This document shows positions 1 to 53,856 of a stretch of 53,856 nt of DNA, piece by piece. Position 1 is the stretch's first letter; the number at the start of each line of letters is the position of its first letter. Source of the stretch: Clostridia bacterium (GTDB lineage: Bacteria > Bacillota > Clostridia > UMGS1840); assembly GCA_017468465.1 (NCBI GenBank), contig JAFUIN010000015.1:1-53856 (forward strand), given 5' to 3'. The translations under genes and the position numbers were made by a program. The notes under the pieces are model-generated. The model had not been told where the DNA came from. It ran no database searches and saw nothing but the letters and a program-made list of their open reading frames with translations.

Positions 1-334
1 AAGACCACTCCAAAAATATTCAGATTTTTGCTGATTAAGAAAACTGCACTCTATATTTTATGGGTGCAGTTCTTTTTGTTTGAAATAATCTTAAAAAATC
101 TGAATGTGCTTTTTCTGAAAGTGCTGTTATTACTGCCTTTTGTCCACCTAAACAGACAGATTTTTTCTGGTTGCTATTTCTGGTTGATATGACAAGGCAA
201 AATACACTTTTATAAAAAATCAGCAAAAATTATCTAATTTTATTGAAGGGCAAATCTGCCCTTGAGTTCAGAAAATTATGTCTGATTTTTGCCCTTTGCC
301 CACCAATTTGCCCTTGAGAAATAGGCAAAAATAA
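1..334. other. non-coding stretch, no gene seen
   Basis: I see no supported gene here. The stretch repeats the word CAGATTTTT or its complement several times, and a TTGCCCTTGAG motif occurs twice (around 255-266 and 309-317). A 63-codon minus-strand frame begins with TTG, lacks a ribosome binding site and resembles no family I know. The DNA may be the decayed end of a neighbouring region. Confidence 0.5.
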
Positions 335-370
335 AGTATGGGGTGTGATTGTAAAATCACACCCCATACT
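335..370 (-). terminator. rubrerythrin terminator
   Basis: A perfect 16-bp inverted repeat (335-350 with 355-370) with a 4-nt loop. On the minus strand it is followed by TTATTTTT. It lies about 30 bp beyond the rubrerythrin stop codon. Confidence 0.9.
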
Positions 371-401
371 GCAAAAACCTTTATTTTATGCTGTTTGTGG
401 C

Positions 402-989
402 TTATTTAAAGTATCTGTTAAGAAGACCCTCTAAACCTTTCATATGTCGAGCTTCGTCTCTTGCCATTTCGTGAACGGTATCATGGATTGCATCCAGCCC
501 ATTTTTCTTTGCGCAGCTTGCCAGGTCAAATTTACCTTTGGTTGCGCCGTATTCACAGTCAACTCTCCATTTTAAGTTGTCTTTGGTGGTAGCTTTCATA
601 TTGGGTTCTAAGTCTTCGCCCAGAAGCTCTGCAAATTTTGCAGCGTGTTCAGCTTCTTCATAAGCTGCTTTTTCCCAGTACAGACCAACTTCAGGATAGC
701 CTTCTCTGTGCGCAATTCTTGCCATGCAAAGATACATTCCGACTTCGGCACATTCACCGTTGAAGTTTGCCATCAGCTGTTCAAAAATATATTTTTTATC
801 TTCTTCTGAAATATCGGGATTGTTTTTTACAGTTTTCGCATATACGCCGTATTCGTGCTGTGCAGCTAAAGCAGCGCCTTCTTCCATAATGCTGAATTTT
901 TCAGCAGGTACTTTACAAACAGGGCACTGTGCGGGAGCCGCATCGCCTTCGTGAACATAACCGCAAACGGAACAAACAAATTTTTTCAT
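402..989 (-). CDS. rbr: reverse rubrerythrin (rubredoxin domain N-terminal)
   Basis: A 195-residue non-haem iron peroxidase, expected to reduce hydrogen peroxide to water in the cytoplasm of an anaerobe. The N-terminus carries a rubredoxin-type iron site: CSVCGY at residues 6-11 and CPVC further on. The ferritin-like diiron domain follows, with Glu/His ligand motifs NGECAE, EEAEHA and DEARH. Classical rubrerythrin has the rubredoxin domain at the C-terminus. This reversed order matches the clostridial reverse rubrerythrins. The start has a strong AGGAGG site. It lies 87 bp downstream of perR on the same strand, so co-transcription and peroxide induction through PerR are likely. The electron donor is not shown by the sequence. 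Confidence 0.93.
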
Positions 990-1076
990 ATTCTTTTTCC
1001 TCCTGATATGCCTTTTGGCATTTATTGTTTATGATGTCGTGCAAATGATGCACTGTTTTTTTGTGATAGAAACGTG

Positions 1077-1460
1077 TTATTCTTTGTCATTACAAGCTTG
1101 GCAGGTGCCGTAGAAGTAAATGGCAAAGGTATCGACTTTGCCGCATTTTTCGGCTTCATCGGTTGGGATAGAATCTTTTCCACAATCATAAATTTTACCG
1201 CATTTTGTGCAGATAAAGTGATTGTGTGGGAAACAGTTGCCATCGTAGTGGTCACATTCCGACTGCAGTCCCATTTTGTCAATCAATTTGTCTTGTGACA
1301 GCTGACCAAGATTCCTGTAAACTGTGCTTCGGCTTAAATCCGGCTGAATTTTTTTTAATTCCTGATAAATATTTTCAGCATCCGGATGATGGGTTGAGCA
1401 TTTCAAATATTCCAGAATTGCTGCCTTTTGCTTTGTCATTCGCCGTGATGGTGTTGTCAT
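1077..1460 (-). CDS. perR: Fur-family peroxide-type repressor (PerR-like)
   Basis: A 127-residue metal-dependent repressor. The winged helix covers about residues 5-75 (recognition region SRSTVYRNLGQL). The dimerisation domain has two CxxC pairs (CTKC and CQAC) for the structural zinc. His/Asp residues in HHPDAE, CDHYDG and PHNHF fit the regulatory metal site. The longer frame reaching 1529 is rejected: ATG at 1460 has GAGGCG 7 nt upstream, and the extra part would run through the palindromic operator. Assignment to PerR rather than Fur or Zur rests on the adjacent rubrerythrin gene and the HPDAE/HNHF pattern, so the inducing signal is inferred. Confidence 0.85.
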   Translation of the reverse strand: MTTPSRRMTKQKAAILEYLKCSTHHPDAENIYQELKKIQPDLSRSTVYRNLGQLSQDKLIDKMGLQSECDHYDGNCFPHNHFICTKCGKIYDCGKDSIPTDEAEKCGKVDTFAIYFYGTCQACNDKE

Positions 1461-1479
1461 TTTCAACGCCTCATTTCTC

Positions 1480-1502
1480 TTATTAGGAATCGTTACTGAT
1501 AA
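1480..1502. promoter_or_regulatory. candidate Fur/PerR-family operator of perR
   Basis: A 23-bp imperfect palindrome, TTATTAG then 10 nt then TGATAA, with 9 of 11 positions able to pair (10 counting a G-T). It sits 20 bp upstream of the perR start codon. The TTAT...ATAA outline resembles Fur-family boxes, so autoregulation is likely. Confidence 0.55.
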
Positions 1503-1631
1503 GATAACATAAATTGATTCATTTGTCAATAGTTTTTAGAAAAATTTTTTCTGAATTAGTCACATTTTGTTTGACGGACAGGAAGGAAAAAGGTTCGCAG
1601 GAAAGATTTTTCAAAAATATTGCATTTTAAC

Positions 1632-1661
1632 TTGACCGTAACGAATATAATATTGTATAAT
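1632..1661 (+). promoter_or_regulatory. promoter of the SpoVB-type flippase gene
   Basis: TTGACC (1632-1637), 18-bp spacer, TATAAT (1656-1661). Transcription would start near 1668. This excludes the upstream ATG at 1620 and supports the TTG start at 1713. Confidence 0.75.
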
Positions 1662-1712
1662 AAATATGTTATGAGTTCTTTCATATTAAAATTCCGGAAA
1701 GGGTGGAATCCA

Positions 1713-3305
1713 TTGACATCAAAAAATAAAAACTTTGTAATCGGTGCTTTTATCATAGCGGTATCACACATTTTGGTAAAAGTCATTGGTGCTTTATATA
1801 AAATTCCTTTAGATACTTATATATTACAAACTGAAGGGATGGGGATTTACAATTCCTCTTACACCATTTATAACTGGTTATTTGTGATTTCTACTGCCGG
1901 TCTGCCGGTTGCAATTTCCAAAATGGTGGCAGAGTCAACTGCAAAAGGAAATTATGACGAAGCAAGAAAAATCTTTCGCATTTCAAAAGGGTTGCTTTTG
2001 TGTGTGGGGATTGTGGCAGCTGCGGCAATGTTTTTCTTTGCCCATCAGTTTTCGTCGCTTATCAGCGCACCCAGCGCTTATTTAACCATGATGTGCATGG
2101 CACCCAGTCTTCTGTTTGTGTCATTGTCCAGCAGTTACCGGGGTTTTTATCAGGGACAGCAAAATATGCTTCCCACAGCATTGTCAGAAGTAATTGAAGC
2201 GTTTTCCAAGCTTGCTTTGGGGTTGAGTCTTGCATATTTTGCGATGCAAACCTATTCGGAATATTACATTGCATCTGCAGGTGCAATTACCGGTGTCACC
2301 ATCGGAACAGCGCTGAGTTTAGTGTACTTATTCTTTTACAATATGGTAAACATCCGCAAATTCCCCCGTGGTAATCTGGATAAAGCATTGCCCCGTGGCA
2401 AAACTGTTCTTGTGCGTCTTGTTAAAATTGCCATTCCGGTTACGATTGGCGTATCGGTATTTACACTGACCTCTGTGATTGACACAGCAATGGTTATGAA
2501 TCAGCTCAAAGGTTTGGGTTATATAGAAGAACAGCGTCTTTCCATGTTTGGCTACCTGAACCGTGCCATTGCACTTTTTAATTTACCGCCTACCATTATT
2601 GCAGCAATCGCCATTTCCATAGTGCCTACCATTGCGGCGGCACTTGCATTAAAAAATAATAACACTGCCATCCGAAATGCGAAGTCTGCACTGAGGATTA
2701 CGATTTTGTTTGCGGTTCCTTGTGCAGCGGGGTTATCTGCATTGGCGAAACCCATTCTTTCTCTGTTATACCATGATGGGAATTATTCTTTCTTGCTGAA
2801 CATTATGGGGATTGCAGTTGTGTTTGTAACATTAGTGCAGGTATGTAACGCCATTTTACAGGCGTGGGGACACGTGTGGCTTCCCGTGAAAAATATGTTA
2901 ATTGGCGGCGTTGTAAAGGTGGTTGTTAATCTGGTTTTGGTGTCTCGTCCGGAAATCAACATCAATGGTGCACCAATCGGAACACTGCTTTGCTACTTTA
3001 CTGTTATGGCACTGAATATTTATGATTTGAAACGGATCACTGGTATGAAATTTGAGCTGATGAGCTTTGTGGTAAAACCGGTTATCACCGCCATTGCTAC
3101 CGCTGCGGGGGCAATTTGGTGTCATCGGTTGATTTCACCATATGTTTCCAGCACTGTGATACAGGTGGCGGTTTCGATCGTTGCCGGCGGATTGTTCTAT
3201 TTCATTAGCTTATTTGTGGTCAGAGGCATTGACCGTGATGATGTGCTGCTTTTGCCCAAGGGCGATAAGATTGCAAATATATTAAAGAAATTCCGTTTAA
3301 TATAA
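1713..3305 (+). CDS. SpoVB/YtgP-type polysaccharide flippase (MOP superfamily)
   Basis: A multi-pass membrane protein of 530 residues from the chosen TTG start, which has GGGTGG 6-7 nt upstream. Around 14 hydrophobic segments alternate with short charged loops. The opening (NFVIGAFIIAVSHILVK) and the YKIPL and MGIYN motifs are typical of the SpoVB/MurJ-like branch, which flips undecaprenyl-linked glycans, or lipid II in the MurJ/Amj context. The exact substrate cannot be told from sequence. The gene stands alone, with its own promoter and a bidirectional terminator shared with proS. It could serve cell-wall, spore-cortex or surface-polysaccharide assembly. Confidence 0.85.
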   Translation: MTSKNKNFVIGAFIIAVSHILVKVIGALYKIPLDTYILQTEGMGIYNSSYTIYNWLFVISTAGLPVAISKMVAESTAKGNYDEARKIFRISKGLLLCVGIVAAAAMFFFAHQFSSLISAPSAYLTMMCMAPSLLFVSLSSSYRGFYQGQQNMLPTALSEVIEAFSKLALGLSLAYFAMQTYSEYYIASAGAITGVTIGTALSLVYLFFYNMVNIRKFPRGNLDKALPRGKTVLVRLVKIAIPVTIGVSVFTLTSVIDTAMVMNQLKGLGYIEEQRLSMFGYLNRAIALFNLPPTIIAAIAISIVPTIAAALALKNNNTAIRNAKSALRITILFAVPCAAGLSALAKPILSLLYHDGNYSFLLNIMGIAVVFVTLVQVCNAILQAWGHVWLPVKNMLIGGVVKVVVNLVLVSRPEININGAPIGTLLCYFTVMALNIYDLKRITGMKFELMSFVVKPVITAIATAAGAIWCHRLISPYVSSTVIQVAVSIVAGGLFYFISLFVVRGIDRDDVLLLPKGDKIANILKKFRLI

Positions 3306-3312
3306 TCCCATA

Positions 3313-3348
3313 AAAAAAGCTTGTTGCAGAAATGCAACAAGCTTTTTT
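3313..3348. terminator. bidirectional terminator between flippase gene and proS
   Basis: A perfect 16-bp stem (3313-3328 with 3333-3348), GAAA loop, A-tract on one side and T-tract on the other, between convergent genes. Confidence 0.92.
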
Positions 3349-3357
3349 GTGTCTTTT

Positions 3358-4788
3358 TTAATACGCTTTGCCCCAGTAGAGCATTTTTTTCGCCGGTTTA
3401 CCACAGCATACACATTTGTCAGAAATTTCTTCCTGTTCAAAGGGGATACAACGACTGGTAACGGTAGTTTCTTCTTTGATTTTGATTTCGCACGCTTCGT
3501 CACCGCACCACATTGCTTTGATAAAGCCGGGTTTGTTCTGTGCAATGTCTTTTAATTCATCAAAATCTCTTGCAACAGAAGTGGTTTCTTCTCTGTGCTT
3601 TAACGCTTTCTGGAAGAGTGCATCCTGAATGGTGGAGAGCATTTCTTTTACTTCGTTTACAATATTGTCTAACGATACCACTTTCTTTTCTCTTGTATCA
3701 CGGCGTACCAGCACTGCCTGATTGTTTTCGATATCCTTGGGACCAAGTTCAATTCTAAGCGGAACACCTTTCATTTCGTGTTCGGCAAATTTCCAACCGG
3801 GCGATTTTTCGCTGTCGTCTAAGGTAACGGTAAAGTCGGAAAGCATTTCTTTCACTTCGCGGCATTTTTCCAAAACGCCTTCTTTATGCTGTGCAATAGG
3901 AATCAAAGCAACCTGAATGGGAGCAATATTGGGCGGAAGAACCAGACCGGAATCGTCCCCGTGAACCATAATGATTGCACCGATTAAACGGGTAGAAACG
4001 CCCCAGGAGGTTTGGTGAACATTGGTTAATTTATTATCTTTGCCGGTAAATTCAATGCCAAAGGCTTTTGCAAAACCGTCGCCAAAGTTGTGGGAAGTAC
4101 CGCTTTGCAGAGCTTTTCCGTCGTGCATTAAGCTTTCGATGGTGTAGGTTGCAACGGCACCGGCAAATTTTTCTTTATCGGTTTTTTGACCTTTTACAAC
4201 AGGGATTGCCAAATATTTTTCACAAAAATCTGCATACACATTCAGCATACGAATGGTTTCTTCCTGTGCTTCTTCTGCAGTAGCGTGAGCGGTGTGACCT
4301 TCCTGCCATAAAAATTCGCAGGAACGCAGGAACGGACGGGTGGTTTTTTCCCATCTTACAACAGAACACCACTGGTTGTAAAGCTTGGGTAAATCTCTGT
4401 AGGATTCAATGATATTTGCATAATGGTCGCAGAAAAGGGTTTCGCTGGTGGGACGTACACAAAGACGTTCTGTCAGCTTTTCGTTTCCGCCGTGTGTTAC
4501 CCAGGCAACTTCAGGTGCGAAGCCTTCCACGTGGTCTTTTTCTTTGTTTAAGAGCCCTTCCGGAATGAACATGGGCATATATACGTTTTCATGACCGGTT
4601 TCTTTGAATTTCTGATTCAGCACCTTCTGAATATTTTCCCAGATGGCGTATCCGTAGGGGCGGATAATCATACATCCTCTGACAGAGGAGTAATCAATTA
4701 AGTCGGCTTTTTTTACAATGTCTGTATACCATTTTGCAAAATCAACATCCATAGAGGTGATTTCGGTAACTAATTTTTTATCTTGCAT
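3358..4788 (-). CDS. proS: prolyl-tRNA synthetase, archaeal/eukaryotic-like short form
   Basis: A 476-residue class II synthetase that charges tRNA-Pro with proline. The start ([16 protein letters not shown]) and the core motifs [36 protein letters not shown] and [13 protein letters not shown] identify the ProRS type that lacks the bacterial editing insertion. The bacterial long form is about 570 residues. The C-terminal region has two cysteine pairs (CxxxxC and CVCCG) consistent with the zinc-binding domain of this type. It begins 21 nt after the foldase gene stop on the same strand, so the two are probably one transcript. The start has AAAGGA upstream. Confidence 0.95.
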
Positions 4789-4809
4789 GGTTAATCGATT
4801 CCTTTCTTA

Positions 4810-6120
4810 TTATTCCATATCTTTGGAAACAGCTGTTACATTTGCCAGATAGCCGTTTAATTCCTTGTTAAAGCCATTCTGGGCAAAGGTCTGGTGCAAT
4901 TCCTTCTTTACTTCGGTGTAGGGAACACCGTTTTCATATTCTGCAACTTTTTGAATAATGTGATATCCGAATTGAGATTCCACCAGGTCAGAAATTTCAT
5001 TGACCTTAAGATTCAAAGCGCCCTGATAGAATTCATCAACCATTTGACCTTCTGTAAACAAATAGCCTTCCGGATTTGTTTTGGAGCCGGGGTCTTCGGA
5101 ATATTTTTCCATCAGTTCATCAAATTTTGCGGGATTCTTTTTGAGCTGTTTTAAGATGTCTTCTGCCTGTTTTTTATACGATTCGTCTTCTGTTTTAGAA
5201 ATTAAAATGTGTTTTGCTTTCAGCCAGAGTCCGCGTCCGTAGGGGGTTTGCGGGAGCAGCTTCTGATAATCTTCTTCGGTGGGAGTATAGCGGCTCAACA
5301 CACTGTCTCCGGTAATGGCATACTGGTAGAATGTGGGCTTCAAAATCAGCTCAGTGAACATTTCTTTGTCGGAAATCTTAAGCTGATTCATCATATCATC
5401 CAACTTGTTTTGTGCAGAGAAGGTTGGAAAGTCTTTGTCTCCCAGTATTTTGTCTCCAATGATGCGAGACGCACGGTAATAGGACAATTCCTGTGCCATA
5501 ACGTGAGGAGTGATTTCTGCACCGCCCATAGCACCGTTTAAGAATTTTGCAATATCGTCATACTGTGCTTGTGTCAGCTTGATTCCGTCTATGTAAAACA
5601 CTTCATCGTTTTCAAAGGTAACATAGTCCGGTGTATAGATTTTTGCAACTCCGATGGACATATCTTCATATACAGAACAATTTAAGCTGTTTTCAAAGAA
5701 GGAAATCGGAACATAGGTGGTTCCGCCGTATAAAAAGTGAGGTATTTCTACAGCATTTTTGTTTACGCGGAAGGTCAGGTCTTCTTTGTAGTCGGTAATG
5801 GTTTCCGGCTTTGTGGTTGGAATTTCATACTCCTTTTCGGTGAAATTCAGTTCAGCTTGTTCGGGCTGGATAATGTCGATGCTTCTGTCATCATTCCAGA
5901 TAACATCATAACCAATGCCTTCGCATACAGAACGAAGGGGAGCATAGATTCCCTTATCGCTGAAATAGGTTGGGGTATCTGTAAAGGTTCCGTTCACGCT
6001 GATGCGGACAGCATCCTTGTAAACCTTCATTGTTTGACCTTCTGCCATGACGGGACAGGATGCCAATAAACTGACAGAGGCAGCCAATGCAACAGATTTT
6101 TTAATGTTTTGTGATAACAT
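4810..6120 (-). CDS. exported PrsA-like parvulin peptidyl-prolyl isomerase with copper-amine-oxidase-type N-domain
   Basis: A 436-residue exported foldase. A signal peptide (residues 1-27) contains a lipobox-like LASC ending at Cys22, and an alternative SPase I site lies just after (VMA). Residues about 35-165 form two alpha/beta repeats of the copper amine oxidase N-terminal type (IYAPLRSVCEGIGYDVIWN and TTYVPISFFEN), a common clostridial wall-associated module. Residues about 190-290 are a SurA/PrsA-like helical chaperone part. The parvulin domain follows at about 303-400 (KAKHILI, SEDPGSK, FGYHIIQ). It probably helps exported proteins fold outside the membrane. It has its own extended -10 promoter and an AAGGAGG site. 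Its place upstream of proS looks incidental. Confidence 0.85.
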   Translation of the reverse strand: MLSQNIKKSVALAASVSLLASCPVMAEGQTMKVYKDAVRISVNGTFTDTPTYFSDKGIYAPLRSVCEGIGYDVIWNDDRSIDIIQPEQAELNFTEKEYEIPTTKPETITDYKEDLTFRVNKNAVEIPHFLYGGTTYVPISFFENSLNCSVYEDMSIGVAKIYTPDYVTFENDEVFYIDGIKLTQAQYDDIAKFLNGAMGGAEITPHVMAQELSYYRASRIIGDKILGDKDFPTFSAQNKLDDMMNQLKISDKEMFTELILKPTFYQYAITGDSVLSRYTPTEEDYQKLLPQTPYGRGLWLKAKHILISKTEDESYKKQAEDILKQLKKNPAKFDELMEKYSEDPGSKTNPEGYLFTEGQMVDEFYQGALNLKVNEISDLVESQFGYHIIQKVAEYENGVPYTEVKKELHQTFAQNGFNKELNGYLANVTAVSKDME

Positions 6121-6164
6121 ATGAAACCTCCTTATGAGATGGTTGTGTAACCTTTAACCAAATT

Positions 6165-6193
6165 ATTATAGCAGATATTTTCTTTTTTGTCTA
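6165..6193 (-). promoter_or_regulatory. promoter of the foldase-proS transcript
   Basis: Minus strand TAGACA, 17-bp spacer, TATAAT preceded by TGC (extended -10), about 45 bp upstream of the foldase start. Confidence 0.8.
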
Positions 6194-6228
6194 TAGAAAT
6201 TGTAAAAGATTTTTTACAATATAACACA

Positions 6229-6260
6229 AAAAAAGTCAAACCGGAAAGTTTGACTTTTTT
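6229..6260 (-). terminator. aldolase terminator
   Basis: Stem of 13 bp (6229-6241 with 6248-6260) with A-tract and T-tract arms, just beyond the aldolase stop. On the minus strand it is followed by TTTTTTTGTG. Confidence 0.88.
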
Positions 6261-6273
6261 ATAGGAATCAAAT

Positions 6274-7113
6274 TTACGCTTTTCCGCTGGAGCCAAAGAG
6301 AATCATTTTTTCTCTTACAATTTCCTGAACGGATTTTTTAGCAACCTGCAACGCAATTTCAAAGCTGGTGTGCTCGTTGAATGCAAAGGTATAAGCACGA
6401 TGAGCAGCCATACACATTTCGGTACAGATGTTTACTTTTCTGATACCGTTTTTAATGGTGTTTCTGAAATCATCATCACTCAAACCGCTACCGCCGTGAA
6501 GAACAAGCGGTTTGTCGGCGATGTCATAAATTTCTTTTAATCTGCCGATATCCAGCTTCGGTTTTACCTTGTACTGACCATGAGCAGTACCAATTGCAAC
6601 AGCTAACGCATCAATGTCGGCACGACGGATAAAATCGTTTACCTGATCTACATTGGTATACATTGCTTCATGACCGTCATCAGCACCGCCTTCTGCACCG
6701 CCAACGTGGCCAAGTTCAGCTTCCACACTAACACCCAGTGCATGAGCAATTTTAGAAATTTCTTTGGTGTTTGCAATGTTTTCTTCATAGGGGAGAGCAC
6801 TTCCGTCGTACATAACAGAGGTGAAACCGCCTTTGATTGCAGTTAAGATTTTTTTGTAGTTTGTGCCGTGGTCAAAATGCAAGCATACGGGAACAGTTGC
6901 TTCTTTTGCAATTTTGTTCATGATATGGCAAGCATATTCAAAAGGAATGACCGGCAGATGAACTTCTGCAACACCCAGAATAATGGGGGAGCGTTCTTCT
7001 TCTGCAGCATCAATAATACCTCTCGCCATTTCCAGGTTCAGCATATTGAATAAGCCAACACCGTACTTTTTGCTCTCGGCATCTTTTAAGATTTCTTCTA
7101 AGGTAACAAGCAT
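6274..7113 (-). CDS. class II ketose-bisphosphate aldolase (fructose/tagatose-bisphosphate type)
   Basis: A 279-residue zinc-dependent aldolase that cleaves a ketose 1,6-bisphosphate to dihydroxyacetone phosphate and an aldehyde. Seen motifs: NMLNLEMARGIIDAA near the start, HFDHGTN (catalytic Asp and zinc His), EAELGHVGG, AIGTAHGQY (zinc His) and LHGGSGL (zinc His with the phosphate loop). Length fits the GatY/KbaY/FbaA family. The sequence alone does not separate fructose- from tagatose-bisphosphate. With pfkA and pyk in the window and no tagatose genes, glycolytic Fba is the simpler guess. It is monocistronic, between the glgA terminator and its own terminator. Confidence 0.88.
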   Translation of the reverse strand: MLVTLEEILKDAESKKYGVGLFNMLNLEMARGIIDAAEEERSPIILGVAEVHLPVIPFEYACHIMNKIAKEATVPVCLHFDHGTNYKKILTAIKGGFTSVMYDGSALPYEENIANTKEISKIAHALGVSVEAELGHVGGAEGGADDGHEAMYTNVDQVNDFIRRADIDALAVAIGTAHGQYKVKPKLDIGRLKEIYDIADKPLVLHGGSGLSDDDFRNTIKNGIRKVNICTEMCMAAHRAYTFAFNEHTSFEIALQVAKKSVQEIVREKMILFGSSGKA

Positions 7114-7203
7114 GTTCTGTACTCCTATCTATATAAAATGTATGTATATAACCAAGTTGCCTCATAGTAAGGGAAAAACCCTTTTGTGTCATAAGTTATA
7201 TCA

Positions 7204-7232
7204 ATTATAGCATATCTCTTTTCAAATTGCAA
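7204..7232 (-). promoter_or_regulatory. aldolase promoter
   Basis: Minus strand TTGCAA (7227-7232), 17-bp spacer, TATAAT (7204-7209) preceded by TGC. Immediately upstream (7233-7300) is a striking tract almost free of G on the plus strand and full of A-runs, which could act as an UP element or bend the DNA. Confidence 0.8.
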
Positions 7233-7339
7233 TAGAAAAACCAAAAAAAATCAAAAAAATCAAAAGAAAACAAAAACAACCAAAGAAATTCAAACAAACA
7301 ACAGGGGAATTGTTACATATGAACAGAAAATATGCCATA

Positions 7340-7373
7340 AAAAAAGGGGATTCAAAATGAAGCCCCTTTTTTG
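7340..7373 (-). terminator. glg synthesis operon terminator
   Basis: GGGG/CCCC stem extended by TTCA/TGAA and flanking A/T tracts, just beyond the glgA stop. On the minus strand it ends in TTTTTTT. Confidence 0.85.
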
Positions 7374-7378
7374 ATTGG

Positions 7379-8803
7379 TTATTGAAGTAAGTTTTTGTAT
7401 GTTTCTTGATATTCCTTTGCAGAGTTTTCCCAGCTGAAGTCGGTACTCATTGCATTTTTTCTAAGATGTTTCCATTCGTTTTTGTCGTGATACAAGGAAA
7501 GACCTCTCATAATCGCATCATACATGTCCCAGGCATTGTAGGATTGGAAGGTAATTCCGTTTCCTTCTTTGGTTTCGGGGTTGTAGGGGGTTACGCTGTC
7601 TTTCAAGCCGCCAACGGTATGCACAATCGGGATGGTACCATAGCGCATGGAAATCATTTGTGCCAGTCCGCAGGGTTCTGCGTGGGAGGGCATCAAGAAT
7701 AAATCTGCTGCTGAGTATATTTTGGATGCAAGCTCACCGGAGAAGCGGATGATTGCACGCACCTTGTCGTGGCAAATGTTATTCCAATACATAAGATTTT
7801 CTTCATATTCCGGATATCCTGTTCCCAAAACCACCAGTTGAATGTCGTGCTTGGTCAACTCGCCCATAACCTCCCGAACCAAATCCAGACCTTTTTGGGG
7901 GGTTAAACGGGTAACCATACCGATTAAAGGCTTCTTGGCGTCCACTTCCAGACCCAATTCTTTCTGGAGTGCAGTTTTGTTCAAAGATTTCATGCGAATG
8001 GATTTGTATTCATAGTGATAGGGAAGTGCCGGGTCGGTTTTCGGATTGAACACTTCGGTATCAATGCCGTTGATGATACCTTTTAATTTGTACTGACGGG
8101 GAATCAAGATGTTATGCAGATTGTGAGAGAAATAGGGGTCCAAAATTTCCTGTGCATAGGTTTTGGAAACGGTGGTAACCAAATTTGCAGACTCAATACC
8201 GGCTTTTAACACATTCAGGCAACCGTCATACATCATGATATCACGGTGTGACACATCCAGCCCGAACACATTGCCCATAATGAGGGGGTCATACTGTCCC
8301 TGAAATTCAATGTTGTGAATGGAAAGCACCGTTTTGATGTTGGCATATTCAGGAATATTTCTGTAAAAAGCATTCAAATATAAAGGAACCATAGCGGTGT
8401 GCCAGTCATTTGCATTGATGATGTCAGGATAAAATTCAACATGCGGTAATGCTTCCAACACTGCTTTGGAAAAATAGGCAAACCGTTCTGCATCATCAAA
8501 TTCGCCGTATATATTGGGACGTTTGAAAAATTGCTCGTTGTCAATGAGGTAATAGGTAACACTGCTGATTTGGGCTTTGAAAATGCCGCAGTGACACATT
8601 CTCCATCCAAGGGGAATGCCAATTTCACACACAAATTCCAGTTGATCTTTTAATTCTTGTTTGATTTGAGAATAAAGGGGGATGATGACTCTGGCATCCA
8701 CGCCAAGCTGATTGAGTGCTTTTGGTAATCCGCCCATAACATCGCCTAAACCGCCTACTTTAATAAAAGGAGTGGCTTCTGCAGCTGCAAATAAAACTTT
8801 CAT
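7379..8803 (-). CDS. glgA: glycogen synthase (ADP-glucose type, GT5)
   Basis: A 474-residue transferase that adds glucose from ADP-glucose to the non-reducing end of alpha-1,4-glucan. N-terminal KVGGLGDV (residues 16-23) is the ADP-glucose and acceptor loop of bacterial starch/glycogen synthases. VTRLTPQKGLDLV marks the second Rossmann domain, and SHAEPCGLAQMISMRYG carries the catalytic Glu of the GT-B fold. Length is standard (about 475). It is the last gene of glgB-glgC-glgD-glgA, 24 nt after glgD, and is followed by a terminator. Confidence 0.96.
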   Translation of the reverse strand: MKVLFAAAEATPFIKVGGLGDVMGGLPKALNQLGVDARVIIPLYSQIKQELKDQLEFVCEIGIPLGWRMCHCGIFKAQISSVTYYLIDNEQFFKRPNIYGEFDDAERFAYFSKAVLEALPHVEFYPDIINANDWHTAMVPLYLNAFYRNIPEYANIKTVLSIHNIEFQGQYDPLIMGNVFGLDVSHRDIMMYDGCLNVLKAGIESANLVTTVSKTYAQEILDPYFSHNLHNILIPRQYKLKGIINGIDTEVFNPKTDPALPYHYEYKSIRMKSLNKTALQKELGLEVDAKKPLIGMVTRLTPQKGLDLVREVMGELTKHDIQLVVLGTGYPEYEENLMYWNNICHDKVRAIIRFSGELASKIYSAADLFLMPSHAEPCGLAQMISMRYGTIPIVHTVGGLKDSVTPYNPETKEGNGITFQSYNAWDMYDAIMRGLSLYHDKNEWKHLRKNAMSTDFSWENSAKEYQETYKNLLQ

Positions 8804-8827
8804 ATTGTTTTGCTACCTTTCGGAGAA

Positions 8828-9937
8828 TTAAATTTTCGTATTTTTGGAGATGATGAAGGGGAAGCTTTCCGAACCGGTTAATACAACACCTTCATTTAAT
8901 GACATATTTTTGTCTGCAATGACATTGGTAATCTGGCAGTTTTCGGAAATTTCTGCATCCTGCATAATAATGGAGTTTTTCACAACCGCGCCCTTTTTAA
9001 TGTGAACGCCACGGAAGATTACACAATTTTCAACAGTTCCGTCAATTTTACATCCATCAGCAATTAAGCTGTTTTTAATCTGAGAGTGGGAACCGTACAT
9101 CGTGGGAACGCTGTCCTTGATTTTGGTTAAAATATTGGTGCCGGACTGGAAAATTTCGCGGCGGATTTCCGGATTCAACAAATCCATATTGGCACGATAG
9201 TAATCGTTAATGTTGCGGAGCACTTTGCAGTAGCCCGTTTGTTCCATTGCAAAAATGCGGTAGGTGGAGAACTGCTTGGTGATAAAGTCACGGTTAAATT
9301 CTTCCCAGCCGTATGTGATACCGGTGTCAATTAGATTCAAGAGGAAGCTTTTTTTCATGACATAAACCTTTAGCACAAAATTATCCTGTTCTCCATTGGC
9401 AATGCCGTGATAGCGGGAGCCGTTAATCTGACCGTTTTCGTTTACCTGGATACTGGTGCTGCCTTCATAAACATCTCTCTTTTTGTAGAGACAAACAACA
9501 TCGGCATTTGTTTCCTGATGAAATTTTACCATTTTCTGAAAATCAATATTGCAAACAATGTTGGTATCTGCTAAAATGGCATATTCGGGCAGATTGTGGC
9601 GGATATAGGTTTTGATGCTGTTCAGGGCTTCAAATTTGTTTTTGGAATAACTGTTTCCCAAATTATTTGCAAAGGGAGTGAGAATTTTAAGACCGCCGTT
9701 TTTACGGTCCAAATCCCAGTCTTTTCCACTGCCTAAGTGGTCAACCAGAGAGCTATAGTTGTTTCTGGTGATAACTCCTACATTGGGAACTCTTGCTTTC
9801 ACCAAGGAGGAAAGCACAAAGTCTATCAGACGGTATCTTCCGCCAAAGGGTACAGATGCTAAATTACGGTTTTTGGTCAGCTCGCCGATTCTGTCATAAT
9901 TAAAGGTATCTGAAAATAATATGCTGAACGCATTCAT
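8828..9937 (-). CDS. glgD: glucose-1-phosphate adenylyltransferase subunit GlgD
   Basis: A 369-residue homologue of GlgC, here its paired partner. It has a nucleotidyltransferase domain (SVPFGGRYRLIDFVLS near residue 30, then GSGKDWDLDR) and a C-terminal left-handed beta-helix of hexapeptide-like repeats (VENCVIFRGVHIKKGAVVKNSII). The normal GlgC start with AGGAGTRL-type glycine loop is replaced by SILFSDTFNYDRIGELT. This explains why GlgD subunits are usually regulatory or poorly catalytic and boost GlgC in Firmicutes. It sits 49 nt after glgC and 24 nt before glgA in the same operon. Confidence 0.94.
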   Translation of the reverse strand: MNAFSILFSDTFNYDRIGELTKNRNLASVPFGGRYRLIDFVLSSLVKARVPNVGVITRNNYSSLVDHLGSGKDWDLDRKNGGLKILTPFANNLGNSYSKNKFEALNSIKTYIRHNLPEYAILADTNIVCNIDFQKMVKFHQETNADVVCLYKKRDVYEGSTSIQVNENGQINGSRYHGIANGEQDNFVLKVYVMKKSFLLNLIDTGITYGWEEFNRDFITKQFSTYRIFAMEQTGYCKVLRNINDYYRANMDLLNPEIRREIFQSGTNILTKIKDSVPTMYGSHSQIKNSLIADGCKIDGTVENCVIFRGVHIKKGAVVKNSIIMQDAEISENCQITNVIADKNMSLNEGVVLTGSESFPFIISKNTKI

Positions 9938-9986
9938 AATAATTTATCCTTCTTTCTTGATTGAGTTACATAGATTGAGATGAAAA

Positions 9987-11171
9987 TTATACAATCTGCT
10001 TGGGCAGTACAACCTGACCGGACTTGATAACTGCACCCTGACCGATTACTGCGATGCCCCATTCACCGTCATAATCCTGTGGTGCGGCACCGATGATTGC
10101 ACCGTCTTCAATCACAGCATCGTCGGCAATAATCGCATACTGGATTTTTGCATTTTTTCCGATTTTTACATTGGGCATAATGACGGAATATTCCATTTCG
10201 GTATTTTCGCCCACGGTTGTATTGGCAAAAATAACACTTTGAGAAACATTGCCGTATATTTCACAGGCTGATGAAATAATAGAATCGGTAACTTTGGCTG
10301 TTTCATCAATGTAGTGGGGAGTGGTAGCATTGTGTCTGCTGTATATTCTCCAGAGCGGGTCGCTTAAGTTTAAGGGGAGTCTGGGGTTTAATAAATCCAT
10401 GTTTGCTTCCCAGAGAGAATCAATGGTTCCCACATCCTTCCAGTATCCGTCAAAGGGGTAGGCAAAAAGTTTGCATTTATCATTTAACATTGCGGGAATC
10501 ACGTCTTTCCCGAAGTCATTGGAAGAAGCTGGATTTTCTTCGTCTTTTATCAGGTATTCTTTCAGCTTTTTATAATTGAAAATGTAGATCCCCATAGATG
10601 CGTTGGTAGATTTCGGTTTTGCGGGCTTTTCTTCAAATTCATATACAGATAAATCGGGATTGGTGTTCAAAATACCAAAACGGCTTGCTTCTTCCATGGT
10701 AACATTCAGCACTGCAATGGTAAGGTCAGCATCCTTTTCTTTATGATATTGAAGCATTTTTGCATAATCCATTTTATAAATATGGTCACCGGACAACACC
10801 AAAACATATTCCGGGTCATATTGGTCCAGGAAATGAAGATTCTGATAAATAGCGTTGGCAGTACCTTTATACCATTCTCCGGTTGCACCTGCTAAGTAGG
10901 GAGGCAATATATGAACACCGCCATACATTCTGTCCAAATCCCAAGGCTGTCCGTTGCCGATGTAGGTGTTTAACTCCAACGGCTGATACTGGGTTAATAC
11001 CCCCACGGTATCCACCGATGAGTTGACGCAGTTGGAGATGGGAAAGTCGATAATTTTATACTTCCCACCAAAGGGAACTGCCGGTTTAGCACGTTCTTTT
11101 GTAAGCACATACAAACGGTTTCCGGCACCGCCTGCCAGTAACATTGCGACCATTTCTTTTTTTGCAATCAT
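9987..11171 (-). CDS. glgC: glucose-1-phosphate adenylyltransferase catalytic subunit
   Basis: A 394-residue enzyme that makes ADP-glucose from ATP and glucose 1-phosphate, the committed step of glycogen synthesis. Seen: [14 protein letters not shown] (residues 12-25, nucleotide loop), [26 protein letters not shown] (metal Asp), [10 protein letters not shown] (glucose-1-phosphate Lys) and a C-terminal beta-helix. In the loop the usual GxGTRL reads [10 protein letters not shown], a small departure. A 140-nt gap separates it from glgB, so an internal promoter is possible though I found no convincing one. AAAGGA precedes the ATG. Confidence 0.95.
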
Positions 11172-11311
11172 GAGAATTATCCTTTCTTTGCAATAGATTT
11201 GACCTGATTTATAATACTCTGAAAATATTTCAAATTTTGTCCAATATAAATTGGTTCATTTTATCTTATGAGAGAAGATAGGTTGATATGCTTTCTCAAT
11301 AAAACGAAAAA

Positions 11312-13213
11312 TTATTTGTTTTTGTTCGTTCCTCTGGAAGCTCTTTTGTAAAAACAGATGGAAGAAAATGGAGGAACAGTCAGCTCGATAAATTGCTTCT
11401 GACCATGCATTTCTCCGGATTTTGTTTTTACTTTTTGATGTGGTGTACCGCTTCCGCCAAATTCTTTTTGGTCGGTGGAAAAAACTTCTGTATATACTCC
11501 GCGTGCAGGCACGCCGATTTTGTAGCCTTCATACTTGTTGGAAGAAAAGTTGCAGACCGTCAGTATTTGATTTCCTTTTTTGTCGATTCTGAAGAAGGCG
11601 TATACATTATTATTGCAATCATCTGCACTTGCCCAACGGAAACCGTCCCAACTGTCGTCAGATTCCCAGAGGGCTGGCTGCTTTTTATAAAAGGCATTCA
11701 AAGCTTTGATAAATGCGTGATGTTTTTGGTTTTCCGGATGTTCCAATACCTCCCAGGAAAGCTGTGTGCTTTCGTTCCACTCATCAAACTGTGCAATATC
11801 AATGCCCATAAAGGTCAGCTTTTTCCCCGGGTGGGTATACATATAGGTAAGATACGCCCGCAAATTGGCAAATTTATCGTGCAGGTATCCCGGCATTTTA
11901 TGAATCAGAGAACATTTTTCGTGAACCACCTCATCATGAGAAAGGGGCAATACAAAATTTTCTGAAAACGCATAGGTGAGTGAAAAGGTCATATTGTTGT
12001 GAACGCCTTTCCTGAAGAATGGATCGGTGGACATATAGCGCAAGGAATCGTTCATCCACCCCATATTCCATTTGTAGTTAAAGCCCAATCCGCCATCTGC
12101 TACCGGGTAGGTAATCATCGGCCAGGCTGTAGACTCTTCCGCAATCATCATAATGCCCTGAAATTCAGAAAACACACGGGTGTTAAGCTTTTTTAGAAAT
12201 TCTTCTGCTTCCAAGTTTCCGTTTCCGCCGTAGCGGTTTGGTTCCCATTCACCGTGGTTTTTGCCGTAATCTAAATATAACATAGAAGCCACTGCATCCA
12301 CACGCAGACCGTCAATGTGATATTTTTCCAGCCAGAAGCAAGCGTTGGAAATCAAAAACGACACCACTTCATTTTTGCCATAGTCAAAAATACGGGTTCC
12401 CCAATCTTTATGTTCTCTTTTTAAGGGGCTTTCATATTCATAGCAGCAGCTACCGTCAAATTCATATAAGCCCTGGGCATCCTTCGGAAAATGAGCAGGT
12501 ACCCAGTCTAAAATCACACCGATGCCGTTTTTGTGGCACTGGTCAATAAAATACATAAAGTCTGCGGGCTCACCATAGCGGGAAGTGGGAGCATAATATC
12601 CGGTGACCTGATATCCCCAGGATTTGTCGTAGGGATATTCCGACATCGGCATTAACTCGATGTGTGTATATCCCATTTCTTTTACATAGGGAATCAGCTC
12701 TTCTGCCATTTTCCGATAGGAAAAATTGTTACCGTCTTCATATCGTTTCCAGGAGCCGAAATGGACTTCATAAATATTCACCGGCTCTGTGTAGGGGGCT
12801 GTTCTTTGTTCCATCCATTTTTTATCATTCCAGCGATATTTGGAAAGGTTGTATACTTTGGAGGCATCCTGCGGGCGGGTTTCGGTGTGAAAGCCATAAG
12901 GGTCTGATTTTAAGATCGTTTCGCCTGACTGTGTAACAATTACAAATTTATAAGTATCAAATTCGCTCACATTTTCAATACTACATTCATACACACCGCC
13001 GTCGGAAATTTTTGTGGCAGGGTGGGCATAATAATCCCAATCGCAAAAGCTTCCTGTAACGTAAACAGCTTTTGCCCGAGGTGCCCATGTTCTGAAAACA
13101 CAGCAGTTTTCCTGAAAGTGAGCACCAAAATAATCGTATGCACGGTAGTTGGTTCCTTGATGGAAAAAATAGATTGCCGAATTGCCGGCAGTTGCGGGGG
13201 ATTTCTGTTGCAT
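11312..13213 (-). CDS. glgB: 1,4-alpha-glucan branching enzyme (GH13, CBM48)
   Basis: A 633-residue enzyme that introduces alpha-1,6 branches into glycogen. An N-terminal CBM48-type domain (FRTWAPRAKAVYVTGSFCDW, about residues 37-56) precedes the GH13 barrel. The barrel has the GYTHIELMPMSEYPYDKSWG stretch typical of branching enzymes, GLRVDAVASML with the nucleophile Asp, MIAEEST with the acid/base Glu and LSHDEVVH with the transition-state Asp. It is the first gene of the synthesis operon and divergent from the GH13-glgP pair. The start has GGAGG 6 nt upstream. The leader holds two mutually exclusive hairpins (see 13242-13273). Confidence 0.96.
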   Translation of the reverse strand: MQQKSPATAGNSAIYFFHQGTNYRAYDYFGAHFQENCCVFRTWAPRAKAVYVTGSFCDWDYYAHPATKISDGGVYECSIENVSEFDTYKFVIVTQSGETILKSDPYGFHTETRPQDASKVYNLSKYRWNDKKWMEQRTAPYTEPVNIYEVHFGSWKRYEDGNNFSYRKMAEELIPYVKEMGYTHIELMPMSEYPYDKSWGYQVTGYYAPTSRYGEPADFMYFIDQCHKNGIGVILDWVPAHFPKDAQGLYEFDGSCCYEYESPLKREHKDWGTRIFDYGKNEVVSFLISNACFWLEKYHIDGLRVDAVASMLYLDYGKNHGEWEPNRYGGNGNLEAEEFLKKLNTRVFSEFQGIMMIAEESTAWPMITYPVADGGLGFNYKWNMGWMNDSLRYMSTDPFFRKGVHNNMTFSLTYAFSENFVLPLSHDEVVHEKCSLIHKMPGYLHDKFANLRAYLTYMYTHPGKKLTFMGIDIAQFDEWNESTQLSWEVLEHPENQKHHAFIKALNAFYKKQPALWESDDSWDGFRWASADDCNNNVYAFFRIDKKGNQILTVCNFSSNKYEGYKIGVPARGVYTEVFSTDQKEFGGSGTPHQKVKTKSGEMHGQKQFIELTVPPFSSICFYKRASRGTNKNK

Positions 13214-13241
13214 AAGAGCCTCCTGAAGACCGATAGATTAA

Positions 13242-13273
13242 AACATAACAAAACCGGCGGTTATGTTCCGCCG
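13242..13273 (-). promoter_or_regulatory. competing hairpins in the glgB leader, possible attenuator
   Basis: On the minus-strand RNA, CGGCGG pairs with CCGCCG (7-nt loop) and is followed by GUUUUGUU. The loop sequence AACAUAAC can instead pair perfectly with GUUAUGUU just downstream. The two helices exclude each other. The region lies 29-60 nt upstream of the glgB start. No known riboswitch family is recognised. Confidence 0.4.
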
Positions 13274-13518
13274 TAATACACATATCCAAAGGACGTACCA
13301 ATCTTATGAGAGGTATTTTGTCGAACAAGAAAAAGATATGTCTAACCGGATGTCATTTGTTATATTATACTATAAAACATTTCAAAAATAAAGTCTTTTT
13401 TGTAAATTTTATATAAAAAAATAAAAGTCTGTGTTAATTTACAAAAAATGGAATTATCTATTGGTAAATATATCTAAAAATTCTTTATTTTTACCAAAAA
13501 ATCTTTGCGTTCTGTCAG

Positions 13519-13548
13519 TTGACAAAAGCAGACGTAATTTAGTATAAT
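13519..13548 (+). promoter_or_regulatory. promoter of the glycogen breakdown genes
   Basis: TTGACA (13519-13524), 18-bp spacer, TATAAT (13543-13548), about 50 bp upstream of the TTG start of the GH13 gene. Confidence 0.85.
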
Positions 13549-13598
13549 ATAATAGTTGTATTATAACAGTATAGATTCTACAAAGGGGTATACCAGGT

Positions 13599-15422
13599 TT
13601 GAACATAATTTTTAATTCCCGTGATGACTCTTCCAAAAATCCTTTTGGAGCAGTAAAAACCGAGCAGGAAATTACGTTTCGGATTCGGATTTATAACGAT
13701 GTTTATGTGGACAGTGTTTTTCTTGTGCTGTCCTCCGGTGAGTCTTACCGTTTGCTTTACGAAGGTGCAGAGGGGGACTACAGCTCATATGTACTGAATA
13801 TATCTTTTGCAGAACCAAAAGCATATTTTTATGAATTTCATATTCGGACCGAACACGGCTTGTTTGTTGGCAGAAACGATAACGGAACGCTGGTGACGGA
13901 TGAATCTTTTCCGATGTTTCAGCAAACGGTCTATGATAAGGAGTTTGTTACGCCGGGCTGGGCAAAAGGGAAAATTATGTATCAGATTTTTCCGGACCGG
14001 TTTGCCAAAAGTGAAAAATTTCAACCTCTACCTGCAAAAAATGAACGAATCATTCACGAGAATTGGAATAACATTCCAATGTTTATCGAAGAACAGAATC
14101 CCTATCTTGCCAATGACTATTTTTGCGGTAATTTAAGAGGAATTATTGAGAAATTGGATTATCTGAAAGCGCTTGGCGTGGGCATTATTTATTTGAATCC
14201 CGTATTTGAAAGTGCGGAAAACCATCGTTACAGCACTGCCGACTATCAAAAAATCGACCCCTATTTAGGAACAGAAAAAGATTTCACCGATTTTACAAAA
14301 GCATGTCATAAGCGTGATATTCGTGTGGTATTAGACGGTGTGTTCAGCCATACCGGCGCCGACAGTGTATATTTCAATAAATTTGGGCGTTATGATTCTT
14401 TGGGTGCTTATCAAAGTCAGGATTCACCCTATTATTCCTGGTACGGATTTTCCAATTTCCCAAGTCAGTACGAAAGCTGGTGGGGGTTCAAAAACCTTCC
14501 CAATGTGAAAGAAGATAACGAAGCATATTTAGATTATATCACCAATCCCGAAACCGGTGTGCTGAAATTCTGGCATGACCGGGGTGTTGACGGATGGCGT
14601 TTGGATGTGGCAGATGAGCTGCCCGATGTTTTCATTGACCGGTTGCGAAAAACTGTCAAACAAATCAATCCGGAAGGGTTTATTATCGGTGAAGTGTGGG
14701 AGGATGCTTCCAATAAGGAAAGCTATGGCGTAAAGCGACGTTACCTATTGGGCAATCAGCTGGACAGCGTCATGAACTATCCGTTTCGCACGGCAATTAT
14801 CGACTATGTAAAAAATAATGTGCCCCAGGCTTTCATTTCATCTGTGATGACCATTTTAGAAAATTATCCAAGTGAAGTGTTGTCGGTTCTGATGAACTCG
14901 TTAGGAACTCACGATACAAAGCGGATTATCACCGAGCTTGGCGTTTGTACGGAGATTCCAAAAAACGAACAAAAAAACTTCCGGCTCAGTGAAGAGACAT
15001 ATCAAAAAGCTTCTGAAATGCTGAAATTAGCGACCTTGCTTCAGTTCACGCTTCCCGGCATCCCGTGCATTTACTATGGAGATGAAGTAGGAAGTGAAGG
15101 CTTTGCCGACCCCTATTGCAGAAAGACCTATCCATACGGTCAGGAAGATACCGATTTATTGAATTTTTATCGTAACATTACAGCTTTCCATCAGCAGTAT
15201 CGGGAAGAGTTTGATACACCTCTTAAAAAAATAATACAAAAAGACGGAATCCTGTCTTTTGAAAGAGGGAGTCTGACAGTATACTGTAATGCCGGAAACG
15301 AAACCTGTTTGTGGAAAGACGGTGTTTTTGGAACTCTTGTTTTCAGCGAAAAGAGCGTTTTATACAACGAGTACGGCATGATGCTGCCGTCAAAATCATT
15401 TGCTGTATTTTGCAAATCTTAA
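13599..15422 (+). CDS. GH13 alpha-amylase-family hydrolase (neopullulanase/cyclomaltodextrinase-like)
   Basis: A 607-residue protein without a signal peptide, so cytoplasmic. An N-terminal beta-sandwich of about 110 residues (CBM34-like position) precedes the barrel that opens at KIMYQIFPDRFAKS. Catalytic regions are visible: LDGVFSHTG, GWRLDVADEL (nucleophile Asp), IIGEVWED (acid/base Glu) and LGTHDTKR. It probably cleaves maltodextrins or branched limit dextrins released from glycogen. The start is TTG with AAAGGGG upstream. The next gene, glgP, begins 16 nt after the stop, and its Shine-Dalgarno site directly follows this stop codon, so the two genes are coupled. Substrate preference (debranching or maltogenic) is not settled. 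Confidence 0.88.
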   Translation: MNIIFNSRDDSSKNPFGAVKTEQEITFRIRIYNDVYVDSVFLVLSSGESYRLLYEGAEGDYSSYVLNISFAEPKAYFYEFHIRTEHGLFVGRNDNGTLVTDESFPMFQQTVYDKEFVTPGWAKGKIMYQIFPDRFAKSEKFQPLPAKNERIIHENWNNIPMFIEEQNPYLANDYFCGNLRGIIEKLDYLKALGVGIIYLNPVFESAENHRYSTADYQKIDPYLGTEKDFTDFTKACHKRDIRVVLDGVFSHTGADSVYFNKFGRYDSLGAYQSQDSPYYSWYGFSNFPSQYESWWGFKNLPNVKEDNEAYLDYITNPETGVLKFWHDRGVDGWRLDVADELPDVFIDRLRKTVKQINPEGFIIGEVWEDASNKESYGVKRRYLLGNQLDSVMNYPFRTAIIDYVKNNVPQAFISSVMTILENYPSEVLSVLMNSLGTHDTKRIITELGVCTEIPKNEQKNFRLSEETYQKASEMLKLATLLQFTLPGIPCIYYGDEVGSEGFADPYCRKTYPYGQEDTDLLNFYRNITAFHQQYREEFDTPLKKIIQKDGILSFERGSLTVYCNAGNETCLWKDGVFGTLVFSEKSVLYNEYGMMLPSKSFAVFCKS

Positions 15423-15438
15423 GGAGGACATATTATCA

Positions 15439-18018
15439 ATGAGCTCAAAAAAAGAAGAAACCAAAGTAACAGCTGCCACAAAAAAAGCAGCTGAGAAGAA
15501 AGGCGCTGCCAAACCCGCTGCAGCGAAAAAAACTGTTGCAAAAAAAGCAGCAGAAAGCAAAGAAACCCAAACAACCCCGAAGCTGACAAAAGCAGAGCTG
15601 AAGGAAGCCCTGATCAATAAGCTGGAGGGTGTTCGCAATGTGTCGGTTGATGAAGCAACCGAACGGGATATGTATTTTGCCCTGGGAACACTGGTCAGAG
15701 AGCTGATTGGGAAAGAATGGGTAAAAACCAAGAAGCATTATAAAGAAAACAATGTAAAACAGGTGTACTATTTTTCGTTAGAATTTTTGATGGGGAAGGC
15801 ACTCCGAAAAGATTTAAGACGCTTAAATATCTTAAAAGATATGACAGACATCTTAAAAGAATTGGGGTTTGACATTACCCGCGTTACACATATTGAGCCG
15901 GATGCAGGTCTGGGAAACGGTGGCTTGGGTAGATTGGCAGCCTGCTTTTTAGACTCTTTGGCTGCTTGCGGTTATGCAGGCCACGGGAACGGTATCCGTT
16001 ACAGACACGGCCTGTTCAAGCAGAAAATTGTCAACGGTTATCAGGTAGAAGAATCAGATAACTGGCTGAATACTGAAAATTTATATGAAGCACGCCGTTC
16101 CTCCAAATCGGTGGAAGTAAAGTTTTATGGGGATGTTGTATGCGAAGAAAGAAACGGTAAATGCTACTATTCCCAAGTGAATTATGATCCGGTTATCGCT
16201 GTTCCCTACGATACTCCGATGATTGGATATCAAAACAATATTGTAAACACATTGCGCCTGTGGAGTGCAGAACCGAAGGAAGATGAATTTGACTTTTCTA
16301 AATTTTCCCGCGGTGAATATTCCAGTGCAGTTGAATATCGCCAGTCTGTCCGTGCAATTTCTGACGTTCTTTATCCGGATGATTCCAACTATTCCAATAA
16401 ATTACTTCGCTTAAAACAACAATATTTCTTTGTATCCGCAGGCTTGACCTCTATTTTAAGAGATTATGTTGCATTGGGGAATGATATCTGGAAGCTGGAC
16501 GAATATGTGGCAGTTCATATCAATGATACACATCCCGCCCTTTGCGTGCCGGAGCTGATGAGACTTCTGGTAGATGAATATGAAGTGCCGTGGGAAGACG
16601 CCTGGGGAATTACCACCAGAACCTTGTCTTACACCAACCACACCATTATGCCCGAAGCGTTGGAAAAATGGCCCATTCATATGTACCGTGAGCTGTTGCC
16701 CCGAATTTTTATGATTACCGAAGAAATCAACCGTCGTCTGTGTGAAGAACTGTATCAGCTTTATCCCGGAGATACCGGTAAAGTTTCTTATATGGCAATC
16801 ATTCAAAACGATGTGGTAAACATGGCGAATATGGCAATCGCCGGCAGCCACAGTGTCAACGGTGTTGCAGCTGTTCACAGCCAAATCTTAAAAGATGAAC
16901 TTTTCCATGACTACTATATGACCACTCCCGAAAAGTTCAACAACAAAACCAACGGAATTACTCACAGAAGATGGTTGGTTGACTCCAATCCGGAGCTTAC
17001 TGAATTGATTACCAAAAACATTGGTTCCGAATTTATCAAAAAACCGCTTCAGCTTGCTAAAATTGTAGAAAAAGACTTGCATCATGACAGTGCATTTTTA
17101 GAAGAACTTGGCAAAATTAAATATCGCAACAAAATTAAGCTTGCAAACTTTATTAAAGACAAACAGGGCTTCTTATTGAATCCGGATACCTTGTTTGACG
17201 TGCAGGTCAAAAGAATCCATGCCTATAAACGTCAGCTGTTGAAAGCATTTCAGATTCTGGATATGTATTTTGATATTAAGGATAATCCCACCAAAGTCCG
17301 TCAGCCTATGACGTTCTTATTCGGGGGAAAAGCGGCACCCGGATATGCTTATGCAAAGCTGGTCATTAAATTTATCAATTCGGTTGCAAACCTGGTAAAT
17401 AACGATCCGGATACCAAGGGTATCATCACAGTGCTGTTTTTGGAAAATTACAATGTTTCTTTTGCGCAGCATATTTTCCCCGCGTCTGATTTGTCCGAAC
17501 AGATTTCTACCGCCTCCAAAGAAGCAAGCGGTACCGGTAATATGAAATTTATGTTAAACGGTGCCTTGACGATGGGAACTATGGACGGTGCAAACATTGA
17601 AATTGCTGAAGCAGTCGGTGATGATAACATCTTCACATTCGGAATGTCTGTCAGCGAAGTGTTGTGTCATTACAGAGACCGTGATTATCATAGCGTAAAT
17701 ATTTATGAATCCGATTATAAACTTCGTCGGATTCTGGATACCTTAAAAGGTGATTTCTTCAAAGATGCACATCCCGGTGAATTTATGCCGATCTTTGATT
17801 CTTTAATTCACCAGAATGACGAGTATTTTGTGCTGGCTGACTTCCAATCTTACAAAGAAACCATGGAACGTGCCATGAATTTGTATCGTACAGAGCCGCA
17901 AAAATGGCTGTCTATGTCTGCTTACAATATTGCAATGGCAGGCAGATTCTCCAGCGACGAAACCATCAGAAACTATGCAAAAGAAATCTGGTTCCTGAAA
18001 GAAAACAAACTGAAATAA
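15439..18018 (+). CDS. glgP: glycogen/maltodextrin phosphorylase (GT35) with Lys/Ala-rich N-terminal tail
   Basis: An 859-residue pyridoxal-phosphate enzyme that releases glucose 1-phosphate from alpha-glucans. Hallmarks: GLGNGGLGRLAACFLDS near residue 155, NGITHRRW, KRIHAYKRQ and EASGTGNMKFMLNGALTMGTMDGANIE with the PLP-binding Lys. The start at 15439 has AAGGAGG upstream. The frame also runs back to 15400 inside the previous gene, which I reject. Residues 1 to about 50 are unusual: a low-complexity run rich in Lys and Ala with AAKKTVAKKAAE-type repeats, like histone H1 tails. The common catalytic core begins only at about residue 55. A strong terminator follows. Confidence 0.95.
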   Translation: MSSKKEETKVTAATKKAAEKKGAAKPAAAKKTVAKKAAESKETQTTPKLTKAELKEALINKLEGVRNVSVDEATERDMYFALGTLVRELIGKEWVKTKKHYKENNVKQVYYFSLEFLMGKALRKDLRRLNILKDMTDILKELGFDITRVTHIEPDAGLGNGGLGRLAACFLDSLAACGYAGHGNGIRYRHGLFKQKIVNGYQVEESDNWLNTENLYEARRSSKSVEVKFYGDVVCEERNGKCYYSQVNYDPVIAVPYDTPMIGYQNNIVNTLRLWSAEPKEDEFDFSKFSRGEYSSAVEYRQSVRAISDVLYPDDSNYSNKLLRLKQQYFFVSAGLTSILRDYVALGNDIWKLDEYVAVHINDTHPALCVPELMRLLVDEYEVPWEDAWGITTRTLSYTNHTIMPEALEKWPIHMYRELLPRIFMITEEINRRLCEELYQLYPGDTGKVSYMAIIQNDVVNMANMAIAGSHSVNGVAAVHSQILKDELFHDYYMTTPEKFNNKTNGITHRRWLVDSNPELTELITKNIGSEFIKKPLQLAKIVEKDLHHDSAFLEELGKIKYRNKIKLANFIKDKQGFLLNPDTLFDVQVKRIHAYKRQLLKAFQILDMYFDIKDNPTKVRQPMTFLFGGKAAPGYAYAKLVIKFINSVANLVNNDPDTKGIITVLFLENYNVSFAQHIFPASDLSEQISTASKEASGTGNMKFMLNGALTMGTMDGANIEIAEAVGDDNIFTFGMSVSEVLCHYRDRDYHSVNIYESDYKLRRILDTLKGDFFKDAHPGEFMPIFDSLIHQNDEYFVLADFQSYKETMERAMNLYRTEPQKWLSMSAYNIAMAGRFSSDETIRNYAKEIWFLKENKLK

Positions 18019-18019
18019 G

Positions 18020-18060
18020 AAAAAAGAAACTGCAGTTTAACACTGCAGTTTCTTTTTTTT
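18020..18060 (+). terminator. glgP terminator
   Basis: Perfect stem of about 17 bp (18020-18036 with 18042-18058), loop TTAAC, ending in a run of T. It may also end thiT transcription from the other strand. Confidence 0.92.
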
Positions 18061-18068
18061 GTGAAAAG

Positions 18069-18629
18069 TTATCTGATTTTTTCTTTTAGCATACTTGTGT
18101 TACAAATCAATGCTGTTACAATGGTGGTAATGATAATTTCGGGAATCATGTAGCTGCCGTTATAAATGAGAGAATATGCCAGCACGCTCTGACCTTCCTC
18201 TGCATAAACACCCCAAATTAAAATGCCGGAAAGAATATGGCACAGGTAGCGCAGCAGGGTAACAATAAAAGCAGAAAGGGGAGCGGAATATGCCTTTTTT
18301 CCGGTTATACGGAAGAAAAAGCCGGAAAGCCCCAGTATGCCGAATGCGAACAGATAGTCCAACAGTACCACCAAAACAAAGTAGCCAAAGGTTTGTGTCG
18401 GTGGCGGATAAAATCCGAATATCATTTGAATCAATGCATAGGCAAAGGATGCCGAAAGCCCCCATTTTACATCATACAAAATCCCTGCAAGCACAATGGG
18501 AACCATGGAGGCAATGGTGATGCTGCCACCTTGCAGCCACGGTGCGGGAATGATTTTGGATACCCACATCAACACCGTTGCCAAGGCGATGAGCAGGGCA
18601 CAGGTGGTTAGTTTTTTTGTTGTTGTCAT
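18069..18629 (-). CDS. thiT: thiamine transporter S component (ECF type)
   Basis: A 186-residue, six-helix membrane protein that binds thiamine and works with a shared ECF module not present in this window. Family signs: TTCALLIALATVLMWVSK at the start, YALIQMIFGFYPPPTQTFGY, LLDYLFAFGILGL and YLCHILSGILIWGVYA. The start at 18629 is chosen because the longer frame runs back through the riboswitch terminator. It has AAAGGAG upstream. A TPP riboswitch with an overlapping terminator precedes it, so uptake should be shut off when thiamine pyrophosphate is plentiful. Confidence 0.93.
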   Translation of the reverse strand: MTTTKKLTTCALLIALATVLMWVSKIIPAPWLQGGSITIASMVPIVLAGILYDVKWGLSASFAYALIQMIFGFYPPPTQTFGYFVLVVLLDYLFAFGILGLSGFFFRITGKKAYSAPLSAFIVTLLRYLCHILSGILIWGVYAEEGQSVLAYSLIYNGSYMIPEIIITTIVTALICNTSMLKEKIR

Positions 18630-18666
18630 TTCATTACTCCTTTCAATTTGAGAAAAGAATAATACC

Positions 18667-18698
18667 AATAAAAAATCCGAATCAAAAAGTGATTCGGA
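18667..18698 (-). terminator. TPP riboswitch expression-platform terminator
   Basis: TCCGAATCA/TGATTCGGA stem (18676-18684 with 18690-18698) followed on the minus strand by TTTTTTATT, between the aptamer and the thiT start. Confidence 0.88.
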
Positions 18699-18719
18699 CA
18701 AAAAGAAAACAATTATTTT

Positions 18720-18800
18720 CCCTACGTTGGCATTATCCAAATCAGGTTACGGGTCAAAGTGCAACACACTCACTCTCAGCCGACTTACGGTCAGCCCCCC
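18720..18800 (-). promoter_or_regulatory. TPP riboswitch (THI element)
   Basis: Read on the minus strand, the element has GGGGGGCTGA, CGGCTGAGAG, a P3-type region, GACCCGTAACCTGATTTGG and ATAATGCCAACGTAGGG. These are the conserved blocks of the TPP aptamer in order. With the following terminator it should stop transcription when TPP is bound. Confidence 0.95.
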
Positions 18801-18834
18801 AAATGTTAAATTGGTATTTCGAAATACAAAATGT

Positions 18835-18863
18835 ATTATATACTTCAAATCAGAAATTGTCAA
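18835..18863 (-). promoter_or_regulatory. thiT promoter
   Basis: Perfect TTGACA (18858-18863), 17-bp spacer, TATAAT (18835-18840) on the minus strand. A 14-bp palindrome, GTATTTCGAAATAC, lies at the expected transcript start (18814-18827). Confidence 0.9.
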
Positions 18864-18952
18864 GCGTTTTTTTAGAATTCCATTTTTATCGATTGCTTTC
18901 ACTTGATTTTTTCGTATTCTCATGCTATAATGAATTCAACGAAGTTGAATTC

Positions 18953-19134
18953 AGCGATATAAATTCCTGACGGAATTTGCGATATGTACTATGTACGCGA
19001 GATATCTTCGATGCGATATGTCCCTTTGGGATGAGATTAAGGAATTTATATCATATCACAAGGTCGCACAGCGGAGTTATATCGCATTTGATTGAAATGA
19101 AAATATATCGCACGAACGCGGTGAGTATATCACT
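18953..19134. repeat. MITE-like palindromic repeat, copy 1
   Basis: 182 bp bounded by AGCGATATA and TATATCACT (terminal inverted repeats, one mismatch). It is built from GATAT/ATATC words separated by small self-complementary arms: AAATTCC-TGAC-GGAATTT (18961-18978), GTAC-TAT-GTAC (18986-18996) and TCCC-TTT-GGGA (19021-19031). It shares the blocks GGAATTTATATCATATC and CAAGGTCGCA with copy 2 at 22038. It has no coding capacity. Target-site duplications are not evident. Confidence 0.7.
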
Positions 19135-19143
19135 AAAATTATT

Positions 19144-19200
19144 GTCATCTAAATCGTTCAGTCTTTATATAAGGATTGTCGAATGGTGTCGAAAACAAAT
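19144..19200 (+). repeat. imperfect direct repeat, left of DUF2806-like gene, with tandem TGTCGAA boxes
   Basis: This stretch starts GTCATCTAAAT, continues AGTCTTTATA and ends TGTCGAATGGTGTCGAAAAC. It is matched by 20280-20336 on the other side of the gene. TGTCGAA occurs twice exactly 10 bp apart (19177-19183, 19187-19193). That is the Spo0A 0A-box core and a spacing seen at Spo0A-controlled promoters, so it may be regulatory. Spo0A control is inference. Confidence 0.45.
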
Positions 19201-19223
19201 GATAAAGAAAGTGAGAAAAAACT

Positions 19224-20201
19224 ATGAAAATAGAGTTTAGTTTTGATACTTTATTAGCATTAATAAGTTGTATTACAGGGCTTGTGGCATTATTTGTTGG
19301 TGGCTCTGCACACAAGAAGATAAATAATTATAAGAAGTCTTTTAATGACAAGAAAAAGTTTGGTGACAATGGGGTTGATAGTTCTAAAAAGGCAGGAAGA
19401 GATATTGTAGAATATAATTGCGATGCAAATGCCTTGGCGACATTGACTGCGGCGAATTTTAAAACAAGTCTGGAACAAGCATATGCTGTTTTTGAGAAAA
19501 AGACAGACGATAATTTATACAAAATTATTGAAAAAACTAATCAGATAATTCAGGAGAAAAAAATTGAACTGGGTTCGTACACCAAAATAGATTGGATTAA
19601 TGTATATTTTGAAAATGCAAAAACTTCATCAGATGAATATATGCAAAACGTGTGGGCAAAAGTATTGACTCAAGAACTTTCTTTTCCGGGAAGTATTTCT
19701 TACAAATCATTAGATATATTGAAAAATATGACATCAGACGATTTTAAACTTTTTGAAAGATTATGTTCTGTAAATGTTGATAACAGTATATTGAGTGATA
19801 AAGTTAATGATTTCTATAAAAGATTCAATTTGTATTGGACTAATCTGCTGAAACTTAAAGAGTTTAATCTTATTAGTTTGGAGGATTCAAAAAAAACAAT
19901 TTCAATTGAACCCAATAACCATAGGTCTATAATTTATGATAATAGATATATCATTCTTTTGAAAAATGATTCAGATAAAAAAATTGACTACAAATTGTCA
20001 TTGTATATTCTTACACAGTTTGCAATAGAATTATCAAGTATTGTAAAAACTTCGACGCTTTATGACTTTGTTGTTGAGTATGCAAAAATACTAAAATCAA
20101 AAGAACACAATGGGTTATCAGTGACATTACATAAGATAAATTATATTATAGGCGAACAAGTAAATTATGATAGAAAAAATTTGTTAGAGGAAGAAGCGTA
20201 A
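19224..20201 (+). CDS. DUF2806-like membrane-anchored protein of unknown function
   Basis: 325 residues with one N-terminal membrane segment (about 9-27, LALISCITGLVALFVGG), a short glycine/aspartate linker containing AGRDIVEYN, a helical region (60-110) and a central block WINVYFENAKTSSDEYMQNVW followed by PGSISYKSLDILKNMTSDDFKLF. The central block matches my memory of the DUF2806 pattern (W..F...A...SDE.MQ..WA.., PGS.S...L..L..). The gene is visibly AT-richer than its neighbours, sits between imperfect direct repeats and beside a MITE-like repeat, and has no partner gene. It could be a defence or stress protein, but no catalytic motif is visible. GTGAG precedes the ATG. Confidence 0.7.
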   Translation: MKIEFSFDTLLALISCITGLVALFVGGSAHKKINNYKKSFNDKKKFGDNGVDSSKKAGRDIVEYNCDANALATLTAANFKTSLEQAYAVFEKKTDDNLYKIIEKTNQIIQEKKIELGSYTKIDWINVYFENAKTSSDEYMQNVWAKVLTQELSFPGSISYKSLDILKNMTSDDFKLFERLCSVNVDNSILSDKVNDFYKRFNLYWTNLLKLKEFNLISLEDSKKTISIEPNNHRSIIYDNRYIILLKNDSDKKIDYKLSLYILTQFAIELSSIVKTSTLYDFVVEYAKILKSKEHNGLSVTLHKINYIIGEQVNYDRKNLLEEEA

Positions 20202-20279
20202 AGAAAAGTGTACGATATTATTGAGTTGGAAACTTAATTTTTCGCCCTAACATAATATGAACTTACCACCTATAATTTT

Positions 20280-20336
20280 GGCATCTAGATTATAAAGTCT
20301 TTATAATATGAATGTCGAAAAATATCGTAATCAAAT
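20280..20336 (+). repeat. imperfect direct repeat, right of DUF2806-like gene
   Basis: It aligns to 19144-19200: CATCTAGAT, AGTCTTTATAATAT, AATGTCGAA, then a degenerate second box TATCGTA 10 bp on, then AATCAAAT. Related pieces recur at 22854-22876 (TGTCGAA, then AATCAAA) and 22933-22947 (GTCATCTAAATTCGT). Confidence 0.45.
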
Positions 20337-20429
20337 ATATATAGTTTATATAATAAATGTTAAATTCTTAAATTGAAACCGTGTTATCATTGGTTTTGAA
20401 TGAAAATGGTTAAATGTTGAGGTGTTTCT

Positions 20430-20876
20430 ATGTTGATGCAAGATTCCTGGAAAAAATCGTTGAAAATGGGCGCTGTATCCGGTGCGATTTCCTTTGGTGT
20501 TTATGCGCTCTGGGTAGTCCTGATAGGCATTGCTACCGGTTGGCAATCTTTTTTTGGAGAGAATTTATCAGTCCACCGCATTGGGTTTCTGAGCTGGGAA
20601 ATGGCTGCCGCGGCAGGCGTAATCGGAACGTCGTTGGTTCCGGTTTGCACGTTGCGGTATGAAAGACTAAAATATCTTTTGGCATATATTCCGATTAGTC
20701 TGCTGGTGTATTGTTGGTTATATGGTGCGGTGCTTGCTGTTTGGATAACCGTTTATCCGGCATGGTGTCCGCTGGCAAATTGGGATTCTCTTTACTATTT
20801 TATCATTGTGCTGCCGGTTGGTTCTATTGTAGGCACTTTAGTTTCATTTGTAATACATTTTCTCAATAAGGATTAA
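20430..20876 (+). CDS. small four-helix membrane protein, unknown function
   Basis: 148 residues with about four membrane segments (20-37 VYALWVVLIGIATGW, 52-75 WEMAAAAGVIGTSLVPV, 80-107, 118-142 YYFIIVLPVGSIVGTLVSFVIHFL) and short charged loops. The start at 20430 has GAGGTG 5 nt upstream. A second ATG follows two codons later. No motif links it to a known family. It is 18 nt upstream of ung and may be co-transcribed with it, without an evident functional link. Confidence 0.65.
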   Translation: MLMQDSWKKSLKMGAVSGAISFGVYALWVVLIGIATGWQSFFGENLSVHRIGFLSWEMAAAAGVIGTSLVPVCTLRYERLKYLLAYIPISLLVYCWLYGAVLAVWITVYPAWCPLANWDSLYYFIIVLPVGSIVGTLVSFVIHFLNKD

Positions 20877-20894
20877 GAAACGGAGGACTTTATC

Positions 20895-21596
20895 ATGGTA
20901 ACGTTTAATAATGAGTGGGATATCGTATTAAAAGGAGAATTTGAGAAACCCTACTATCAGAAATTGCGTTCTTTTTTAGTAGAAGAGTATTCACATCATA
21001 AAGTATATCCGGATATGTATGATATTTTTAACAGCTTGAAACTGACCTCTTATTCCGACGTGAAGGCTGTGATTATCGGTCAGGATCCTTATCACGGAGA
21101 AGGACAGGCGCACGGTTTGTCTTTTTCTGTAAAACGGGGAATTGCCATTCCGCCGTCGCTGATGAATATTTATAAAGAGCTACATAACGATTTAGGCTGC
21201 ACCATTCCGTCTCACGGTTTTTTGGAAAAATGGGCGAAACAGGGTGTGCTTCTTTTGAACAATGTTTTAACAGTTCGTGCCAATGAGCCCAATTCACATA
21301 AGGGATGCGGTTGGGAAACATTTACCGACCGTGTTATCGCGCTGCTGAATAACCGTGAAAAGCCGATTGTGTTTATCCTGTGGGGAGCGAATGCCAAAAC
21401 GAAGGAGCAACTGATTACATCCCCCAGACATCTTGTGTTAAAGGCAGCACATCCAAGTCCGTTGTCTGCATATAACGGTTTTTGGGATTGTAAGCATTTT
21501 TCCCAGACCAATCAATTCTTAAAAATGACAGGGCAGAATCCCATTGATTGGCAAATTGAAGAAGCACCTGAAAGATTGCCCGATTTTTTAGTGTGA
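20895..21596 (+). CDS. ung: uracil-DNA glycosylase, family 1
   Basis: A 233-residue base-excision repair enzyme that removes uracil from DNA. The catalytic water-activating loop GQDPYHG is at residues 62-68, followed by AHGLSFSVKRG. WGWETF-type substrate contacts appear as GCGWETFTDRVI, and HPSPLSAYNGF carries the minor-groove His loop. Length and order are standard. GGAGG lies 9 nt upstream of the ATG. A stem-loop follows the stop at 21606-21644. Confidence 0.96.
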   Translation: MVTFNNEWDIVLKGEFEKPYYQKLRSFLVEEYSHHKVYPDMYDIFNSLKLTSYSDVKAVIIGQDPYHGEGQAHGLSFSVKRGIAIPPSLMNIYKELHNDLGCTIPSHGFLEKWAKQGVLLLNNVLTVRANEPNSHKGCGWETFTDRVIALLNNREKPIVFILWGANAKTKEQLITSPRHLVLKAAHPSPLSAYNGFWDCKHFSQTNQFLKMTGQNPIDWQIEEAPERLPDFLV

Positions 21597-21605
21597 TTTT
21601 TTGTG

Positions 21606-21644
21606 ATTTCGGGTTGAATTCCGTAAGGAAATTTAGCCCGAAAT
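21606..21644 (+). terminator. stem-loop after ung
   Basis: Long imperfect hairpin: ATTTCGGGTTGAATTCC, loop GTAA, GGAAATTTAGCCCGAAAT. The following T-tract is poor, so termination strength is uncertain. Confidence 0.6.
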
Positions 21645-21694
21645 TTCATTCTTAGACAAATTTCAAAAAAAATAAAAAAATTTAGAAAAACCTA

Positions 21695-21723
21695 TTGACA
21701 AATCAAAAGTTTTATATTATAAT
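21695..21723 (+). promoter_or_regulatory. tRNA-Thr promoter
   Basis: Perfect TTGACA (21695-21700), 17-bp spacer, TATAAT (21718-21723), 15 bp before the tRNA. Confidence 0.92.
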
Positions 21724-21738
21724 ATCACTCGTTGGTTG

Positions 21739-21814
<76 letters not shown>

Positions 21815-21850
21815 AAAATCGACAAGATTCGTCAGAGTCTTGTCGATTTT
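21815..21850 (+). terminator. tRNA-Thr terminator
   Basis: AAAATCGACAAGA and TCTTGTCGATTTT form a 13-bp stem around an 8-9 nt loop directly after the CCA end. The 3' arm supplies the T run. Confidence 0.8.
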
Positions 21851-22037
21851 ACTTATTACCTATTCACTCTTCACTATTCCCTAAAAAATACTTGTCGATT
21901 TTTGGAAAGTAATAAGTAATAGTGAATAAGGAAGAAATTGAGGTGGCTTTGCTTTCGCAAAGCTTATTTTATTTGCATCTATTATGTACACGAAAGACAT
22001 AAAAAAAGCGTACTGAAATTTTCAGTACGCTTTTTTC
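21851..22037. other. non-coding stretch with AT-rich inverted repeats and an orphan terminator
   Basis: The words TTATTCACTATT and AAGTAATAGTGAATAA face each other around 21852-21932. A second TTGTCGATTTTTGG (21893-21906) repeats the arm of the preceding hairpin. GCTTTG-CTTTCG-CAAAGC follows at 21947-21963. No gene on either strand is supported. A strong terminator closes the stretch, so it may be a trailer or an unrecognised small RNA. Confidence 0.45.
22002..22036. terminator. orphan intrinsic terminator
   Basis: Near-perfect stem, AAAAAAGCGTACTGAA with TTCAGTACGCTTTTTT, with a 3-4 nt loop. No coding gene lies directly upstream on either strand. It abuts the second MITE-like repeat. Confidence 0.85.
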
Positions 22038-22178
22038 AGCGATATATCCTGACGGATGAGATATGTTGCCTTGCAGCAACGAGAAAAGGAATTTATATCA
22101 TATCGCAAGGTCGCAAAGTGGAGTGATATCGAATTTGCGAAGCAAATATATCACACGAGCGTGAGCGAGTATATCGCT
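22038..22178. repeat. MITE-like palindromic repeat, copy 2
   Basis: 141 bp bounded by perfect 9-bp terminal inverted repeats AGCGATATA/TATATCGCT. The inner arms are ATCC-TGAC-GGAT (22045-22056), GTTGC-CTTGCA-GCAAC (22065-22080), TTTGC-GAA-GCAAA (22134-22146) and CACG-AG-CGTG (22154-22163). Compared with copy 1 the arms differ in sequence but remain self-complementary, while GATAT words and the central block CAAGGTCGCA are kept. Confidence 0.72.
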
Positions 22179-22340
22179 AATTAAATAAAATATCTCTATG
22201 GTTCTGCTTTCCCAAAGAAATCTGTACACTGTTTGTGTGCGGATTTTTTGTTTATTTGAAATCATTGACTTTTTTTCTTTGGTGTGTTACCATAATCATA
22301 GTAAAAAAATGTAGAATCCTATAAAACCGGAAGTGACCTT

Positions 22341-22817
22341 ATGAAGAAGATTTTTATTTCTGTTTTATGTATCGTTCTTGTTTTGATTGGCTTTATTGTA
22401 GGAGTCAAAATAAAAAATCATTTCGCAGATGAAATGAATGATAATCCAACTGCGATGATGGAATCTGAAACAGAGTATACGTCTGATAACAGCATCAAAG
22501 AATTACCAATTTCAGATGTTGAAAATATTGCGAAACAAAGTAAAAACGGATTCACAAAGCAAGACGCAGAGCTGCTATGCCAGGAGGTCTTGGGGGAGCA
22601 GGCAGAAGAAACCGGTTTTCCCGTTTCATATCGGTGTATTGCTGCAGTTTCTGCGAAGGATCAATTATATTATGTAATGCACATTGCATGGTTCGTAAAT
22701 AACAGCCATTGGTCGTATATCGGAAACTGTTTTGTGTCGATTGACGGGCAGGAAATTTACGACGGCGTTGTTTCAGACGGAATATATGAAATGACAGAGC
22801 TCCGTTGGAAGCAATAA
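22341..22817 (+). CDS. membrane-anchored hypothetical protein
   Basis: 158 residues: MKKIF followed by one hydrophobic segment (4-23) as a signal anchor, then a charged extracellular part with an acidic linker (EMNDNPTAMMESETEYTSD) and a small domain (about 70-158) with several aromatic residues (AWFVNNSHWSYIGNCFVSIDG). No family is recognised. The pattern is that of small exported clostridial proteins with a PepSY/YpmB-like fold, which is only a guess. It stands alone between the MITE-like repeat and the flavodoxin group. GAAGTGACC precedes the ATG. Confidence 0.6.
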   Translation: MKKIFISVLCIVLVLIGFIVGVKIKNHFADEMNDNPTAMMESETEYTSDNSIKELPISDVENIAKQSKNGFTKQDAELLCQEVLGEQAEETGFPVSYRCIAAVSAKDQLYYVMHIAWFVNNSHWSYIGNCFVSIDGQEIYDGVVSDGIYEMTELRWKQ

Positions 22818-22956
22818 ATTTATAGTCCCGTCTGGATATGAGGTTAAGAGAAATGTCGAAAATTGTTGCAATCAAAAAAGCTTTTCTCGTGAGGAGAAGC
22901 AGTGGATGCGGTTGGTCATTTGCGAAAACAGCCGTCATCTAAATTCGTCTGATAAA

Positions 22957-22976
22957 GTCTGATTCACATATCAGAC
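22957..22976. promoter_or_regulatory. inverted repeat upstream of the flavodoxin gene
   Basis: GTCTGAT and ATCAGAC around TCACAT, with an extra TCTGAT just before (22948-22953). It lies 50 bp upstream of the flavodoxin start, next to AT-rich -10-like DNA (TATTATTATGG). It could be an operator. Confidence 0.3.
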
Positions 22977-23026
22977 ACATTTCTCATATATTATTATGGT
23001 ATTAAGAAAAAACGGAGTGTGTATTT

Positions 23027-23554
23027 ATGAACCCTATTGTAATTTATAAATCAAAATACGGTTCCACCAAAACCTATGCTGAATGGATTGCCCAAGAGTT
23101 ATCCTGTGAGGCGGTGGAGAATAAAGGATTGAAGGCGGAAGACCTGGAGCCGTATGACACCATTATATACGGCGGAGGCTTATACGCCGAGGTGATTGCC
23201 GGTGTTACCTTGATTACCAAAAACCTTCCGAAATTGCAGGGTAAAAAAATTGCGGTATTCACCACCGGAATTACGCCGCTTTCTTGTCGTGATTATTATG
23301 ATAAAATGGTAATGGAGAAGAATTTCAAGGGTGACAGTGGTACAAAAGTGAAGGTTTTTAATTTCATGGGGAAAATGATTACACAGGAGCTTTCCCTGGT
23401 TCATCGTACTGCATTAAAAGCATTGAAAAAACTGATGAGCGAAAAGGAAAATCCCACAGAAATGGAAAAACTTTTGATTACGTTGTGCGACTGCGACGGT
23501 GATTTTACCGACCGTGCAGCAATCGGGGAATTGTTGGATTATGTAAGAGAATAG
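23027..23554 (+). CDS. flavodoxin-domain protein
   Basis: 175 residues. IYKSKYGSTKTYAEWIAQEL (residues 6-25) is the FMN phosphate loop of flavodoxins. YDTIIYGGGLYAEVIAG and IAVFTTGITPL fit the FMN isoalloxazine contacts. The C-terminal part (FNFMGKMITQELSLVHRTALKALKK) resembles the flavodoxin_5/HemG-like branch. Its electron-transfer partner is unknown. It opens a tight same-strand row (11 nt to the LOG gene) and is likely the first gene of an operon with the next five. Confidence 0.8.
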   Translation: MNPIVIYKSKYGSTKTYAEWIAQELSCEAVENKGLKAEDLEPYDTIIYGGGLYAEVIAGVTLITKNLPKLQGKKIAVFTTGITPLSCRDYYDKMVMEKNFKGDSGTKVKVFNFMGKMITQELSLVHRTALKALKKLMSEKENPTEMEKLLITLCDCDGDFTDRAAIGELLDYVRE

Positions 23555-23565
23555 GAGATAAGGTT

Positions 23566-24123
23566 ATGTCACATCAATATTTTGTTTGTTTATATGGTGG
23601 TGCTTCGGATCATATTTCGGACACCCATAAAAATACCATCGAAAAATTAGGAGAAACGCTTGCAGAAAAAGGATATTCTTTGGTTTATGGAGCCGGCGCG
23701 ACCGGATGTATGGGTGCCATTGCAAAAGGGTTCCGGAAAAACGACGGCTATATTATGGGGGTTACACCTCATTTTATGGGAGATTTTGAAACCATTTTCG
23801 AGTGCGACAATACCGTTATGGTGGACACTATGGCAGAACGCAAAACTTTAATGGAAAAACATGCCGATATTTACCTCATCGCACCGGGCGGCATCGGTAC
23901 CATGGATGAATTCTTTCAGATTTTGACACTGAAATATCTGAAACAAATGGATACACCGATTGTGATTCTGAATTTAGACGGTTTTTATGACAGCCTGCTG
24001 GCATTGCTGCATGATTTAATCGAGAAAGGTGCTGCCGGTGAGAAAATTCTTGAATTATTTGATGTTGTGAATGATATTGAAGAGGAAAAGCTTGATTTGA
24101 TTCTTGAAAAAATTAAAAAATAG
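23566..24123 (+). CDS. LOG-family protein (TIGR00730, nucleoside 5'-monophosphate phosphoribohydrolase type)
   Basis: 185 residues. The family motif PGGIGTMDEFF near residue 107 and the upstream ERKTLM form the active site of the LONELY GUY group, once misnamed lysine decarboxylases. GAGATGCMGAIAKG is the nucleotide-binding start. Characterised members hydrolyse N-glycosidic bonds of nucleoside monophosphates, including cytokinin precursors. In bacteria the usual substrate is often AMP-like and the role unclear. AGGAGA precedes the ATG. It lies 11 nt after the flavodoxin gene. Confidence 0.88.
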   Translation: MSHQYFVCLYGGASDHISDTHKNTIEKLGETLAEKGYSLVYGAGATGCMGAIAKGFRKNDGYIMGVTPHFMGDFETIFECDNTVMVDTMAERKTLMEKHADIYLIAPGGIGTMDEFFQILTLKYLKQMDTPIVILNLDGFYDSLLALLHDLIEKGAAGEKILELFDVVNDIEEEKLDLILEKIKK

Positions 24124-24137
24124 TTTACGGAGAATTT

Positions 24138-24662
24138 ATGGTTCAAATAAGAAAAGCAAATGCAACAGATATTGACAGAATTTGGGAAATTTATCTGGAA
24201 AACCACATAGAAGAAGAAAAGGGAAATGCAGTCATCGGTTGGAATCGGGAGATTTATCCGGTTCGGCAAACAGCCGAGGATGCCTTTAACCGAAGCGATT
24301 TGTTCGTGTTGGAAGACGAAACAGGTGTGATGGGAACAGCAATTATCAATCAGGAACAGGTGGATGTTTATCATCTTGGAAAATGGAAGTATCCTGCCGT
24401 GGATTCCGATATTATGGTACTACACACCTTGGTTATTTCCACCAAAGCAGCCGGAAAAGGTTATGGGAAGCAGTTTGTAGAGTTTTATGAACACTACGCT
24501 TTGGAACATGATTGTCCTTATCTTCGCCTTGATACCAATGAGCGCAATGAGCGTGCCAGAAAAATGTATCAGAAGTTAGGATATCAGGAGATTGGAATTG
24601 TTCCTTGCGTTTTTCATTCTATGCCGGATATTAACATGATTCTATTAGAAAAGAAGCTATAA
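24138..24662 (+). CDS. GNAT-family N-acetyltransferase
   Basis: 174 residues. The acetyl-CoA pyrophosphate loop AAGKGYGKQFVEF is at about residues 109-121, preceded by the beta-4 strand MVLHTLVIS and followed by DTNERNERARKMYQKLGYQEIG, the usual C-terminal Asn/Tyr part of GNAT proteins. The acetyl acceptor cannot be deduced. It is 14 nt after the LOG gene and 18 nt before dtd. Confidence 0.85.
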   Translation: MVQIRKANATDIDRIWEIYLENHIEEEKGNAVIGWNREIYPVRQTAEDAFNRSDLFVLEDETGVMGTAIINQEQVDVYHLGKWKYPAVDSDIMVLHTLVISTKAAGKGYGKQFVEFYEHYALEHDCPYLRLDTNERNERARKMYQKLGYQEIGIVPCVFHSMPDINMILLEKKL

Positions 24663-24680
24663 AAACTGAGGAAGAAAGTT

Positions 24681-25130
24681 ATGAAAATTGTGATTCAAAG
24701 AGTTACCCGTGCAAGCGTTACCATTGATGGAACTGTAAAAGGAAAAATCGGCAAAGGATATCTGCTTCTTCTTGGCATTTCCGGCGACGATACCAAAGAA
24801 ATTGCCGATAAAATGTTGGAAAAAACAGCAAAACTCCGCATTTTTGAAGATGAAAACGGCAAAACGAATCTCAGTATTTCTGAGGTCGGAGGAGAAGTGC
24901 TTGCAGTGTCCCAATTCACTTTATATGCCGATTGCAAAAAAGGCAACCGTCCCAGCTTTATTGGGGCAGGTGCTCCGGATATGGCAAACGAGTTGTATCT
25001 TTATATGCTGGAAAAATGCAAAGCACTATTTGGAAGCGTGGAATGCGGCGAATTCGGGGCAGATATGAAAGTGGAACTGGTGAACGACGGTCCCTTTACC
25101 ATTGTGTTGGACAGCAAAGAAATTCTTTAG
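24681..25130 (+). CDS. dtd: D-aminoacyl-tRNA deacylase
   Basis: A 149-residue proofreading enzyme that removes D-amino acids (and glycine mischarged on tRNA-Ala) from tRNA. Motifs: [17 protein letters not shown] at the start, SQFTLYADC (active-site SQFT) and NDGPFTI near the end (the cross-subunit GxPxT-like loop, here NDGPFT). Length is typical. It is 14 nt upstream of the gamma-carbonic-anhydrase-like gene in the same transcript. Confidence 0.95.
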
Positions 25131-25144
25131 AAAGAGGAATGATG

Positions 25145-25621
25145 ATGCAAGATGCAGTTTTGATGCAAGGCGCAGTTGTGGTAGGCGATGTGACACTGAG
25201 CAACGAGGTTTCTGTGTGGTACAATGCTGTTTTGCGCGGGGATGTGGCTCCTATTGTTGTTGGGTGTAGGTCGAATATTCAAGATAACGTGACGGTGCAT
25301 ACCGCAGAGGGCTATCCTGTAATCATTGAAGAAAATGTCAGCGTTGGGCATGGCGCAATTCTTCACGGATGCTCTATCGGAGAAAATACCGTAGTAGGAA
25401 TGGGTGCCATAGTTTTAAATGGAGCCAAAGTGGGTAAAAATTGTATCTTAGGGGCGGGTACCCTGATTACACAAAACACGGTGATTCCGGATAATTCTTT
25501 GGTGATTGGATTTCCCGGCAAAGTGAAGCGCTTTGTAACAGAGGACGAGATTCAGGCAAATCGGGACAATGCAGCTCATTATGTGATGCTTTCAAAGAAA
25601 CAAGCAAAGGATGTAACATAA
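25145..25621 (+). CDS. gamma-carbonic-anhydrase-like hexapeptide protein
   Basis: 158 residues with a left-handed beta-helix of hexapeptide repeats and a C-terminal helix (TEDEIQANRDNAAHYVMLSKK). The zinc-ligand His positions are kept: VTVH and VGHGAILHG. RGDVAPIVVG and QDNVTVH are signature stretches of the YrdA/PaaY group. Three ATGs occur in a row (25139, 25142, 25145). The third is chosen because GAGGA then has normal 7-nt spacing. Carbonic anhydrase activity is likely but not shown for many relatives. Confidence 0.88.
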   Translation: MQDAVLMQGAVVVGDVTLSNEVSVWYNAVLRGDVAPIVVGCRSNIQDNVTVHTAEGYPVIIEENVSVGHGAILHGCSIGENTVVGMGAIVLNGAKVGKNCILGAGTLITQNTVIPDNSLVIGFPGKVKRFVTEDEIQANRDNAAHYVMLSKKQAKDVT

Positions 25622-25626
25622 GGAAT

Positions 25627-26313
25627 ATGAAAAAAAGATTTTTATTATTTGATGTGGATCGCACTCTTTTGGATTTCAAAAAGTCGGAGAAACTTGCTTT
25701 GAAGAAGTCTCTGGAAGAGTTCGGCTTTTCCTACACAGAGCAAATCCGTGCCAGATATGAAGCAATCAACCATTACTATTGGGGCGAATTTGAAAAAGGA
25801 AAGATAGAAAAGTCAAAAATTTTAACGGCACGCTTTGACGATTTGTTTCAGGAGTTTGGCTTTTTGGGTGATAGCGTACAGTTTGACCGTTATTACCGGA
25901 ATGAGCTGTCGAAGATTGCAGAGCTTATTGACGGCGCAGACAAGCTATTGATTCGCCTGAGACAAAAAGGGCATCAGATTTATTATGTGACCAACGGCAC
26001 CCGCGAGGTGCAATGGCCCAGACTGAGGAAATCCGGATTGCAGGATTTGGCAGATGGCATCTTTATTTCAGAAGAGATTGGATTTCAAAAGCCGGAGAAA
26101 GCATATTTTGAAATTGTTTTTTCAAACATCCCCGATTTTAAGGCGGAGGAAGCTGTGATTATCGGTGATTCCTTGACATCGGATATTTTAGGTGGCGTAA
26201 ATATGGGGATTGATACCGTGTGGTACAACCCAGACGGTGAAAAAAATATATACGATTATCCAATCACCCATGAAATAGCCGAATTGAACGAGCTGGAAAA
26301 TCTGTTGGACTGA
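25627..26313 (+). CDS. HAD-superfamily nucleotidase (YjjG-like)
   Basis: 228 residues. Motif I is FDVDRTLLDF (nucleophile and acid Asp), motif II VTNGT, motif III Lys in GFQKPEKAYF, motif IV GDSLTSDILGG. The long helical cap after motif I and the VTNGT form match YjjG-type noncanonical pyrimidine nucleotidases, which remove phosphate from dUMP/dTMP and modified bases. The ATG is 5 nt after the previous stop, and its AAGGA site is only 2 nt away, so translation probably relies on coupling to the upstream gene. Confidence 0.85.
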   Translation: MKKRFLLFDVDRTLLDFKKSEKLALKKSLEEFGFSYTEQIRARYEAINHYYWGEFEKGKIEKSKILTARFDDLFQEFGFLGDSVQFDRYYRNELSKIAELIDGADKLLIRLRQKGHQIYYVTNGTREVQWPRLRKSGLQDLADGIFISEEIGFQKPEKAYFEIVFSNIPDFKAEEAVIIGDSLTSDILGGVNMGIDTVWYNPDGEKNIYDYPITHEIAELNELENLLD

Positions 26314-26340
26314 TTAAGGACACTGAAAGGAGAATAGAAT

Positions 26341-27330
26341 ATGAAAAAATTAGCAGCACTGATTTTTGCAGGATGGATGATGGCTTTGTTTTGTTTGTCC
26401 GCATTTGCGGGGGATATTCCCGAAGCTTTGAGCTACGAAGACGATGCAAAGGTTTTTATTGGCACTCTCTTGAATTTTTCAAACTCTCCTTTAGGCAATG
26501 CTGAGAATGAAAAAGAGGTGACAGTGCATCCGACTTTGAAAATTAAAGGTGATGTGGAAGTCGGAAAAGACGATTCCTACGAATTTTGCAGTTTCGGCAA
26601 GGATGTGCCGGAAGAAGGAGCAGAATATCTTTTTGGTTGGTTAGGCAACACCTCGGTTTACGCTTATAGGGTGAAAAGTCGGACAGAGGATAACATCAGC
26701 ATACATATTACCGACGAATTTTCGGAGCGGATTCAAAGTTATCTGGATGAAGGATTGTATGAACGAGCTGAAATTGCACGCCAGAATGTCGGTCGAAAAA
26801 TAACCCTGAGCAACTATATGGAAACCACACGGGAGATTACCGAGAAAGTCACATTTTCGTTAAATGGCACTACGTATGATATTGACGTGGACGAGTTTTT
26901 CAATGTTTCGGATAAGATTCTTATTACTGATGTAAAAAATCGAATATTCAAACGAATGGGCTCAGAAGACTGGGCAGATGATGTTCTTTATATCACGATT
27001 ACCCACAGGCAGGATACGCTTTATGACGGGTTTTCCCCAAGCACCTTTGCTTGTGTATCCCGTTTTTGCGAAGTAGACCGATACAGTCAGATGATGAGCA
27101 GACTTCCAAATTGCGATTTTACAATGGAATGGGAAGATTTATCCACGCTGTATGAGTTTCTCCCCTTTGATGTGCAAAAAGAACTATACGAAAAAAATGA
27201 GCAGGAAAACGGGGAAACTGCACCATCTATTCCGAAGAAAACCTATACTCCCTGGGTTGTGGGTGGAGGAGCAGTTGGGGTAATCCTTCTGGGCATTCTT
27301 ATATATTTAATACGTCGAAAAAAAGCATAA
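26341..27330 (+). CDS. exported, C-terminally membrane-anchored hypothetical protein
   Basis: 329 residues: a signal peptide (1-23, ending SAFAG), a long extracytoplasmic part, a Pro/Lys-rich spacer (about 290-302) and a C-terminal membrane helix (VVGGGAVGVILLGILIYLI) followed by RRKKA. This is the layout of surface proteins held by a C-terminal stop-transfer helix. No LPXTG motif is seen. Residues 30-110 may be a beta domain. I recognise no family. It is 27 nt after the HAD gene, has AAAGGAG upstream and ends at a strong terminator, so it closes the operon. Confidence 0.65.
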   Translation: MKKLAALIFAGWMMALFCLSAFAGDIPEALSYEDDAKVFIGTLLNFSNSPLGNAENEKEVTVHPTLKIKGDVEVGKDDSYEFCSFGKDVPEEGAEYLFGWLGNTSVYAYRVKSRTEDNISIHITDEFSERIQSYLDEGLYERAEIARQNVGRKITLSNYMETTREITEKVTFSLNGTTYDIDVDEFFNVSDKILITDVKNRIFKRMGSEDWADDVLYITITHRQDTLYDGFSPSTFACVSRFCEVDRYSQMMSRLPNCDFTMEWEDLSTLYEFLPFDVQKELYEKNEQENGETAPSIPKKTYTPWVVGGGAVGVILLGILIYLIRRKKA

Positions 27331-27337
27331 TTTCATA

Positions 27338-27377
27338 AAGTCCCGAAAGAAAATCTCTTTCGGGACTTGACTTTTTT
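27338..27377 (+). terminator. terminator of the flavodoxin-to-hypothetical operon
   Basis: 13-bp stem AAGTCCCGAAAGA/TCTTTCGGGACTT (27338-27350 with 27356-27368), then a T run. Its 3' end overlaps the -35 box of the next promoter. Confidence 0.9.
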
Positions 27378-27395
27378 CTAAGAAACTGTTATAAT
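27367..27395 (+). promoter_or_regulatory. pheST promoter
   Basis: TTGACT (27367-27372), 17-bp spacer, TATAAT (27390-27395). The -35 starts inside the terminator stem of the previous operon. Confidence 0.85.
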
Positions 27396-27401
27396 GATTT
27401 A

Positions 27402-27665
27402 GCATACTGTGAAGATGTGTCAGTAGTCTGTATCTGATTCTAAAAAGAGAATGGTGCCATCGGCTGAAAGCACCAAGATAGGATACAGCACGAATTTCAG
27501 CATTGGAGTATTTGGCGAAAGTCTTTTTTGATATAAGCCAGGTGTTTGTTGCCACACGCAAAAAAGGTGAGAAGAGTGCAGATTGATATTTCAATTTGAA
27601 TCTGGGTGGTACCGCGGGTTGCAGCTCGTCCCATTTGATTTGGAGACGATGCTGTTTTTTTATTG
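27402..27665 (+). promoter_or_regulatory. T-box leader controlling pheST (tRNA-Phe sensing)
   Basis: The T-box sequence TGGGTGGTACCGCG is at 27603-27616. Stem I is closed by CTGTATC/GATACAG-type pairing and carries a loop GAATTTCAGCATT whose TTC fits a Phe specifier codon followed by a purine. The terminator (CAGCTCGTC with GACGATGCTG, then T run) lies at 27622-27661 and overlaps the antiterminator. Uncharged tRNA-Phe should allow read-through. The specifier position is inferred from the fold and from the downstream genes. Confidence 0.93.
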
Positions 27666-27723
27666 TCTCCAAACCCAAGTTCTGTAATGAATTATCATTT
27701 TATAGAGAAAGGAAATTACCGTT

Positions 27724-28776
27724 ATGGCTGAAAAAACCACAGCATTAAAGCAAGCATTTTCTGAGGCACTGCTTACAGTGACCAACATGGAAGAGCTGGA
27801 AAAAATAAGAGTTGAATACTTAGGCAAAAAAGGGTTGGTTACCGAACTGATGCAGGAGATGAAGTATCTTTCTCCGGAGGAAAAGAAGGTGTTCGGTCAG
27901 GCAGTCAATGTACTAAAAAATGAAGTCAATGACGCCATTACCCAAAAACGTGAAGAATTAAAACAGAAAGAAATTGAGCTGGAAAACAGCCGTATGCCTG
28001 TTTTCGATTTGTCTATGCCTCCTGTGTTGGATCGTGGTTCCTATCATCCGATTACCTTGGTTCAGCGTCAGTGTGAAGAAGTATTTCGTTCCATGGGCTT
28101 TGCCATTGAAGATTATAGCGAAATTGTAACCGATTATGAATGTTTCGAGGCTTTGAACATTCCAAAAAACCATCCCGCAAGAGATATGCAGGACACCTAT
28201 TATCTGGATAACGGGCAACTACTCAAATCACACACCTCTGCAGCACAGAATGCTATTTACAAAAAATACAAAGATGCCCTCTACAACGAAGGAAAGCCCA
28301 TCAATGCAATTTTCCCCGGCAGATGCTTCCGTAATGAAGCAACCGATGCCTGCCATGAAAACACCTTCTTCCAGATGGAAGGGGTAATGGTGGATAAAAA
28401 CATTTCCATTTCCAACTTGATTTTCTTTATGAAAACCATGCTTTCCGAGGTGTTTCAAAAGGATATCAAGGTGCGTCTTCGTCCCGGATTTTTCCCCTTT
28501 GTGGAACCGGGCTTTGAGCTGGATATCAGTTGTCTGATTTGCGGTGGGGAAGGTTGTCCCTCTTGTAAGCATAGCGGATGGCTGGAGCTTTGTCCTTGCG
28601 GTATGATTCACCCTGAAGTGTTAAAGGCAGGCGGCATCGACCCGGAAGAATATACCGGCTTTGCATTTGGTTTAGGTCTGACACGTCTTGCGATGATGAA
28701 ATACGGCGTAAAAGATATTCGTGACTTAAACAGTGGCAGCTTAAAAAGTCTGGCACAATTTACCGACGATAAATAA
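27724..28776 (+). CDS. pheS: phenylalanyl-tRNA synthetase alpha subunit
   Basis: 350 residues. It forms the catalytic half of the (alpha-beta)2 enzyme that charges tRNA-Phe. N-terminal coiled coil at about 1-90, then the class II core: FPGRCFRNEATDACHENTF (motif 2) and FGLGLTRLAMMKYGVKDIR (motif 3). A Cys-rich insertion, CLICGGEGCPSCKHSGW, lies in the core. Such zinc-knuckle-like insertions are common in clostridial PheS. AAAGGA precedes the ATG. It is followed by pheT after 18 nt. Confidence 0.97.
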   Translation: MAEKTTALKQAFSEALLTVTNMEELEKIRVEYLGKKGLVTELMQEMKYLSPEEKKVFGQAVNVLKNEVNDAITQKREELKQKEIELENSRMPVFDLSMPPVLDRGSYHPITLVQRQCEEVFRSMGFAIEDYSEIVTDYECFEALNIPKNHPARDMQDTYYLDNGQLLKSHTSAAQNAIYKKYKDALYNEGKPINAIFPGRCFRNEATDACHENTFFQMEGVMVDKNISISNLIFFMKTMLSEVFQKDIKVRLRPGFFPFVEPGFELDISCLICGGEGCPSCKHSGWLELCPCGMIHPEVLKAGGIDPEEYTGFAFGLGLTRLAMMKYGVKDIRDLNSGSLKSLAQFTDDK

Positions 28777-28794
28777 GAAAGGGGAGCGAACAGA

Positions 28795-31167
28795 ATGATT
28801 TTATCAATGAACTGGATTTCGGACTTTGTAGACTTGTCCGGATTGGATAAATTAGACTTAATTGCAAAATTTTCGCTTTCTACTGCTGAGGTGGAAAACG
28901 AAATTTATCAGAAAGGCTCCGACCTTTCCGGCATAGTAGTTGCAGAAATCAAATCGGTGGAGGATCATCCCGAATCCAAAAAGCTGCATTTGTTAAAGGT
29001 GGATATCGGAGAAAGTGAACTTGTGGATGTTGTTTGCGGAGCGCCCAATGTAAGAGTTGGTATGAAAACTGCTTTCGCAAAATTAGGTGCACAAATCGGG
29101 GACATCACCATCACTCCCAGAAAACTGGCAGGTTATACCTCTAACGGTATGTGCTGCTCCGAAAAAGAGCTGGGCTTAAGCGATAATAATGACGGCATTA
29201 TGGATATTTGTGAAGATGTGGCATTGGGTACCGACTTGAAAGACATTTACCAGATTGACGACATTATCTTTGAGGTGGACAACAAATCGTTAACCAATCG
29301 TCCTGACCTTTGGGGTCATTACGGAATTGCACGTGAATTTGCTGCCATTGCCGGCAGAGAATTAAAACCGCTTCCGGTTGCTGATTTGAAAGCTTATGAA
29401 AATCTGCCCAAAGTGGACTTGAAAATCGAGGATACCTTGTGTCAAAGATACTCTTGTTTGCAGTTTGGCAATATTTCCAAGCATGTCAGCCCGATGAATA
29501 TGAGAATTCGTCTTTATTACTGCGGTATGAGAGGACTGAATTTCCTGGCGGATTTAACCAACTATCTGATGTTGGAAATGGGTCAGCCGATGCATGCTTT
29601 CGACTCCAGAAAAGTAGAAAAAATCCGTATCAAACGGTTTGATAAACCTTTCAAATTCCAAACTTTAGACGGTGTTGAACGTGAGATTGACGAAGAAACC
29701 CTGATGATTTGCAATGATAACACTCCTGTTGCCATTGCGGGCATTATGGGTGGGTTGGATTCTGAAATTGTAGAATCCACTTCCACCTTAACGCTGGAAT
29801 CTGCTACCTTTGATGCTTCCTCTATCCGTAAATCTACTGTTCGTCTGGCACATCGTACTGACGCATCTATGCGTTACGAAAAATGTTTGGACCCTGAAAT
29901 GACTGTGGTTGCCATTGCACGTTTCGTAAAGCTGTTAACCGAAATTGACCCGGGGGCTACGGTGGTTTCCTCTTTAACCGACGAATATCCTTATCATTAT
30001 GATACTGTAAGCTTAAGCTTTGAAAAGGCATTTGTAGATAAATATACCGGCATCAATATAGACAGTGCCACCATCGAAAAAACATTAAAAGCCCTTGGAT
30101 TTGACGTAACCGTTGCAGGGGACAGCTTTTCTGTAACCGTTCCTTCCTGGCGTGCCACCAAGGACGTTACCATGAAAGCGGATATTATTGAAGAAATCAC
30201 CCGTATTTACGGCTATGATAACTTTGATATCAACACCGCAGCAGTGCCGTTGTATCCGGTAAGAGCGGCACAGGAAAAAAGTGATGAAGACCGCATCAAA
30301 GATATTTTGGTAAAACGTTATTCCTTGCATGAACTTCATTCCTATGTATGGGCATACTATGATGAATATAAAGCCTTGGGCATCGAAGTGGAGGATAATA
30401 TCAATCTGGTAAGCTCCGTGAACCCCAATATCAAAACAATCCGAAAATCCATTGTTCCCACTCAGCTGTGTCAGGTGAAATATAACACCGGTTATTCTAC
30501 TGATTTCGGAGTATTTGAAATCGGCAGAGTAGTTGAGGGATTAAAAGATGATGGCCTTTGCAATGAACGGAAAAAGCTTTGCATCACCTTATATTCCAAA
30601 ACCAAAGAGATGGAAACGCTTTATTTTGAATTGAGAGATATGTTGGCTGTCATTTGCGATGATTTGAAACACGAAAGCATTTCGTTCCAAACCAAAGAAG
30701 CAACACATTCTTATCAGCATCCCAAAAATCTGAATACAATTTACCTTGGCGGAAAAGAGTTAGGGGAAATGGGTATTGTAAATGCGACAGTATCCAAAAA
30801 GATTGATAAGAAAGCCAATATCGTTTATGCAGAAATTGACATAACCGATTTCTCCGAAATCAAAAACAAAAGCATTCAGTATCAGGAAGCATCAAAATTC
30901 CCCGAAATTGAAATTGACTTGTCTTTTGTTTCCGACACCTATCAGCCTATTGCAAACGCCATTACAAATGCAGATTGTCCGCTGATTAAAAATGTTAAAA
31001 TTGTAGATACCTACACCGATGAAGCCGGAAAATCCATTACACTCCGAATTTTATTCTCTCATCCGGAACGCACACTTACCAAAGAAGAGGTGCTTCAGGT
31101 TGTAAACGGCATTGTGGATGAACTGGACGGCAAAAACATCAAATTGAAAAACGGATTACCGATGTAA
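28795..31167 (+). CDS. pheT: phenylalanyl-tRNA synthetase beta subunit
   Basis: 790 residues with the usual order: N-terminal part (SMNWISDFVDL), tRNA-binding EMAP-like domain (about 40-150, VVAEIKSVEDHPESKKLHLLKV), B3/B4 editing region (LTNRPDLWGHYGIAREFA through MGQPMHAFD and GIMGG), B5 domain (about 400-470), core and C-terminal FDX-ACB anticodon domain (about 695-790, YQEASKFPEIEIDLSF). AAAGGGGAG precedes the ATG. It is co-transcribed with pheS from the T-box promoter. Confidence 0.97.
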   Translation: MILSMNWISDFVDLSGLDKLDLIAKFSLSTAEVENEIYQKGSDLSGIVVAEIKSVEDHPESKKLHLLKVDIGESELVDVVCGAPNVRVGMKTAFAKLGAQIGDITITPRKLAGYTSNGMCCSEKELGLSDNNDGIMDICEDVALGTDLKDIYQIDDIIFEVDNKSLTNRPDLWGHYGIAREFAAIAGRELKPLPVADLKAYENLPKVDLKIEDTLCQRYSCLQFGNISKHVSPMNMRIRLYYCGMRGLNFLADLTNYLMLEMGQPMHAFDSRKVEKIRIKRFDKPFKFQTLDGVEREIDEETLMICNDNTPVAIAGIMGGLDSEIVESTSTLTLESATFDASSIRKSTVRLAHRTDASMRYEKCLDPEMTVVAIARFVKLLTEIDPGATVVSSLTDEYPYHYDTVSLSFEKAFVDKYTGINIDSATIEKTLKALGFDVTVAGDSFSVTVPSWRATKDVTMKADIIEEITRIYGYDNFDINTAAVPLYPVRAAQEKSDEDRIKDILVKRYSLHELHSYVWAYYDEYKALGIEVEDNINLVSSVNPNIKTIRKSIVPTQLCQVKYNTGYSTDFGVFEIGRVVEGLKDDGLCNERKKLCITLYSKTKEMETLYFELRDMLAVICDDLKHESISFQTKEATHSYQHPKNLNTIYLGGKELGEMGIVNATVSKKIDKKANIVYAEIDITDFSEIKNKSIQYQEASKFPEIEIDLSFVSDTYQPIANAITNADCPLIKNVKIVDTYTDEAGKSITLRILFSHPERTLTKEEVLQVVNGIVDELDGKNIKLKNGLPM

Positions 31168-31169
31168 TC

Positions 31170-31205
31170 AAAAAAGCTGAAACCAATCGGTTTCAGCTTT
31201 TTTTT
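31170..31205 (+). terminator. pheST terminator
   Basis: 14-bp stem AAAAAGCTGAAACC/GGTTTCAGCTTTTT (31171-31184 with 31189-31202), then TTT, 3 nt after the pheT stop. Confidence 0.92.
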
Positions 31206-31276
31206 GCAACATAGTTCAATACTACCCAAAGCATAGGAGCATACTTTTATTCAGTTGCATGCCGGATATTAAATTA

Positions 31277-32686
31277 TTATTTTACCGTAATTACACGAAG
31301 GGTATTTGCACTTTCGCCCATAGGAATGCCGGCAGCAATAATTGCAAGGTCATTTTTTGTAATATAGTTTTCTTCGTGAACACGTTTGATGGCATGTGAA
31401 AAGAGTGCATCCGAATTGCTTTGCCAGTCTGCTCTTACCGGATATACACCCCAGGAAAGTGCAAGCTTCCGATAGGTTTTTTCGCTGGGTGTGGTAGCAA
31501 CAATGGGCATATTCGGTCTGAATTTTGACACCATTCTGGCAGTCAGACCCGATTTTGTCACCACAATGATGACTCTTGCATTCAAGTCGTGTGCAGTGGT
31601 ACAGGTAGCGTGGGAAATCGCATCCTGAATGGTCGGTGCCGATAATGTGCTTAATGCAAATCGCTTTTTATAGTCAATATCATTTTCCGCACTTCTTGCA
31701 ATTCTGGACATTGCTTTTACAGCCTCTACCGGATATTTTCCGACAGCAGTTTCACCGGAAAGCATAATTGCACTGGTTCCGTCGTAGACAGCGTTTGCAA
31801 CGTCTGAAGTTTCTGCACGGGTGGGGCGGGGGTTAGAAATCATAGATTCCAGCATTTGTGTGGCAGTAATAACACGTTTGCCGGTGCTGTAACATTTTTT
31901 AATCAGCATTTTCTGGATAGTGGGCAATTCTTCAAAGTCAATTTCAACACCCATATCACCACGGGCAACCATAATACCGCTGGATACTGCTAAAATATCA
32001 TCGATATTATTCACCCCTTCACGGTTTTCAATTTTTGCGATAATTTCAATTTCTTCACCACCGTTGGCATCCAAAAACTTTCTCATTGAAACAATGTCAT
32101 CTGCACGTCTTGCAAACGATGCAGCAATGTAATCAAAATCGTTTTTAATACCAAAGAGCAGGTCTTCTTTATCCACATCATCCATATAAGGCATATATAA
32201 ATCAATGCCGGGAAGATTCATGCTTTTTCTGTCGCTCAAAGGACCACCGGTAAGCACTTCGCACATGATTTCGGTATCCTGGATTTCGGTAACCACCAAT
32301 TCAATATTCCCGTCATCCAGCAAAATTTTATTTCCTTTGGTTAAATCAAAAGGCAGTTTTTTATAGGTGATAGAAACAATCTTTTCATTTCCGACAATTT
32401 CCCTTGTGGTTAAGGTAAATGCCTGTCCTTCTTTTAAGATGATTTTTCCGGTTTCAAATGTTTTGATACGAACCTCCGGACCTTTGGTGTCTAAAAGCAT
32501 TGCAACAGGAACACCTAACTCATCACGAACCTTTTTGAACATATCAATTCGTTTCTGATGGCTTTCGTAATCGCCGTGGGAAAAATTGAATCTGGCTGTA
32601 TTCATGCCTGCCAGCATCATCTGACGTAAAACATTCTCGTTGTCGGTTGCAGGGCCTAATGTACAAACAATTTTTGTTTTTCTCAT
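31277..32686 (-). CDS. pyk: pyruvate kinase
   Basis: 469 residues. It makes pyruvate and ATP from phosphoenolpyruvate and ADP. RKTKIVCTLGPATDNE opens the barrel. MNTARFNFSHGDYE, LLDTKGPEVRI, VARGDMGVEI and the catalytic IAKIENREG (Lys) are present. TQMLESMISNPRPTRAE is the family signature. The C-terminal allosteric domain is present, but the extra PEP-utilising domain found in Bacillus-type enzymes is absent. ATG at 32686 is chosen: AAAGGAG lies upstream and the longer frame runs into the promoter. Confidence 0.97.
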   Translation of the reverse strand: MRKTKIVCTLGPATDNENVLRQMMLAGMNTARFNFSHGDYESHQKRIDMFKKVRDELGVPVAMLLDTKGPEVRIKTFETGKIILKEGQAFTLTTREIVGNEKIVSITYKKLPFDLTKGNKILLDDGNIELVVTEIQDTEIMCEVLTGGPLSDRKSMNLPGIDLYMPYMDDVDKEDLLFGIKNDFDYIAASFARRADDIVSMRKFLDANGGEEIEIIAKIENREGVNNIDDILAVSSGIMVARGDMGVEIDFEELPTIQKMLIKKCYSTGKRVITATQMLESMISNPRPTRAETSDVANAVYDGTSAIMLSGETAVGKYPVEAVKAMSRIARSAENDIDYKKRFALSTLSAPTIQDAISHATCTTAHDLNARVIIVVTKSGLTARMVSKFRPNMPIVATTPSEKTYRKLALSWGVYPVRADWQSNSDALFSHAIKRVHEENYITKNDLAIIAAGIPMGESANTLRVITVK

Positions 32687-32733
32687 GAAGTGAACTCCTT
32701 TGTGCCATTTTTGAAAAATCAATCTTAGTATAT

Positions 32734-32762
32734 AGTATAACACAAATAAATCGGTTTGTCAT
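32734..32762 (-). promoter_or_regulatory. pyk promoter
   Basis: Minus strand ATGACA, 17-bp spacer, TATACT preceded by TGT (extended -10). Confidence 0.78.
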
Positions 32763-32793
32763 TAGTTTTTTTATAAAAATATTGGTTATTTTG

Positions 32794-33330
32794 TCATTTT
32801 TTGATAAATCCAAAAAAATTTTCATAATATGTCAGCATTACACCGTATTCTTGCAACACACTTACAAATAATTCCGGATTTTCTACATAGTCGCCCAAAT
32901 CAGATAATAATGTTTCTGTTTGGCTGATTAGTAATTTATTTTTTGCATATAAAATTAAATAATAGATTCCATCCAGACGATAGATCATTCCGCTGCCTGT
33001 AAAATAATTGGAAAGCAAGGTTATGGCATGTTCCATCGTGTTCCACGTTGAAAAAGAAAGAATGGCAAGATGATTCTTGTGCTGTGTTGTCAGAGAAACC
33101 GTGTCCGGTTTTGTAATATAAATATTGCATCCATCCTGCAGAGACGGAACCATTTCCAATACAATTTTCTTGTTCATTATGGAGAAGTGATGCTCGGTTT
33201 CCAACGAATGAAATAGTTTTGAAATGAGTTTTTGAGATTCATCTGGAGCAATTTCCGGATTGATTTGAAGCAGTTCGGTGCAAGAAAGAGTGATTTTTAA
33301 TTTGTTTGGTTCAATTTTTTCTATTTTCAC
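32794..33330 (-). CDS. MecA-like adaptor protein
   Basis: 178 residues from the chosen GTG start. The opening (M)KIEKIEPNKLKITLSCTELL matches the start of MecA/YpbH adaptors, which present substrates to ClpC. The C-terminal half (SFSTWNTMEHAITLLSNYF, then GMIYRLDGIYYLILY) fits the MecA C-terminal ClpC-binding fold. It is shorter than Bacillus MecA (218), mainly in the acidic linker. An ATG three codons earlier would sit only 1 nt from GGAGG. The GTG at 33330 has about 10-nt spacing. A minus-strand TATAAT lies near 33380. Its targets are unknown. Confidence 0.75.
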   Translation of the reverse strand: MKIEKIEPNKLKITLSCTELLQINPEIAPDESQKLISKLFHSLETEHHFSIMNKKIVLEMVPSLQDGCNIYITKPDTVSLTTQHKNHLAILSFSTWNTMEHAITLLSNYFTGSGMIYRLDGIYYLILYAKNKLLISQTETLLSDLGDYVENPELFVSVLQEYGVMLTYYENFFGFIKK

Positions 33331-33490
33331 ACGTTTCATGCCTCCTTGGAGAGCCAATATATCCGCACGGGCTCTGCTTCTATTATAACGGATTTTATGC
33401 AAAAAAGAAAGGAGAAACATTTTCCAATCAGCTAAAATATGTATGTAATTTATGGAAGGGTAGGTTTTTTTGTATTTTTTGTGAATACAC

Positions 33491-33518
33491 TTGCGTTTTT
33501 TTTGAAATGTGCTATAAT
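33491..33518 (+). promoter_or_regulatory. two-component system promoter
   Basis: TTGCGT, 16-bp spacer, TATAAT preceded by TGC (extended -10), 36 bp upstream of the regulator start. Confidence 0.75.
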
Positions 33519-33553
33519 GGCAGTAGAAAAATGAGTCATTGGAGGTGATAACG

Positions 33554-34219
33554 ATGAATAAGTGTACCATTTTGATTGTAGATGATGAAGAAAGAATCCG
33601 CAAAGTATTGTTCGATTACTTTTCAAAAAACGATTTTCAAGTAAAGCTGGCAAAAAACGGCGAAGAGGCTATTGATATCTTTTATGAACATAAAATCGAC
33701 ATTGTAATTCTGGATGTTATGATGCCTGTTATGGATGGATATGAAACCTTAAAAGAACTTCGCAAAATTTCCAATGTTCCCATTGTGATGCTGACAGCGA
33801 AATCAGAAGAGTATGATGTTTTGAAGGGGTTTGAGTTGTATGCAGACGAATATGTTGCCAAGCCCTTCAACTTGAAAATTTTATCTGCACGTGTGAATGC
33901 ACTGCTTCGTCGCACCAATGGATTTGCAGAGGAAATTCAAATTGGAGATTTAACATACAATAAAGCCACCTACGAAGTGACGGTGCGGGGCGAAAAAGTG
34001 GAGCTTACCAATAAAGAGTTTGAGCTTTTAGGATATATGATTCTGAATAAGGGCATCGTGCTTTCCCGTGATGATATTTTGAATAATGTGTGGCATTATG
34101 ATTATTTTGGCGATGTGAGAACCATTGATACGCATATCAAAAAATTACGTGTGAAGCTTTTGGATTGCGGCAGCTATATTCAGACTGTGCGAAGCGTAGG
34201 CTACAAATTTGAAGTGTAG
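33554..34219 (+). CDS. OmpR/PhoB-family response regulator
   Basis: 221 residues. Receiver domain at 1-115 with acidic pocket VDDEE, phosphoacceptor Asp54 in ILDVMMPVMDG, MLTAKSEEYDVLKGFE and the YVAKPFN Lys. The winged-helix DNA-binding domain (about 130-221) ends IQTVRSVGYKFEV. The ATG at 33554 has a perfect GGAGGTGAT site. The five-codon longer frame starts before that site and is rejected. It is paired with the kinase 35 nt downstream. The regulon is not visible. Confidence 0.94.
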   Translation: MNKCTILIVDDEERIRKVLFDYFSKNDFQVKLAKNGEEAIDIFYEHKIDIVILDVMMPVMDGYETLKELRKISNVPIVMLTAKSEEYDVLKGFELYADEYVAKPFNLKILSARVNALLRRTNGFAEEIQIGDLTYNKATYEVTVRGEKVELTNKEFELLGYMILNKGIVLSRDDILNNVWHYDYFGDVRTIDTHIKKLRVKLLDCGSYIQTVRSVGYKFEV

Positions 34220-34254
34220 CTTTTCATACTGGGAAAAGGAAGGGTAACCAAAGG

Positions 34255-35673
34255 GTGAAATCGTTAAAAGGGAAACTTGTGCTGATGCTCCTTACCATCG
34301 TATTTTCTGTGCTGATGGTATTATTCATTGCAAACAATGTGCTATTGGAGCCATATTATACCCAAAAGGAAAAAGCAGAGTTTATTCTCACTTATGAAAC
34401 AATTAAAACAGTGGCAGACGAACGTCCGTCGGAGCTGGCAGGCTATTTATCGAAGATTGCCGCAAATTCCACCACAACAATCGTTGTAACAGACAACAGC
34501 TCTAAAATTCTTTATTCCAGCACCAGTCTGTTTGAGGACCAAAACTCTTACATGAGCATTACAGACTTGCTGCGGTTTGCACGAATGCTTCCGATTCCAC
34601 AAGGGAAAACCTACGCCGTGGAAACCATTCAGGATTCCATCGGTTCTCAGCATCTTATGCTCTATGCAGAGCTGAATCCCTATTGCAACCTGTTTTTAAC
34701 CAAACCCATTGCATCCATTACCAAAAGCACCGAAATTTATAATGAGTTTTTCTTGCTTGCAATTATCATTATCGGTTTCATCGGAGCAATTATTATGTTT
34801 TTGCTCGGAAGCTATTTTGTGAAGCCGATATACGAAATTTTAGATATTTCCAAGCGCATCACCAATATGGATTTTTCCAAGAAATTTCAGGTGCAGGGTG
34901 ACGACGAAATCAATGTTTTGGGAGAGCAAATTAACATCATGTCGGACCGTCTTTCCGAAAACATTCAAATGCTCTCTCGTGCAAACGAAGCTTTGCAGCA
35001 GGATTTGAATCAAAAAGAACGGGTGGAGCAAATGCGGAAGGAATTTTTGCAAAATGCTTCACACGAGCTGAAAACTCCGATTTCCGTTATTGCTTCTTAC
35101 ACTGAAATGCTGAAGGATAAGCTGATTACCGAGGAAGATGAGCGGGATTACTATTATAATGTTATCTATGAAGAAACCGAAAAAATGAGTAACATTGTAA
35201 AAAACCTGCTGGGAATGGCACAGCTGGAATCTCAAAGCTTAAATGTGCAGCCGGAGTCCTTTGATATTTCCGATTTATTGTCTGATTTGCTTGTTTCCTT
35301 CCGTTTGCACTTTGAAAAGCAGGAAATTTTCTTAACAGAAAATATTGAAAAAAACCTCATCGTTTATGCGGATAAATTTTTAATTGAGCGTGTCATGTCA
35401 AATTATATCAGCAATGCTCTTCAGCATATTGATGATAATCACCAGATGACGATTTCTTTGTATCGCGAGAACGGGTTGGTATACTTTGGTGTATATAACT
35501 CTACCAACGAAATTCTGGACAAAGAAAAAATCTGGACCAGCTTTTACAAAAGTGATATCAGCTCCGGAAACGGATTGGGGCTGTCAATCGTTAAGGCGAT
35601 TATGCAGGCTCACGAGAAAGAATATGGCTTCTTTCAAAAAGAAAACGGCGTTGAATTTTATATCAAGTTATAA
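34255..35673 (+). CDS. membrane sensor histidine kinase
   Basis: 472 residues. Two membrane helices (about 8-29 and 165-190) frame an extracellular sensor domain of about 135 residues. HAMP follows (190-240), then HisKA with His270 in ASHELKTPISVI, and HATPase with the N box (NYISNALQHI) and G2 box (GNGLGLSIVKAIM). It starts with GTG after GGAAGGG. It should phosphorylate the adjacent regulator. The ligand is unknown. Confidence 0.93.
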   Translation: MKSLKGKLVLMLLTIVFSVLMVLFIANNVLLEPYYTQKEKAEFILTYETIKTVADERPSELAGYLSKIAANSTTTIVVTDNSSKILYSSTSLFEDQNSYMSITDLLRFARMLPIPQGKTYAVETIQDSIGSQHLMLYAELNPYCNLFLTKPIASITKSTEIYNEFFLLAIIIIGFIGAIIMFLLGSYFVKPIYEILDISKRITNMDFSKKFQVQGDDEINVLGEQINIMSDRLSENIQMLSRANEALQQDLNQKERVEQMRKEFLQNASHELKTPISVIASYTEMLKDKLITEEDERDYYYNVIYEETEKMSNIVKNLLGMAQLESQSLNVQPESFDISDLLSDLLVSFRLHFEKQEIFLTENIEKNLIVYADKFLIERVMSNYISNALQHIDDNHQMTISLYRENGLVYFGVYNSTNEILDKEKIWTSFYKSDISSGNGLGLSIVKAIMQAHEKEYGFFQKENGVEFYIKL

Positions 35674-35708
35674 AAAAATATCGTTGCATTTTTGCAACGA
35701 TATTTTTT
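35673..35708. terminator. bidirectional terminator
   Basis: Perfect 16-bp stem (35673-35688 with 35693-35708), TTTT loop, between the kinase and the convergent methyltransferase gene. Confidence 0.92.
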
Positions 35709-37068
35709 ACTTTGTCAGACAGACCACACATTCACAGTGAAAAGTTCTTGGAAATAAGTCAAATGGTTGAACTGCACTTGCCTGATATCCGTTTTCTGTC
35801 AGCATCTTCATATCCCGGGCAAGGGTAGCGGGATTGCAACTGATATAAACGATTTTTTTCGGTTGAATATTGCAAAGCATTTCCAGTAACGTACTGTCAC
35901 AGCCGCTTCTGGGTGGGTCGAGAACTACAGCATCGGGGATGATTCCTTCTGCAACTAGTCTGGGTGCTTCTTCTTCTGCAGTTCCGCATATAAATTCTAC
36001 ATTTTGGATGTTGTTAAGGTCACGGTTCATCTTGGCATCTTCCACAGCTGGGGAACAGCTTTCAATTCCGTAAACTTTCTTTGCCTTTTTGGAAAGATTC
36101 AATGTAATAGTCCCAATTCCGCAATAAAGGTCAAATACTGTTTCATAATCTTCTCCTAAAAGCTCCAGCGCTTTTTGATAAAGCTTTTCTGCTTGCGGAG
36201 TGTTGACCTGGTAAAAAGAGGGCAGCGAAATGCCGAATCGGATGTCGTTCATGGTGTCGGTCAAATATTTTTTTCCATATAATGTAACCGTTTTTTCACC
36301 GAGAATCACATTTGTCTTTTTTGTATTGATATTTACAGCAAAGCTGACAATGTGGGAACTGATTTTTAACAACTTTTGAATTAAGCTGTCGGTTTGTAAC
36401 AATTCTTGAAAAGCTTTTTTTGCATTGACAACCAGCCCAACCATAATTTCACCGGTGTGTTCTCCGCGGCGAATAAAAATATGGCGGACAATGCCGGAAT
36501 GCGTTTCCTCAGAATAAGGTGGGATGTTGTTTTCTTTTAAGTGTGTCAGAATACAATTTGTAATAGCGAAAAATTCAGGGTAGGTGATTGTGCATGCTTC
36601 ACAGGGGATAATGCTGTGGCTTCTTGCGCGGTAGAATCCGGCAATATAATCACCGTTTTTGTCACAACCCACCGGCAACAGCATTTTATTCCGATATGCA
36701 GTTTCTTTTTCCGATGCAATTACCGGCAAGATTTCCGGCGCTTTGGTTCCGAGGGGGTAAAAAGCATTTTTTACCAGCTGGCGTTTGATGTTACACTCGT
36801 TTTCGTAGGTTGTATGATGAAACGAACAACCACCGCACTGCTTTGCAATGCTGCAGCTTTCGTTTTGACGCATCGGTGACGCTGATAACAGGGTTTGTGT
36901 TTTCCCGTAGGCAGAGTTTTTTAATACTTTTAATATTTTGACTTCTGCAGTTTCCCCGATCAACAGTCCCGGCACAAACACCACAAAGCCATCTTCCGTT
37001 TTGGAGATGGCACTGCCGTTATGCGAAATATCGGTTACCTGAACCGTTACAATATCATTTTTTTTCAT
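35707..37068 (-). CDS. 23S rRNA (uracil-5)-methyltransferase, RlmD/RumA type
   Basis: 453 residues: a TRAM domain (1-60, IVTVQVTDISHNGSAISK), an iron-sulfur cysteine cluster (CSIAKQCGGC and the later PCEAC), then a SAM-dependent methyltransferase domain (DLYCGIGTITLNLSKKAKKVYGIE, VVLDPPRSGCD) and the nucleophile Cys in YISCNPATLARD. It makes 5-methyluridine in 23S rRNA. Many Firmicutes have paralogues acting on U747 or U1939, and the site cannot be told here. ATG at 37068 has GGAG 7 nt upstream. The longer frame has no such site. Confidence 0.92.
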   Translation of the reverse strand: MKKNDIVTVQVTDISHNGSAISKTEDGFVVFVPGLLIGETAEVKILKVLKNSAYGKTQTLLSASPMRQNESCSIAKQCGGCSFHHTTYENECNIKRQLVKNAFYPLGTKAPEILPVIASEKETAYRNKMLLPVGCDKNGDYIAGFYRARSHSIIPCEACTITYPEFFAITNCILTHLKENNIPPYSEETHSGIVRHIFIRRGEHTGEIMVGLVVNAKKAFQELLQTDSLIQKLLKISSHIVSFAVNINTKKTNVILGEKTVTLYGKKYLTDTMNDIRFGISLPSFYQVNTPQAEKLYQKALELLGEDYETVFDLYCGIGTITLNLSKKAKKVYGIESCSPAVEDAKMNRDLNNIQNVEFICGTAEEEAPRLVAEGIIPDAVVLDPPRSGCDSTLLEMLCNIQPKKIVYISCNPATLARDMKMLTENGYQASAVQPFDLFPRTFHCECVVCLTK

Positions 37069-37162
37069 TTTATGCTCCAAACTAAAATTATAAAGATACA
37101 AATTGATTTGGTTTTTCATAGATTTCTGTGGAAAAATGTTAGAATATTCCAGATTCTTTATT

Positions 37163-37191
37163 ATTTTAACACAAAAAAATTAGTTTTTCAA
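37163..37191 (-). promoter_or_regulatory. promoter of the rRNA methyltransferase gene
   Basis: Minus strand TTGAAA, 17-bp spacer, TAAAAT preceded by TGT. Confidence 0.72.
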
Positions 37192-37257
37192 TCCCTATTT
37201 TTTACACGTTATGCAAAATGAATAAAATAGTTTTTGTTTTTTTGTCTAATTAACCAC

Positions 37258-37286
37258 TTCCTTTTTGATTGCAACTGTGTTATAAT
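37258..37286 (+). promoter_or_regulatory. promoter of the ABC ATPase gene
   Basis: TATAAT (37281-37286) with the extended element TGT. The -35 (TTCCTT) is poor, so recognition would depend on the extended -10. Confidence 0.65.
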
Positions 37287-37325
37287 ACCACCATAAAATA
37301 AAACTACTATGGGGGTAAAATGTAA

Positions 37326-38438
37326 ATGGCAGGTTTAATCTTAAAAAATCTTACCAAAGTTTATGATGGCAGCCAGCAGAAATCTGTTGATAATTTCTGC
37401 TTAGACATCGAAGATAAAGAGTTTATTATTCTGGTTGGTCCTTCCGGATGCGGTAAGTCTACCACCTTAAGAATGATTGCTGGTCTGGAAGAAATCACCA
37501 GCGGTGAACTGTATATCGGCGATAAATTAGTAAATGATGTTTCTCCGAAAGACAGAGATATCGCAATGGTATTCCAGAGCTATGCGCTTTATCCGCATAT
37601 GACCGTATTTGAAAATATGGCATTCGGATTAAAACAGAAAAAAGTTCCGAGAGACGAAATCAAAAGAAGAGTTTCTGAAGCAGCTAAAATTCTGGACATT
37701 GAACATCTGTTAGACAGAAAACCGAAAGCACTTTCCGGTGGTCAGAGACAGAGGGTTGCATTAGGTCGTGCTATCGTTAGAGAACCGAAGGTTTTCTTAA
37801 TGGACGAACCGCTTTCCAACCTGGATGCTAAATTGAGAGTTCAGATGAGAGCTGAAATCGGTAAACTGCATCAGAGATTACAGACTACCTTTATCTATGT
37901 AACTCATGACCAGACCGAAGCTATGACCATGGGTACCAGAATCGTTGTTATGAAAGATGGTATCATTCAGCAGGTTGACACTCCTCAGAACTTATATGAT
38001 AAACCGGTTAATATGTTTGTTGCCGGATTTATGGGTAGCCCGCAGATGAACTTGATTGAAGCTAACCTGGTTCAGGAAGGCGAAGGCGTATATCTGGTAT
38101 TTGGCTCCAATAGAGTTAAATTACCGGAAAGCAAGCTGAACGATGCAGTAAAAGATCATATTGGTCAGACTGTTGTATTTGGTATCCGTCCGGAAGATAT
38201 TCACGATGATGAAGCTTTCGTTTCCACCTTTCCGGATGCAATTATCAATGTTGATGTTGACTTCTCTGAATTGATGGGTGCAGAAACTTATCTGTATCTG
38301 GTGGCAGATGGTAACAAGTTTACCGCAAGAGTAAATCCGAGAACAACTGCAAAAACCGGTGATAGCATCAAAGTTGCTTTCGATTTATCAAAATTACACA
38401 TTTTTGATAAGGACACCGAAGGCGTTCTTACCAACTGA
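37326..38438 (+). CDS. sugar ABC transporter ATP-binding protein (MsmK/UgpC/MalK type)
   Basis: 370 residues. Walker A GPSGCGKSTT, Q-loop FQSYALYPHMT, signature LSGGQRQR, Walker B VFLMDEP, D-loop SNLDAKLR and switch His in THDQTEAMTM. The C-terminal part (240-370, FGIRPEDI and later) is the MalK-type regulatory TOBE domain. No permease or binding-protein genes are nearby. Such stand-alone ATPases commonly energise several carbohydrate uptake systems, and I infer the same here. GGGGG lies 10 nt before the ATG. A terminator follows directly. Confidence 0.93.
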   Translation: MAGLILKNLTKVYDGSQQKSVDNFCLDIEDKEFIILVGPSGCGKSTTLRMIAGLEEITSGELYIGDKLVNDVSPKDRDIAMVFQSYALYPHMTVFENMAFGLKQKKVPRDEIKRRVSEAAKILDIEHLLDRKPKALSGGQRQRVALGRAIVREPKVFLMDEPLSNLDAKLRVQMRAEIGKLHQRLQTTFIYVTHDQTEAMTMGTRIVVMKDGIIQQVDTPQNLYDKPVNMFVAGFMGSPQMNLIEANLVQEGEGVYLVFGSNRVKLPESKLNDAVKDHIGQTVVFGIRPEDIHDDEAFVSTFPDAIINVDVDFSELMGAETYLYLVADGNKFTARVNPRTTAKTGDSIKVAFDLSKLHIFDKDTEGVLTN

Positions 38439-38449
38439 TCATTGTATTG

Positions 38450-38484
38450 AAAATGGTTACCCAATATGGGTAACCATTTTTTTA
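38450..38484 (+). terminator. ABC ATPase terminator
   Basis: AAAATGGTTACCCA with TGGGTAACCATTTT and a 3-nt loop, then a T run. Confidence 0.9.
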
Positions 38485-38640
38485 TAACCAAAACCATCTG
38501 TTGAAAAGCCTTACATTTAGAATCAATGATGGCTTCTTTTCTGAATGAAATGGCTTGTCGTACAGTGAAATCGCTTTGTTTTTTATAAGCTACACTGGAT
38601 TGTTTTGTCATTCTTTGTGGTGCATAGCATATCCGTTTTT

Positions 38641-38671
38641 CATATTTTTTCAAAAAATATGAAAAATTTTC
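38641..38671. repeat. tandem AT palindromes upstream of the Mn riboswitch promoter
   Basis: CATATTTTTT-C-AAAAAATATG (38641-38661) is a perfect 10-bp-arm palindrome. It is followed at once by GAAAA-A-TTTTC (38661-38671). They end 10 bp before the -35 box. They may be an operator or simply a curved AT tract. Confidence 0.5.
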
Positions 38672-38680
38672 AAAAAATAC

Positions 38681-38708
38681 TTGAAAAAATAAAAAATTCT
38701 GCTATAAT
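38681..38708 (+). promoter_or_regulatory. promoter of the riboswitch-exchanger unit
   Basis: TTGAAA (38681-38686), 16-bp spacer, TATAAT (38703-38708) with TGC extended -10, 50 bp upstream of the aptamer. Confidence 0.82.
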
Positions 38709-38754
38709 GATGTTGTGTTGTTGGAAAACAGCATATAATATTACAAGAGAATAC

Positions 38755-38890
38755 GAAAAGGGAGTAGCTGGCGTAGCCTTTTTGGGTTACGGTTACGATA
38801 CCGTCAGTACGATTTTTGTAAAAATCCGGTTTGTAATGAAATGGCAAGACTTTTCTGTAGCATTTACAGGAAAGGTCTGCCTTTTTTTAT
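38755..38890 (+). promoter_or_regulatory. yybP-ykoY (Mn2+) riboswitch with terminator
   Basis: The aptamer shows the family's conserved pieces in order: AAAAGGGAGTAGC, CCGTCAGTACG followed by a hairpin closed by CCGG, and GGCAAGAC. The last begins the expression-platform hairpin (GGCAAGACTTTTCTGT with ACAGGAAAGGTCTGCC, 38843-38881) that ends in TTTTTTT. Bound Mn2+ should relieve termination and turn the exchanger on. The family is known to sense Mn2+. The on-switch logic here is inferred from the overlap. Confidence 0.92.
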
Positions 38891-38940
38891 TCCTGAAATG
38901 TAATTGCAGCTTCTCTAAAAAGAAAGAAGGAGAAAGAAAA

Positions 38941-39876
38941 ATGGAAGTTTTACTTCAACTTTTACTCATTGCGATTGGGTTTTTAATGCTGGTAAAGGGC
39001 GCCGATTGGTTTGTGGATGGCTCATCCGGCATTGCAAGAAAATTTGGAATTCCGCAGTTAATTATCGGTTTAACGATTGTTGCGATGGGAACCAGTGCAC
39101 CGGAAGCGGCTGTCAGTATTTCCGCAGCATTAAAAGGCAATGCTGATATCACAGTTGGCAATATTGTAGGGAGCAATATCTTAAATGTTTTGATTATTTT
39201 GGGGATTTCTTCTGTTATTGTGCCGTTGGCAGTTTCCAAATCAACAATTCGGGTTGACATTCCGGTGGTATTTCTGGCATCAGTATTGTTATTGGTGTTG
39301 GGCTGGAACGGAAATCTGAACTGGATTGCAGGGCTGGCACTCTTAGTTGTATTTATCTTGTATATGGCATACTTATTTATAGAAGCAATGAAGCATAAAG
39401 AAGAATCCGCAGAGAATACAGAAAATCTTTCTGTATGGAAAGCCATCATTTTTACAATTATTGGCTTGATTTTAATTGTATGGGGCAGTAATGTTACTGT
39501 AGATGCTGCCACAACATTGGCAACTCTCTGGGGAATGAGCCCCCGTTTTATCGGATTGACCATTGTGGCTTTAGGTACCTCACTGCCGGAGCTCTTTACT
39601 TCAGTTGTGGCAGCCAGAAAAGGAAATGCCGACATTGCAATCGGTAACATTGTAGGAAGTAACATTTTTAACCTCTTATTTGTTGTAGGAATTTCTGCAC
39701 TGATTACACCTGTTCCGTTTCAGTCAAAGTTTATTTTTGATACTTTAGTTACCATCGGAGCTACCATTCTGTTATGGCTATGTTGTTTCAAAAATAAAAA
39801 GTTAAATCGCTGGGCTGGTGTCTTATTCCTGCTTTGTTATGCAGCATATTTTACCGTAATTTTCTTAAAACCGTAA
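38941..39876 (+). CDS. CaCA-family cation exchanger, probably Mn2+ export
   Basis: 311 residues with about 10 membrane helices and two inverted alpha-repeats: GTSAPEAAVSISAALKG...GNIVGSNI and GTSLPELFTSVVAARKG...GNIVGSNI, the ion-binding GTSxPE motifs of the YrbG branch. YrbG-type proteins are called Na+/Ca2+ exchangers. The Mn2+ riboswitch directly upstream points instead, or in addition, to Mn2+ efflux. ATG at 38941 has AAGGAG upstream. The long frame from 38605 crosses the promoter and riboswitch and is rejected. A strong terminator follows. Confidence 0.92.
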   Translation: MEVLLQLLLIAIGFLMLVKGADWFVDGSSGIARKFGIPQLIIGLTIVAMGTSAPEAAVSISAALKGNADITVGNIVGSNILNVLIILGISSVIVPLAVSKSTIRVDIPVVFLASVLLLVLGWNGNLNWIAGLALLVVFILYMAYLFIEAMKHKEESAENTENLSVWKAIIFTIIGLILIVWGSNVTVDAATTLATLWGMSPRFIGLTIVALGTSLPELFTSVVAARKGNADIAIGNIVGSNIFNLLFVVGISALITPVPFQSKFIFDTLVTIGATILLWLCCFKNKKLNRWAGVLFLLCYAAYFTVIFLKP

Positions 39877-39882
39877 TGTTAG

Positions 39883-39913
39883 TCGGGAGAGCATATATGC
39901 TCTCCCGATTTTT
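39883..39913 (+). terminator. exchanger terminator
   Basis: TCGGGAGAGCATA/TATGCTCTCCCGA palindrome (39883-39908) followed by TTTTTAC. Confidence 0.92.
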
Positions 39914-40017
39914 ACTGAAATTTCATTCATTTTTTAGCATTTTTTGAACAGCAAGGAGATTTCCTTCATTTTTACGAAAAAAAAGAGAAAAAAAGTAAAA
40001 AAATTTCAAAATTTCTC

Positions 40018-40046
40018 TTGACAAAACGGCTCTTTAACGCTATAAT
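40018..40046 (+). promoter_or_regulatory. tRNA-Pro promoter
   Basis: Perfect TTGACA (40018-40023), 17-bp spacer, TATAAT (40041-40046). Confidence 0.92.
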
Positions 40047-40057
40047 ATTACAGGTAA

Positions 40058-40134
40058 CGGGATGTAGCGCAGCTTGGTAGCGTGCTTGAATGGGGTTCAA
40101 GAGGTCGCAAGTTCGAATCTTGTCATCCCGACCA
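40058..40134 (+). tRNA. tRNA-Pro (anticodon GGG)
   Basis: A 77-nt cloverleaf with CCA encoded. Acceptor stem CGGGATG/CATCCCG is fully paired. Anticodon stem CTTGA/TCAAG, loop ATGGGGT gives GGG. T arm is GCAAG-TTCGAAT-CTTGT. It stands alone with its own promoter. Confidence 0.96.
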
Positions 40135-40135
40135 A

Positions 40136-40172
40136 AACAAAAAATCCTGTCGAAAGATGGGATTTTTTGTTT
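40136..40172 (+). terminator. tRNA-Pro terminator
   Basis: AACAAAAAATCC facing GGGATTTTTTGTT around a GAAA-containing loop, directly after the CCA end. Confidence 0.82.
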
Positions 40173-40325
40173 TATATGATTCAGCATTCATTGTAGCGTT
40201 TTTTCATAAATGCTGATGGTTCTGTCGTCTTGGAAAACTTTTTTTGACTTTTTACAATCCGTGTAAATACTGAATTACGGTGTTTATACGGTTTTTTATT
40301 CTCTCATGAAAGGAGTGCCTTATCA

Positions 40326-41543
40326 TTGCAGAAGATTCAGATTTTCAAAAATAAAAAAGCTCTTCATGCGGTTTATATTGGATTTTTATGTTCTCTTTCT
40401 TATCTTGCAGTTTATTTTGCAAGAAATATTTTAAGCACTACGACCCCGCAAATGATCAATGACGGCTATCAAGAAGCATATATCGGACAGGTTTCTTCTG
40501 TGTATTTTATTTTTTATGCAGTAGGGCAACTGATTAACGGGGCAATCGGGGACCGCATCAAAGCAAGATATATGATTAGCACCGGTCTGCTTTGTGCAGG
40601 AATCACCAATTTTATATTTTCCAAAACAGTTGGTGTATCACCGTCTGTTGCACAGTATATCTACGGAATGACCGGTTTCTTTTTGGCAATGATTTATGCA
40701 CCAATGATGAAAGTTGTTGCCGAAAACACAGAGCCTATTTACGCAACCCGTTGTAGTTTAGGGTTTACCTTTGCTTCCTTTTTCGGTTCACCATTGGCAG
40801 GAATTGTTGCTTCCTTTTTTTTGTGGCAAAATGTGTTTGCAATCAGCAGTGCGGCATTAGGAATTATGGCAATATTTGTGTTTTTGTTCTTTATGCTGTT
40901 CGAGAAACATGGGATTGTTCAATATAATCAATATGTATCGGAGGAAAAGAGCAGACTTGATGTCCGTGAGCTGATTCAAAGACGAATCATCCGTTTTACC
41001 GTGATTTCTATTATTACCGGCGTTGTGCGCACAACGGTTGTATTTTGGATGCCAACCTATATTTCACAACATCTTGGTTTTTCTGCAGAATCCTCTGCGT
41101 TGATATTTACCGTTTCCACTTTTATTATTTCCTTGATGGCATTTGTTTCTGTGTTTGTGTATGAACTTTTGAAAAGAAATTTAGAAAAAACCATGTTTTT
41201 GATGTTTTCTTTTGCCACTGTCTTTTTCGCATTGGTATTCTTTTTGAAACAACCGGTTTTGAATATTATCTGTCTGGTTTTGGCAATTATGTCTTCAAAC
41301 GGTGCGGCATCTATGCTTTGGAGCCGTTATTGCCCCAGTTTGCGAGATACAGGCAGGGTTTCCACTGTAACCGGATTCCTGGATTTTGTTAGTTATATTG
41401 CCGCAGCGATTTCCAGTACAGTATTTGCCAACGCCGTTTCGACAATCGGATGGGGAAATTTAATTTTAATTTGGGTTCTCCTGATGGCAGCGGGGGTTGT
41501 TACAGTTTTTCCGATGCTTCGTAAAGAGACAGAGGAACAATAA
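40326..41543 (+). CDS. MFS transporter, organophosphate:phosphate antiporter-like
   Basis: 405 residues, about 12 membrane helices. YFARNILSTTTPQMI in helix 1 and the loop GDRIKARYMISTGLL between helices 2 and 3 resemble the GlpT/UhpC group that exchanges sugar phosphates or glycerol 3-phosphate for phosphate. Nothing in the sequence fixes the substrate. The start is TTG with AAAGGAG 9 nt upstream. There is a TTGACT at 40244 but no good -10. It is the first of two genes here, with the isochorismatase-like gene 106 nt on. Confidence 0.82.
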   Translation: MQKIQIFKNKKALHAVYIGFLCSLSYLAVYFARNILSTTTPQMINDGYQEAYIGQVSSVYFIFYAVGQLINGAIGDRIKARYMISTGLLCAGITNFIFSKTVGVSPSVAQYIYGMTGFFLAMIYAPMMKVVAENTEPIYATRCSLGFTFASFFGSPLAGIVASFFLWQNVFAISSAALGIMAIFVFLFFMLFEKHGIVQYNQYVSEEKSRLDVRELIQRRIIRFTVISIITGVVRTTVVFWMPTYISQHLGFSAESSALIFTVSTFIISLMAFVSVFVYELLKRNLEKTMFLMFSFATVFFALVFFLKQPVLNIICLVLAIMSSNGAASMLWSRYCPSLRDTGRVSTVTGFLDFVSYIAAAISSTVFANAVSTIGWGNLILIWVLLMAAGVVTVFPMLRKETEEQ

Positions 41544-41649
41544 GTTCTTCTGCTTTTTGAACATGGGTGACAGGGAAACCCTGGTTAAATCTGATGTATA
41601 TTTATGTATATTTATTGAGAATATAAATAAAGAAGTCAGGAGTGATATT

Positions 41650-42174
41650 ATGAAACAATTACTGATAGTAATTGATATGCAAAATGATTTTATTAACGGA
41701 AGCTTAGGAACCAAAGAAGCAGAAGCCATTGTTCCGGCTGTTGTTTCAAAAATTAAAGCATATCGGGAAGAAAAACTTGATATTTGGTTTACAAAAGATA
41801 CCCACGAAAAAGCATATTTAACCACTTTGGAAGGAAAAAATCTGCCGGTGGAGCATTGCATCCGTGAAACTGACGGCTGGGAGCTTCATCCCGAGATTTT
41901 CGCATTGGTTCAACCGGAGGATAAAATTTTTGAAAAGCCTACCTTCGGGAGTGTGGACTTAGGTCAAGCTGTAAGAGATGGTAATTTTTCCAAAGTTGAG
42001 CTTTGCGGACTATGCACCGACATCTGTGTAATTTCCAACTGCGCAGTGATTAAAGCGTTTTGTCCGGAAACCGAGCTTACGGTAGATACTTCCTGTGTGG
42101 CAGGTGTTACGCCTGAAAGCAGCGACCGTGCGCTGGAGGCAATGAAAATGCTGCACACCAAAATCTTATCATAA
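41650..42174 (+). CDS. isochorismatase-family cysteine hydrolase (nicotinamidase-like)
   Basis: 174 residues. The catalytic triad is visible: Asp9 in VIDMQNDF, Lys in EKPTFGSVD and Cys in LCGLCTDICVISN. Nicotinamidases share WFTKDTHEKAYL-type metal-site stretches, so hydrolysis of nicotinamide to nicotinate for NAD salvage is the best guess. ATG at 41650 has CAGGAG upstream. The longer frame from 41497 overlaps the MFS gene and is rejected. A terminator of a repeated type follows. Confidence 0.85.
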   Translation: MKQLLIVIDMQNDFINGSLGTKEAEAIVPAVVSKIKAYREEKLDIWFTKDTHEKAYLTTLEGKNLPVEHCIRETDGWELHPEIFALVQPEDKIFEKPTFGSVDLGQAVRDGNFSKVELCGLCTDICVISNCAVIKAFCPETELTVDTSCVAGVTPESSDRALEAMKMLHTKILS

Positions 42175-42181
42175 GGAAGTG

Positions 42182-42220
42182 GCTGTAGTAAAATGAAGTT
42201 CATTTTGCTGCAGCTTTTTT
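42182..42220 (+). terminator. terminator, repeated hairpin type, copy 1
   Basis: GCTGTAGTAAAATGAA pairs with TTCATTTTGCTGCAGC, then TTTTTT. It is similar in sequence, not only in shape, to hairpins at 43707 and 50821. Confidence 0.88.
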
Positions 42221-42257
42221 GTTTCATATTTTATTTTCTTTTAGAATAGTTTTTATC

Positions 42258-43028
42258 ATGAAGATTATAAACTGGGAGACGGTTCTTTTGAATAAAAATT
42301 TTCGGATTTACCGTAAAGACGGGCTTTATTTGGAGCAGGACGGCAAAACAATTTGTATAACAGACGCTTGTCTCAAACATTACGGATACACAAGTAATGA
42401 CCACGAAATTATCCTCTGCTATGAAGAACATGATGGCTCTGTGATGCAAAAAAAGGTGAACGACGAGCTTGTTTCTACGGAAATCATCCTGTGTTCCAAA
42501 AACAAAAAATTTCAAAACAGAGAACTCTATATTGAATGTCCCGAGAAAGAGTTGTATCTCTTTTTTTCTTCCTATTATAAAGGGAAAAAGATGATTTTGT
42601 ATTACCGAAAAGCGCAGCCGGTACGGGTGTTTGATTTTTGCGACGATGTGCCGTTTCAAACCTTGCGGTTACAAAACGGTTCGATTTTGGTGCTGTATCA
42701 GAAAGGCGGAACACTTGGTTACAGCTTGTTGTCAGACGACTGCTTTTCAAACTTTTTTCCGGTTGCAGCAAAGAATCCAATCAAAATTTTTGAGTGGCAC
42801 AAAAAACTTTATCTGCTGACTTTGGAAGAACAGTATATCTTATACAATCTGACGGAAAACAAACGCTACCCACTGCCGCTTGTTTTTCATAAAAAACCAA
42901 CTCTTTTCTTTCAGGAAAGCTGCATTGAGCTTCGATATCGGTTTTATCATAAACATGTGATTTATGCTTTAATCAATGAGGAAATTTTGTTTTTGCGGGA
43001 AGAAGATATACTTGACGAACATCACTAA
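42258..43028 (+). CDS. hypothetical protein
   Basis: 256 residues with no signal peptide or membrane helix. It is rich in aromatic and charged residues, with alternating short hydrophobic strands (YLEQDGKTICIT, ILVLYQKGGTLGYSLL, KLYLLTLEEQYILYNL) that suggest a beta-propeller or beta-sandwich. I recognise no family. The start is uncertain: ATG at 42258 lacks a clear Shine-Dalgarno site, and an upstream ATG at 42219 falls in the preceding terminator. The next gene's promoter lies within its last codons. Confidence 0.6.
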   Translation: MKIINWETVLLNKNFRIYRKDGLYLEQDGKTICITDACLKHYGYTSNDHEIILCYEEHDGSVMQKKVNDELVSTEIILCSKNKKFQNRELYIECPEKELYLFFSSYYKGKKMILYYRKAQPVRVFDFCDDVPFQTLRLQNGSILVLYQKGGTLGYSLLSDDCFSNFFPVAAKNPIKIFEWHKKLYLLTLEEQYILYNLTENKRYPLPLVFHKKPTLFFQESCIELRYRFYHKHVIYALINEEILFLREEDILDEHH

Positions 43029-43040
43029 TTCTGTTATAAT
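43012..43040 (+). promoter_or_regulatory. promoter of the CBM9-like gene
   Basis: TTGACG (43012-43017), 17-bp spacer, TATAAT (43035-43040) with TGT extended -10. The -35 overlaps the end of the previous gene. Confidence 0.82.
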
Positions 43041-43081
43041 GAAAAAAACAATCAATACCGCATTGGGAAAAGAGGTTTTTT

Positions 43082-43699
43082 ATGAAAATATATGAAGTAA
43101 AAAAAGCACCATCGGCAGATTTACCGATTGCAAGCGATGGCTGGAACCAGGCAATACAAGGAGAAATTGACCTTTACCCTTGGGACGGATATCAAAAAAG
43201 TGCTCCAAAAACATATTTTTATATGCTGTATGACGAAAACGGAGTTGGCATTAAATTTTCCTCGGACGAACTGAATCCTGTGGGAAACGCAAAGGGAATG
43301 AATACCGATGTTTATACTGACAGCTGTGTAGAAATTTTTCTCAATGCGTCGCCTGAAACTACAAATAAGTATCTGAATTTTGAATTAAGCGTTACCGGTT
43401 ACATGCACTTAGGTCTTGGCAGCGGACGTTTCGACAGAGAACTTCAATATATTGATTTTGACCGGCTGAACATTCAAACTCGTATTTTGCCGGAGGTGGG
43501 CTGGGAAGCAAAATTTTACATTCCGTTTTCTTTGTTAAAAGAATATTATCCCGAAATTTCAAATGAATGGAATGGGAATTTTCAAAAATTATGTGAAGAC
43601 TGTCAAATTCCGCATCTGGGCTGCTGGAATCTTATCGGAAGCGAAAAACCAGATTTTCACAGACCGGAATATTTTGGCAAAATGATATTGGAACACTAA
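43082..43699 (+). CDS. carbohydrate-binding family 9-like protein
   Basis: 205 residues, no signal peptide, so probably cytoplasmic. Features resemble the CBM9-like fold: W at the start of a strand (SDGWNQAIQGEIDLYPWDGY), PKTYFYMLYDENGVGIKF, then DSCVEIFLNASPETTNKYLNFEL and SGYMHLG-type strands (here TGYMHLGLGSGRFDR), ending RPEYFGKMILE. Such stand-alone proteins are often near sugar-metabolism genes, but their role is unclear. AAAGAGG precedes the ATG. A repeated-type terminator follows. Confidence 0.75.
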   Translation: MKIYEVKKAPSADLPIASDGWNQAIQGEIDLYPWDGYQKSAPKTYFYMLYDENGVGIKFSSDELNPVGNAKGMNTDVYTDSCVEIFLNASPETTNKYLNFELSVTGYMHLGLGSGRFDRELQYIDFDRLNIQTRILPEVGWEAKFYIPFSLLKEYYPEISNEWNGNFQKLCEDCQIPHLGCWNLIGSEKPDFHRPEYFGKMILEH

Positions 43700-43706
43700 A
43701 AATATG

Positions 43707-43747
43707 GAGCTGCAGAAAAATGAAATTCATTTTTCTACAGCTCTTTT
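43707..43747. terminator. terminator, repeated hairpin type, copy 2 (bidirectional)
   Basis: GAGCTGCAGAAAAATGAA pairs with TTCATTTTTCTACAGCTC, then TTTTTTA. It lies between convergent genes. Confidence 0.88.
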
Positions 43748-44887
43748 TTAGTATTCAGAATTTTTTTGTATTTTATAAATTGCATCCAACAATTTCGTCA
43801 TTTCTTTTTTTGTTGTTTTATAACCCGGACTGACTCTTACCGCACCTTGATTTTCAGTGCCCAATTCACGATGTGCAAACGGAGCGCAATGATATCCGCC
43901 TCTTGTGCTGATGTGATATTTTTCTGAGAGAATTCTTGCAATCAGCTCTGAGTGTGCATTGCTTACATTAAACGAAAGAATTCCTACCGAGTTTTGGAAA
44001 TCACCGTTATGATAGACTTTAATATGCTTCATGTTTTGCAGAGCATCATAGGTATATTGGATTAACTCTAATTTATGGTGCAAGAGGGCTTCTGGCTTGT
44101 TTGCTTTGACAAACTCCACACCCTTACCAAGCCCCAAAATACCTGGTACATTCAAGGTTCCGATTTCCAGCTGGTCGGGCAAAAAGTCCGGTTGGAAAAG
44201 CTCGTTGGATAAGCTGCCGGTGCCGCCTTCCAATACAGGGCTTAATGCAATATCCGGCGAAACATATAAAACACCGGTTCCTTGCGGACCCAATAAAGAT
44301 TTGTGGCCGCTGAAGACTGCCATACACCGCTTGCATTCAGATAAATCAATGTCAATGTTTCCGATTGCCTGCGAAAAATCGAACAAAACCGTTAACCCTA
44401 ATTGATTGGCTTTCTGATAAATTTTTTTGTAATCGACCGTTGCACCCGTTACATTGGAGGCAGCATTTACAACCAATAAAGCTGTATTGGGTAATATCAG
44501 TTGTTCCATTTGTTCAAAGTTAACCCTATGATCCGGATAACAGGGCAGAAAACAAATGGGATTTTTTTCTTTTTGATATAACTGCCGCAATACCGAATTG
44601 TGTTCATACAACGTTAGAATCACATGATCGTTGGGCTTCAAAAACCCCTTGATTGCCAGATTGAGTCCATGGCTTGCATTTGATGTGAATACAATGTTTT
44701 CACTATATTCAATATGCAGCAGTTGAGCAATGCTTTCACGGACTCCAAGAATTTTTTCAGCATATAAAAAAGACTCTCTTCCGGAGTTCCGTCCAACATT
44801 TACCGGATGGGAAAGCGCATTCCAAACTGCTTTTTTTACAGAATATGGCTTTTGATTGCTGGTTGCAGCATTGTCAAGATAAATCAT
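43748..44887 (-). CDS. cysteine desulfurase-family PLP enzyme
   Basis: 379 residues, class V aminotransferase fold. YLDNAATSNQKP at the start, NASHGLNLAIKG, the PLP Lys in FSGHKSLLGPQG and a Cys in the mobile loop RGGYHCAPFAHR support sulfur abstraction from cysteine. ATG at 44887 is chosen since GAGG lies 9 nt upstream. It overlaps the stop of the DUF3343 gene by 14 nt, so the two are translationally coupled. With DUF3343 it resembles pairs linked to sulfur or selenium delivery rather than the main Isc or Suf machinery. The acceptor is inferred, not shown. Confidence 0.87.
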   Translation of the reverse strand: MIYLDNAATSNQKPYSVKKAVWNALSHPVNVGRNSGRESFLYAEKILGVRESIAQLLHIEYSENIVFTSNASHGLNLAIKGFLKPNDHVILTLYEHNSVLRQLYQKEKNPICFLPCYPDHRVNFEQMEQLILPNTALLVVNAASNVTGATVDYKKIYQKANQLGLTVLFDFSQAIGNIDIDLSECKRCMAVFSGHKSLLGPQGTGVLYVSPDIALSPVLEGGTGSLSNELFQPDFLPDQLEIGTLNVPGILGLGKGVEFVKANKPEALLHHKLELIQYTYDALQNMKHIKVYHNGDFQNSVGILSFNVSNAHSELIARILSEKYHISTRGGYHCAPFAHRELGTENQGAVRVSPGYKTTKKEMTKLLDAIYKIQKNSEY

Positions 44888-45131
44888 CTTTGATAACCTC
44901 ATAGCGATGATTTGCGGTTTCCTGATAAATTCCGAGAAAGCCTTTTTTATGGCGGCGGATTGCTTTAATCATAAAGTCAAGCTGGTCTTTTGGAAACACC
45001 AGAGAATAAGAGCATCCGCCGGAAATTGCACCGGGTGTTTTGATCAGCTTTGGGCGCTTGGGATAAATAATTTCATTTTTTACACGGCCTGCATAAGATA
45101 ACGATTTGAACACTGCAATATATTGGTTCAT
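44874..45131 (-). CDS. DUF3343 protein (putative sulfur/selenium carrier-like)
   Basis: 85 residues. AVFKSLSYAGRVKNEI, then LIKTPGAISGGCSYSLVF, matches the DUF3343 pattern (TP..IS.GC) with one conserved Cys in the glycine loop, suited to carry a persulfide or perselenide. It overlaps the desulfurase gene. It lies downstream of a terminator that ends the tex-to-TtcA-like transcript. No good promoter is seen in the short gap, so read-through or a weak promoter must serve it. AAGGA lies 12 nt upstream of the ATG. Confidence 0.8.
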   Translation of the reverse strand: MNQYIAVFKSLSYAGRVKNEIIYPKRPKLIKTPGAISGGCSYSLVFPKDQLDFMIKAIRRHKKGFLGIYQETANHRYEVIKDDLS

Positions 45132-45159
45132 AGCATAATCATTCCTTACTGATAAAATA

Positions 45160-45212
45160 TAAAAATCCCCCTTACCAATCTATGCCGCAAGCATTGTGTC
45201 GGTGAGGAGGAT
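45160..45212 (-). terminator. terminator after the TtcA-like gene
   Basis: On the minus strand ATCCTCCTCACC pairs with GGTAAGGGGGAT around an inner ATGC/GCAT hairpin, followed by TTTTTATATTTT. Confidence 0.75.
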
Positions 45213-45216
45213 GTTT

Positions 45217-45957
45217 CTATTTTGTTTTTTTTCTGGGAGTTTTTTCGTCGGTAAAGCCGGAGAGCCTTCCACGGCATAATCCGCCAAAAACTTTTTCTTT
45301 CAGATCCGGATATTTTTTTCGCAGCTGATATATAAAATCTTTTATCTCTTGCCGTTTGGTTTCTCCGTCAGCAGGACAGGGATTTTTGAAAACGGGAAGG
45401 GAAAGTCTTTTGGCTGTTGATTTAATTTCCGCTTCCGGTGCAAAAATCAGGGGTCTGATTTGTGTAATATCCTGACGGCTTAAATAGGTGACCGGAGAAA
45501 AACAACCGATGTTTCCTTCGTATAACAACTTCATAAAAAACGTTTCTATCACATCATCGTAATGGTGTCCCAGAGCAACCTTATTGCAGCCCAACTGCTT
45601 TGCCGCATCCATCAATGCACCTTTTCGCAGTTTTGCGCAGAGTGAACAGGGATTTTCTTCTTTTCTGATATCAAACACAATTTCTTTAATCTGCGTTTTG
45701 ATAACATGATAGGGAACTTGGTTTTCTTCGGCAATTTTTTGGATTTCTTCGGTTTGAAGAGGGGTATCAAAACCTAAATCAACAGTGATACCTACCAACT
45801 GAAAGGGAACAGGATAAAACCGCTTCAGTTGAATTAATGCCTGAAATAAAACGATGGAGTCTTTCCCGCCGGAGATTCCCACTGCAATTTTGTCATTGGG
45901 TGCAATCATATGGTAATCGTCTACAGCACGCCGTAGGTAGCTTAACATTTTTCTCAT
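45217..45957 (-). CDS. TtcA-family PP-loop protein (tRNA 2-thiocytidine type)
   Basis: 246 residues. PP-loop GISGGKDSIVLF (ATP pyrophosphatase) at about residues 28-39, CSLCAKLRKGAL with the CxxC pair, ALGHHYDDVIETF and a late Cys in FKNPCPADG. This is the TtcA/TilS layout with iron-sulfur cysteines, expected to thiolate C32 in tRNA or a related target. It is 11 nt after the preceding hypothetical gene. The nearby desulfurase and DUF3343 genes could supply the sulfur, which is inference. Confidence 0.85.
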   Translation of the reverse strand: MRKMLSYLRRAVDDYHMIAPNDKIAVGISGGKDSIVLFQALIQLKRFYPVPFQLVGITVDLGFDTPLQTEEIQKIAEENQVPYHVIKTQIKEIVFDIRKEENPCSLCAKLRKGALMDAAKQLGCNKVALGHHYDDVIETFFMKLLYEGNIGCFSPVTYLSRQDITQIRPLIFAPEAEIKSTAKRLSLPVFKNPCPADGETKRQEIKDFIYQLRKKYPDLKEKVFGGLCRGRLSGFTDEKTPRKKTK

Positions 45958-45968
45958 ATCAGACCTCG

Positions 45969-46907
45969 TTATTCTTCCTGGTTTTCATATAAATGGTAGC
46001 CGGTTAAGGCGTCATATGTAACAACCAGCTTGGTTCCGGTGTCCGGCAAATGATAGCAGTTTGCGCTGCAGCCGGCTTTTTTCGCAAGCATCGTGGCTTC
46101 GCTTTTTTCAAAATCTAAAAATTCTTCCGAAAATTCTGCTTTCGTATCTGCATTGTTTAACACAGTAAGCTCCAATATTGCCGTGTCGTTTTTTTGAAAC
46201 AGACTAACGAGAATTCTGGTGCTTTCCTGTGTTAGGTAGGGTGCAATGAAGCTATCCAGCATGGCAAGCAGATATTCACGGTTTCCCAGGACGTGCGCTG
46301 TCATAAAATTTCGATAAGAAACCCACAATTTCCCGGGATGCTTTGCTTCCAATGCACCAAAATAGTTTTTCAAAGCAAAGGAAAAATGAAAGGATTCAAA
46401 GTGATATTTTTCCAGCGGAGTGGTTTCTAATAATTTGAACACGCAGCGTTCCAGTTGGTGATAAAAATTTGAAAAGCTTTCTTTCAGCGTTTTAATTTGC
46501 TGGATATTTCTGGTGGTTCTTAAACTGTCAATCTGCTCAAATATTTCCTTGTTTTGCTCCAGCATCATTTCTTCCAATACAGAATGCTTTTCATAAAGAA
46601 CCGTGTCAGAATTGGTTACATTGAGATTTTCCTTAAAATAAAGCACGATGACTTCTGATTTTTGAAATTTGGTTTTTGTTGCAAATCCGTTCAAAATTGC
46701 ACCGCTGGTTTTTGCACAGAGATTGATGTTGGTCTTTTTACAGTTTTCCAGCTTGTGCAGACGGTCAACACTGTCATCAATGAAAAAATATTCCAGGGGT
46801 TTCGCAGTTAACGAAAAAACATCGGAATTAAAAATGCAATGGGATGGGCTATCCAATGACAGCAGAAACCCGTTATTGAATACCATGATGGTGTAATCTT
46901 TTTTCAT
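45969..46907 (-). CDS. hypothetical protein, possibly a degenerate kinase-like regulator
   Basis: 312 residues, no signal peptide or membrane helix. A short N-terminal sensor-like part (1-100) is followed by a helical centre rich in Glu/Leu/Lys (about 108-190, LEEMMLEQNKEIFEQIDSL...) and an alpha/beta end (about 220-312) containing FQKNDTAILELTVLNNAD and GTKLVVTYDA. That order recalls a histidine kinase without His, N box or G boxes, so it may be a degenerate member. This is a guess from layout only. Its ATG overlaps the mrnC stop (ATGA). Confidence 0.6.
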   Translation of the reverse strand: MKKDYTIMVFNNGFLLSLDSPSHCIFNSDVFSLTAKPLEYFFIDDSVDRLHKLENCKKTNINLCAKTSGAILNGFATKTKFQKSEVIVLYFKENLNVTNSDTVLYEKHSVLEEMMLEQNKEIFEQIDSLRTTRNIQQIKTLKESFSNFYHQLERCVFKLLETTPLEKYHFESFHFSFALKNYFGALEAKHPGKLWVSYRNFMTAHVLGNREYLLAMLDSFIAPYLTQESTRILVSLFQKNDTAILELTVLNNADTKAEFSEEFLDFEKSEATMLAKKAGCSANCYHLPDTGTKLVVTYDALTGYHLYENQEE

Positions 46908-47305
46908 ATTGACTCTCCCATGTTATCCTGCGCATAAAAATAACATTTTTCTAAAATTTCGTTCAGCCGTTTTTCGTTTTTTGTCAGGTATAAATATCCA
47001 ATCAAGGCTTCCAGCCCTGTTGCAGTATGATACTCTTTGAAATCAGCATTTTTGGCCTTGGTGTTGACCTTGGTATTGCGCCCTCTTTTGAAAATATCTG
47101 TTTCTTCTTCGGTAAGATCATCAGAAAGGCGCAGTGCAATGGCGCATTGCGCTTTTGCACTGACATAATTTTTGGCTTCCTTGTGTAATCGGTTCACTTT
47201 TTTGTCGCAGTCTTTTGTAAGCTTTGTTCGAATAAACACTTCATAGACAGCGTCACCGACATATGCTAAGGTTAACGAGGAATAAGAATGATAGGGTGTC
47301 AGCAT
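46904..47305 (-). CDS. mrnC: Mini-ribonuclease III
   Basis: 133 residues, the RNase III catalytic domain alone, without the double-strand-binding domain. LAYVGDAVYEVFIR carries the signature Asp/Glu, KVNRLHKEAKNYVSAKAQ and GLEALIGYLYL (second acidic motif E-A-L-I-G-Y) complete the site. It matures 23S rRNA ends in Firmicutes. ATG at 47305 with AAAGGA 7 nt upstream is chosen over a TTG six codons before, because that TTG lies upstream of the binding site. It starts 22 nt after tex and overlaps the next gene by 4 nt. Confidence 0.93.
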   Translation of the reverse strand: MLTPYHSYSSLTLAYVGDAVYEVFIRTKLTKDCDKKVNRLHKEAKNYVSAKAQCAIALRLSDDLTEEETDIFKRGRNTKVNTKAKNADFKEYHTATGLEALIGYLYLTKNEKRLNEILEKCYFYAQDNMGESI

Positions 47306-47326
47306 TGTTGTTTCCTTTCCCAAACA

Positions 47327-49474
47327 TTAGGATTTCTTTTTTAAGGTAAGAGAAATTTTATTTTTTGTTTGATCCACAGATAAAACAGTGGCTTTTACAA
47401 TTTGACCAACTGATAAAGCTTCTGACGGATGACGGATAAAACGTTCAGAAATCTGTGAAATATGAACCAGTCCGTCATGATGCACGCCGATGTCAATGAA
47501 TGCACCAAAATCAACAACATTCCGCACAGTTCCGGTGATTTCCATACCTTCTTTTAAGTCTTTGATATCCAGGATATCTGTGCGAAGCAACGGGGGAGGC
47601 AGCTCGTCTCGAATATCTCTGCCCGGCTTTGCCAGTTCTTTTACGATGTCTTGCAGTGTGGGCAAGCCGATGTTGAGCTGTTCTGCCAGTTGTTTTGCGC
47701 CAACTGTTTCAATTTGCTGCGGAAGACTTTTCAGATTTTCATTTGCGATATCTTCTTTGGTATAGGAAAAATAATCGAGTATTTCCCGACAGGCATCATA
47801 GCTTTCCGGATGCACACCGGTGTTATCCAGAACATTTTTACCGTTTGGTATTTTCAAAAATCCGGCGCATTGTGTGTAGGCTTTTGGACCCAGCTTTGGC
47901 ACCTTCAATAATTGAGAGCGAGACGTAAACGCACCGTTTTCTTCCCGATATGTCACAATATTATGAGCAACAGCAGAGCTTAATCCGGAAACATATTCCA
48001 AAAGTGATGCAGAGGCGGTGTTTAAGTCAACCCCCACCTTATTTACACAGTCTTCCACGACACCGGTCAATGCTTCGGAAAGGCGTTTTTGAGGCATATC
48101 ATGCTGATATTGCCCAACGCCGATGGCTTTGGGGTCAATTTTCACCAATTCTGAAAGGGGGTCCTGCAAACGTCTGCCGATGGAGACAGCACTTCTTAAG
48201 GAAACATCAAAATCGGGAAATTCAGTGGCACCTAATTTGGATGCGGAGTAAACGGAGGCACCTGCTTCGGATACAACCATATAGGACAGCGGACGCTCGA
48301 TTTCAGAAATCAGTTCTGCAATAAACATTTCCGATTCCTTGGATGCAGTACCGTTTCCAATAGAAATAATTTCCACCTGATGTGTTTCAATCAGTTTTTT
48401 CAAGATTACCTTCGCTTCTGCAGTTTTATTTTGAGGCGGGGTGGGGTATACCACTGTGGTATCCAGCACTTTTCCCGTCTGGTCGCAAACTGCAATTTTG
48501 CAACCGGTTCGGTATGCCGGGTCAACGGCAAGAACAGTTTTTCCTTTGATGGGTGGCTGCATTAAAAGTGCTTTCAGATTTAACCCAAAAATTTTAATTG
48601 CTTGTTCCGATGCCATATCGGTCAACATATTGCGAATTTCCCGCTCCAAAGAGGGTTGAATCAACCGTTTGAAGGCATCAGCAAGAGCAAGCTTGACATA
48701 GTCGGACCAGATGCTTGCGGATTTTAAGTATTCGTTTTCTAAAATGGCAATGCAGTTTTCCTCCGGCACCAAAACCGAAACCTTCAAAAATTCTTCTTTT
48801 TCTCCTCTGTTAATTGCCAGAATTCTGTGAGAGGGGATTTTCTGCACCGGTTCCGAGTATTCATAATACATCCGATATACCGAGTCCAAAGCTTCATCTT
48901 TTGCTACGGTTTGTATCGTGCCGGATTTGTTATACAGCTTACGTATTTTATCACGGCAAGCGGGATTGTCGCTGGCATCCTCTGCAAAAATATCCATTGC
49001 ACCCTGCAAGGCAAGTTCTTCGGTTTCGATTTCGTCAGACAAAAAGTCTTTCGCAAAGTCCACAGGAGAACCCGACTGTTCTTCCTGGGCAAGCATTTTT
49101 TCGTAAAGTGGTGTTAATCCTCTTTCTTTTGCCACCGAGGCTCTTGTTTTTTTCTTTTGCTTATACGGACGGTATATATCCTCCAGACGGGCGAGGGTGG
49201 TTGCTTCCTGAATATCTTTTGCGATTTCTTCGGTCATTTTTCCCTGTTCGGTGATGCTGTTTATGATTTCTTGCTTGCGTTCTTCTAAATTACGAAGATA
49301 GCTTAAGCGGTCAAATATTTCTCGCAGAACCTGGTCGTCACAGGAATTGGTTAATTCCTTTCGGTATCTTGCGATAAAGGGAATGGTGTTTTTTTCGTCT
49401 ATCAGCTGCACAATGTTTGTAATGTATTTTTCATGTATTGAAAATTCCTGAGACAGTATTTGTATGATGTTCAT
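47327..49474 (-). CDS. tex: Tex-family S1 RNA-binding transcription accessory protein
   Basis: 715 residues. N-terminal helical part (NTIPFIARYRKELT, TLARLEDIYRPYKQKKKTRAS), YqgF-like RNase H-fold domain (about 315-440, VLAVDPAYRTGCKIAVCD), helix-hairpin-helix pair (about 490-560, LLEYVSGLSSAVAHNIV) and a C-terminal S1 domain (about 645-712, GTVRNVVDFGAFIDIGVHHDGLVHIS). It binds nucleic acid and affects transcription and RNA processing. It is the first gene of the tex-mrnC-hypothetical-TtcA-like transcript. TTGGAGGAAACCT precedes the ATG. Confidence 0.95.
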   Translation of the reverse strand: MNIIQILSQEFSIHEKYITNIVQLIDEKNTIPFIARYRKELTNSCDDQVLREIFDRLSYLRNLEERKQEIINSITEQGKMTEEIAKDIQEATTLARLEDIYRPYKQKKKTRASVAKERGLTPLYEKMLAQEEQSGSPVDFAKDFLSDEIETEELALQGAMDIFAEDASDNPACRDKIRKLYNKSGTIQTVAKDEALDSVYRMYYEYSEPVQKIPSHRILAINRGEKEEFLKVSVLVPEENCIAILENEYLKSASIWSDYVKLALADAFKRLIQPSLEREIRNMLTDMASEQAIKIFGLNLKALLMQPPIKGKTVLAVDPAYRTGCKIAVCDQTGKVLDTTVVYPTPPQNKTAEAKVILKKLIETHQVEIISIGNGTASKESEMFIAELISEIERPLSYMVVSEAGASVYSASKLGATEFPDFDVSLRSAVSIGRRLQDPLSELVKIDPKAIGVGQYQHDMPQKRLSEALTGVVEDCVNKVGVDLNTASASLLEYVSGLSSAVAHNIVTYREENGAFTSRSQLLKVPKLGPKAYTQCAGFLKIPNGKNVLDNTGVHPESYDACREILDYFSYTKEDIANENLKSLPQQIETVGAKQLAEQLNIGLPTLQDIVKELAKPGRDIRDELPPPLLRTDILDIKDLKEGMEITGTVRNVVDFGAFIDIGVHHDGLVHISQISERFIRHPSEALSVGQIVKATVLSVDQTKNKISLTLKKKS

Positions 49475-49642
49475 AGGTTTCCTCCAAGCTTATTATCTTT
49501 TATATTTTAGTCGATTTTATGATTTTTGTCAAGAAAAAAGAGTGAAACTGTATTTTGAGGAGAATGAAAAATGCGACTTGGTTTATGCTGCTGCAAATGC
49601 TTGCGAAATAAAAAAGTTTTTGTATTATTTTTTGGAAAGGTA

Positions 49643-49671
49643 TTGATTTTTTTTCGGGAATCATGTAAAAT
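49643..49671 (+). promoter_or_regulatory. pfkA promoter
   Basis: TTGATT (49643-49648), 17-bp spacer, TAAAAT (49666-49671), 55 bp upstream of the ATG. It rules out the upstream frame that begins at 49571. Confidence 0.72.
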
Positions 49672-49726
49672 AAAAAGGTCAAAAAATCAATCCGGTATGA
49701 TACCTGTAAATTATGAAGGAGTTATT

Positions 49727-50812
49727 ATGAAACGAATTGGAATTTTAACCGGTGGCGGTGATTGTCCGGGGCTGAATCCCGTAATTCGTGCAGTGGTAAA
49801 AACTGCAATCGGCAAATACGGTATGAGTGTGGTCGGCTTCAAAAACGGCTACAAAGGCTTGTACCATAACGAGACGGTAGAATTAACGTTAGAAAACACG
49901 TCAGGCATTTTACACAGAGGCGGTACCATTTTGTTCAGTTCCAATAAGGATAATTTGTTCGATTATCTCGTGCCGGATGAGAATGGAAATATGGTAAAGA
50001 AAGATGTTTCTCACGTTGGCGTGGAAAATATCAAGAAAAACAATATTGATGCTTTAATTATTATCGGTGGCGACGGCACTTTGACCAGCGGAAGAGATTT
50101 TGCTCGTTTGGGTGTTCCTGTTATCGGTGTTCCCAAAACGATTGATAACGACTTGTCTTCTACCGATACCACCTTCGGTTTTGATACGGCGGTAGGCGTT
50201 GCTGTGGAAGCGATTGACAGAATTCATACTACGGCAGAATCTCATCACAGAATTATCACAGTGGAAATTATGGGAAGATATGCAGGATTTTTAGGCCTTT
50301 CTGCCGGGATTGCCGGTGGTGCAGACGTTTGCTTAATTCCGGAAATTCCGTTTGATATCAATAAAGTTGCCGAACATATTAAGAAACGAATTGCACAGGG
50401 AAAAGAATTTTCTGTTGTTGCAGTTTCCGAAGGCGCAAAATCAATTACCGGTGAGGTTTGTGTTCAGAAGATTGTGGAAGGCAGTCCTGACCCTGTTCGC
50501 TTAGGTGGCATTGCACAGAAGGTTGCCGACGATCTGGAGGAGATGGTTGGGCTGGAAGCTCGTGCTACAATCCTTGGACATGTTCAGAGAGGCGGCACGC
50601 CGTCTTCTGCAGACAGAATTTTGTCTACCCGTTACGGCGTAGCTGCTGTGGAACTCGCTGTGGCAGGCAAGTTTGGAAATATGGTTGCTTTAAAAGATAA
50701 TCAAATGACGTATGTCTCTTTAGAAGATGTTATCGGCTGTAACAAAGCTGTTGACCCTGATGGAGAATTGGTTCAGGCTGCAAAAGCAATCGGAATCTGT
50801 TTTGGCGATTAA
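49727..50812 (+). CDS. pfkA: 6-phosphofructokinase
   Basis: 361 residues. ILTGGGDCPGLN opens the nucleotide site. GGDGT (Gly117) is the form used by ATP-dependent enzymes, where PPi-dependent ones have GGDDT. PKTIDND carries Lys137 in place of the usual Gly of classical PfkA (PGTIDND), a mark of the PPi-PFK-like and group III lineages. Gly117 with Lys137 occurs in ATP users such as trypanosomal PFK, so ATP is the likely donor. EIMGRYAGFLGL and the substrate motif GHVQRGGTPSS are present. The start has AAGGAG upstream. A repeated-type hairpin follows the stop. Confidence 0.94.
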   Translation: MKRIGILTGGGDCPGLNPVIRAVVKTAIGKYGMSVVGFKNGYKGLYHNETVELTLENTSGILHRGGTILFSSNKDNLFDYLVPDENGNMVKKDVSHVGVENIKKNNIDALIIIGGDGTLTSGRDFARLGVPVIGVPKTIDNDLSSTDTTFGFDTAVGVAVEAIDRIHTTAESHHRIITVEIMGRYAGFLGLSAGIAGGADVCLIPEIPFDINKVAEHIKKRIAQGKEFSVVAVSEGAKSITGEVCVQKIVEGSPDPVRLGGIAQKVADDLEEMVGLEARATILGHVQRGGTPSSADRILSTRYGVAAVELAVAGKFGNMVALKDNQMTYVSLEDVIGCNKAVDPDGELVQAAKAIGICFGD

Positions 50813-50820
50813 ATGAAAAA

Positions 50821-50867
50821 AAGGGGAGCTGTCGCAAAATGAAATTTGTTTTGCTGCAGCTCCTTTT
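50821..50867 (+). terminator. hairpin of the repeated type, copy 3, after pfkA
   Basis: AAGGGGAGCTG-TC-GCAAAA facing TTTTGCTGCAGCTCCTT, similar to copies 1 and 2. The T-tract is weak (CCTTTTGGTT), so part of the transcript may run on into the CARF-nuclease gene. Confidence 0.7.
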
Positions 50868-50922
50868 GGTTAGAAGAAAAAATGGCTCTTTGCTTGACGT
50901 TGGCAGAATAGGGAGAAAACGT

Positions 50923-52140
50923 ATGAAAACTTTAGTAGAATTTTTTGATTCCTGTCAGTTGGTGAATATAATTGCCGGGATCAGTTGCAAACCGGAAACA
51001 ATTATATTTATTGGAGACCCTGACGTGATGAATTCAGCCCGTCGTGAAGCAGTGCAGCGTTTTTTTCGCATGCGAAAGCAAAAGGTAAAGCTGGAATATG
51101 TTGCAGTGAAGCTCCATTCATACGACGATATCTTGAAAAAAATAACCGGAATCATTGCAGGGCACCCGGATATTTGCTTTGACATAACCGGAGGCAGAGA
51201 GCTGGCGCTGGCGGCAATGGGAGAGGCAGCATGCTGTCATAACATTCCGATGATTCAATTTGATGTAATATCCGGGCAAATGATTCGGGTAAAAAATGCA
51301 GAAAAAATACCAATGCCGGAGGCTGTATCGGTCACCGTAAGAGAAAGTGTTATCCTAAACGGTGGTGAAATCATTGCTCCGGGTCTAACGATTTCTGCTG
51401 ACCGGTTGAATCTGTCTTTTTGCAAGGAAATTCGGGCATTGTTTTCCATCAGCAGGCAGAATCCGAAACTCTGGAATCAATTTGTGGTAGCATTGGAAGG
51501 TGTTGCAAATTCTGCCGGTCTTGGAAGGGATTTGCAGGTTTCTAAAAACATATCGAAGCTTCCTGAAAATCAGGTAAAAAAACTGCTTCAGGGTGGCTTT
51601 TTGAAACAACTTTCTGATGCCGGATTACTCCTTCACTATCAATATGAGAACGGGCTGCTGCAATTTCGGTATAAAAACGAAAGGGTTCACCAATGTCTGT
51701 CAAAGTCGGGGAGCATTCTGGAAATGTATGCTTATATGCTGTTGCACGAAATTTCACAAGAACAGCCAAACCTGTTTAGCGACAAGCGAATGGGCGTTCT
51801 GGCAGATTGGGATGGAGTGCTGACTCCCCGAAGCCACAGCGGAACCAAAAACGAAATTGACTTGATAGTGACAAAAAATGCTGTTCCGATTTTTATTTCC
51901 TGTAAATATGGAGAGGTGCTGAAAGAAGCTTTATACGAGCTGCACACTGTGGCGGAGCATTTTGGCGGAACATATGCAAAAAAGGTACTTCTGACTGCAG
52001 AGCTGAGCAGAATGCAGTCCAAAAAAAACAGCTTTTTGCAACGGGCCCGTGATATGCAAATTGAAGTGATTTATAATGTTCACCGTATGTCTGAGGATGA
52101 ATTAAAAGCAAGACTTTGTGCAATCGGCCACAGGCAGTGA
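50923..52140 (+). CDS. CARF-domain nuclease of the Card1/Can2 (DUF1887) type
   Basis: 405 residues. N-terminal CARF-like Rossmann domain (about 1-150) with IIFIGDPDV near the start and the ligand-loop motif DITGGRE (87-93), a central winged-helix-like part (about 170-265, LPENQVKKLLQGGFLKQL) and a C-terminal PD-(D/E)XK-like nuclease: Glu267 in LEMYAY, Asp313 in NEIDLIV and ISCK (Ser326-Cys327-Lys328), where canonical members have an acidic residue before x-Lys. Then LHTVAEHFGGTYAKKVLL follows. Card1 is activated by cyclic oligoadenylate from type III CRISPR. No cas gene or array is in the window, so it is an orphan here. ATG at 50923 has GGGAGA upstream. It probably shares the pfkA transcript. 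Confidence 0.85.
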   Translation: MKTLVEFFDSCQLVNIIAGISCKPETIIFIGDPDVMNSARREAVQRFFRMRKQKVKLEYVAVKLHSYDDILKKITGIIAGHPDICFDITGGRELALAAMGEAACCHNIPMIQFDVISGQMIRVKNAEKIPMPEAVSVTVRESVILNGGEIIAPGLTISADRLNLSFCKEIRALFSISRQNPKLWNQFVVALEGVANSAGLGRDLQVSKNISKLPENQVKKLLQGGFLKQLSDAGLLLHYQYENGLLQFRYKNERVHQCLSKSGSILEMYAYMLLHEISQEQPNLFSDKRMGVLADWDGVLTPRSHSGTKNEIDLIVTKNAVPIFISCKYGEVLKEALYELHTVAEHFGGTYAKKVLLTAELSRMQSKKNSFLQRARDMQIEVIYNVHRMSEDELKARLCAIGHRQ

Positions 52141-52205
52141 GTTCATTATAATTTGAACGAAACGGAAAAAGACACAAAATTTACATATAATTTTGGTAAA
52201 TTCTA

Positions 52206-52234
52206 TTGCAGAATCGGAAAAAATATGGTATACT
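52206..52234 (+). promoter_or_regulatory. secA promoter
   Basis: TTGCAG (52206-52211), 17-bp spacer, TATACT (52229-52234) with TGG extended -10. Confidence 0.8.
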
Positions 52235-52309
52235 TAACAAGATATTGTTTTAATTTTGACTGAACAGATTCACAAAACGATAAAATAAAGAAGAAAGTAG
52301 TGGAATTCT

Positions 52310-53856
52310 ATGTTTACAGCTTTAATTGAGAAGATTATCGGCACTTATTCCCAACGGGAACTGAAGCGGATTCAACCCCTGGTGGACAAGGTGCTTTCTT
52401 ATGAGGAAGAATACAGCAAATTAACTGACGATGAATTAAAAGCCAAAACGCCCGAATTCATTTCCCGTCTTGGTGAGGGTGAAACATTGGACGATATTTT
52501 ACCCGAAGCTTTTGCTACGGTAAGAGAGGCATCCTGGCGTGTAATTGGGTTAAAGCATTATCCGGTGCAGATTATCGGGGGGATTGTGCTTCATCAGGGC
52601 AGAATTGCCGAAATGAAAACCGGTGAAGGCAAAACTCTTGTTGCTACTTTACCGGCTTATCTGAACGCTTTGACCAAACGTGGCGTTCACATTGTCACCG
52701 TCAATGATTATCTTGCAAAACGCGACAGTGAGTGGATGGGAAAAGTATATCAGTTTCTCGGCTTAACGGTTGGTTTGGTGATTCACGATGTGGACCCCAA
52801 GGTTCGTGCTCAGGAATATGCCTGTGATATCACTTATGGCACCAATAACGAATTTGGGTTTGATTATCTTCGTGACAATATGGTCATCTATAAAGAGCAA
52901 ATGGTGCAAAGAGGTCATTACTTTGCCATTGTGGACGAAGTGGACAGTATCTTAATCGACGAAGCAAGAACACCGCTGATTATTTCCGGCGCCGGAGATA
53001 AATCCACCGATATTTATCAGTATGCTGACCGTTTTGTAAAAGGCTTGAAACGTAAAGTAATTATTGATGAAGACACCAAAATTCACATTGACGAAGAGGA
53101 TGCAGACTACATTGTTGACGAAAAAGCAAAAACTGCAAATCTGACTGCACAGGGTATCAAAAAAGCAGAACAGCATTTTAATATTGAAAATTTATCCGAC
53201 CCGGATAATTTAACCTTAACCCACCATATTAACCAGGCACTTCGTGCCAACGGGTTAATGCGTGTGGACCGTGATTATGTGGTAAAAGACGGTGAAATTA
53301 TCATTGTTGATGAATTTACCGGCCGTCTGATGTTCGGCAGAAGATATTCCGAAGGGCTTCATCAGGCCATTGAAGCTAAAGAAGGCGTAAAAGTGGAACG
53401 GGAATCCAAAACATTGGCAACCATTACCTTCCAGAACTATTTCCGCCTTTATGAAAAACTCTCCGGTATGACCGGTACTGCAAAAACAGAGGAAGAAGAA
53501 TTTCAGGAAATTTATAAGCTGGACTGTATTGAAATTCCTACCAATAAACCGCTTTTAAGAGAAGATGCGGCAGATTCGGTATACAAAACAGAAGCCGGCA
53601 AATACAAAGCAGTAATCGAAGAAATTGTGAAACGCCATGCAACCGGTCAGCCGGTTTTGGTTGGTACCGTTTCTATCGAGAAATCGGAAATGCTTTCTGC
53701 TATGTTAAAACGTCGTGGCGTAAAGCATGAAGTGCTGAATGCAAAAAATCATGATAAAGAAGCGCTTATTGTTGCACAGGCAGGGAAAAAAGATGCGGTC
53801 ACCATTGCTACCAATATGGCAGGTAGTGTGACTGATATTATGCTTGTCGGGAATGC
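52310..53856 (+). CDS. secA: preprotein translocase ATPase SecA, N-terminal part (cut by window end)
   Basis: The first 515 residues of the export motor. Walker A MKTGEGKT (102-109), [51 protein letters not shown] (Walker B), the preprotein-binding insertion at about 225-365 and [13 protein letters not shown] in NBD2 are all normal. The last motif reads [15 protein letters not shown], where SecA proteins have NMAGRGTDI and GGNA, so the arginine finger appears as Ser. These changes fall within the last 50 bases and may be sequence error at a contig end. The start has a weak ribosome site. No stop is reached. Confidence 0.95.

What the first reader, a model, noticed from the sequence alone, without database searches (positions are those of the whole stretch)
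50923..52140. Orphan Card1-like CARF-nuclease between pfkA and secA
The protein has the CARF, winged-helix and PD-(D/E)XK layout of Card1/Can2, effectors normally fired by cyclic oligoadenylate made by type III CRISPR complexes. I see no cas10, no CRISPR array and no ring nuclease within 50 kb. It sits among core genes and seems to share the pfkA transcript through a weak hairpin. If the position is conserved across relatives, the nuclease may answer a signal other than CRISPR, or serve as a house-kept abortive sensor.
Basis: partly seen in the sequence, partly recalled or inferred. Interest (0 to 1): 0.75.

Follow-up and report, generated by a model that had tools for sequence, protein, structure and literature searches.

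The report
Orphan CARF nuclease with rewired sites
This gut bacterium carries a gene for a signal-activated DNA/RNA-cutting enzyme of the kind normally fired by CRISPR alarm molecules, but neither it nor most of its relatives have the CRISPR machinery that makes the alarm, and the parts of the enzyme that read the signal and cut are altered in a consistent way, so what sets it off is an open, testable question.

Summary
Window 50923-52140 (+) encodes an intact 405-aa CARF / winged-helix-like / PD-(D/E)XK protein. Its AlphaFold model matches VC1899 (Z 32.8), Can2 (28.7) and Card1 (24.8) over its whole length. No RAMP, Csm1-type Cas10, Cas1, SMODS or mCpol gene was found in its genome.

Across 67 genomes carrying the family, type III genes are no commoner than in other Clostridia (9/67 against 34/211). 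The gene sits among unrelated genes and is under purifying selection (dN/dS about 0.16). It lies directly upstream of secA in three congeners; the pfkA neighbour is unique to this genome.

Two features stand out. All 67 homologs replace the catalytic ExK glutamate by serine and carry a glutamate in the next helix, like the migrated PD-XXK-E site of Cfr10I/NgoMIV. In most, the CARF signature Ser and Lys/Arg are acidic, which argues against ordinary cA4 binding.

One counter-example matters: relative L042 (41% identical) is the first gene of a type III-B Cmr1-6/CorA operon with an intact GGDD Cas10.

Best reading: a functional, mostly CRISPR-independent, ligand-gated defence nuclease whose ligand is not canonical cA4. 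Known kind, new variant; ligand unproven.

The parts
50923..52140 (+). orphan CARF-wHTH-PD-(D/E)XK nuclease gene, 405 aa (P0001)
   Evidence: translation; PADLOC CARF4--CARF_PDDEXK 1.4e-34; structure
50923..51333 (+). CARF (Rossmann-like) domain, aa 1-137
   Evidence: AlphaFold2 strands/helices and match to CARF domains of Csm6, Csa3, ring nucleases
50947..50949 (+). Asp9, at the position of Can2 Ser19 (cA4 contact); Asp in 57 of 65 homologs with a residue there
   Evidence: Can2 contacts from PMC7969007
51199..51201 (+). Glu93 of DITGGRE, at the position of Can2 Lys99 (cA4 contact; CARF signature K/R after strand 4); Glu/Asp in 52 of 66 homologs with a residue there
   Evidence: PMC7969007, PMC4012209
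51337..51702 (+). middle domain: helices and beta-hairpin, winged-helix-like, aa 139-260
   Evidence: DSSP of the model; equivalent insertion described for Can2/VC1899 (PMC7969007)
51712..52137 (+). PD-(D/E)XK nuclease domain, aa 264-405
51850..51861 (+). NEID motif: Glu311/Asp313 = catalytic Glu276/Asp278 of Can2; invariant in 67/67
51898..51906 (+). Ser326-Cys-Lys328: SxK in place of ExK; invariant in 67/67 homologs, 28 of them found without a bias to this motif
51937..51939 (+). Glu339 in the helix after SCK (Lys in Can2, VC1899, 8bao): candidate migrated catalytic Glu
   Evidence: PD-XXK-E precedent PMC551604
50821..50867 (+). strong hairpin between pfkA and the nuclease gene (terminator or attenuator)
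49727..50812 (+). pfkA (phosphofructokinase), upstream neighbour, not conserved there in congeners
52310..53854 (+). secA (5' part, runs off the contig), downstream neighbour, conserved in G003 and G004

Best explanation
The gene encodes a functional, ligand-gated dimeric nuclease that works like Card1/Can2: a small molecule binds across the CARF dimer and opens the PD-(D/E)XK active sites for non-specific DNA/RNA cutting, halting phage growth or the cell. It belongs to a Clostridia lineage kept mostly as a stand-alone chromosomal gene without a type III CRISPR system. Its active site is a PD-XXK-E variant (Glu311, Asp313, Ser326-x-Lys328, Glu339). Its CARF pocket has acidic residues (Asp9, Glu93) where Can2 has Ser19 and Lys99, so the trigger is most likely not canonical cA4. 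Candidates are an endogenous or infection-induced nucleotide, or a messenger with a positive charge such as SAM-AMP. Shown: fold, motifs, no type III, SMODS or mCpol gene detected in this genome, purifying selection, secA linkage in the genus. Inferred: activity, ligand gating, defence role, ligand class.
For: Full-length structural match to VC1899, Can2, Card1. All catalytic positions conserved in 67/67 homologs, with Ser326 paired to a helix Glu at 339 (49) or 336 (18); PD-XXK-E is an established working variant in Cfr10I/NgoMIV (PMC551604). dN/dS about 0.16 against G003. RAMP in 9 of 67 family-bearing genomes against 34 of 211 others, Fisher p 0.70. No SMODS in 32 family-bearing genomes, mCpol in one. 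Can2 Ser19/Lys99 correspond to Asp9/Glu93. Orphan VC1899, also with changed contacts, is not activated by cA4 (PMC7969007). A CARF domain can sense a ligand other than cOA: RtcR binds tRNA fragments (PMC7790460).
Against: L042, 41% identical and with the same acidic and SCK residues, is first gene of a Cmr1-6/CorA operon with an intact GGDD Cas10, so a Cas10 product may be the ligand. Arg92 next to Glu93 in this clade could take over from Can2 Lys99. The helix Glu switch 339 to 336 lies in one clade, so it is one evolutionary event, not repeated covariation. Five divergent members keep Arg/Lys at 93. No assay exists; absence of unknown synthases cannot be shown.
Confidence: 0.55

Rival explanations
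1. A type III effector acting in trans or in waiting: it is activated by a Cas10 product (cOA or SAM-AMP) when a type III system is present, and is retained between losses and gains of such systems.
For: In L042 the gene lies 23 nt upstream of cmr1 in a Cmr/CorA operon; rough chance expectation for such an adjacency among 33 loci about 0.01. G003 carries a type III-D locus with an AGDD Cas10. Can2 and Card1 are type III effectors (PMC7969007).
Against: No enrichment for type III genomes (9/67 against 34/211); only one physically linked case. G003's III-D locus has its own Csx20 and CARF/SAVED-like protein. Sites that contact cA4 in Can2 are changed, several of them to acidic residues.
Confidence: 0.25
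2. A degenerate leftover of a former CRISPR effector, as suggested for VC1899, kept without function.
For: VC1899 precedent and changed CARF residues; loss of the canonical ExK Glu.
Against: dN/dS about 0.16, intact frames, 67/67 conservation of Glu267, Glu311, Asp313, Lys328 and a helix Glu, conserved position upstream of secA in the genus.
Confidence: 0.1
3. A housekeeping regulator tied to secA or metabolism rather than a defence gene.
For: CARF-secA adjacency in G000, G003, G004; the surrounding genes are core genes.
Against: Patchy presence (32/243 class genomes), unrelated neighbours elsewhere, fast protein evolution (62% identity to G003 against 94% for SecA); secA exists without it, with an MFS gene in the slot in G001.
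Confidence: 0.1

Closest known systems
VC1899 (PDB 1XMX, DUF1887), orphan CARF nuclease of Vibrio cholerae
   Same: best structural match, Z 32.8 over 362 residues; no type III association; cA4 contact residues replaced (PMC7969007)
   Different: has ECK and Lys at 339; Arg at the 93 position; 17% identity; only weak, unregulated RNase activity reported
Can2 / Card1 (type III CRISPR ancillary nucleases, 7BDV, 6XL1)
   Same: same domain order, fold, NE(I/L)D and CK residues
   Different: they are type III linked and cA4-activated; here SCK plus helix Glu, Asp9/Glu93, and no type III locus found in the genome
PADLOC CARF4--CARF_PDDEXK profiles
   Same: full-length match E 1.4e-34: the family was already catalogued as CARF-PDDEXK
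   Different: the profile assigns no function, ligand or genetic partner
Cfr10I / NgoMIV type PD-XXK-E restriction enzymes
   Same: acidic residue of the ExK half-motif moved to another backbone position, Lys kept (PMC551604)
   Different: sequence-specific restriction enzymes without CARF; analogy of the active site only
RtcR (CARF-AAA+ regulator)
   Same: CARF domain outside CRISPR sensing a ligand other than cOA (PMC7790460)
   Different: transcription activator for RNA repair, no nuclease domain

Membership tests
CARF4 CARF-PDDEXK proteins (PADLOC profiles) | full-length profile match with CARF and PD-(D/E)XK domains | tested here: met
   (1.4e-34, residues 1-398)
DUF1887 / Can2-Card1 family | fold and domain order of Can2, Card1, VC1899 | tested here: met
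DUF1887 / Can2-Card1 family | match to a Pfam model of the family above its cut-off | tested here: not met
   no DUF1887 hit in Pfam at E up to 1
DUF1887 / Can2-Card1 family | catalytic NE(L/I)D plus ExK motif | tested here: not met
   NEID kept, ExK is SxK in 67/67
Type III CRISPR ancillary effector | type III (RAMP/Cas10) genes in the same genome | tested here: not met
   no RAMP and no Csm1 in G000, assembly 96% complete; met for 9 of 67 genomes with the family
Type III CRISPR ancillary effector | gene located in a type III operon | tested here: not met
   neighbours pfkA and secA; met only in relative L042
cA4-activated CARF nuclease | cA4-contact residues Ser19, Thr42, Lys99, Tyr118 of Can2 | tested here: not met
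   Asp9, Asp32, Glu93, Gln112; sequence alignment only
cA4-activated CARF nuclease | nuclease activity switched on by cyclic oligoadenylate | not testable with these tools
   needs purified protein
PD-XXK-E active-site variant | carboxylate relocated so that it reaches the same site in space | tested here: inconclusive

The most novel reading that the evidence does not exclude
A Clostridia-wide lineage of CARF nucleases is fired by a second messenger that is not made by a type III CRISPR complex and is not a canonical cyclic oligoadenylate, read by an acidic CARF pocket; type III systems such as that of L042 have recruited it because Cas10 can also make that messenger or a mimic (for example SAM-AMP).
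Probability: 0.3. Interest if true: 0.75.

Novelty: new variant of a known kind. Interest (0 to 1): 0.5.

Why it matters
Orphan CARF genes have been noted since 2014, but the only Can2-like orphan I found assayed (VC1899) looked nearly inert and was judged a possible relic. This lineage has many members, is under purifying selection, has a complete though rearranged active site and a consistently altered sensor pocket, so it is a good place to ask what CARF nucleases sense without CRISPR. L042 gives a direct bridge: the same protein type inside a Cmr/CorA operon narrows the ligands to try first.

Tried and rejected
Pfam and NCBIfam gave no family match. TIGR02578 alone is a poor test for cas10 (it missed the III-D Cas10 of G003), so RAMP (PF03787) was used as the type III marker. 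A first guess that Can2 Lys99 maps to Arg92 was wrong; both HMMER alignments put it at Glu93. I first took the acidic pocket as evidence against any Cas10 product; the Cmr-linked L042 with the same residues made me drop that strong form. The nominal 1e-16 chance for the 336/339 Glu pattern is rejected as a statistic because the K339/E336 proteins form one clade. Mobile carriage: no relative in viral contigs, plasmids or phages, at the sensitivity of those searches. Recurring partner genes: none among 116 neighbours of 33 loci, apart from the Cmr genes of L042. A fold absent from the VIA list is not taken as excluded. G002 gave no secA hit, so its site is unresolved.

Full report
What is there. 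The stretch 50923-52140 (+) is an intact 405-codon gene between pfkA (49727-50812) and secA (from 52310) at the end of a 53.9-kb contig of a 1.51-Mb assembly, 96% complete. Pfam and NCBIfam give no match, but PADLOC CARF4--CARF_PDDEXK models match end to end (E 1.4e-34). A profile of eight homologs finds Can2 (1.1e-15) and VC1899 (1.6e-12) among solved structures. The AlphaFold2 model (pLDDT 86.7, pTM 0.85) aligns over its whole length with VC1899 (Z 32.8), Can2 (28.7), Cdn1 (26.6) and Card1 (24.8).

Is it an orphan? In its own genome no RAMP, Csm1-type Cas10, Cas1, SMODS synthase or mCpol was found; the window has no CRISPR array. c-di-AMP synthase is present, as in nearly all relatives tested. 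In 243 genomes of the class, 32 have the family and 37 have type III RAMPs, with only G003, G074 and G210 in both. Adding 39 named genomes, four of them the same as class genomes, gives 9 type III genomes among 67 that carry the family, against 34 of 211 without it: no association. SMODS synthases are absent from all 32 tested, and mCpol occurs in one. The named MAGs were not filtered for completeness, so some absences may be missing sequence.

Context. In G003 and G004 the order is spo0A, (a LUD-domain gene in G004), the nuclease, secA, prfB, prfA; in G001 the same slot holds an MFS transporter; in the window pfkA lies upstream instead. prfB and prfA are named by eye from their sequences, not from a family search. 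So linkage to secA is conserved in the genus and linkage to pfkA is not. Elsewhere in Clostridia the gene sits among unrelated, mostly housekeeping genes, and no relative was found in phage, plasmid or viral-contig collections. A strong hairpin (-26.1 kcal/mol, z -5.0) separates pfkA from the gene, and no sigma-70-like promoter was seen between them.

Is it alive? Between this genome and G003 the gene has dN/dS about 0.16 (dN 0.27, dS 1.7, so dS is near saturation), against 0.04 for secA; protein identity is 62% against 94%. The frame is open in nearly every homolog read (the exception, L044, is a short contig-end piece with one stop). That speaks against a decaying leftover and fits a fast-evolving but selected protein, as defence genes often are.

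The active site. Can2 needs Glu276 and Asp278 (E276A/D278A is inactive; PMC7969007); they align with Glu311 and Asp313 of the NEID motif. Can2, VC1899 and 8bao then have E-C-K; all 67 homologs here have S-C-K, including the 28 sequences (P0001 and 27 others) from searches not keyed to that motif. At the start of the following helix, where Can2, VC1899 and 8bao have Lys at position 339, 49 homologs have Glu339 and the other 18 have Lys339 with Glu336, one helical turn away (8bao read). Relocation of the ExK acid to a neighbouring position with Lys retained (PD-XXK-E) is established in Cfr10I, NgoMIV and others (PMC551604). I infer an active nuclease with a migrated Glu. The 336/339 switch maps to one clade, so it is one event that then held through deep divergence, not many independent ones.

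The sensor. Four Can2 residues that bind cA4 and are shared with Can1 are Ser19, Thr42, Lys99 and Tyr118 (PMC7969007). By two HMMER alignments they fall on Asp9, Asp32, Glu93 and Gln112 here. Asp9 is Asp in 57 of the 65 homologs with a residue there; position 93 is Glu or Asp in 52 of 66. Position 93 corresponds to the CARF signature K/R after strand 4 (PMC4012209). The authors of the Can2 paper used the same kind of argument for VC1899, which cA4 did not activate. Cautions: Arg92 sits beside Glu93 in this clade, position 32 varies freely, and five divergent members (G047, G074, G085, G156, G239) keep Arg/Lys at 93.

The counter-example. In L042 (Clostridia bacterium RGIG1666, goat cecum; 41% identical, with Asp9, Asp92, Glu93 and SCK) the gene is followed after 23 nt by cmr1, cas10 with an intact AGGDD, cmr3, cmr4, cmr5, cmr6 and a CorA effector. 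Chance adjacency to a type III operon among 33 loci is roughly 0.01 by a crude estimate. L042 lies within the well-supported 15-member clade of the window protein. CorA type III-B systems signal with SAM-AMP (PMC10600005, PMC12255297), a messenger with a positive charge that an acidic pocket could suit. That is a hypothesis: whether this Cas10 makes SAM-AMP was not tested. In Clostridium botulinum a SAM-AMP lyase accompanies CorA; none was recognised among the L042 genes scanned.

Verdict. The protein works, by all sequence evidence, like Card1/Can2: a ligand-gated nuclease, probably defensive. It is a member of the CARF4 PD-(D/E)XK kind but departs from Can2/Card1 in its ExK residue, its cA4 contacts and its lack of a type III partner. 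The most likely state is a mostly CRISPR-independent effector lineage with a non-cA4 ligand; a type III effector in trans is the main rival. Activity, ligand and defence role are all inferred and need the bench. Orphan CARF genes as such are already known (PMC4012209, PMC7969007), which limits the novelty. The main classification paper of CARF families (Makarova 2020) was not held here, so I could not check whether it already describes this lineage.

Noticed in passing
L042:10001-18918: Type III-B Cmr1-6 operon with CorA and an intact GGDD Cas10, led by a CARF nuclease of this family; no NrN, DEDD or SAM-AMP lyase gene was recognised among the genes scanned.
   Followed up: partly
L031:6458-15763 (G003): Type III-D locus of a congener: Cas6, Cas10d with AGDD, fused Cas7/Cas5, Csx19, a Csx20 protein and a small CARF/SAVED-like protein.
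   Followed up: partly
L080:4905-6239 (G001): An MFS transporter gene occupies the slot upstream of secA that holds the CARF nuclease in other congeners.
   Followed up: yes
L032 (G047): Cas1 with a CRISPR-like array of 14 repeats in a genome that has a divergent member of the family but no RAMP genes.
   Followed up: no
window 18701-18811 (-): TPP riboswitch match upstream of the minus-strand ORF at 18069-18740.
   Followed up: no
L111 (G074:C66): mCpol-profile match of 28.7 bits inside a 630-aa frame next to RAMP genes, probably the Cas10 of that type III locus rather than a stand-alone mCpol.
   Followed up: no
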